A stretch of DNA of 34,194 nt from Candidatus Rokuibacteriota bacterium (GTDB lineage: Bacteria; Methylomirabilota; Methylomirabilia; Rokubacteriales; CSP1-6). The notes beneath the pieces were generated by a model. The model saw only the letters and a list, made by a program, of their open reading frames with translations, searched no databases and was not told where the DNA came from. Every line of letters starts with the position of its first letter. Position 1 is the first letter of the stretch. The stretch covers positions 1-34,194 of the forward strand of contig JACQWB010000226.1 in NCBI GenBank assembly GCA_016209385.1, in the 5' to 3' direction. This document shows positions 1 through 34,194 of the stretch, one piece after another. A program made the translations under genes and the position numbers.

Positions 1-813
1 GGTCACCGGGGTCAGGAGCGCGCCGATCAGCACCAGGAGGATCGCGGCGTAGGTCGGGAAGAACGCCGTCCAGAGCACTGGCTGGGTGAACTTCGGCATC
101 GGCGTGACCGCTGCGGCATAGATGACAGCCGCCGCCACCGCGGCCCAGAAAGGCCCGGTCCACACCCCCAGGAAGTTGGGCGTAACGCGGGCGTAGTAGC
201 CCAGGACGGTAACACTGATCGCGACCCCGGCGAGGGCGAAGATCGTCACACCCCAGATGTTGAGGCGCATCTTGTAGAGCAGGTGGCCGACGATGATCCC
301 GGTGGCGAAAATGCCCATGTCCGCCGCGAACGTTCCGGGGAAGACGTTCCAGTACCGGGAGATCGGGAAGAGGAACGCGATGACCCCGAGGGCGAGGTAG
401 AACATCAGGAACGCGAGCAAGGTCGTTCGCGCCTCGGGATGGACCAGGGTGTGGGTGATGGGCCCGAAGGAGCGCCCCTCGTTCCGGACCGAGACCATCA
501 TCGCCCCGTAGTCCTGAAGCCAGCCGATGAAGAAGTTACCCAGGATGATCCACGCTAGGGCAGGAGCCCAGCCGAAGTGGAGAGCGATGAAGGGGCCGAG
601 GATGGGGCCGAGAGCCGTGATGCTCTTGAACTGGAAGCCCCAGAGTACATACTTGTTGACCGGAAAGTACTCCACCCCGTCCGCATACATGTGGGCCGGA
701 GTGGTCCGACGGGGGTCTGGAGCCCAAACCGTCCGATCGTACCACTTCCCGTACACCTTGTAGGCGATCAGGTAAGCGGCCAACGTAAGGACCACGAACC
801 AGAACGGTGTCAT
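1..813 (-). CDS. cstA: CstA-family carbon starvation protein / transporter (5' part, truncated by window edge)
   Basis: The minus-strand frame is open from the ATG at 813 to base 1 without a stop, giving 271 residues of an unfinished protein; family members are usually 500-700 aa. It is a polytopic membrane protein: a first helix at residues 3-19, then the family hallmark DGVEYFPVNKYVLWGF (45-60) followed by ITALGPILGP (65-74), then several hydrophobic helices separated by short charged loops. CstA proteins are inner-membrane transporters implicated in peptide and pyruvate uptake during carbon limitation; substrate specificity cannot be read from this fragment. The start has a good ribosome site, AAAGGGGG, about 5-6 nt upstream. 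It is separated from sppA by about 540 bases, so it is probably its own transcription unit. Family assignment rests on these motifs; the true C-terminus lies outside the window. Confidence 0.88.
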   Translation of the reverse strand, partial: MTPFWFVVLTLAAYLIAYKVYGKWYDRTVWAPDPRRTTPAHMYADGVEYFPVNKYVLWGFQFKSITALGPILGPFIALHFGWAPALAWIILGNFFIGWLQDYGAMMVSVRNEGRSFGPITHTLVHPEARTTLLAFLMFYLALGVIAFLFPISRYWNVFPGTFAADMGIFATGIIVGHLLYKMRLNIWGVTIFALAGVAISVTVLGYYARVTPNFLGVWTGPFWAAVAAAVIYAAAVTPMPKFTQPVLWTAFFPTYAAILLVLIGALLTPVT

Positions 814-1353
814 GATGTCCCCCTTTCTGTTGGTCTTTGCTCGCCTATCGGCCTAGCTCATGCCTTCGCCACGGCTACCCCGCCGGGCCTCCATCCGGGG
901 ACTGTCGCGGCTCTCACGTCGGCTTCCTGCCTCCGCCCCTGCCCCCTCGCCGGCTCAATCATGAGCCCGAAGAGCGTCCTCCGCAAGACCTAGCACGGCC
1001 GGCGGGCGCGCGGGGCTTCGGTGCGTTGTGGGAGGTCGGGAATCCCGAGGGGGGAATGAGCGGGGAACATCCGCGCCGCCGTTGGCGCTCCGAGGATGGC
1101 GGCTCTGAGGCGAAGGCATCCATCCACCCCCTTCGGCTCGACTGTCAACAGGCCGACGCATCCGTCGGGTCCCGGGTCGTCAACACGGTCCGGGACAGAA
1201 CGGAAGATCCCACGGGGCATTTCCCGCAGGCCAACCCGCTCCGGCTGGATATTAGTACCAAATCGAGTAGAGACGCAAGACTTTTCGAAGGCTTCTGTGT
1301 CCTGATTCACATCGGCCCTGCCGGGGGCTCCTTCCCAGGCCGCCAGGTCCGGC
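814..1353. other. 540-base intergenic gap between sppA and cstA
   Basis: No convincing gene on either strand. A GTG-initiated minus-strand frame of 106 codons (990-1310) exists, but its product is Pro/Arg-rich with no recognisable domain and random open frames of that size are common at this GC. The part around 1245-1300 is noticeably less GC-rich than its surroundings and holds a promoter-like pair on the minus strand. The 840-1060 part is C-rich with no clear stem-loop or T-run terminator. Most likely the leader and upstream regulatory region of cstA. Confidence 0.5.
1249..1278 (-). promoter_or_regulatory. Possible sigma70-type promoter, reading towards cstA
   Basis: On the minus strand TTGCGT (1273-1278) is followed after 16 nt by ACTAAT (1251-1256), or after 18 nt by TAATAT (1249-1254), in a locally AT-richer pocket of an otherwise very GC-rich gap. 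It faces cstA, about 435 nt upstream of its start, which would imply a long leader. Only three of six bases match the -35 consensus, so this is a weak call. Confidence 0.28.
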
Positions 1354-2244
1354 CTACTCCATGAGGTAGAGGGGAGCCTTCAGAAGGGCGAGGCCCGGTG
1401 CGAGGGATGGGGTGCCTACCCACCCGAGCTGGTTTCTCAGGAGGTCGAGCAGCGAGAAGCGGCGCCGCGGGAGGATGAGCTTCGGTCGCTCGGGGAGCCC
1501 CGCGAGCGCCGCGGCCCCCTCGATCGCCTCATCCAAGCCGCCCAGCGCGTCCAGCATCTTCAGTTCTTTCGCCTTCTGACCGGACACGATCCGCCCATCG
1601 GCGAAGCCCAGGACCGCCTCGCGGTCGAGTCCCCGGCCCTGCGCGACCGCGTTCACAAACTGGTTGTACACGTCGTCGAGGAGCACCTGGAGGATCTTTC
1701 GCTCCTCCGCGGTCATCGTCCGCGCGAAGTTGCCCAAGTCTTTGTACTGGCCGGACTTCACGACGACGTAGTCCACGCCGACCTTCTTGAGGAGCGCCTC
1801 CACGTTGGCCATCTGCATGACCACGCCGATCGACCCGGTCAGGGTTCCCGGGTTCGCGTAGATCCGATCGGCCGCTGTGGCGATGTAGTACCCGCCCGAA
1901 GCGGCCACCGATCCCAGCGAGGCGACCACCGGTTTGCCGGCCTTCCGGAGGCGCTGGACGGCCGCGTGGATCTCCTGCGTCGGCGCCACGACACCGCCGG
2001 GGCTGTTGATGCGCAGCACCACCGCCCGGACCCGTGGATTCTCCTGGTGCTCCCGGAGCTCCCGCACCGCCGATTGCGATTCGAGGATGATCCCTTCGAG
2101 TTCCACGATCGCGACACGCTGCCCGCCGGGAAGGCCGGGCCCCTCGATCAGGACCAGGAGAACCCAGATCCCGAGGAAGAACAGGGCGAGAAGGCCACCG
2201 ATGGCGCCGAGCGCAATGGCAAAGGCACGCTTCCGGGAGGCCAT
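1354..2244 (-). CDS. sppA: Signal peptide peptidase SppA (protease IV family, short form)
   Basis: A membrane-anchored serine protease of family S49 that cleaves remnant signal peptides and other membrane peptides on the outer face of the cytoplasmic membrane. The 296 aa protein has one N-terminal membrane segment (about 8-32) and a single ClpP-fold domain, so it resembles the roughly 300 aa bacillar SppA rather than the double-length E. coli enzyme. The nucleophile is Ser116 in GSVAASGGYY and the general base is Lys168 in SGQYKDLGN, the Ser-Lys dyad of the family. The motif RINSPGG (78-84) lines the active site. ATG start; only 3 nt separate it from the rpsA stop, so the two are probably cotranscribed. 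It ends with TAG, which matters for interpreting the hisC amber codon: TAG is a normal stop here. Confidence 0.93.
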   Translation of the reverse strand: MASRKRAFAIALGAIGGLLALFFLGIWVLLVLIEGPGLPGGQRVAIVELEGIILESQSAVRELREHQENPRVRAVVLRINSPGGVVAPTQEIHAAVQRLRKAGKPVVASLGSVAASGGYYIATAADRIYANPGTLTGSIGVVMQMANVEALLKKVGVDYVVVKSGQYKDLGNFARTMTAEERKILQVLLDDVYNQFVNAVAQGRGLDREAVLGFADGRIVSGQKAKELKMLDALGGLDEAIEGAAALAGLPERPKLILPRRRFSLLDLLRNQLGWVGTPSLAPGLALLKAPLYLME

Positions 2245-2247
2245 GGC

Positions 2248-4017
2248 CTATGCTTCTTCCTCCTCGTCTCCGAGGTCGGTGCGGCCCTTCTTGCGCCGTC
2301 GCCGGTCCCGATGGTCGCGCGAGTCCACGGGCTCGACCTGAGCCGCCAACTCCTTCAGCGAGAGGCCAATACGCCGCTCCTGGGGCTCGACCCGGATGAC
2401 CATCAGCGTCAGCTCGTCGCCGACGTTGACGATGTCCTCCGGCCGGCTCACTGGGCGGGACGACATCTGGGAGATGTGCAGGAGCCCGTCCACCCCGGGC
2501 TCGAGCTCGACAAAGGCGCCGAAGTCGGCGAGACGGACGACCTTGCCGCGGACCCGGGTCCCCATCGGGTAGCGCTCCGCCACGGTCTCCCAGGGATCGG
2601 GCTGGAGCTGCTTCAGGCCCAGCGAGATGCGCTTGGCGTCGCGGTCGACGCTGAGGATCAGCGCCTCGACGGCCTGCCCCTTCTTGAGGACTTCGGACGG
2701 GTGGCCGATGTTTCGCGTCCAGGACAGGTCCGAGATGTGCAGGAGCCCGTCCACCCCCGGCTCGAGCTCGACGAAGGCGCCGAAGTCGGTGAGGTTCCTG
2801 ACCTTCCCCTGCACGCGCGTGCCGGCGCTGTAGCGCTGGTCGATCGTCGCCCAGGGGTCCGGCTCGACCTGCTTCATCCCCAGCGAGATGCGCTTGTGCG
2901 CCTTGTTGACGTCGAGCACCACCACGTCCACTTGATCGCCGACGTTGACGATCTTGGACGGGTGGCCGACGCGGCGCGTCCAGGACATCTCGGAGACGTG
3001 GACCAGCCCCTCCACGCCCGCCTCGAGCTCGACGAAGGCGCCGTAGTTGGTGAGACTCACCACCTTGCCGGTCACCTTGGCCCCGACCGGATACTTCGTG
3101 TCGACCACGGTCCACGGGTCGGAGGTCTTCTGTTTGTAGCCCAAGGAAACCCGGCCCGTTTCCCGGTCGAAATGCAGCACGACGACCTCCACCTGGTCGC
3201 CGACCTGGAAGATCTCCGAGGGGTGGCCGACCCGGCCCCAGGACATGTCGGTCACGTGCAGGAGGCCGTCGACGCCCCCGAGATCGATGAAGGCGCCGTA
3301 GTCGGTGATGTTCTTGACGGTGCCGGTGCACACCATCCCCTCGTGGAGAACCGCGAGCGTCTGTTTCCTGCGGTCCTCTCGGTCGTCTTCGAGCACGGCC
3401 CGGCGGGAGAGCACCACGTTCCCCCGGCGGCGGTTCAGCTTGATGACCTTGGCGCGGATCGTCTGGCCCACGAACGCGGCCAGATTCTTCACCGGGCGGA
3501 GGTCCACCTGCGACCCGGGCAGGAACGCCTTCACCCCAACGTCGACCGACAGGCCTCCCTTGACCACCTCGACCACGCGCCCTTCCACCGGCGCGCCGTG
3601 CTCGTAGGCGTGCGAGATACTGTCCCAGACCTTGATCTTGTCTGCCTTCTCTTTGGACAGGACGATGAAGCCCTCGGCATCCTCCTTGGCCTCCAGGTAC
3701 ACCTCGATCTCGTCGCCGATCCGGGGGACGGTACCGGCGCGGTGGAATTCCTCGATCGGAATCATCCCCTCGCTCTTGTACCCGACGTCCACGAGCACCT
3801 CGCCGTCCCCCACCTGGACGATCCGGCCACGGAGGACCTCGCCCTCCTCAAAGTCGGTGAACGCGTCGCGGAACCAGTCCTCCATGCGCTCTTCGGGCTC
3901 CGGGTTGTGCTTCTGGGGAGCGGTGCGCCTCGCCACCTCCTTCCGAGTCTCCCCCTCCTCGCGGGCCCCGCTCGCGTTCCCCGCGAGGGTTGTCGGCTGC
4001 TTCGCGTCGCTCTCCAT
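2248..4017 (-). CDS. rpsA: 30S ribosomal protein S1 (six S1 domains)
   Basis: S1 unwinds and delivers mRNA to the 30S subunit. The 589 aa protein has six S1 (OB-fold) repeats at about 58-122, 142-207, 226-297, 312-383, 397-470 and 484-557. The last four carry the canonical DFGAFVEL and GLLHISDLSW-type strands, while the first two are more divergent, as expected for the ribosome-docking repeats. The N-terminus has a 44-residue charged extension before the usual MEDWF start. I kept the upstream ATG because a perfect AAGGAGGT lies 9 nt before it, while nothing comparable precedes Met45. The C-terminus is a basic stretch followed by an acidic tail ending DEEEEA. It is 81 bases downstream of plsC, with a stem-loop in that gap, and is followed 3 nt later by sppA. 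Stop codon TAG. Confidence 0.97.
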   Translation of the reverse strand: MESDAKQPTTLAGNASGAREEGETRKEVARRTAPQKHNPEPEERMEDWFRDAFTDFEEGEVLRGRIVQVGDGEVLVDVGYKSEGMIPIEEFHRAGTVPRIGDEIEVYLEAKEDAEGFIVLSKEKADKIKVWDSISHAYEHGAPVEGRVVEVVKGGLSVDVGVKAFLPGSQVDLRPVKNLAAFVGQTIRAKVIKLNRRRGNVVLSRRAVLEDDREDRRKQTLAVLHEGMVCTGTVKNITDYGAFIDLGGVDGLLHVTDMSWGRVGHPSEIFQVGDQVEVVVLHFDRETGRVSLGYKQKTSDPWTVVDTKYPVGAKVTGKVVSLTNYGAFVELEAGVEGLVHVSEMSWTRRVGHPSKIVNVGDQVDVVVLDVNKAHKRISLGMKQVEPDPWATIDQRYSAGTRVQGKVRNLTDFGAFVELEPGVDGLLHISDLSWTRNIGHPSEVLKKGQAVEALILSVDRDAKRISLGLKQLQPDPWETVAERYPMGTRVRGKVVRLADFGAFVELEPGVDGLLHISQMSSRPVSRPEDIVNVGDELTLMVIRVEPQERRIGLSLKELAAQVEPVDSRDHRDRRRRKKGRTDLGDEEEEA

Positions 4018-4026
4018 TCCCTCCGA

Positions 4027-4034
4027 ACCTCCTT
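4027..4034 (-). promoter_or_regulatory. Strong Shine-Dalgarno of rpsA
   Basis: Minus strand AAGGAGGT, fully complementary to the 16S anti-SD, 9 nt from the ATG at 4017. It decides the longer of two possible rpsA starts. Confidence 0.8.
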
Positions 4035-4045
4035 GTCTATGATCG

Positions 4046-4064
4046 CCCGGAGCTGGTCTCCGGG
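4046..4064 (-). promoter_or_regulatory. Stem-loop in the rpsA leader
   Basis: The minus-strand RNA reads CCCGGAG-ACCAG-CTCCGGG, a perfect 7-bp GC-rich stem with a 5-nt loop, ending 11 nt upstream of the rpsA Shine-Dalgarno. No U-run follows it, so an intrinsic terminator for the upstream genes is unlikely. A regulatory leader element or an mRNA processing site is possible. Confidence 0.5.
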
Positions 4065-4098
4065 TGCAGCATCAGTCGATGGTCGTGTCAGGTCAGCG

Positions 4099-4743
4099 TC
4101 AGGCCGTCCGGGCTGTCGCCTCCCAGCTCGGCTCGGCCCCGGCGTCTCGCACGCGGGCGATGGCGTTCATGATCTGCCGGCTCGCCTCCCGGTAGCGCTC
4201 CTTCTGTCCCCGTGCTCCCTCGCCGGCGAAGGCGAGTGGCGGCCCGAAGCTCACCCGGATCTTTCCCGGACGCGGGAACCACCCCCCGCGGGGGAGCACC
4301 CGGCCCGAGCCCGCGATGTACGCCGGGACCACCGGGGCGCCGCTCAGGACGGCGAGCATCCCGGCCCCGGGCTTCGCTTCCCCGAGCGTCCCCTCCTCGC
4401 CCCGCGTCCCCTCGGGAAAGACGAGCAGGGCGGCGCCGGACTCCAGGACCCGGAGCGCGACGCGGAGCGCGGCAGGATCCGCGCCTCCCCGCCGGACCGG
4501 CCGCGCGTGGAGCCTCGAGATCAGCCCGCCGAAGAAGGGGATCGAGAACAACTCCGCCTTCGCCAGGAAGTGCAGCGGTCGGGGAGCAGCCACGCCGATG
4601 ATCGGCGGATCGAGCACGCTCGCATGATTGGCCGCGATCAGCACCGGCCCCGTCGGCGGGATGTGTCCCGTTCCCCGGGCTTCGATCCGGAACAAGAGGC
4701 GCGCCAGCACGAACACGAACGTTTTCACGATCCGGTAGAGCAC
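4099..4743 (-). CDS. plsC: 1-acyl-sn-glycerol-3-phosphate acyltransferase (PlsC family)
   Basis: Acylates lysophosphatidic acid to phosphatidic acid at the inner membrane, the second acylation of phospholipid synthesis. The 214 aa protein is the usual size. The catalytic HX4D motif is NHASVLD (39-45), and the substrate-binding FPEGTR follows at about 109-114. The N-terminus is hydrophobic, as is common for membrane-associated PlsC. The start is a GTG inside the last codons of cmk (19 nt overlap), which suggests translational coupling. The substrate could be another lysophospholipid, since PlsC-fold enzymes are hard to tell apart by sequence. The aroA-cmk-plsC-rpsA order is seen in several bacterial groups and supports the assignment. 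Confidence 0.9.
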   Translation of the reverse strand: MLYRIVKTFVFVLARLLFRIEARGTGHIPPTGPVLIAANHASVLDPPIIGVAAPRPLHFLAKAELFSIPFFGGLISRLHARPVRRGGADPAALRVALRVLESGAALLVFPEGTRGEEGTLGEAKPGAGMLAVLSGAPVVPAYIAGSGRVLPRGGWFPRPGKIRVSFGPPLAFAGEGARGQKERYREASRQIMNAIARVRDAGAEPSWEATARTA

Positions 4744-5480
4744 TCGACCCTCCGCACGACCTCAAGCATCTGCGTCACGACTTGGTCGACCGATTTTCCC
4801 GTCGAGTCGATCACGACCGCCCCCGGGGGAACCACGAGGGGCGCCAGCGCGCGACCCCGATCCTGGAGGTCCCGCTGGGCGATCTCCTCGCGGACTTCCG
4901 GGAGGCTCCGGCGCGTCCCGCGCCCCTCGAGCTCGCGCCGGCGCCGCTCGGCGCGAACGACCTCGGCGGCGTCCAGGTAGAACTTCACGTCTGCGTCGGG
5001 GCAGACGACGCTGCCGGTGTCGCGACCTTCGAGCACGACGCCGCCGCGGGCCGCGAGACGCCGCTGGATCGGCGTCACCGTGTCCCTGACCGTCTTCAGC
5101 GCGGTCAGCCGTGAGGTGAGCTCGCCGACCTCCGGAGCCCGGATTTCCTCGCTCACGTCCCGGCCATCGAGCAGGACGCGCTCACCCCGGAGCTCCACGG
5201 TAGTCCGCTCCAGGAGGGCGCTGAGCGCTGGGCCATCCACCGGCGCCAGGCCTGCCCGCATGACCCGGAGGGCCAGCGCTCGGTACATGGCTCCCGTGTC
5301 GATGAGCTGGAAGCCCAGGCGCCCGGCCAGCTCCCGCGCCACGATGCTCTTTCCTGCCGCCGCGGGGCCGTCGATCGTGACCACCGGCGTTCTGGGGCGC
5401 GCCCGGCTCCCGCGGCGGGTCGCGGCGAGAGGTCCACGGCGTTTTCCCTGGACCGCCTTCGCCCGCCGGCTCGCGGTCAT
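4725..5480 (-). CDS. cmk: (d)CMP kinase (cytidylate kinase)
   Basis: Phosphorylates CMP and dCMP to the diphosphates in pyrimidine salvage. The P-loop GPAAAGKS lies at 38-45, the family motif DTGAMYRA at 61-68, and a GRDTGSVV segment further on contacts the nucleotide. An upstream in-frame GTG (5498) is possible, but the ATG at 5480 forms an ATGA overlap with the aroA stop, the pattern used throughout this cluster, so I chose 5480 (251 aa). Even so there is a roughly 30-residue Arg-rich N-terminal extension before the first strand, longer than in most Cmk proteins; its role is unknown. Overlaps plsC downstream. Confidence 0.94.
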   Translation of the reverse strand: MTASRRAKAVQGKRRGPLAATRRGSRARPRTPVVTIDGPAAAGKSIVARELAGRLGFQLIDTGAMYRALALRVMRAGLAPVDGPALSALLERTTVELRGERVLLDGRDVSEEIRAPEVGELTSRLTALKTVRDTVTPIQRRLAARGGVVLEGRDTGSVVCPDADVKFYLDAAEVVRAERRRRELEGRGTRRSLPEVREEIAQRDLQDRGRALAPLVVPPGAVVIDSTGKSVDQVVTQMLEVVRRVECSTGS

Positions 5481-6790
5481 GGTGCTGTCGTCACGCACGC
5501 GTCACCAGTGAGCGTCCGGAGCGTCGAAACGAAGTCGGGGAACGAGGTCGCGATGCAGGCGGTGTCCTCGATGACGGTCTCTCCCTCGGCCCGGAGCCCG
5601 GCGATCGCCAGAGCCATGGCGATGCGGTGGTCGCCGTGACTGCTGACCCGCGCGCCGGACAGCCGGGCGCCGCCCCGAATGACAAAGCCATCCTCCCGCT
5701 CCTCGATCCAGACGCCGAGCTTCCCCAGCTCCGATGTCAGCGTCGAAACCCGGTCGGACTCCTTGACGCGAAGCTCTCGGGCCCCGCTCACTTCGGTCAC
5801 GCCCTCGGCCGCGGCGGCGGCCACCGCGAGGACCGGCAACTCGTCGATGAGCCGAGGGACCCGCGAGCCCTCGACCCGCACGCCCCGAAGCCGGCTGCTC
5901 CGGACGGTCAGGGTCGCCGTCGGCTCGCCCTCGCTCGCCAGCTCGGCCACTCGGACGTCGGCGCCCATTTCCCTCAAAGCGTCGAGAAGCCCGGTGCGGG
6001 TCGGGTTCATCCCGACCCCTCGAATCGTCAGCTCGCTGTCGGGGACGACGCATGCGGCCACGAGGAAGAACGCCGCGGAGGAGAAGTCGCCGGGGACCTG
6101 GAGCCGCTGGCCCCTCAGCTCGCCTTCGGGGAAGAGCGTCACGGTGTGGGCGTCTCGCTCGATCCGCGCCCCGAAGCTCGAAAGCATCCGCTCGGTGTGA
6201 TCCCGCGACTGCTCCGGTTCCTCCACCGTGACCGGCGCATCCGCTGCGACCCCGGCCAGGAGCAGCGCCGACTTCACCTGTGCCGACGCCACGGAGAGCC
6301 GGTAACGCCCCCCGCGGAGCGGACGGCCGCCGCGGATCGCTAGCGGAAGGCGCGCTCCGTCCTGGCGCCCGACAACGGTCGCCCCCATCTCGCGGAGCGG
6401 GCGGGCCACCCGCTCCATCGGGCGCCGGCGGAGGGAGTCGTCCCCGCTGAGCACGCTCCAGAAGGGCTGGCTGGCCAGGAGCCCGAGGAGCAGGCGCGCC
6501 GACGTGCCCGAGTTCCCGCAGTCCAGGACACCGTCGGGCTCCTGAAAGCCTTGGAGCCCAACTCCGTCGATCCGGTACCGCCCCGGTTCCTTCCGAGTGA
6601 CTTCGACCCCGAGCGCCTGGAGGGCGCGGAGCGTGTTCAGGCAGTCCTCGGCTTCGAGGAAGCCCGACACCTCCGTCGGCCCGGAGGCGAGGGCGCCGAC
6701 GAGTGCCGCGCGGTGCGAGACGGACTTATCCCCGGCGACCCGGATGGCCCCGGTGAGACCGCGCGCCTGACGCACCACGAGCTGAGTCAC
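5477..6790 (-). CDS. aroA: 3-phosphoshikimate 1-carboxyvinyltransferase (EPSP synthase)
   Basis: Joins shikimate-3-phosphate and PEP, the penultimate step to chorismate. The 437 aa protein has the family landmarks: GDKSVSHRA (20-28) with the PEP-binding Lys22, CGNSGTSAR (91-99), LSGDDSLRRRPM (114-125), QVKSALLLAG (171-180), SRDHTERM (195-202) and KESDR (343-347). The active-site loop keeps Gly95, the counterpart of E. coli Gly96, rather than the Ala of naturally glyphosate-insensitive class II enzymes; this is a sequence observation, not a phenotype claim. The start is GTG with AAGGAG about 6 nt upstream. It sits 36 bases after tyrA and overlaps cmk by 4 nt (ATGA). Confidence 0.97.
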   Translation of the reverse strand: MTQLVVRQARGLTGAIRVAGDKSVSHRAALVGALASGPTEVSGFLEAEDCLNTLRALQALGVEVTRKEPGRYRIDGVGLQGFQEPDGVLDCGNSGTSARLLLGLLASQPFWSVLSGDDSLRRRPMERVARPLREMGATVVGRQDGARLPLAIRGGRPLRGGRYRLSVASAQVKSALLLAGVAADAPVTVEEPEQSRDHTERMLSSFGARIERDAHTVTLFPEGELRGQRLQVPGDFSSAAFFLVAACVVPDSELTIRGVGMNPTRTGLLDALREMGADVRVAELASEGEPTATLTVRSSRLRGVRVEGSRVPRLIDELPVLAVAAAAAEGVTEVSGARELRVKESDRVSTLTSELGKLGVWIEEREDGFVIRGGARLSGARVSSHGDHRIAMALAIAGLRAEGETVIEDTACIATSFPDFVSTLRTLTGDACVTTAP

Positions 6791-6826
6791 GGGAACTCCT
6801 TCGATTCGGGACTCATCGCGCGACCC

Positions 6827-7672
6827 TCAGAGACCCTGCCGGGCGGCCCGGATCCGGCCAAGGGCCGCTTCGAGTCGAGAGGCGTCGCCGGCGGCGATGA
6901 GGCGTTCCAGGTCGGCCAGCGCGGCGCGGAACGCCACCAGCGACTGGGCGAGCGCCTCGCGGTTTCCGAGGAAGATGTCGCGCCAGATCCTCGGGTCTGA
7001 GGCCGCGATGCGCGTGGTGTCGGCGAAGCCACGCCCGGCGAAGCCAACCGCCGCGGGATCCGAGCGAAGCACCGCATCGACCAGCGCGAACGCGAGCAAG
7101 TGCGGCAGGTGGCTGACCATTCCGACCACGCGGTCGTGGAGCTCGGGGTCCAGAATCACCACGCGGCCGCCGAGGGCCTGCCAGAACTCCGAGACCCGCT
7201 TCACGGCGCCCGCGTCGCTGGCCTCGGTCGGGGTCAGGATCACGGTCGCCCCGACAAACAGGTCAGCCCGGGCCTGACCGTACCCGCTCTGCTCCGAGCC
7301 CGCCATCGGGTGACCACCGACGAACGCCAGCGGACGGGAGACGGCCAACGCCTCGGCCACGCTCACGATGCGCCCTTTCGTGCTCCCCACGTCCGTGACG
7401 GTTGCGTCCGGATCCGCCACGCGCCAGACGTCCGGGAGCAGCGCTTCGATCGTGGCCACCGGGGTAGCGAGCAGGACGACGTCGACACCCCGCACCCCCT
7501 CGCCGACGTCGACGGTGGCGCGGTCCACGACACCGTCGGCCACCGCGCGCGCCAGCGCGTCGGGCCGTCGGCCGATCGCCACGATCTCCCGCGCCACTCC
7601 CCGCCGCCGTGCGGCCAGGGCTGCCGATCCGCCGAGCAGCCCGAGCCCGACCACGGCGAGCCGACGGATCAT
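6827..7672 (-). CDS. tyrA: Prephenate (or arogenate) dehydrogenase, TyrA family
   Basis: Oxidative decarboxylation of prephenate or arogenate towards tyrosine. The 281 aa single-domain form has an N-terminal Rossmann fold with GLGLLGGS (9-16), the substrate and catalytic motif GGHPMAGSEQSG (119-130), and VSHLPH (186-191) in the helical dimerisation domain. There is no fused chorismate mutase and no C-terminal ACT domain, so allosteric tyrosine inhibition through ACT is not expected. The ATG at 7672 overlaps the hisC stop as ATGA. Whether NAD or NADP and prephenate or arogenate are used cannot be settled here. Its position directly after a HisC-type aminotransferase and PheA supports a Phe/Tyr operon. 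Confidence 0.95.
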   Translation of the reverse strand: MIRRLAVVGLGLLGGSAALAARRRGVAREIVAIGRRPDALARAVADGVVDRATVDVGEGVRGVDVVLLATPVATIEALLPDVWRVADPDATVTDVGSTKGRIVSVAEALAVSRPLAFVGGHPMAGSEQSGYGQARADLFVGATVILTPTEASDAGAVKRVSEFWQALGGRVVILDPELHDRVVGMVSHLPHLLAFALVDAVLRSDPAAVGFAGRGFADTTRIAASDPRIWRDIFLGNREALAQSLVAFRAALADLERLIAAGDASRLEAALGRIRAARQGL

Positions 7673-8784
7673 GAGCGGCGGACCTCGCCGAGCACTTTTC
7701 TGAGCGCCTTGACGAGCCGGCGGTTCTCCTCCGGGGTCCCCACCGTGATGCGCAGCGCCGTCTCCATGCCGAAGCTCGTCAGCGGGCGAACGATGACGCC
7801 CTCGCGCAGCAGCCGCTGGTAGATCTCGGTGGCGTTTTGCCCCACGTCGACCAGGATGAAGTTGGCTCGGGAGGGAACCGCGGAGATCCCCATCGAGGCG
7901 AACTCGTCGTACAGGTACGCCTTCCCCGCCTCGTTGAGACGCAGGCACTCGAGGACGTGGGCGTCGTCTTCGAGGGCCGCCAGCGCCGCCACCTGCGCCA
8001 GCGAGTTGACGTTGAACGGCTGGCGGATCCGGTGGAGCAGGGCCACCGCGTCGGGATCCGCGATCCCGTACCCCAGCCGCAACCCGGCCAGGCTCGCCGC
8101 CTTCGAGAACGTCCGGAGGATGACGACCTTCCGTCCCTGCCGCATGCAGCCCAGCGAGTCGGGGAAGTCCGGCCCCTGGGCGAACGCCATGTAGGCCTCG
8201 TCGAACACCACGATGACGCTCTCGGGAGTCCGATCCATGAAGGCGGCCACCTCGTCGCGGGTGACGATGGTGGCGGTCGGGTTGTTGGGATTTGCGATGA
8301 ACACGAGCTTGGTCAGCGGCGTGACCGCCCGGGCCATGGCGTCGAGGTCGAGCCGGTGCTCCTTCAGCGTGACGACGACCCGGATGCCACCGGCTGCCTG
8401 AACGATCATCGGGTAGACGACGAAGGAGGGGTGCGGGATCACCGCCTCCTCCCCCGGCCGCAAGAACGCGCGGACGACCAGCTCGATGAGCTCGTTCGAG
8501 CCGTTGCCCAGGACGATATGGTCGGGGCTGACGCCGTGGTGACGGGCGAGGGCCTGGCGCAGGTAGAAGCCGCTCCCGTCCGGGTAGCGGTTGAGCTGGC
8601 CGAGGGCCGCCATAATCGCCTTCTGCACCCGCTCGGAGGGGGGCAACGGGTTCTCGTTGGACGCGAGCTAGATGGCGTCGGAGATCCCCAGCTCCCGCTC
8701 GAGCTCCTCGATCGGTTTGCCGGGCTCGTAGGGGGCAATCCCCAGGATGTGTTCGTTGGCCAGGGACTCCCAGGATGTGGACAT
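7669..8784 (-). CDS. hisC: HisC-family aminotransferase interrupted by an in-frame amber codon
   Basis: A PLP-dependent fold-type I aminotransferase of the histidinol-phosphate family. In this aromatic operon it probably transaminates phenylpyruvate, 4-hydroxyphenylpyruvate or prephenate, possibly besides histidinol phosphate. The full frame runs from the ATG at 8784, which has AAGGAG 6 nt upstream, and would encode 371 residues, normal for HisC. Codons 1-38 give a typical HisC N-terminus (ending ELGISDAI), codon 39 is TAG, and the frame resumes at once with LASNENPLPPSERV. The rest is intact: VLGNGSNELIEL, ANPNNPT, FDEAY and TFSKAASLAGLRLGYG with the PLP lysine. AAG (Lys) to TAG would need one base change. 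Reinitiation at the TTG at 8646 would lose the conserved SNENP segment. It could be a sequencing or assembly error, a recent nonsense mutation or, less likely, readthrough. Overlaps tyrA by ATGA. Confidence 0.9.
8668..8670 (-). other. In-frame TAG (amber) codon 39 of hisC
   Basis: The plus strand reads CTA; on the coding strand this is TAG between codons for DAI and LASNENP. It is in frame with both the SD-supported ATG at 8784 (38 sense codons earlier) and the remaining 332 codons. The family normally has Lys here. Confidence 0.92.
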
Positions 8785-8790
8785 GGATCA

Positions 8791-8796
8791 CTCCTT
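8791..8796 (-). promoter_or_regulatory. Shine-Dalgarno of hisC
   Basis: Minus-strand AAGGAG, 6 nt before the ATG at 8784 and overlapping the pheA stop codon. It shows that translation is meant to begin upstream of the amber codon. Confidence 0.75.
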
Positions 8797-9856
8797 AGGC
8801 GGCCGGATAGGACCCGAGAAACTTGAGAAAGAGGCATCGCTCGCGGACGTCGGCGAGCGCGGCCTGAACGGGAGGGGCGACCTGGTGCCCCTCGAAGTCC
8901 ACGAAGAAGACGTACTCCCACGGGCGACGCTTGGTCGGTCGCGATTCGATCTTGGTCAGGTTGAGCCCGTGACGGGCAAAGGGCTCGAGGAACTTGGCCA
9001 GGGCCCCCACCTCGTGCTTGATCGAGCAGAGGATCGAGGTCTTATCTTTCCCCGACGGCGGCATCACGCGCTGTCCGAGCACCAGGAAGCGGGTCGAGTT
9101 GGACGAGTTGTCCTCGATCCGGGTCTGGAGGACGGGGAGGCTGTAGAGGCGGGCCGCGAGCTCCGAGGCGATGGCCGCCACTGTCGGGTCGGCCGCGGCG
9201 CGCTCGGCGGCCACCGCCGTGGAAGAGACTTCCGCCGTTCCGGCCTCGGGCAGGTTGACGGCCAGCCACTGCCGGCACTGCGCGAGGGCCTGGGGGTGGG
9301 AGCATACAGTCCGGACAGCGGCGAGATCCAGCGCTCGGGACAGCAGGTGATGGGTGATCTCGAGGAGGATCTCGCCCGCGATCAGGACGTTTGAGTCGAT
9401 CAGCCGGTCGAGGGTCAGGTTGACCGAGCCCTCAGTGGAATTCTCGACCGGCACCACGCCGAACTCGGCCTGGCCTTTTTCGACCGCATCGAAGATCTCG
9501 CCGATGCTCAACCTGGGGGCGAAGTGCGCCGAGGATCCGAACCGCAGGGTGGCTGCCTGATGGGTGAACGTGGCCGGAGGGCCGAGGTACGCGACTTGGA
9601 GCGGCTGTTCCAGCGCCCGTGACGCCGACAGGATCTCCCGCCAGACGGCCCTGATCCCGTCGGCCGAGTACGGCCCGGAGTTCAGCCTCAGGAGCCGATC
9701 GATGATCTCCGACTCACGCTCCGGGACATAGTACGGGAGCTCCTGCTCCCGCTTGAGCTCTCCGATCCGGAGGGCCGCGGCTGCGCGCTGGTTGAGGAGG
9801 CTGAGGATCTGCTGGTCGAGGTCATTGATCCTGGAACGCCATTCGTCCAGGTCCAT
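8795..9856 (-). CDS. pheA: Bifunctional chorismate mutase / prephenate dehydratase (P-protein)
   Basis: Converts chorismate to prephenate and then phenylpyruvate, committing carbon to phenylalanine. The 353 aa chain has three domains: an AroQ-type helical chorismate mutase (about 1-82), prephenate dehydratase (about 87-265) with PVENSTEGSV (136-145) and the catalytic NSSNSTRF (250-257), and a C-terminal ACT domain (about 272-350) with the phenylalanine-sensing motifs GALAKFL (284-290) and ESRP (304-307). Feedback inhibition by Phe is therefore expected. ATG start with AGGAGC about 5 nt upstream. It is the first gene of the aromatic operon, after a 74-base gap with a promoter-like pair; hisC follows 10 nt later. 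Confidence 0.97.
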   Translation of the reverse strand: MDLDEWRSRINDLDQQILSLLNQRAAAALRIGELKREQELPYYVPERESEIIDRLLRLNSGPYSADGIRAVWREILSASRALEQPLQVAYLGPPATFTHQAATLRFGSSAHFAPRLSIGEIFDAVEKGQAEFGVVPVENSTEGSVNLTLDRLIDSNVLIAGEILLEITHHLLSRALDLAAVRTVCSHPQALAQCRQWLAVNLPEAGTAEVSSTAVAAERAAADPTVAAIASELAARLYSLPVLQTRIEDNSSNSTRFLVLGQRVMPPSGKDKTSILCSIKHEVGALAKFLEPFARHGLNLTKIESRPTKRRPWEYVFFVDFEGHQVAPPVQAALADVRERCLFLKFLGSYPAA

Positions 9857-9896
9857 AGAAGCTCCTGACCCTGCTGACTATCCACACAACCAAGTC

Positions 9897-9925
9897 ATCT
9901 TACTAGAATCCTCCCGGGTGCGCAA
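9897..9925 (-). promoter_or_regulatory. Putative promoter of the pheA-hisC-tyrA-aroA operon
   Basis: On the minus strand TTGCGC (9920-9925) and TAAGAT (9897-9902) are separated by exactly 17 nt, about 40 nt upstream of the pheA ATG, in the only gap between rluB and pheA. Spacing and place are good; the -35 match is poor (three of six). Confidence 0.4.
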
Positions 9926-9930
9926 GGCCG

Positions 9931-10647
9931 TCAACCCTCGGGGATAGCCCGCAGACGCCGGACCTCCTCGGCGGTCAGCGGCCGCACGGCTCCCTGCGCG
10001 AGGCGGCCCAGGCGCAGCGGGCCGAACTCGACGCGGCGAAGCCGCACCACCCGATGGCCCAGCGCCGCGCAGAAGCGCTTCACCTCGCGGTAGCGCCCCT
10101 CGGTGAAGGTGAGCCTGAGCCAGCTCGTCGTCCGTGTGTGACGGAGGAGGCCGACCTCAGTGGGCCTGGCCACGCCATCTTCGAGGAGCGTACCCCGGCG
10201 GAAGTAGTCGAGCTCGTCAGCGCCCACGCGGCCTTCGACCTCGGCCTCGTAGACCCGCGGGACTCCGAACCGCGGATGGAGCAGACGATTGGCGAGCTGG
10301 CCATCGTTGGTCAGCAAGAGGAGTCCTTCGCAGTCGAAATCGAGCCGTCCGACCGGAAAGACCCGCCCCTGCTTCCCCCGGACGAGGTCGAGCACAACCG
10401 GGCGCCGTTGCGGGTCCTGGCGCGTGGTCACGTAACCCGGGGGCTTGTGGAGGAGCAGGTAGCGCTTCGGTTCGGGGGGCGGGATCGGCGTGCCGTCCAC
10501 CACGATCCGGTCGCGGTACGGGTCGGCCAGTGCGCCGGGCGTCGTGACCACCTTCCCGTTCACGGTCACTCGCCCCTCGGCGATGAGCCGCTCGCTACCC
10601 CGACGGGAGGCTAGCCCCGCCTGAGCCAGGACTTTCTGGAGGCGCAT
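9931..10647 (-). CDS. rluB: 23S rRNA pseudouridine synthase, RluB/RsuA family
   Basis: Isomerises specific uridines in rRNA to pseudouridine; RluB acts at position 2605 of 23S rRNA in E. coli. An N-terminal S4 RNA-binding domain (about 1-58, MRLQKVLAQAGLASRR) is followed by the catalytic domain with GRLDFDCEGLLLLTNDG (100-116); Asp103 is the nucleophile. A longer frame reaches back to 10740, but those 31 residues are low-complexity Arg/Pro and lie inside scpB, so I start at the ATG at 10647, giving 238 aa. It overlaps scpB by 53 nt. The scpA-scpB-rluB order is common in bacteria and favours RluB over RsuA or RluE, though exact target specificity is not proven by sequence. Confidence 0.92.
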   Translation of the reverse strand: MRLQKVLAQAGLASRRGSERLIAEGRVTVNGKVVTTPGALADPYRDRIVVDGTPIPPPEPKRYLLLHKPPGYVTTRQDPQRRPVVLDLVRGKQGRVFPVGRLDFDCEGLLLLTNDGQLANRLLHPRFGVPRVYEAEVEGRVGADELDYFRRGTLLEDGVARPTEVGLLRHTRTTSWLRLTFTEGRYREVKRFCAALGHRVVRLRRVEFGPLRLGRLAQGAVRPLTAEEVRRLRAIPEG

Positions 10648-11221
10648 CGCCTGCGACCGATGGACCCGCTGCGGGGGCGGTCCCGGCCTCGCCGCCCGAG
10701 CCGGGCTCTCCCGGCCTCGCCTGCACCTTCGGCAGGTCAACCAGGTCCCGGAGCCCGAAGGCGACGAGGAACTCGCGCGTCGTCTCGTACAGGAACGGAC
10801 GGCCCGGCGCGTCCTTCCGCCCCGCGATCCGGATCATCCGCCGGTCGAGGAGGCTCTCAAGGACCGCCTCCGAGTTGACCCCGCGGATCGAGTCGATCTC
10901 GGGGCGGGAGACCGGCTGCCGGTAGGCGACGATGGCGAGCGCTTCGAGGGCTGACCGGGAGAGGCGCGCGCGGCTCCGGCTTCGCGCCAGGCGCAGGAGC
11001 CAGGGCGCCAGCTCCGGCCGGGTCACCATCCTGAAGCCTCCGCCGACCTCGACGATGCTGAGCCCTCGCGAGTCGGCGTCGTAGCGGGCCTTCAGCTCCT
11101 CCACCAGCGCTCGCGCCTCGGCGGCCTCGCCGAGCTCGAGCACCTCGCGGATCCGCTCGGCCTCGACCGGGCTGTCGGAGGCGAACAGGAGCGCCTCAAC
11201 GATCTGGATCGGATCAGGCAT
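10595..11221 (-). CDS. scpB: Chromosome segregation and condensation protein ScpB
   Basis: A subunit of the SMC-ScpA-ScpB condensin complex; ScpB dimers bind ScpA and help control the SMC ATPase on the nucleoid. The 208 aa protein has two winged-helix domains (about 1-80 and 85-165), with the family segments EALLFASDSPV near the N-terminus and SALEALAIVAYRQPVSRPEI in the second domain. The last 40 residues are Gly/Pro/Ala-rich and probably disordered. ATG start, overlapping the scpA stop by 8 nt. Confidence 0.94.
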   Translation of the reverse strand: MPDPIQIVEALLFASDSPVEAERIREVLELGEAAEARALVEELKARYDADSRGLSIVEVGGGFRMVTRPELAPWLLRLARSRSRARLSRSALEALAIVAYRQPVSRPEIDSIRGVNSEAVLESLLDRRMIRIAGRKDAPGRPFLYETTREFLVAFGLRDLVDLPKVQARPGEPGSGGEAGTAPAAGPSVAGDAPPESPGSGGASLPSG

Positions 11222-12014
11222 CGGGCTTGTCCCCCCCGCCTCGCTCGATGACGATCTCCCCGAACGGTTCGCGCTGCTGGGCGCGAGCCTGCCCCAGGCG
11301 GACCAGCTCGAGCAGCGCGAGCAGTGTCACCACCAGTTCCGAGCGCGCACCCACTTCGTGGGTACCCGGGCCGCCCACGAGCGACGAGAACAGGAGCGAC
11401 CAGGTGTGGCGGAGCAGCGAGAGGATCTCGGCCATCCGCTCCAGGACCGAGAGCGGGCTCGCCTCGACTTCGCGCAGTCCGGCCTCGCGCCGGGACTCGA
11501 GCAAGCTCCGGTACGCCTGCTCGAGGAAGTGGACGGAGAGGTCCTCCAGGGGGATCTCATCGGGCGGCGGCAACTCGCTTCCCGGCCGGCCGAAGAGGCG
11601 AGCCTGCTCGGCCTCGCGCTCGGCGAGCCAGGCCCCGAGCTCGCGGACCCGCGCGTACTCGCGGACCCGCTGCTCGAGCTCCTGTCTCAGGAGCTCGCCT
11701 TCCTCGTCGAGGGCCTCCTCCTCGCCCTCGGTGGGCGGCAGCAGGAGCTTGGACTTGAGGTAGATGAGGGTCGCTGCGACCACCATGAAGGCGCCCGCCG
11801 TCTCCAGATCCTGGAACCGGACGGCCTCCAGGTGTGACAGGTACTGATCGGTGATGGTCCTGATCGGGAGGCGGGAGAGGTCGATCTCGCTCGTCCGGCA
11901 GAGGTGGAGCAGGAGGTCGAGCGGCCCCTCGAACGTCTCGACCCGGACCGTGAGCCCGTCGGTCGCGGTCGCCGCGCCTAGCGTCTCCTCCCCGCCCGAT
12001 CGACCCTGCGTCAC
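11214..12014 (-). CDS. scpA: Segregation and condensation protein ScpA (kleisin)
   Basis: The kleisin subunit that bridges the SMC head and neck. The kleisin core begins with VRVETFEGPLDLLLHLC and continues with LSRLPIRTITDQYL and a helix AAGAFMVVAATLIYLKSKLLLP-like segment (quoted in part), all diagnostic of ScpA; a winged-helix SMC-binding end follows at the C-terminus. The frame is open well upstream, but the GTG at 12014 forms a GTGA overlap with the trpS stop, giving 266 aa, normal for the family; the upstream extension is Arg-rich and lies within trpS. The central region is rich in Glu (about 95-130), as in other ScpA proteins. Confidence 0.93.
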   Translation of the reverse strand: MTQGRSGGEETLGAATATDGLTVRVETFEGPLDLLLHLCRTSEIDLSRLPIRTITDQYLSHLEAVRFQDLETAGAFMVVAATLIYLKSKLLLPPTEGEEEALDEEGELLRQELEQRVREYARVRELGAWLAEREAEQARLFGRPGSELPPPDEIPLEDLSVHFLEQAYRSLLESRREAGLREVEASPLSVLERMAEILSLLRHTWSLLFSSLVGGPGTHEVGARSELVVTLLALLELVRLGQARAQQREPFGEIVIERGGGDKPDA

Positions 12015-13003
12015 GGCTCGATCCCCACGGCGCGCCGCACCTCTTCCATCGTGGCGCGCGCGACAGCGCGGGCCCGTTTTGCGCCGTCGTGGAGGATCTC
12101 GAGCACCTCGGCCGGCTTCTGGGCGTAGTGCTCGCGGCGCTCGCGGATGTCTGCGAGAGGCGGGAGGAGATGCCGCAGCAACACCCCCTTGCAGTCCAAA
12201 CAGCCGATCCCGGCCGTCCGGCACCCCGTCGCGCAGGCTTCACGCTCCGGGGCCGGGGTGAAGATCCTGTGGAGGTCGAACACCGGGCAGACCTCGGGGT
12301 TTCCCGGATCGCTCCGGCGCTTCCGGGCCGGATCGGTCATCATCGTGTTGATCTTCGGCGTGACGACGTCGGGCGGGTCGGAGAGGTAGATGCAGTTGTC
12401 GTAGCTCTTGGACATCTTGCGCCCATCGGTCCCCGGCACCTTCGGGATCTCCGTCAGCTTGGCGTCGGGCTCGGGGAACACCGGACCGAAAGCGTTGTTG
12501 AAGCGCCGGGCAATCTCGCGGGTCAGCTCGATGTGGGGGAGCTGGTCGACCCCGACGGGGACGTACCTGGCCTTGTAGATCAGGATGTCGGCGGCCTGGA
12601 GCAACGGGTACCCCAGGAGCCCGTAGGACGGGGACTCGATGCCGAGCTGCTCCACCATCTCTTTGTAGGTCGGGACGCGCTCGAGCCGGGCGACGGGCGT
12701 AACCATCGAGAAGAGCAGGTGGAGCTCCGCGTGCTCGGGGACCAGTGACTGGACGAAGAGCGTGGAGCGGTCCGGGTCAAGCCCCGCCCCGAGCCAGTCA
12801 GCGGCCATCTCGATGGTCGCCGCGGGAATCTCCGACGTCCCGGCGTAGTCGGTGGTCAGCGCGTGCCAGTTGGCCACGAAGAAGAAGCAGTCGAACTCGG
12901 CCTGGAGCTTGACCCAGTTGTCGAGCGCGCCGAGGTAGTTGCCGAGATGGACTTTGCCGGTGGGACGCATCCCGGACAGGACCCGATCCGCCGACACGAT
13001 CAC
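12011..13003 (-). CDS. trpS: Tryptophanyl-tRNA synthetase, with a probable 4Fe-4S cysteine motif
   Basis: Charges tRNA-Trp. A class I aminoacyl-tRNA synthetase of 330 aa with the HIGH-type motif HLGN (19-22) and KMSKS (196-200). The start is the GTG at 13003 that overlaps the TGA of the preceding glycosyltransferase. In the C-terminal anticodon-binding half there are Cys239, Cys257, Cys261, Cys268 and Cys271. Cys239-x21-Cys261-x6-Cys268-x2-Cys271 is nearly the C-x22-C-x6-C-x2-C arrangement that binds a 4Fe-4S cluster in Thermotoga maritima TrpRS, so a cluster is likely. Most TrpRS, such as those of E. coli and Bacillus, lack it. Its place between a glycosyltransferase and scpA looks like simple operon linkage. 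Confidence 0.96.
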   Translation of the reverse strand: MIVSADRVLSGMRPTGKVHLGNYLGALDNWVKLQAEFDCFFFVANWHALTTDYAGTSEIPAATIEMAADWLGAGLDPDRSTLFVQSLVPEHAELHLLFSMVTPVARLERVPTYKEMVEQLGIESPSYGLLGYPLLQAADILIYKARYVPVGVDQLPHIELTREIARRFNNAFGPVFPEPDAKLTEIPKVPGTDGRKMSKSYDNCIYLSDPPDVVTPKINTMMTDPARKRRSDPGNPEVCPVFDLHRIFTPAPEREACATGCRTAGIGCLDCKGVLLRHLLPPLADIRERREHYAQKPAEVLEILHDGAKRARAVARATMEEVRRAVGIEP

Positions 13004-13764
13004 CCTGCGCTCCTCCCCCGCTCCCGCTGGAACTCCCACACCTTGGCCGTACGCAGAAAGACGTACTGGGCGTAGAGGGCAGCCAGGACCAGCCCCCGCC
13101 AGCCGTCGAGGAACCCGCCCTTGAGCGCGTACATCGACACGAACCGACCCAGCGGGCGCGTGATCAGGTCGAGGGGCCGGACCCGTTGGCCGCTGGCGAG
13201 CCACTGCCGCGCCGCGAGGGTGGAGTAACGGTTGGCCCGCTCGACGAACTGCTCCAGGTCCCGGTAGCTCTCGTGCAGGAGCGGATGGGCCAGGCGGCCG
13301 ACGCTCCCCTGCACCCGGATGGACTCGTGGACGGCGTGCTCCACGAAGCGACCCCGGCCGCGCCGGAACAGCCGCATCTGCCAGTCCGGGTAGAGCCCGC
13401 CGTGACGGACCCACGCGCCCCAGAAGACGTTCTTCCGCGCGACCGCGTACCCGTCCGCGGGGCCGTCGGCCTCCAGCACCCGCTCGATCTCGGCGTGGAG
13501 CTCGGGCGTCACGCGCTCGTCGGCATCGAGCGAGAGCGCCCAGGCGTGCGTCGTCTGGTCCAGCGCGAAGTTCTTCTGGGGAGCGAACCCGGGCCAGGGC
13601 CGCACCCAAACCCGATCGGTGAACTCGCGCGCGATCTGGACGGTCTTGTCCGTGGACTCGGCGTCGACCACGACGATCTCCGATGCCCAGGCCACGCTCT
13701 CCAGGCAGGCGCGGAGACGCTCCGCCTCGTTCCAGGTGATGATGGTGACGGAGAGCTGGCTCAC
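13000..13764 (-). CDS. GT2 glycosyltransferase, WaaE/KdtX-like (LPS core)
   Basis: A cytoplasmic-face GT-A fold transferase of 254 aa. The N-terminus SVTIITWNEAERL is typical of family GT2; VVDAESTDKT (32-41) and the metal-binding LDADE (79-83, with Asp80 and Asp82) complete the nucleotide-sugar site. The middle and C-terminal portion (QMRLFRRGRGRFVEHAVHE, then a hydrophobic stretch near 225-240) resembles the WaaE-type beta-glucosyltransferases that act on core heptose. The start is a GTG in a GTGA overlap with the WaaC-like gene; trpS follows with the same kind of overlap. The acceptor and donor are inferred only from family and from heptosyltransferase neighbours. Confidence 0.82.
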   Translation of the reverse strand: MSQLSVTIITWNEAERLRACLESVAWASEIVVVDAESTDKTVQIAREFTDRVWVRPWPGFAPQKNFALDQTTHAWALSLDADERVTPELHAEIERVLEADGPADGYAVARKNVFWGAWVRHGGLYPDWQMRLFRRGRGRFVEHAVHESIRVQGSVGRLAHPLLHESYRDLEQFVERANRYSTLAARQWLASGQRVRPLDLITRPLGRFVSMYALKGGFLDGWRGLVLAALYAQYVFLRTAKVWEFQRERGRSAG

Positions 13765-14783
13765 GCCCGCCCTCCCGCGGCGCTCGCCGAAGAGGCCAGC
13801 AGGTCGCTGACCGCACCGAGGACCGCCTCAGGCTCGAGCGACGCCATGCGGCCGTCCGGGCTCTCGAGCACCCGGCAGTGGCCGCCGTAGGGCCCGTTCC
13901 GCGCACCGGACGTGGGCCCGTAGAGCCCGACGCACGGCGTGCCCAGGGCTGCCGCCAGATGGAGCGGGCCGGTGTCCGCCGCCAGGACGAGGACCGCCCG
14001 TCGCAGGAACGCGGCGAGCTCATCGAGCGTGGTCCGCGGCGCGAGCAGCGGGGACGTGGGGAGCCCGCGGCTGACGCTCGCCGCCAGAGGTTCCTCACCC
14101 GGGCCCCACAGCACCAGCAGCCGCACGCCGGCTTCCACGGCGAGGCCCTCGGCCAGGCGGCGCCAGTGGCCTTGCGGCCAGCGCTTCTCGGGGCGCCCCG
14201 CGCCCACGTTGAGCGCCACCAGGCGATCGGACGGCTTCACCCCGCGATCGGTCAGGAACGCGTCGACCCAGCGTTCGGCGTCCGGGCTCAGGGGGATGGT
14301 GAAGACGGGGCGGCGATCGGTGATTCCCAGCGGGCCGAGCAGTGCCAGGTACTGCTCGACGACATGGACCGCCTCCAGCGGCGGAACGACGCGACGGTTG
14401 GTGAACAGCGCGTTCATCGGCTCCCGCAGGTGGCTCGGTCCGAAGCCGATCCGGAGCGGCGCGCGGGTCCAGGCGGCGAGGATCCCGCTCTTGATGAGCC
14501 CCTGGAGGTCGAGCGCGACGTCGAGGCGAGCCATCCCGAGCTGGCGAAGGATCTCTCCGATCTCACGCGCTGTGCCGGGTCTCCAGAAGCGCCGCCGCCA
14601 GCGCCGGGTGTCGACGGCGACGACAGCGTCGAGGTCGGGGTGATTGACGAGGAGCCGGGCCTCGCGCGCCTCGGCGACCCACGTGAGGTGCGCACGAGGG
14701 AAGTGCCGGCGGAGGGCGTGGGCGACAGGGAGGGCGTGGATGACGTCCCCGAGGGAGGAGAGCTTGAGGATGCCGATCCTCAT
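13761..14783 (-). CDS. waaC: ADP-heptose:LPS heptosyltransferase I-like (WaaC type, GT9)
   Basis: Probably adds the first L-glycero-D-manno-heptose to Kdo-lipid A at the inner membrane. A 340 aa GT-B protein of family GT9: the N-terminal [13 protein letters not shown] (7-19) and the WRRRFW segment match the WaaC pattern better than WaaF. The C-terminal donor site has [15 protein letters not shown] and [23 protein letters not shown] in part. ATG start overlapping the rfaE2 stop (ATGA). Directly following rfaE1 and rfaE2, which make its activated sugar, supports the function. WaaC versus another GT9 heptosyltransferase is a judgement from N-terminal similarity. Confidence 0.86.
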
Positions 14784-15265
14784 GGCTTTCCGCCAAACTC
14801 CCGCACGATGACCGCGATCAGCTCCCGGACGGAGTGCACCTTGGCGTCTCCGACGATGGCCACGCGACCGCCGCCCTGCCGGACGGCCTCGAGCTCCGGG
14901 ACCGACTCCTCCGTGTAGTCGGTCCCTTTGGCGTGGACGTCAGGCCTGAGCCGCGCCACCACGCGATCGACGGTGTCGTCGTCGAACGCGACCACGTAGT
15001 CCACGCAGCCGAGGGCGGCGAGGATCTCCGCCCGCTCCGCCTCGTTAGTCAGGGGGCGGCCCGGCCCCTTGATGCGGCGGACCGAGGCGTCCGAGTTGAT
15101 CGCGACGATCAGGACCTCGCCGAGCGCTTTGGCCGCCTGGAGGTACCGGACGTGACCGACGTGCAGGAGATCGAAGCAGCCGTTGGCGAGAACGAGGCGC
15201 TGTCCCTGGCTCCGGAGCTGCACGGCGAGGCGCTCGGCTTCCTCAAGGCTCACGCGGTGCGCCAT
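14780..15265 (-). CDS. rfaE2: D-glycero-beta-D-manno-heptose 1-phosphate adenylyltransferase (RfaE2 domain protein)
   Basis: Transfers AMP from ATP to heptose-1-phosphate to give ADP-heptose. At 161 aa it equals the C-terminal half of E. coli HldE. The nucleotidyltransferase signature [11 protein letters not shown] (28-38) contains the HxGH motif, and KGTDYTEES and the closing VHSVRELI segment are family features. It starts at an ATG inside the rfaE1 coding region (23 nt overlap) and overlaps waaC by ATGA. In this genome the two HldE activities are split between adjacent genes. Confidence 0.94.
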
Positions 15266-16262
15266 CGTTCCCGAGCGCTCGGAGGAGGTCGGCCTTGACG
15301 ATCGGCGTGGTACCCCGCTTCATCACGACGACGCCCCCCGCCACGTTGGCGAGCCACGCCGCGTCGAGCGGACTGCTCCCGCTGGCGAGCGCCAGCGTGA
15401 AGGTGCTGATCACGGTGTCCCCGGCGCCAGTCACGTCGGCGATCTCGTCGCTCCCGTGGATGGGCAGGAACGTGACAGGGCCGTCTCGCTCGAGCAGCAC
15501 CATGCCGCGGCTCCCTCGCGTGATGAGGAGGTACCGGCAATCGAGCTGCTGGAGGAGCTGCCGCCCAGCCTTCTCGACCGACGGGTCGTCGTCCAGGACC
15601 GCTCCGGTGAGCTGCTCGACCTCGGGTTCGTTGGGAGTCGCGGCCGTGAGGCCGCGGAAGCGCAGGAGATCGTAGCGGCTGTCGACGCTCACGACAGCGC
15701 CGCGCCGCCTCCCGATCGCCTGGGCCTGGGCCCAGAGACCGTCGCTCACCGTCCGGTAGCCGTAGTCGGAGACGAGAATCGCATCGGCCCCCGGTCCCCA
15801 CGCGGCCAGGCGGCTCGCCAGCCCGTCCTCGACGCGCCCGTCGAGCGGTTCCTGAGGCTCCCGGTCGACTCTGACCACCTGCTGACGGGTCGACTGGTAA
15901 CCGCCGGCCATGATCCGGGTCTTTACGGGCGTGGGGCGGCCGCGCGTCCTCACGATCCCTTCGCTCGTGACCCCCAGCGAGCGGAACAGGGCGAGGACCT
16001 CGTCGCCCGCAGCATCGGTCCCGAGGACACCGACGGGAATGACCCGCGCGCCGAGCCCGAGAATGTTGTGGCAAGCGTTGGCGGCCCCCCCGAGCCGGAC
16101 ATCCCGGGATTGAAAGCGGAGGATCAGCACCGGGGCTTCGCGGGAGATCCGCGCGGGCTTCCCGTAGACGTACTCGTCGGCGATCAGGTCCCCGAGGACG
16201 AGCACCGTTTTCCCCTCGAACCGATCAGCGACAGTCCTGAGGCGCTGGAGAGAGACCGTCAC
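15243..16262 (-). CDS. rfaE1: D-glycero-beta-D-manno-heptose-7-phosphate kinase (RfaE1 domain protein)
   Basis: Phosphorylates heptose-7-phosphate at C1 in ADP-heptose synthesis. A PfkB/ribokinase-fold protein with [12 protein letters not shown] (24-35), the substrate-binding RLGGAANA (56-63) and the catalytic DVTGAGD (276-282, base Asp282). The open frame extends back to a TTG at 16364, but that TTG is part of a good -35 box, so the longer form could not be translated from this promoter; the GTG at 16262 (339 aa), with GGAG 7 nt upstream, is preferred. First gene of a probable operon with rfaE2, waaC, a GT2, trpS, scpA, scpB and rluB. Confidence 0.93.
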
Positions 16263-16290
16263 GCGCGGCTCCGCCGGAGAATGCCCAACT

Positions 16291-16306
16291 CGTGGTGACC
16301 AACACG
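16291..16306 (-). promoter_or_regulatory. Imperfect 16-bp palindrome in the rfaE1 leader
   Basis: CGTGGTGACCAACACG has dyad symmetry at six of eight positions and sits between the -10 box and the rfaE1 start. It could be an operator or a small hairpin; a chance occurrence is not excluded. Confidence 0.25.
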
Positions 16307-16335
16307 CGCGCGACGCCTCGTCAACATCGCCCCGC

Positions 16336-16364
16336 AGTGTAAACCCAACGATGTGAATTTTCAA
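16336..16364 (-). promoter_or_regulatory. Sigma70-type promoter of the rfaE1 operon
   Basis: Minus-strand TTGAAA (16359-16364) and TACACT (16336-16341) are separated by 17 nt. These match the consensus in five and four positions. It lies in a locally AT-richer part of the 166-base gap upstream of rfaE1, leaving a leader of about 65 nt. The best promoter in the window. Confidence 0.62.
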
Positions 16365-16428
16365 CGGAAATTCCCCGGCTTCAGGCCTGGAACCCGCGCG
16401 GCCGGAGCGCTCGGGAGACCGACGCGTG

Positions 16429-17547
16429 TCAGAGGGTCCGGTACAGCTCGGCGAAGGCCTGGACCTGGGCGGTGAACGTGAACGGCTTGACGGCTTCGCG
16501 CGCGCGGGCGGTGATCGCGACCGGGTCGGCGTCCCTGAGCGCTTCGAGTCCGTCCGCGATGGCGCTCGGATCTTCGGGATCCCCCAATATCCAGCCGATC
16601 TCGCCGTGCCGGATTATTTCGGCGCCACCGCTTCGGGCGCTGGCCAGGACGGGGAGCCCGGACGCGAGGGCCTCAAGGTGGACGTTCCCGAACGGCTCGT
16701 AGAGCGAGGGGAGCGCCACCAGGTCGGCCGCCGCATAGAAGCGCTCGATATCGGGGCGCGGACCGGCCCAGATCACGCGGCTCGCCACGCCCAGTCGTTC
16801 GCCAAGGGCCCGATACGGTCGGCTGCTCCCCTTACCCACCACGAGCAACCGGGCGTCGCGATCGCGGAGCCGGGCGAACCCCTCGATCAACGGCCCCAGG
16901 CCCTTGCGCTCGAATCCCGAGCCGACCATGAGGACGAGCCAGGCGCCGCGGGGAATCCCGAGCCTGTCGCGGAGCTCCGGGCCGAAGCGCGCGCGGCCGG
17001 CGGGGTGGAAGCGGTTCTGGTCCACGCCATTGTAGATCACCGTGAGCCGCGAGTCGGGGACGCCGTAGAACTGCCGGATCTCCTGCGCGCCCCGGCGCGA
17101 GATGGCGACGATCCAGCGGGTGGCGTTGCTCGCGAAGATCCTGCGCTCGAGGGCCAGGAGCACGAGGTGCGCGGGGTTGGCCTTGAGGGCGAGCCGCCCG
17201 GCGCCTCGGCGGCGCCGCGCCTTGACCGCGAGGTAGGCCCGATGACAACCCTCGCCCGCCCGGTAAACGTGCTGAAAGAGGCTCCGCTCGTGACTCTGAA
17301 CCACGTCCACACGCACCCGTCTCACCGCGGCGCTGGCGGCGAGGGCGAGGGAGAGGTGACGCGCGGCCGACGGAGCCGGGATCACCGGCAACCGGTGGTG
17401 CGTGACCCCCGGGATCTCGAGCTGGCCTGGAGGACTGAACAGGTGCAGGTCGTAGCCCTGGTGGACGAACTCCCGGACCAGCCCGGCGGTCGCAGTCTCC
17501 AGGCCTCCGTAGAACGAAAACGGACGGCAGACGATGGCGACCCTCAT
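16429..17547 (-). CDS. GT4 glycosyltransferase, WaaG-like
   Basis: A 372 aa GT-B retaining glycosyltransferase. The N-terminal MRVAIVCRPFSFYGGLE carries the glycine loop of the acceptor domain. The donor domain has VIYNGVDQNRFHP, MVGSGFERKGL and the E-x7-E motif in YEPFGNVHLEAL. The insertion around 95-120 (VYRAGEGCHRAYLAVKARR) resembles WaaG-type glucosyltransferases that act on heptose II of the LPS core, but the sugar is not certain. ATG start in an ATGA overlap with the preceding transferase. It is the last gene of the envelope supercluster; a 166-base gap follows. Confidence 0.82.
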   Translation of the reverse strand: MRVAIVCRPFSFYGGLETATAGLVREFVHQGYDLHLFSPPGQLEIPGVTHHRLPVIPAPSAARHLSLALAASAAVRRVRVDVVQSHERSLFQHVYRAGEGCHRAYLAVKARRRRGAGRLALKANPAHLVLLALERRIFASNATRWIVAISRRGAQEIRQFYGVPDSRLTVIYNGVDQNRFHPAGRARFGPELRDRLGIPRGAWLVLMVGSGFERKGLGPLIEGFARLRDRDARLLVVGKGSSRPYRALGERLGVASRVIWAGPRPDIERFYAAADLVALPSLYEPFGNVHLEALASGLPVLASARSGGAEIIRHGEIGWILGDPEDPSAIADGLEALRDADPVAITARAREAVKPFTFTAQVQAFAELYRTL

Positions 17548-18677
17548 GCTTCCCGGGCCAGCGTGCGCTCGATCAGCGGCAGGAGGACGCGGCGGGCAAC
17601 CGCGAAGCTGTACCGTTCCTCGGCGCGGGCCCGGGCGCGGCGACCCAGCGCCGACGCTTCTTCGGGATGGTCGAGCAGAAAGGCGAGGGCCTGGGCCAGC
17701 GCGTCCGGATCGCCCGGTTCCACGAGCAGACCGCAGCCGTCCAGGATCTCGGGGATCATCGAGACCCGCGTGGAGACGATCGGCCGGCCCAGCGCTATGG
17801 CATCGAAGAGCTTGGCGGGGACCTGGGCCAGGCTGTCGGAGCTGCGACGCTGGGGAACGGCCACCACGTCGGCCGCCTCCAGGTAGTGCGGAACTTCGAC
17901 GAACGGGATCGCCCGCACACACCTGAGCGCCGGCGTACGCGACGCGAGGCGGCGTGCGGGAGGACTGTCGGGATCGGTCCCCACGAGCGCCAGGATCACG
18001 TCGGGGCGGCCAAGCCGCCCGAGCGCCTCGGCGAGGTCGTCGAGCCCCTTGTGGTCGCGGGGCGTGCCCAGGAACATGACGACTTTCTCGCCTCGCACCT
18101 CGAGGCGGCGGCGCGCCGGCGAAGGGTCATGCTTCCCCGGGCGCCAGGCCTCGGTGTCTCTGACGTGAGGGATCAGGGACCCTCCGAAGCGGGCCTCGAG
18201 AAATCGGGACGCCACCGTCCGCACGCTGACCCGTCCCACCAAGCGCTCCATCAGCCACGTCCACGGAAGGCCGTTGGGGTTGGCGAGGTTGAGGAAGCGC
18301 CCGACCCGTCCCCACAGACCGGCGCGATAGTAGAAGCCGACCTCCCAGTCGTCGATGTCCAGGATCAACGGACGCCGCGCCAGCGCGCGTTTCACGAGCC
18401 CCACCCCGAAGCTGGTCGGCCGAGGCTTGGACGCGTAGACCAGGTCTCCGTCGGCAAGCGCGAGGAGCTCGGGAAGCCGGGTCACGAAGCGCGGGTACCG
18501 TGAGCCGGCCACACTCCGATAGCGGATCGGGCCGTCCTGGACGGGAGGCCAGAGGCCACCGCCGAAGCACGGCCCCACGACCTCGACCTCGTAGCGCGGG
18601 GCCAGGAGCCGCGCCAGGAGGTCGGCTCGCCCCGCCGCGTTGCTCGAGAGGTCGAAGCAGAGGATCGAGACCTTCAC
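17544..18677 (-). CDS. GT4 family glycosyltransferase
   Basis: A 377 aa GT-B protein that probably extends the LPS core or an attached glycan. Donor-domain features are VVMFLGTPRDHKGLDDL, VALVG-type strands and PAKLFDAIALGRPIV, the form used by many GT4 enzymes in which the first glutamate of E-x7-E is replaced. The N-terminal domain contains LILDIDDWEVGFYYR, seen in a subgroup of GT4 proteins. GTG start in a GTGA overlap with the upstream gene; ATGA overlap with the downstream WaaG-like gene. Specific donor and acceptor unknown. Confidence 0.8.
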   Translation of the reverse strand: MKVSILCFDLSSNAAGRADLLARLLAPRYEVEVVGPCFGGGLWPPVQDGPIRYRSVAGSRYPRFVTRLPELLALADGDLVYASKPRPTSFGVGLVKRALARRPLILDIDDWEVGFYYRAGLWGRVGRFLNLANPNGLPWTWLMERLVGRVSVRTVASRFLEARFGGSLIPHVRDTEAWRPGKHDPSPARRRLEVRGEKVVMFLGTPRDHKGLDDLAEALGRLGRPDVILALVGTDPDSPPARRLASRTPALRCVRAIPFVEVPHYLEAADVVAVPQRRSSDSLAQVPAKLFDAIALGRPIVSTRVSMIPEILDGCGLLVEPGDPDALAQALAFLLDHPEEASALGRRARARAEERYSFAVARRVLLPLIERTLAREA

Positions 18678-19807
18678 GGGCCTGGGAGCCGGACGAGCCG
18701 CGCGTAGTGGGCGACCAGACTCTGCGCCACGCGCGCCCCCGAGTAGCGCTCCTCGACCAACCGGCGGCCTGCCACGCCGAGGGCTTGACGCAGCCGCTCG
18801 TCCCCGAGCAACCGGCCGATCGCCGCGGCCAGCGCGCCTGGATCCCCGGCAGGGACGAGCAACGCGTCGCGCCCGTCCGTCAGGACTTCCGGGACGATCC
18901 CTACCCGGCTCGCGATCAGCGCGCGGGCCGTTGCCAGATACTCGAAGACCACCCTCCCCATTCCGTCGGACTCGAGCGGCACGTAGAGGGCGACGTCGAT
19001 GGCGCCCACGACCTGAGGGAGGTCCGGGGCGAACCCGACGAAGCTGAACTGGGCGTCGAGACCGGCCCGCCGGATCCCCTCTCGAATGAGGGTCTTCTGC
19101 GATCCCTCTCCAACGACTAGGACGTGCGGGCGAACTCCCGTGGCTCCCAGGCGAGCCAGCGCCTCGACCACTACCTGGTGCCCCTTCATGACGCGGAGCC
19201 CGCCGGCAATGCCGAGCAGCGGCTCGTCGGGGCGGAGCCCGAGGGCTGCACGGACGGGCCGGTCGTCCGCGCCGGGACGGAACCGCCTGTCGTCAACGCC
19301 GCCCGGAAGCGTCACCGCACGTTCCGGTGTGAGCAGACCCGAAGCCACGTACTGGCGGGCGATCGCGTGGGTCACCGTGATGACCAGGTCGGTTGCCGCG
19401 CCGTAGAGCCAGCGGTTGGCGGCGTGGGGTCGCACGACGCGGACGATATGCCGGGTTCGCACGAGTGGCCGCGGCGAGCGCGACACGCGGTTGGCCAGAG
19501 CCGCCAGCCAGTGCTCCTTTCCGCGGTGAACGTGGACCACATCCACCTCGGGGAGCCAGCGGACGAGGCGGGTCACGTCCCGCGTGTCGGCGGCAGGCCT
19601 GAGGCCGCGCGTGAGCGCAAGGGTCTCGATGCGCTTGACCCCGAGCCCTCGCGCCCGCCTGAGAACGCGCTCCTCCGTGCCGGCCCGACCGCAGAAAATC
19701 GCCTGGTGCCCCGCCCGTTCGAGCTCGTGGACCGCCCGCGCCGCCCAGTACGCGTCGGAGCTCCACCCGCGACAGCTCACCACGTGGAGGACCCGGAGGG
19801 ATCTCAC
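18674..19807 (-). CDS. GT4 family glycosyltransferase
   Basis: A 377 aa GT-B protein beginning VLHVVSCRGWSSDAYWAARA, typical of the acceptor domain of GT4 enzymes. VVHVHRGKEHWLAALA marks the H-x-H strand shared with the next two genes, and LPGGVDDRRFRPG, GIAGGLRVMKGHQ and SDGMGRVVFEYLA lie in the donor domain. The E-x7-E element is irregular (E-x9-E). Its start is a GTG in a GTGA overlap. Similar length and layout to its neighbours suggest descent from tandem duplication followed by strong divergence. Donor and acceptor unknown. Confidence 0.8.
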   Translation of the reverse strand: MRSLRVLHVVSCRGWSSDAYWAARAVHELERAGHQAIFCGRAGTEERVLRRARGLGVKRIETLALTRGLRPAADTRDVTRLVRWLPEVDVVHVHRGKEHWLAALANRVSRSPRPLVRTRHIVRVVRPHAANRWLYGAATDLVITVTHAIARQYVASGLLTPERAVTLPGGVDDRRFRPGADDRPVRAALGLRPDEPLLGIAGGLRVMKGHQVVVEALARLGATGVRPHVLVVGEGSQKTLIREGIRRAGLDAQFSFVGFAPDLPQVVGAIDVALYVPLESDGMGRVVFEYLATARALIASRVGIVPEVLTDGRDALLVPAGDPGALAAAIGRLLGDERLRQALGVAGRRLVEERYSGARVAQSLVAHYARLVRLPGP

Positions 19808-20928
19808 GAGTTTCCGGAGGCGCGACGGGCGAGGACCGCGTGGTAGGCGCCTTCGACGACCCTCACAGCCTGCTCGGGGTGGAAGTCGCGCTCCGCCCGG
19901 AGCCGGCCCGCCGTCCCCATCCTGCGCGCGCGCTCCGGGTCGCGGAGGATTTCGGCGAGCGCCCGGGTCACGCTCTCGGGCCGGTCGTCGGGAATCAGCA
20001 GGCCGGTCTCGCCGTCCGCGATGGTCTCGGGGAGCGCGCTCACGCGGCGGGCGACGACCGGCTTTCCCGCGGCCATGGCCTCGAGCGCCGCGCGGCAGGA
20101 CTCGTCCGAGCCGCCTCCCATGAGGACGAAGCAGTCCAGCGCCGCGAGCACCTGGGGTAGGTCGCTATCGCGATAGCCGATGAAGAGGATCCGGTCGCCC
20201 AGGCCGAGCTCGCCGACCAGGCGCTGCAGTCGAGGCCTCGCCTCCCCCTTGCCGACGACGAGGAGACGTGCCTCGGGGACCTGGCGGAGGAGCAGGCGGA
20301 ACCCCTCGATCAGGAGCTCGTGACCGCGGTTTGGGGCGAGCCGGGCGACGGAGCCTATCACCGGCGCATCGCCGAGACCAAGCTCGTCACGGATCGCTTT
20401 GCCGCTCACGATCGGGGAGAAGCGCCCGAGGTCGACGGCGCCGGGCAGGAACCAGACTTGGCTCGGCTCGAACCCGACCTCCGTGCTCCGGGCTTGAATC
20501 TGCCGGCTGACGGCGAAGACCCCGTCGGTCCACCGACGGAGCAGCGAAAAGGGCCAACCGGACCTTACGGCCCTGAGGACGTGGAAGGTGCGGAGGAGGG
20601 CAGCCCGGCCCCGGGTGAGGGCGCCGAGCCAGTGGTCGTGGGAGTGGTGACAGTGGACGATCTGGACACCCTCCCGGGCGACGAGCCGGCGGAGCCGCCG
20701 GAGATCCCTGACGAGCGGGATCGGCTGAAACCGCGGATCGAGGGAGAGATCGCCGAGCAGCGCGATCCCGGCTTCACGGGCCTTGGCCTCGAAGCGGTCA
20801 CCGTGCACGGCGCCGAGGAGGACCCGGTGGCCGCGCGCCTTCAATTCCTGAAGGAGCCGGAGGGTTGGGTCAGCGCTCCCGGTCCACCAGCGGTTGGCGA
20901 CAAGGTGGAGGATCGTCAGCGGTGCCAC
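19804..20928 (-). CDS. GT4 family glycosyltransferase
   Basis: A 374 aa GT-B protein: ILHLVANRWWTGSADPTLRL at the N-terminus, VHCHHSHDHWLGAL in the acceptor domain, FLPGAVDLGRFSP, IGSVARLAPNRGHELLI and SDESCRAALEAMAAGKPVVA in the donor domain. The open frame extends further upstream, but that part is Arg/Pro-rich and lies inside the preceding gene, so I begin at the GTG at 20928, which overlaps the preceding stop by 13 nt. No strong Shine-Dalgarno is visible, which suggests translational coupling. Donor and acceptor unknown. Confidence 0.79.
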   Translation of the reverse strand: MAPLTILHLVANRWWTGSADPTLRLLQELKARGHRVLLGAVHGDRFEAKAREAGIALLGDLSLDPRFQPIPLVRDLRRLRRLVAREGVQIVHCHHSHDHWLGALTRGRAALLRTFHVLRAVRSGWPFSLLRRWTDGVFAVSRQIQARSTEVGFEPSQVWFLPGAVDLGRFSPIVSGKAIRDELGLGDAPVIGSVARLAPNRGHELLIEGFRLLLRQVPEARLLVVGKGEARPRLQRLVGELGLGDRILFIGYRDSDLPQVLAALDCFVLMGGGSDESCRAALEAMAAGKPVVARRVSALPETIADGETGLLIPDDRPESVTRALAEILRDPERARRMGTAGRLRAERDFHPEQAVRVVEGAYHAVLARRASGNS

Positions 20929-22007
20929 GCGGCCAGAAGCTCGTCGTAGAGCGCGACCATCCGGTCGACGGTTCGAGCGCGTGAGAAGCGGGCCTCGACC
21001 AGCTCCCGCCCCGCCTTGGCGCGGCGGCGGGCGAGCTCGGGCTCTCTGAGCGTCGCCAGGAGGGCAGCGGCGAGCCGCTGCGGATCGCCAGAGGGGACCA
21101 GGAGCCCCGTCACCTCGTGCTCCAGGACCTCCGGCACGCCGCCCACCGACGAGGCGACGACGGGGATCTCGGTCGCAAGCGCCTGGAGCAGCGACTGGGG
21201 GACTCCCTCGGTCCTGACGGAGGCGAGGACGAAGCAATCCAGCGCGCGGAGGAGGTCGGGGACGTCGGGACGAAACCCGGTGAACATGACCGCCCGGGAG
21301 AGCTTCCGTTCGCCCACGAGGCTCTCCACCCACGCTCGTCTGATCCCGTCGCCGACCAGGAGAAGCCGTGCTGTCGGGAACTCCCTGAGAACTATCTCGA
21401 AGGCCTCCAGGAGGTACTGGTGGCCTTTGGAGCCCCTGAACATGGCCACCGAGCCGATGACCGGAGACGTCAGCCCGAGTTCGACGCGGACGCGCTCCCC
21501 GCCCGGGCCAGGGGTGAAGTCGTTGAGGTCCACGCCCGCTGGCACCGCGATGACCTTGGCCGCGCTGACGCCAGCGGTGACCAGGAGCCGGCGGATCGTT
21601 TCCCCGCTCGTGACGACGCGGTCGGCGAGGAGCGAGTACACGGGATTCCACCTGCCGCGAATCGAGATCGAAACGTGCCGGCTCCTCACCACGGGGACCC
21701 CGCTCACCCTGGCCGCCATTCCCCCGAGCCACGCGTCCACCGAGCTGTGGGTGTGGACCAGGGACAGTCGCTCGCGCCTGATCACAGCCGCGAGCCGGGC
21801 CACGGCAGCCACGTCCCACGGGCCGCGCATCGGCACGGCGACCACCGGGATCCCGCTACGACCGGCCTCGGCAAGGATGGGGCTCTGAGGCTGCCCGGCG
21901 ATGAGGACGCGCCAGCCCCGATCACCGAGCCAGCGCGCCTCGGTCAGGATGCGGACCTCCTGCCCTCCCCACCCCACGGACGACTCGGTGTGGAGAACGT
22001 TACTCAC
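20916..22007 (-). CDS. GT4 family glycosyltransferase
   Basis: A 363 aa GT-B protein. The start VSNVLHTESSVGWGGQEVRIL has the Gly-Gly loop common in GT4; LVHTHSSVDAWLGGMAARV is the acceptor-domain H-x-H strand, and VPAGVDLNDFTPG, GSVAMFRGSKGHQYLLEAF and RTEGVPQSLLQALATEIPVV (20 residues) form the donor domain, with Gln in place of the second Glu of E-x7-E. The GTG at 22007 overlaps the waaF stop (GTGA). First of five consecutive GT4 genes after waaF; probably transfers a sugar to the heptose region of the core. Confidence 0.8.
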   Translation of the reverse strand: MSNVLHTESSVGWGGQEVRILTEARWLGDRGWRVLIAGQPQSPILAEAGRSGIPVVAVPMRGPWDVAAVARLAAVIRRERLSLVHTHSSVDAWLGGMAARVSGVPVVRSRHVSISIRGRWNPVYSLLADRVVTSGETIRRLLVTAGVSAAKVIAVPAGVDLNDFTPGPGGERVRVELGLTSPVIGSVAMFRGSKGHQYLLEAFEIVLREFPTARLLLVGDGIRRAWVESLVGERKLSRAVMFTGFRPDVPDLLRALDCFVLASVRTEGVPQSLLQALATEIPVVASSVGGVPEVLEHEVTGLLVPSGDPQRLAAALLATLREPELARRRAKAGRELVEARFSRARTVDRMVALYDELLAAWHR

Positions 22008-23026
22008 GCGCGCGTCCCCGACAGCACCACCACGGCCGCCGCCACCTCGCCAACGCCGATCCCGCGCATACACGGATGGTCGATGGGACAGACCGGGAGG
22101 AAGCACGGGGCGCATTTCACGTCCTTCGCGAGCACGATGACCCGCGCGCCGCGAGGCGCCGTGAGACGAGGATCCGTCGGGCCGAACAGCACGACGACCC
22201 CGGCTCCCACCGCGGCCGCGAGCTGAGCCACACCGGTGTCGCCGGCGACGAGGACTTCCAGGCGGGACAAGAGGCACGGCAGCAGCGCCGGCCGGTCGCG
22301 CGCGACCAGCGAGGCTACCGGCATCGGGGCATGCCTCAGCACGTCCGCCGCGACTCCGAGATCGGCGCCGGATCCCAAAAGCACGGGCACGAACCCCCGG
22401 CGCCCCAGCTCGGAGCCGAGCGACGCCCAGCGCTCGACCGGCCAGAGCTTGGAGGTTCCGAAGGCCGCGCCCAGGTGAAGCCCGACGAGCCGGTCGCTCG
22501 GGCCCGCGCCGAGGTCGCGGAACAGGCGCGAGACCTCCGCGTCCTCCGGTCCCGCGCCCAGGATCCACCGCGGGGTGTTCTCGGAAGCGTCCAGCTCGAA
22601 CGCCTTCAGCAGCTCGATGTATTCGTCCACCTGATGCCGCCGCGGCGCGGGGTGCGGAAGCGAATGGGTGAGGAGCCGGGCGCGTCCGTCGGTCGCGAAG
22701 CCGACCCGGCGCGCCGCACCCCAGCTCCAGGCCGCCAGAGCTGATTCCAGCGAGTTGGGGAGGATCAACGCCGTGTCGGCTCGCACCGAGCGGAGCGCAC
22801 GCGTGAGGCTGAGCCGGCGGGCGAAGCTTCTCGGATACGCGACCACACGGTCGGCCACGCCCTGATCGGCGAAGAGCCCCGCCCAGGGCCCGACGAGGGT
22901 GATCTGCCCCTGCGGCACGCCCGCCCGGAGCGCCTTGAGCGCCGGCAGCGCCATCACGCTGTCGCCGAGCCAGTTCGGGGCGCGGACCACCAGCGTGCGG
23001 ACTTCTCCGGGATCGATCGTGTTCAT
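22004..23026 (-). CDS. waaF: ADP-heptose:LPS heptosyltransferase II (WaaF type, GT9)
   Basis: Adds the second heptose of the inner core. The 340 aa GT9 protein has the N-terminal VVRAPNWLGDSVMALPAL (13-30), the WaaF variant of the family's GD loop, LGAAFGTSKLWPVERW and AGDTGVAQLAAAVGAGVVVLFGPT (in part) in the donor domain, and near the C-terminus the cysteine-rich CAPCFLPVCPIDHPCM seen in many heptosyltransferase II proteins. ATG start 34 bases after lpxK. Together with the WaaC-like gene at 13761-14783 this gives the expected heptosyltransferase pair, here split between two transcription units. Confidence 0.92.
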   Translation of the reverse strand: MNTIDPGEVRTLVVRAPNWLGDSVMALPALKALRAGVPQGQITLVGPWAGLFADQGVADRVVAYPRSFARRLSLTRALRSVRADTALILPNSLESALAAWSWGAARRVGFATDGRARLLTHSLPHPAPRRHQVDEYIELLKAFELDASENTPRWILGAGPEDAEVSRLFRDLGAGPSDRLVGLHLGAAFGTSKLWPVERWASLGSELGRRGFVPVLLGSGADLGVAADVLRHAPMPVASLVARDRPALLPCLLSRLEVLVAGDTGVAQLAAAVGAGVVVLFGPTDPRLTAPRGARVIVLAKDVKCAPCFLPVCPIDHPCMRGIGVGEVAAAVVVLSGTRA

Positions 23027-23060
23027 ATCGTGCCCAGGCCCGGCCGCGAGCCGTCGGGGC

Positions 23061-24134
23061 TCAAGCCGAGAAGAGACCCAGAAGGGCGCGTTCCCACGCC
23101 GGGCGCCCGTCGGTCAGGACCAGCCGCACCGCCAGGGCCCAGAGGGGCAGCGAGGCGGGCGCCAGGCCCAGGCACCTGACCGCGTCCTTCTCGGTGGTGA
23201 TCAGAGCCACGCTCCCGCGGGCCCGGCCTTCCGCAGCGAGCGCCGCCACCTCGCTCGCACCATACCAGTAGTGGTCGGGGAACTCGGCAAAGCCGGCCAG
23301 GTCCACCCCGAGCGCCTCCAGGGTCCGCGCGAAGTTCCGCGGCCGCGCGATGCCGGCGAAGGCGTAGACCCTGAGACCCCGGAGCTCCGCCAGACCCGGG
23401 GCAGTTCCGCCCCCGACATCCCAACATTCTACCGGCTCGTAGCGCGCCATCACAACTTCGCCCCGGGCCTCGTGGGCCGTGAGCGCCGCCCTGACCGCCT
23501 GGACGCCGCCCGCGTCGGCGGCGCCGGCGACCAGGACGAGATGGGCCCGGACCAGGGCGCTGACCGGCTCCCTCAGGGGACCGCTCGGAAAGAGGCGACC
23601 GTTCCCCCAGGGCGCGCTGCCTGCGACCGTGACGATCTCGAGGTCCTTCTGGAGCGTCCGGTGCTGGAACGCGTCGTCGAGGACCAGCGCGCCGACCCCG
23701 AAGCGGTCGAGGCACACACGACCCGCTTCGTACCGGTTCTCCCCGACCACGACGGGCGTTCCCCTCAGCTGCCGGGCGAGGAGGAACGGCTCGTCCCCGG
23801 CCGCGGCGGGTCCCCCCCTGATCCGGTCCGGGTCGGCGACCACCAGCGTCCCGGTGGTCCGGCGGCCGTAGCCCCGGCTCACGATCCCCGAGACGATGCC
23901 GGCGCTCGCCAGTGTCCGTACGGCGAGCTCGACCGCCGGGGTCTTCCCGGTTCCGCCGAGCGTCAGGTTGCCGACGGAGATGACCGGACACGGGAGCCGA
24001 CGGCTGTTGAGGACTCCCCCCTCGTAGAGCGCCTGTCTGAGCGCCAGCAAGCCCCGATAGCCTACGCTCAAGGTCGAGAGGGAGAGGGCCAAGAGCGGCC
24101 CCGCCTGCCCTTCCCAGACCTCGGCCCACCTCAC
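23061..24134 (-). CDS. lpxK: Tetraacyldisaccharide 4'-kinase
   Basis: Phosphorylates the 4' position of the lipid A disaccharide precursor to give lipid IVA. A 357 aa protein with an N-terminal membrane-associating helix, the P-loop GNLTLGGTGKTP (55-66), SRGYGR, DDAFQHR and FPSGPLREP, all characteristic of LpxK. The GTG at 24134 overlaps the waaA stop (GTGA); the longer open frame upstream lies inside waaA and is not credible. waaA normally needs the LpxK product, so their adjacency is functional. Confidence 0.95.
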   Translation of the reverse strand: MRWAEVWEGQAGPLLALSLSTLSVGYRGLLALRQALYEGGVLNSRRLPCPVISVGNLTLGGTGKTPAVELAVRTLASAGIVSGIVSRGYGRRTTGTLVVADPDRIRGGPAAAGDEPFLLARQLRGTPVVVGENRYEAGRVCLDRFGVGALVLDDAFQHRTLQKDLEIVTVAGSAPWGNGRLFPSGPLREPVSALVRAHLVLVAGAADAGGVQAVRAALTAHEARGEVVMARYEPVECWDVGGGTAPGLAELRGLRVYAFAGIARPRNFARTLEALGVDLAGFAEFPDHYWYGASEVAALAAEGRARGSVALITTEKDAVRCLGLAPASLPLWALAVRLVLTDGRPAWERALLGLFSA

Positions 24135-25402
24135 GGCGCCACACCCACGAGCCGCTGCACGAGATGCAACGTCTCCCTCACCGCGCCCTGCTGGCTCGCC
24201 ACCGCCTTGAAGCCCGCCTCCCCGATCGCCCGTCCGAGGCCGGGGTCGGAGAGCAGGCGCTCGATGGCCGTCTCGAGGTCGTGGCCGTCCCTCACGAGGA
24301 AGCCACCGCCCGCGATGAGCAGGAGCTCGGCGCTTTCCCGAAAGTTCTCGGTGTGGGGACCGAACAGGACCGGCTTCCGTCGGAGCGCCGGCTCGAGCAT
24401 GTTGTGACCGCCCCACTGGACGAGACTCCCGCCGACGAAAACCACCGCGGCCACCTCGTAGAGCTGGGCCAGCTCGCCGACCGTGTCGAGGACGATGACG
24501 GGCCGGGGGCCGGCGCCTCCGGGGAGGGCCGTCCGCCGCACCGGTTCCAGCCCGCGGATCCGGATCAGGCGTTCCACCTCGGGGGCCCGCTCGGGGTGAC
24601 GCGGCGCCACCACCAGGACGAGGGACGGGTGCCGCGTTCGAAGCCTGAGGAACGCGTCCAGCACGACCTCTTCTTCGCCCTTGTGGGTACTGCCCGCGAT
24701 CCAGACCGGCTCCTCGCCGGTCAGCCCGAGCAGCCGCCGCCAGAGCGTTTCGCCGCCCGCATGGTGGGGCGGGAGGGCGGCCTTCAGGTTGCCCGTGACC
24801 ACCACGCGCTCGGGCGCGGCACCCAGCGCGATGATCCGTCGGGCGTCCTCGGCGGACTGCATCGCGAACAGGCTGATCTGACCCAGCACCCGTCCCAAGA
24901 AGGCGCGCACGAGCCGGTAGCGGCGGAAGGACCGGTCCGAGATCCGACCGTTGGCGATCATCGCCGGGATCTCCCACCGGCGCAGCTCGCGGAAGAAGTT
25001 CGGCCACAGCTCGGTCTCGAGCGCCACGAAGAAGGTCGGGCTGATCGCGCGGAGCGCGCGCCGGGCGGGCCCGGGCAGGTCGAGCGGGAAGTAGCAGTGG
25101 GTCGCACAGTGGCCGAGGCGCTCGCGCACGATCTTGGCACCGGTGGGCGTGGCCGTGGACACGACGATGTTTATCTCTGGCCACAGCTCGTGGATCCCCT
25201 CCACGAGGGGAATCGCTGCGGTCGCTTCCCCCACCGAGACCGCGTGGATCCAGCAGCGGGGTCCGGGCGGCAAGCTGTCGACCCGGCCGAAGCGCTCGCG
25301 GAACAGCCGGCCGAATCCCTTGCGCCCGAACCGCCGGACCAGGAATACCGGAAGGTAGGCGAGCAGGAAGAGGGCGAACCCGAGCGTGTAAACCAGGTAC
25401 AT
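24131..25402 (-). CDS. waaA: Kdo transferase (3-deoxy-D-manno-octulosonic acid transferase)
   Basis: Adds Kdo from CMP-Kdo to lipid IVA on the cytoplasmic face of the inner membrane. A 423 aa GT30 protein with an N-terminal membrane anchor (1-22), the catalytic-base segment HAVSVGEA (53-60, Glu59), ETELWPNFF and, in the donor domain, GGSLVQWGGHNMLEP. ATG start sharing one base with the TGA of the acyltransferase gene (TGATG). Whether it is mono-, bi- or trifunctional cannot be told from sequence alone. Confidence 0.95.
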   Translation of the reverse strand: MYLVYTLGFALFLLAYLPVFLVRRFGRKGFGRLFRERFGRVDSLPPGPRCWIHAVSVGEATAAIPLVEGIHELWPEINIVVSTATPTGAKIVRERLGHCATHCYFPLDLPGPARRALRAISPTFFVALETELWPNFFRELRRWEIPAMIANGRISDRSFRRYRLVRAFLGRVLGQISLFAMQSAEDARRIIALGAAPERVVVTGNLKAALPPHHAGGETLWRRLLGLTGEEPVWIAGSTHKGEEEVVLDAFLRLRTRHPSLVLVVAPRHPERAPEVERLIRIRGLEPVRRTALPGGAGPRPVIVLDTVGELAQLYEVAAVVFVGGSLVQWGGHNMLEPALRRKPVLFGPHTENFRESAELLLIAGGGFLVRDGHDLETAIERLLSDPGLGRAIGEAGFKAVASQQGAVRETLHLVQRLVGVAP

Positions 25403-26064
25403 CAACGGGCCTGGGCACGCGCGTCGGCCTGCCAGGTGAGCTCCCGCAGCGTGGACTCGAGCTGCTTCCGGAGCGCCTCGTGCTCGGCGCGGTCGCGATC
25501 GCGCGGCACGTGGAGCGGGGGACCGAAGCTCACCACTCCGTGCGCGAACGGCTTCGGGATCAGGAACTCGTCCCAGCTTCGCAGCCGCCAGGCCGGCGCC
25601 GCGCTGAACGTCAGCGGCACGATCGGGACCCCGCTGAGACGCGCCAGCGCGATGACGCCGGGCTGCACCACGTAGGGTGGCCCGAGCGGGCCGTCGGGAG
25701 CCACTGCCGCCTCCAGCCCGCGTTTGAGGCACTCGACCAGGGACCGGAGCGCGGCGGCGCCCCCCCGGGTGGAAGAGCCGCGCACCATCTCGAAACCGAA
25801 CCGCGTGAGAAAACGCGCCTCGAGCTCGCCGTCGCGGGAGCGGCTCGCCATGACACGGACGCGGTTCGGGCGCCCATAGAGGCAGGGGATCATCAGGATG
25901 CGGCCGTGCCAGATCGCGTAGATCAGCGGGGCGCGGCGCTCCCAGAACGGGGCGACGTGCTCGGCCCCGACCTCCGTGATGGTGAGGGTCGCGGCCAGCG
26001 CGCGGACCGCCCAGTGCGCGGTCCGCGGCGCGAGGGCCAGGAGCAGCCGATCCGCGAAGGTCAC
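25402..26064 (-). CDS. DUF374 lysophospholipid/lipid A acyltransferase (LpxJ-like)
   Basis: A 220 aa membrane-associated acyltransferase of the DUF374 family. IWHGRILMIP (51-60) holds the family's active-site His53, SRDGE follows at 76-80, GSSTRGG at 96-102, and DGPLGPPYVVQPG (124-136) is the DUF374 hallmark. A characterised member is LpxJ of Helicobacter and Campylobacter, a late acyltransferase of lipid A. Because it lies between lpxB and waaA, with overlaps on both sides, and no LpxL or LpxM gene is present in the window, it is a good candidate for the secondary acylation of lipid A here. The start is a GTG overlapping the lpxB stop (GTGA). The alternative is a general lysophospholipid acyltransferase. 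Confidence 0.85.
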   Translation of the reverse strand: MTFADRLLLALAPRTAHWAVRALAATLTITEVGAEHVAPFWERRAPLIYAIWHGRILMIPCLYGRPNRVRVMASRSRDGELEARFLTRFGFEMVRGSSTRGGAAALRSLVECLKRGLEAAVAPDGPLGPPYVVQPGVIALARLSGVPIVPLTFSAAPAWRLRSWDEFLIPKPFAHGVVSFGPPLHVPRDRDRAEHEALRKQLESTLRELTWQADARAQAR

Positions 26065-27215
26065 GGGGCGTACCCTGCCACCCTGAGGATCTGCTGCGCT
26101 GCTCGCTCCCCGACGCCGGGCGAGCCGAGGGTGCCCTTGAGCTCGCCAAAGGCCAGGCGCTGGGCGCTGAGCAGATCGGGGCTCTCGAGGAGCCTGAGGG
26201 CCTCCTCGGCCAGCCGCGGCCCTGTCGCGTCGTGCTGGAGGAGCTCGGGCACGACGCCGCGTCCGGCGACGATGTTCGCCAGGCTCACCCACCGGACCCG
26301 CATCAGGGCGCGAGCCGTCCACTCGGAGAAGCGGGAGACCCGGTAGCACACGACCATAGGTGTCCCGATCAGCGCCGCCTCCAGCGTCGCGGTCCCCGAG
26401 GCGACGAGTAGGAGATCGGCGGCGGCCATGACCTCGTAGGTCCGCCCGGGCACCTGTCGCAGGTGGACCGCGGCTCCTCGCAGAGCGCCCTCGACCAGCG
26501 CCGGGTCCACCGTCGCTGCCGGTGCCGCGAGGAACTCCGCCCGCGGGATGCTCTCGCGGATCCGCCGCGCCGCGGTCGCCATCGCCGGCAAGAGCCGCTC
26601 GACCTCCTCGCGACGGCTTCCCGGCAGGAGCCCGACCAGGATCGTCTCCGGAAGGACGCCGAGGGCATGACGTGCCCCGGCACGGGTCAAGCCGTTGGGG
26701 AGGACGTCGAGCAACGGGTGACCGACGAACTCGACCCGGCCACCTGCCGCCTCGTAGATCGCCCGCTCGAAGGGGAAGACCGTGAGGATCTGAGCCGCGA
26801 GCCTCGCGAGGAGCCGCGCGCGCCAGGGCCGCCACGCCCAGACCTGAGGCGGGATGAAATAGACGACCGGGATCCTGAGTCGCCTCGCCACCCGGGCGAG
26901 CATGAGGTTGAACTCGGGAAAGTCGATCAGGATCAGGGCGCGTGGCTGCTTCATCCGCAGCGTCTTCGACAGAAGCCTGAACGCGCGAAGGAGACAGGGG
27001 AGGCGGGAGATCGCCTCACGGGTCCCTACCACCGCGTGGGCCGTCGGATCGGCGACGAGCTCCACCCCCGCCGCCGCCATGCGCGGCCCCCCCATCCCGA
27101 CCAGCCCCCAGCCGGGGGCCTGGCGTCGCAGGGCCTTCGAAAGCGTCGCCCCGTGGAGGTCGCCCGAGGCCTCCCCGGCGACCAGCATCAGGCACGGTGA
27201 GCCGCTAACCGTCAC
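26061..27215 (-). CDS. lpxB: Lipid-A-disaccharide synthase
   Basis: Condenses UDP-2,3-diacylglucosamine with lipid X to the disaccharide. A 384 aa GT19 protein with the signatures VAGEASGDLHG (12-22), GMGGPRM, LIDFPEFNLML, PPQVWAWRPWR, FVGHPLLD, GLLPGSRREEV and SGTATLEAAL. The start is most likely the GTG at 27215, which lies 11 nt inside the lpxI end; the next Met (residue 10) would cut the first beta strand. Preceded by lpxI, which makes one of its two substrates, lipid X. Confidence 0.96.
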   Translation of the reverse strand: MTVSGSPCLMLVAGEASGDLHGATLSKALRRQAPGWGLVGMGGPRMAAAGVELVADPTAHAVVGTREAISRLPCLLRAFRLLSKTLRMKQPRALILIDFPEFNLMLARVARRLRIPVVYFIPPQVWAWRPWRARLLARLAAQILTVFPFERAIYEAAGGRVEFVGHPLLDVLPNGLTRAGARHALGVLPETILVGLLPGSRREEVERLLPAMATAARRIRESIPRAEFLAAPAATVDPALVEGALRGAAVHLRQVPGRTYEVMAAADLLLVASGTATLEAALIGTPMVVCYRVSRFSEWTARALMRVRWVSLANIVAGRGVVPELLQHDATGPRLAEEALRLLESPDLLSAQRLAFGELKGTLGSPGVGERAAQQILRVAGYAP

Positions 27216-28014
27216 CCTCGATGCTCACGATGCTGATACCCGCGCTCTCGGCTCGCGCGACGACCGACTCCCGGTCCAGGATCGCGACCTTTCCCGCCTC
27301 GACGGCCAGCGCCCGCGCCCCGCCACCAGCCATGACCTCCAGCGTTTCCAGCCCGACGGTGGGCACATCAAACCGGTAGTCGTGCCGCGGCCCGACGGCC
27401 TTGACCACCACGGTACCCGGGCCCGCCAGTTCACACCCCCGCCGGATCGTCTCGCTGGTCCCCTCGAGCGCCTCGACCGCGACGGCCACACCCCGCGCCA
27501 CGACAACCGTCTGACCCACGCCGTGCTCGGCGCACCGTCGCGCCAGGGCGAGACCGAACCGGATCTCGTTCCACTCCGCCGCCGACGGCGAGCGCGCGGT
27601 CAAGGTGCCAGCGGGCGCCAGGAGGGGACTGAGGAACGTGCGCTGGTCGAGGACCTCGATACCGAGCCCCGAGAGCACACCCACCACGGCTTCCCCGAGC
27701 CCCGCGTCCGAGAGCCCGCCGGCCGCGGCCGCCAGCTGGTGCGTTGCCGCGTCAACCGGGCGCGCCCCGAACAGAATCCCTTTGGGAAGCCGTCCGGAAA
27801 AGACCACTGCGCTGACGCGCTCGGCTCGAAGGCCTTCCAGCACCGGCCCGATCTCGCTGAGCTGACACACGATCACCCGGTCCGCGAAAGCCCCGCAGTC
27901 GGGAGCCGCGTCAAAGGCGAACACCACGACGCGCCAGCCCCGCCGCGCCGCTTCGGCAGCCACCCGGCCGGGGAGCACCCCGGCGCCCGCCATCAGGCCG
28001 AGCGTGTGCTCCAC
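27205..28014 (-). CDS. lpxI: UDP-2,3-diacylglucosamine pyrophosphatase LpxI (DUF1009)
   Basis: Hydrolyses UDP-2,3-diacylglucosamine to lipid X and UMP. LpxI replaces the unrelated LpxH of Enterobacteria in many lineages. Diagnostic segments are TLGLMAGAGVLPG at the N-terminus, VVFSGRLPKG, AVAVEALEGTSETIRRG and FDVPTVGLETL near the C-terminal catalytic region. Three starts are possible. The GTG at 28014 has GAAGGA 6 nt upstream and keeps the whole first beta strand (269 aa), so I prefer it to the GTG at 28032 (no SD) and to the ATG at 27993 (which would delete the strand). It overlaps the oxidoreductase by 22 nt. Confidence 0.94.
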   Translation of the reverse strand: MEHTLGLMAGAGVLPGRVAAEAARRGWRVVVFAFDAAPDCGAFADRVIVCQLSEIGPVLEGLRAERVSAVVFSGRLPKGILFGARPVDAATHQLAAAAGGLSDAGLGEAVVGVLSGLGIEVLDQRTFLSPLLAPAGTLTARSPSAAEWNEIRFGLALARRCAEHGVGQTVVVARGVAVAVEALEGTSETIRRGCELAGPGTVVVKAVGPRHDYRFDVPTVGLETLEVMAGGGARALAVEAGKVAILDRESVVARAESAGISIVSIEGDG

Positions 28015-29021
28015 GGAAGATCCTTCGGCCACACGGTCTCGCGTCGGCCTTCATGGATCATCCGCTCGATCTCCAGGGCGACGGCCAGCGAACGGAGGTT
28101 CTCGCCCTCGGGAAGCTCGATCGGATCCCCCGCCCGCGTCCGCCGCACCGCGGAGAGCAGGTGGAGGATCTCGAGCTTGAGGGGGTTCTCCTTGTGGACG
28201 AAGAGATGCTCGACGAAGGAGGCCTGGCGGTAGCGGATGGACTCACGGTTCAGGGTGTACTCTTGGGCAGCGCGACGGTGGATCTGGATTTCCTGATCCG
28301 CGTAGTCGAGGAGGATGTAGGCGTCGGGCTGGGTGATCGCGAGGGTCCGGATCTTCTGCTCCGTCGCCCGGCTCGCGATGATGGTGGCGATCGTGCCCGT
28401 GTCGAAGAAGAGCTGGACGCTGGCCACGTCCGGCCCCGCCGAGTGGACCGACCGGCCCATCGCGTACGCGTGCTGCGGCTCGCCGTCCACCAGCCCCAGG
28501 ACGATGTCGATGTCGTGGATCATCAGGTCCATCACCACCGTGTCGTTCTGGACGCGGGGAACGAAGGGACCGAGGCGCCTCGACTCGATCAGGATCGGCC
28601 GCTCCACGATCCTGCGGAGCTCCTGCACGGCCCCGTTGAAGCGCTCGACGTGGCCGACGTGGAGGACGGCCCCGTTCTGCCGCGCGACGCGGAAGAGCTC
28701 CTTGGCCTCCTCCAGGGTCGGGGTCATGGGCTTCTCCACCAGGACGTGGATCCCCGCCTCGAGGAGGTCCCGCGCCACCACAAAGTGCTGATCGGTGGGC
28801 ACCGCGACGCTGACGACGTCAACCCTGCCGATCAGCTCGCGGTAGTCCCCGAAGGCCCGGGTGTCGTACTGGACGGCCAGCCGCCGCGCCTTCTCCCGGT
28901 CCACGTCCACGATCCCGACCAGGTCCACGTTCCAGAGCTCGGCGTACACGAGGATATGGTACTGCCCCATGTGCCCCGCACCCACGACCGCAGCCCGCAC
29001 CCGGCGCCCCGCGTCCGCCAT
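27993..29021 (-). CDS. Gfo/Idh/MocA family oxidoreductase (GnnA-like candidate)
   Basis: A 342 aa NAD(P)-dependent sugar dehydrogenase. The Rossmann motif is VVGAGHMGQYH (12-22); the family signature EKPMT follows at about 96-100, with GHVERFNG and MDLMIHDIDI (HD motif) in the C-terminal domain. It lies between lpxA and lpxI, joined to lpxA by TGATG. In Acidithiobacillus a relative, GnnA, sits beside lpxA and oxidises UDP-GlcNAc at C3 so that GnnB can aminate it, giving amide-linked lipid A. No GnnB-type aminotransferase is in this window, so the same role is only a hypothesis. The alternative is modification of another nucleotide sugar for LPS. Family call is firm; substrate is not. Confidence 0.88.
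   Translation of the reverse strand: MADAGRRVRAAVVGAGHMGQYHILVYAELWNVDLVGIVDVDREKARRLAVQYDTRAFGDYRELIGRVDVVSVAVPTDQHFVVARDLLEAGIHVLVEKPMTPTLEEAKELFRVARQNGAVLHVGHVERFNGAVQELRRIVERPILIESRRLGPFVPRVQNDTVVMDLMIHDIDIVLGLVDGEPQHAYAMGRSVHSAGPDVASVQLFFDTGTIATIIASRATEQKIRTLAITQPDAYILLDYADQEIQIHRRAAQEYTLNRESIRYRQASFVEHLFVHKENPLKLEILHLLSAVRRTRAGDPIELPEGENLRSLAVALEIERMIHEGRRETVWPKDLPWSTRSA
28021..28026 (-). promoter_or_regulatory. Shine-Dalgarno that decides the lpxI start
   Basis: Minus-strand GAAGGA, 6 nt from the GTG at 28014, inside the end of the oxidoreductase gene. Confidence 0.55.
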
Positions 29022-29914
29022 CAGAAGATTCGCTCCTCGTCGGCGACCGGCAGTCCCCCGATCCCCTCGGTCGTCCCGTCCAGGTCCGTTTCACGGTCGC
29101 CCAGCCCGCCGCCGGTGTCAAGGCCACCCCGGTAGGGACCACAGACCCCGAGCTTGGACGTCTCGACGAACTCCACGAGGCGCGCGATTGCGGGCGTCAT
29201 GGGAAGCTCGCCGCTGATCCGGCGAACGGCGGCAGCGGGCGAGAGCCCGGACCGGTAGAGGATCCGGAACGCGGCCTGGATCTGGCGCCGATCGTCGGGG
29301 CCGACGCCCCCGCGCCGGAGCCCGATGGCGTTGACGGCCCGCGCGGTGGCCGGCGCCCCGTCGACGATCACGAAGGGCGGCACGTCCTGCACGACCTTCG
29401 AGCACCCGCCGATGTACGCGTAGGTTCCCACCCGGGCGAACGGCCGGATCCCCGAGAGCCCGCCCACCGTGGCGCGGTCTTCCACCCGGACATGGCCGGT
29501 GAGGCCGGCGTAGTTGATGATGATGACCTCGTTGCCGATCTTGCAGTCGTGGGCGATGTGGCTCATCGACATGACGAGGGTGGCGCGCCCCACCTCGGTC
29601 CAGCCGCCAGGCGTCGTGGCGCGGTGGATCGTGACGTACTCCCGGATCACCGCGTCTTCGCCGATCCGCACGCCCGACGGCGTGCCAGGCTTGTACTTGA
29701 GGTCCTGGGGCGGCGCTCCGACGATGGTTCCGTGGCCGATGCGGCTCCGCGCCCCGACGACGACCGCTCCCTCGAGCACCACGTGATGCCCGATGTCGAC
29801 GCCGGGGCCGAGCTCGACCTCCGGGCCCACGACGGAGTAGGCGCCGATGGAGACCCCGTCGGCCAACCGCGCCCGCGGGTCCACCACGGCGGTCGGGTGG
29901 ATTGCGCTACTCAT
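29021..29914 (-). CDS. lpxA: UDP-N-acetylglucosamine acyltransferase
   Basis: First step of lipid A synthesis: transfers a hydroxyacyl chain from ACP to UDP-GlcNAc. The left-handed beta-helix of hexapeptide repeats occupies about 1-185, with the catalytic SHIAHDC (118-124; His122 corresponds to E. coli His125) and [11 protein letters not shown]-terminal helical domain follows to about 258. A further 38 residues rich in Gly and acidic residues (260-297) are beyond the usual 255-265 aa length. ATG start overlapping the lpxD end by 8 nt; the end shares one base with the oxidoreductase start. The frame also opens upstream, but that is an lpxD shadow. Confidence 0.95.
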
Positions 29915-30980
29915 CCCGGTCGGCCCCGGGATCGTGCGACACGATCCCCAGCCGCGCCTCCAGCTCCCGGATCCGCCGCTCCAGGCCCCGCACCTTCCGG
30001 AGCAGCGCGGGGAGTCGCGGCCACGCCGCCGCGATCCGCCTGGCCTCGGGCGCCGGCCGCGCCGGCGTGCCCCAGTAGGGGCCGGCCTCGCGGAGGTCCG
30101 AGGCGACCCCGGCTTGGGCGCCGACACTCACCGCGTCGCCGATGGTCACGTGATCGGCCACGCCGACCTGCCCCGCGAGGACGCTCCGCCTGCCGACTTT
30201 GACCGAACCGGAGAGCCCGACCTGAGCCACCAGGATGGTATCCTCCCCGATCTCTGCGTTGTGCCCGATCTGCACCAGGTTGTCGATCTTGACGCCCCGC
30301 CGGATCACCGTCTCGCCCAGCGTGGCCCGGTCGATGGTGACGTTCGCCCCGATCTCGACCTCGTCCTCGATCACCACCGTCCCCACCTGCGGGATCTTCT
30401 GATGCCGGGTGCCATCGAAGACGTACCCGAACCCGTCGGCCCCCAGGACGGCCCCGGGGTGGACGATGACCCGGTTTCCCAGCCGCACCCGGTCGCGGAT
30501 CACCGCGTGGGGATAGACGAGGCAGTCAGCCCCGACCTCGGCCCCGTCACCCACGTAGACGAGCGGAAAGATCCACGTCCGCGCTCCGACGCGCGCATCG
30601 GCGCCGATGACGGCCAGCGCCCCCACCGCCGCGCTGGGGTCCACACGAGCGCTCGGCGCGATCTGGGCTGACGGGTGAATCCCGCTCGGGGGCGTCGGCG
30701 CCGGGTGAAAGAGTCTCAGGAGGCCGATGAGCGCGGCTCTCGGGTCGGTGGCCCGGAGCAGAGGTCCGAGCAGCTTCGCGTCGGCGGGGACGAGCAGCGC
30801 GCCGGCACGTGTCGTTCGCGCCAGGCTCGCGTACTTGGCGTGCGTGAGGAAGGAGATCTGATCCGGCCGAGCGGTCTCGAGCGGGGCGACCCCGGTGATC
30901 TTCAGGTCAGGATCACCCTCCAGCTCCACCCGGAGCGCCTGAGCGATCTCCCCGAGCGTCAACGATCCGGAGGTCGCCAT
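29907..30980 (-). CDS. lpxD: UDP-3-O-(3-hydroxyacyl)glucosamine N-acyltransferase
   Basis: Third step of lipid A synthesis, N-acylating UDP-3-O-acyl-GlcN with hydroxyacyl-ACP. The 357 aa protein has the N-terminal uridine-binding domain (about 1-95, with [11 protein letters not shown] at 40-50), then a long hexapeptide beta-helix with [10 protein letters not shown] (178-187) and the catalytic [12 protein letters not shown] (234-245, His240), and an end helix [22 protein letters not shown] start only 5 bases after the ompH stop. It runs straight into lpxA; no fabZ separates them. Confidence 0.96.
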
Positions 30981-30985
30981 CTGCC

Positions 30986-31531
30986 CTACTTCTTCGCCCG
31001 ACCGGCTTCCTGATCATACGCCTTGATGATCTCGTCGGTGAGGTCCGCCTCGCTGGCCCCGTAGACGACCCCGGCGCCGCGCTTCTCGACGATGATCAGA
31101 TAGCCGCGCTGCTTGCCGTAGCGCTCGATAATGCCGGACAGCTCCTGGAGCACCTTCTGGAGAAGCCCCTGTTCCTTCTTCTCGAGCTCTTTCTGGTAGT
31201 CGTCGATCAGCCGCCGGAGGTCGCGCGCCTTGCGCTCCAGCGTCTCCTGCTTTTCCTTCCGCGCCTCGGGGCTCAGGAGGAGCCCTTTCTTGTCCAGTTC
31301 GTCGCGCAGCTTCTCGAGCTCCGTGCGCTTGCCGTCCACGTCCTTCTGCATCGACGCCTTGTCGCGCTCGATCTGCTCCCGCGCCGCCACGCCGGCCGAC
31401 GACCGGGCCAGGATCCGCTGGACGTCCACGTAGCCGATCCGGCTCGGCGACTGGGCCGCGGCCGACGCCCCGAGGAGCAGCGCGAGGCCGATCATTCCCG
31501 CCTGAACGACTCTTATCGTTACCCCCCCCAT
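30986..31531 (-). CDS. skp: OmpH/Skp family periplasmic outer-membrane protein chaperone
   Basis: A periplasmic holdase that carries unfolded outer-membrane proteins to the BAM complex. The 181 aa precursor has a hydrophobic signal sequence ending ASAAAQ (residues 22-27), then [13 protein letters not shown], the characteristic strand of the Skp body, and a long charged coiled coil (about 55-140) forming the tentacles, closing with [23 protein letters not shown] (in part). ATG start with GGGAGGG about 3-5 nt upstream. It lies between bamA and lpxD, the order widespread in Gram-negative genomes. Confidence 0.93.
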
Positions 31532-31591
31532 GTTCCCTCCCCTTCCCGTACCGGATGCCCGCGGGAGCGAGGACCCCGGGGGCTGGCGGCC

Positions 31592-33847
31592 CTAGAAGGG
31601 CGACCCCACGGAGAAGTGGAACTGGTTGGAGCTCTCGCCCTTCCGGCGATCCAGGTTGAACCCCCAGTCCAGCCGGATCGGCCCGAACGGCGACTGCCAG
31701 CGGACGCCGACCCCGGCGGCTTCCCGCGTGTCGGTTAGATCAAAGTCTTTGGTGAACCCGTAGACGTTCCCGACATCGAAGAAGGTCGCCAGTCGGATCC
31801 CGAATCCGACGGGGACGAGATGCTCGAGGTTCAGGAGGACCTCGGAAGTGCCGCCGATGCGACTGCCCGTCTCGTCCACCGGTGAGATCTGGCGCAGCTT
31901 GCGTCCGCGGATCGAATTCGGGCCGCCCAGGAAGAACCGCTCGAAAAGTGGCAGTTCGTTGTCCCCGAGCCCGAAGCCATAGCCAGCCTCCAGGCGGCCG
32001 GCGAGAACGGTGTCCCAGAAAACCGGATAGAAATAGCTCAGCTCCCCCACGGTCTTCATGAACTTGTTGTCGCCGCCCAGCCCGGCGACGTCGCTCACGA
32101 GGCTGAACCGTCCGCCTCGGGCAGGGGTGAAGACGTTGTCCCGGGTATCCCAGACGACGCCCGCCCCGACCAGCGAGGTGACCGTGTCCCCCTCCTCACG
32201 CCGGAGGAATGGCGAGGCGTCCTCGGCCACGTCGGAGATATCGTCGCGGGTCAGCCGGTACTGCAGGTTCCACCGCCAGAATTCCAGGAACGGGTGGCTC
32301 AGCCGCACGTCGCCGCCGAGGCTGTTGACCGTGAAGTCCAGGAACACGCGCCGGTTGTTGAAGAGGTCGAACCCCGCCGCCAGGGGCCGATCGAAGAGCC
32401 AGGGTTCGGTGAAGGAGACAATCCCTAGCTGGGTGTTCGCGCCACCCCGGAGCCTGAGCGCCACCTCCCAGCCCCTGCCGAGGAAGTTTCGCTGCGAGAG
32501 GTCAATCGTGCCGAGAAACCCCTCCGCCGAGCTGAAGCCGCCGCCGATGCTGAAGATGCCCGTCGGGCGCTCGGTGACCTCGATGTTCACCACGATCTTG
32601 TCCTTGGCCGACCCCGGCGAGGTCGAGGCCTTGACCGTCTCGAAGAACCCGAGGTTCGCCAGCCGCTGGCGCGCCCGCGCGAGCTTCTGGCTGGTGAAGA
32701 GATCCCCCTCCGCCATCGGGATCTCCCGCCGCAGGATCTTCTCCTGGCTTCGTACGTTGCCGCTGATGTTGATGCGTTCGACGAAGACCTCGGGCCCTTC
32801 CGTGATCTCCAGGGTCACGTTCACCTTCCGGGCCGCCTGGTCCTGGGTGGCGACCGGGTTCACGTCCACCGAGGCGCGGCCGATGGTGCTGTAGAGCTCG
32901 CTGATGCCATGGACGGTCTCGCGCAGCTTGGCCCGCGAGAACGGCTTCCCGGGCACGAGTTTGATCTGCCGGCGTACCTCCTCGACCGGGAGGACGTTCG
33001 TCCCGGTCACGTCCACACCGGCGAGCGTGAACTGCGGCCCCTCGACCACCTTGATCGTGATCGTCACCCGGGCCCGGTCCCGGTCCACGCTGATGTCATG
33101 GGATTCCACCCGGGCCTGGATGTAACCGTGGTCGGTGTAGAGGGCGACGATCCGCTCGATGTCTTCCTCGAGGCGCTGCCGGTGCACGACCCCGCGCAGG
33201 ATGAAGAATTGCCGCTCCTGCGTGGCCATCGCTTTCTTCACCTGCCTGGGCGTGAGCCCCGACGTCCCCTCGATGACGATCCGGTCGATCGTGATCCGCC
33301 GCCCCTCGCTGATCCGGAAGGCCACCTTCACGTCTCCGTCGGGCACCCGATCCACCTGGGGAGCGATCTGCACCTCGAAGTACCCTTCCTCCTCATAGTG
33401 ATCCTTGAGCTTGTCGACCGCCTTCTGAACCTGCACCGGATTGTAGACGGCTCCCAGCTTCAGGTCGATCTTCTCCTGGAGGGTGGCCGTGTCGATGCGC
33501 CGGTTCCCGACGAACTCGATGTCCCGGATGAACGGGCGCTCGACGACCACGAAGGTGACCTTGACCCCCCCCTCGAAGTCCTCCACCTTCAGCTGGACGT
33601 CGTCGAAGAAGCCCAGGGCGAAGATGCTGCGGATGTCCTCCCCCAGCCGGGCCGGGACGAAGGGCATCCCCACCTTGGTCTGCACCCGGCCCAGGATCAC
33701 GGCCTCCTGGACCCGGCGGTTCCCCTGAACCGCCAGCTCGTTGATGATGACGGGGGGTTGCTGCCCTTCCTGGGCCGGCACCCGAGAAGGGACGGGCAGG
33801 AGGAGGACAAAAAAAATGGAGAGAACTACCCTCCAGAGGCGCATCAT
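31592..33847 (-). CDS. bamA: Outer membrane protein assembly factor BamA
   Basis: The Omp85 insertase of the BAM complex. The 751 aa precursor has a signal peptide (1-25, ending VPAQ), five POTRA domains recognisable by repeats of the type I-x-x-I-x-[VI]-x-G-N (INELAVQGNRR, IRDIEFVGNRR, IDRIVIEGTSG, LAGVDVTGTNV, VERINISGNVR) and a C-terminal 16-strand barrel starting near FSIGGGFSSAEGFLG. The loop-6 motif reads NSIRGRKLRQ, with Arg where many homologues have an aromatic residue after RG. The chain ends with FHFSVGSPF, so the last residue is Phe as in the outer-membrane beta signal. ATG start; the next codon is also ATG. A GC-rich stem-loop precedes the start. Confidence 0.96.
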   Translation of the reverse strand: MMRLWRVVLSIFFVLLLPVPSRVPAQEGQQPPVIINELAVQGNRRVQEAVILGRVQTKVGMPFVPARLGEDIRSIFALGFFDDVQLKVEDFEGGVKVTFVVVERPFIRDIEFVGNRRIDTATLQEKIDLKLGAVYNPVQVQKAVDKLKDHYEEEGYFEVQIAPQVDRVPDGDVKVAFRISEGRRITIDRIVIEGTSGLTPRQVKKAMATQERQFFILRGVVHRQRLEEDIERIVALYTDHGYIQARVESHDISVDRDRARVTITIKVVEGPQFTLAGVDVTGTNVLPVEEVRRQIKLVPGKPFSRAKLRETVHGISELYSTIGRASVDVNPVATQDQAARKVNVTLEITEGPEVFVERINISGNVRSQEKILRREIPMAEGDLFTSQKLARARQRLANLGFFETVKASTSPGSAKDKIVVNIEVTERPTGIFSIGGGFSSAEGFLGTIDLSQRNFLGRGWEVALRLRGGANTQLGIVSFTEPWLFDRPLAAGFDLFNNRRVFLDFTVNSLGGDVRLSHPFLEFWRWNLQYRLTRDDISDVAEDASPFLRREEGDTVTSLVGAGVVWDTRDNVFTPARGGRFSLVSDVAGLGGDNKFMKTVGELSYFYPVFWDTVLAGRLEAGYGFGLGDNELPLFERFFLGGPNSIRGRKLRQISPVDETGSRIGGTSEVLLNLEHLVPVGFGIRLATFFDVGNVYGFTKDFDLTDTREAAGVGVRWQSPFGPIRLDWGFNLDRRKGESSNQFHFSVGSPF

Positions 33848-33855
33848 TGGTCAAC

Positions 33856-33897
33856 GGGCCCGCCCCTCCGCGGGACCACAGGGCGCCGGGCGGACCC
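33856..33897 (-). promoter_or_regulatory. Stem-loop between the clp gene and bamA
   Basis: GGGCCCGCCC (33856-33865) and GGGCGGACCC (33888-33897) pair over 10 bp with one G-U wobble in the minus-strand RNA (an A-C mismatch in plus-strand RNA); the flanking C33855-G33898 adds an eleventh pair. The 22-nt loop is also GC-rich. No U-run follows. It overlaps the region where the bamA ribosome site should lie (GGAGGG at 33864-33869, 16 nt from the ATG). Confidence 0.4.
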
Positions 33898-33901
33898 GCT
33901 T

Positions 33902-34194
33902 TCAGTGCTCCGCCAGTTCGAGGGGCGGCTCGGCTGGCTCCCGCTCCCTCAGGACGAAGGCCTCCCCCTCGCAGTCCACCTCGATTTGGGTCCCCTCCGA
34001 GAACTGCCCGCGCACGATGGCCTCGGCCAGCGGATCCTCGATGTGCTTCTGGATGGTGCGGCGGAGCTGACGCGCCCCGTAGATCGGGTCGTACCCCTTC
34101 CGGACGAGCAGCTCCTCCGCGGCCAGGGACAGGAGAAGACGGATGCCTTTGTCGACGAGCTGCTTGTTGATGCGGTCGATCATGAGCCGGATGA
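33902..34194 (-). CDS. Clp AAA+ ATPase, C-terminal end (ClpC/ClpA/ClpB type), truncated by window edge
   Basis: Only the last 97 residues are in the window; the frame is open to the right edge. It contains the small helical domain following the second AAA+ module: KGYDPIYGARQLRRTIQKH, with the sensor-2 arginine in GARQLRR, then IEDPLAEAIVRGQF and a short beta end. The sequence IEDPLAEAI is closest to ClpC/ClpA-type unfoldases that work with ClpP, but the D1 and D2 domains needed to choose among ClpA, ClpB and ClpC are missing, so I give no symbol. The last residues are acidic and Pro-rich (PAEPPLELAEH). Separated from bamA by 54 bases. Confidence 0.88.
   Translation of the reverse strand, partial: IRLMIDRINKQLVDKGIRLLLSLAAEELLVRKGYDPIYGARQLRRTIQKHIEDPLAEAIVRGQFSEGTQIEVDCEGEAFVLREREPAEPPLELAEH

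Follow-up and report, generated by a model that had tools for sequence, protein, structure and literature searches.

A lone in-frame TAG in a hisC-type aminotransferase gene of an aromatic supraoperon, probably a single wrong base in a draft genome

The window analysed here, 34,194 nt of DNA making up the whole of contig C226, contains a hisC-type aminotransferase gene that is interrupted by one in-frame TAG. We infer that this codon most probably stems from one erroneous base, TAG standing in place of AAG in the consensus or assembly of an uncurated draft metagenome. The TAG letters are present in the sequence, they occur at this site in none of the relatives compared, the gene is otherwise almost perfectly conserved, and the same gene has suffered local assembly damage in sister assemblies. 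Their cause is most likely an ordinary one, as a matter of probability and not of proof. With the base corrected, the organism would probably carry an ordinary intact hisHb-type gene within a standard pheA > hisHb > tyrA > aroA > cmk > rpsA supraoperon.

The gene occupies 7669..8784 on the minus strand and belongs to the histidinol-phosphate/aromatic aminotransferase family. Its opening reads TAAGGAGTGATCCATG, with the ATG at 8784-8782. The TAA stop of pheA runs into a putative AGGAG-type ribosome-binding site immediately ahead of this start (TAAGGAGTGATCC-ATG; 8785..8797), in agreement with the original prediction of a Shine–Dalgarno-supported ATG at 8784. The codons around the stop are GAC GCC ATC TAG CTC GCG TCC AAC GAG AAC CCG, in which TAG lies at 8670-8668. 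As predicted, this is codon 39 and is followed by 332 open codons; it is the sole stop ahead of the terminal TGA (7671-7669). When the TAG was read as Lys, the read-through protein scored 365.8 bits against the TIGR01141 hisC model, above the cut-off of 276.55, and it shared 75–83 % identity with intact full-length orthologues present in nearly every genome of the family. The model score and these orthologues together rule out a chance arrangement of open reading frames. The sequence as given is accordingly an interrupted member of HisC/HisHb (TIGR01141), its frame broken at codon 39. The affected residue is the conserved Lys of the I-K-L-A-S-N-E-N-P motif near the N-terminus of the HisC family. 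It is distinct from the predicted PLP-binding Lys, codon 228 (AAG; 8101..8103) in the TFSKAASLAG / SKA motif, which is intact.

The position equivalent to codon 39 was compared across 109 related genes. It was AAG in 95, AAA in 13 and off-register in one, giving Lys in 108 of 109 and upholding the earlier placement of the stop at a conserved Lys; TAG was found in 0 of the 109. The lone relative without Lys (L144, Pro) seems to reflect a motif matched out of register ('TLPYC-P-LRTNESA') rather than a homologous residue. In the closest orthologues (83 % identity) the stretch is GAC GCC ATC AAG CTC GCC TCC, against GAC GCC ATC TAG CTC GCG TCC here. Since AAG is the codon both in these orthologues and in most of the relatives, a single A-to-T change, as originally proposed, suffices to explain the stop. 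G001 (64 % complete), the one available genome of the same genus, could not serve as the nearest control because its contig ends ~15 codons into hisC. Most of the in-frame stops first reported in other HisC-family matches either disappeared on re-alignment or were C-terminal, where the alignment overruns the gene’s own stop. The only such match to retain a mid-gene in-frame stop was a paralogue in G021 (L178, contig C25; query position 275). A small genome of the same family (G020; 1.7 Mb, 86 % complete) lacks a close HisC match, the best having E 1.1e-20, and is possibly reduced.

Apart from the stop, the gene is as constrained as its intact counterparts. Of the 171 columns that show no variation across 31 Rokubacteria relatives, two differ in the window, namely the TAG and R316Q, so that 169 of the 170 other family-invariant residues are kept. 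There is no gap, frameshift or second stop in hisC. Relative to its nearest relative, dN and dS were 0.114 and 0.80 (dN/dS about 0.14), a ratio resembling that of intact pairs (e.g. 0.139 and 0.73). A search of hisC for signs of an established pseudogene, namely further stops, frameshifts and relaxed constraint, found none. Neutral evolution would be expected to produce about 390 detectable changes for each substitution per site, 364 of them at invariant codons and 27 as new stops, and one was seen (R316Q). With neutrality assumed and the terminal branch taken as about half of dS, any neglect of hisC would be confined to at most roughly the last 3–5 % of the terminal branch, which is a rough estimate. 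A near-zero age is also the expected appearance of a sequencing or assembly error.

The neighbouring genes lie on the same strand. Upstream is an intact pheA (chorismate mutase/prephenate dehydratase; 8795..9856), and downstream are an intact tyrA-type prephenate dehydrogenase gene (6827..7672), an intact aroA (EPSP synthase; 5477..6790), an intact cmk-like gene (4725..5498) and an rpsA-like gene (2248..4017), whose own TAG lies just ahead of the ATG of the next gene, as expected of an ordinary stop. The gene order pheA-hisHb-tyrA-aroA-cmk-rpsA is that of the HisHb supraoperon, with pheA, tyrA and aroA assigned by HMM, cmk by sequence reading and synteny, and rpsA by sequence reading; one acyltransferase-like ORF intervenes between cmk and rpsA. 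The stop of hisC and the start of tyrA share bases (ATGA), which may couple the translation of tyrA to that of hisC; if the TAG is real, expression of tyrA and aroA could suffer. A consensus scan of the coding strand across window positions 5400-10000 found no sigma-70-like promoter.

The genome was also searched for another HisC or aromatic aminotransferase gene. A second TIGR01141-scoring HisC-class copy, intact and 42 % identical, was found on contig C244, together with 11 further PF00155 matches. The his operon on contig C82 (hisG, hisD, hisB, hisH, hisA, hisF) does not include a hisC. A 420-aa ATPase-like ORF lies between hisB and hisH on this contig (L165:2745-4004) and is missing at the equivalent place in G030 (L162). 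Nearly all relatives retain both the orthologue and the paralogue of hisC, so the two HisC-class copies are probably not freely interchangeable. The expectation that loss of the gene would be very costly is weakened by the intact copy on C244 and by the cases of P. syringae, P. fluorescens and P. putida, in which the corresponding supraoperon has naturally lost hisHb (PMC1173090).

The draft, apparently a Rokubacteria metagenome assembly, comprises 4.57 Mb in 310 contigs, is 95 % complete and 3 % contaminated, and has a contig break within the essential gene rho. In three other Rokubacteria drafts, the orthologous hisC is itself locally misassembled or frame-broken: it is present as a scrambled, frame-shifted duplicate in AR9 (L106/L186), shows a partial N-terminal duplication in AR30 (L100) and carries a deletion and a frame break in G035 (L187). 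Local assembly errors are a known problem of uncurated metagenome-assembled genomes (MAGs), where they give rise to incorrect gene sequences (PMC7111523).

Three origins of the TAG had been put forward, namely a sequence error, a very recent loss and programmed or suppressor readthrough; the first two survive and the third finds no support. Readthrough of the codon by a suppressor tRNA, loss of RF1 or a programmed signal would yield a full-length enzyme and would accord with the sequence after the stop being as constrained as in intact relatives, but that conservation is equally expected under an error or a young mutation. TAG terminates seven other genes of the window (sppA, rpsA, lpxI, lpxD, ompH, scpB and bamA), five of which had been named originally, and no relative has TAG at the site. 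Internal stops were absent from the other listed genes of the window, as were in-frame stops from 105 ABC-transporter and 12 other aminotransferase-family matches across the genome (about 115 conserved-domain matches), which points to one isolated base and bears out the earlier judgement that wholesale recoding is unlikely. The searches for an amber suppressor tRNA and PylS revealed no CUA anticodon among the tRNA matches, a set that is incomplete, as is the draft, so that this absence is not proof, and a best PylS match of 26.7 bits, far below the cut-off of 178.15. Stop-codon recoding was rejected on these grounds. Two weak RNA features were observed alongside: a tRNA-like match at C74:2403-2461, not called by ARAGORN and by eye a degenerate tRNA-Arg remnant with anticodon TCT and not CTA, and a tmRNA-like 3' end at C81:8265-8350, likewise judged by eye. 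One striking point in favour of readthrough is that the assembly lacks the RF1 gene prfA: the TIGR00019 model has a single match here, an RF2-like protein (SPF motif), while prfA scores above the cut-off in 37 of 40 family genomes. In the relative G030 (L162:4793-10099), prfA sits between rho and hisG-hisD-hisB. Here, rho is cut off by the end of contig C178 (position 1), and C82 begins (position 1) just upstream of hisG. The prfA neighbourhood falls between these contig ends, so the remainder of rho, prfA and everything as far as hisG are missing as one block, and the absence of prfA is an assembly gap and not a demonstrated loss. Because prfA falls in this gap, TAG serves as an ordinary stop and no other in-frame TAGs were seen, a lineage truly without RF1, tolerating UAG as a sense or ambiguous codon and making HisHb by readthrough, is very unlikely. 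Readthrough by any route is highly improbable. No literature was found on Rokubacteria and the genetic code.

The artefacts in the same gene of AR9, AR30 and G035, combined with the known propagation of MAG errors, favour a single wrong base, as do the fragmentation of the draft, the Lys in relatives and the constraint on the rest of the gene. Against an error, the bases flanking the TAG align cleanly with relatives and show no scramble, a single substitution is less typical of local misassembly, and the artefacts in the sister drafts are structural rather than point errors. A very recent nonsense mutation, in a strain or dominant population variant without this aminotransferase, is the second reading, less probable than an error yet quite plausible. 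It would require transamination to be supplied by the C244 paralogue and other aminotransferases, and tyrA and aroA to be expressed well enough despite any polarity. Such a mutation would account for the clean substitution of AAG by TAG, and the intact C244 copy with the further PF00155 matches, the pseudomonad losses of hisHb and the small genome G020 would fit with the gene being dispensable. Set against this are the retention of both copies in nearly all relatives, the his operon on C82 that lacks a hisC, and the absence of any trace of decay, which leaves only the small final part of the terminal branch estimated above and so calls for good timing. A shorter functional enzyme starting downstream of the TAG, at TTG 8646 or a later ATG, is a very remote prospect. 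The open frame from TTG 8646 would encode 325 aa, but such a protein would lack the conserved N-terminus with its SNENP, alignments to the orthologues of nearly all relatives begin at residue 1, and no ribosome-binding site was seen by eye ahead of TTG 8646.

If the base is wrong, as is preferred here, the case illustrates how the call of one base in an uncurated metagenome draft can mimic gene loss or recoding. If the TAG is real, a predicted aminotransferase of probably broad specificity would have been lost very recently from an otherwise intact aromatic supraoperon while an intact paralogue remained, a modest case of redundancy like those known from pseudomonads.

Among known systems, UAG suppression and recoding, as in pyrrolysine systems and RF1-less codes, share with this gene an in-frame TAG followed by a conserved frame; they differ in that here neither a CUA tRNA nor PylS was found, TAG serves elsewhere as a normal stop and relatives do not share the one in hisC. 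Sequence errors in draft MAGs (PMC7111523) resemble it as an isolated disruption in an otherwise conserved gene of an uncurated, fragmented draft whose sister drafts have damaged copies, although the disruption here is a lone base substitution and that in the sister drafts is structural. The supraoperon described in PMC1173090 has the same order of pheA, a hisC-like gene, tyrA, aroA (EPSP synthase; aroF in PMC1173090), cmk and rpsA and the same enzyme family, and the arrangement in the window departs from it in the acyltransferase-like ORF and in the one in-frame TAG in hisHb.
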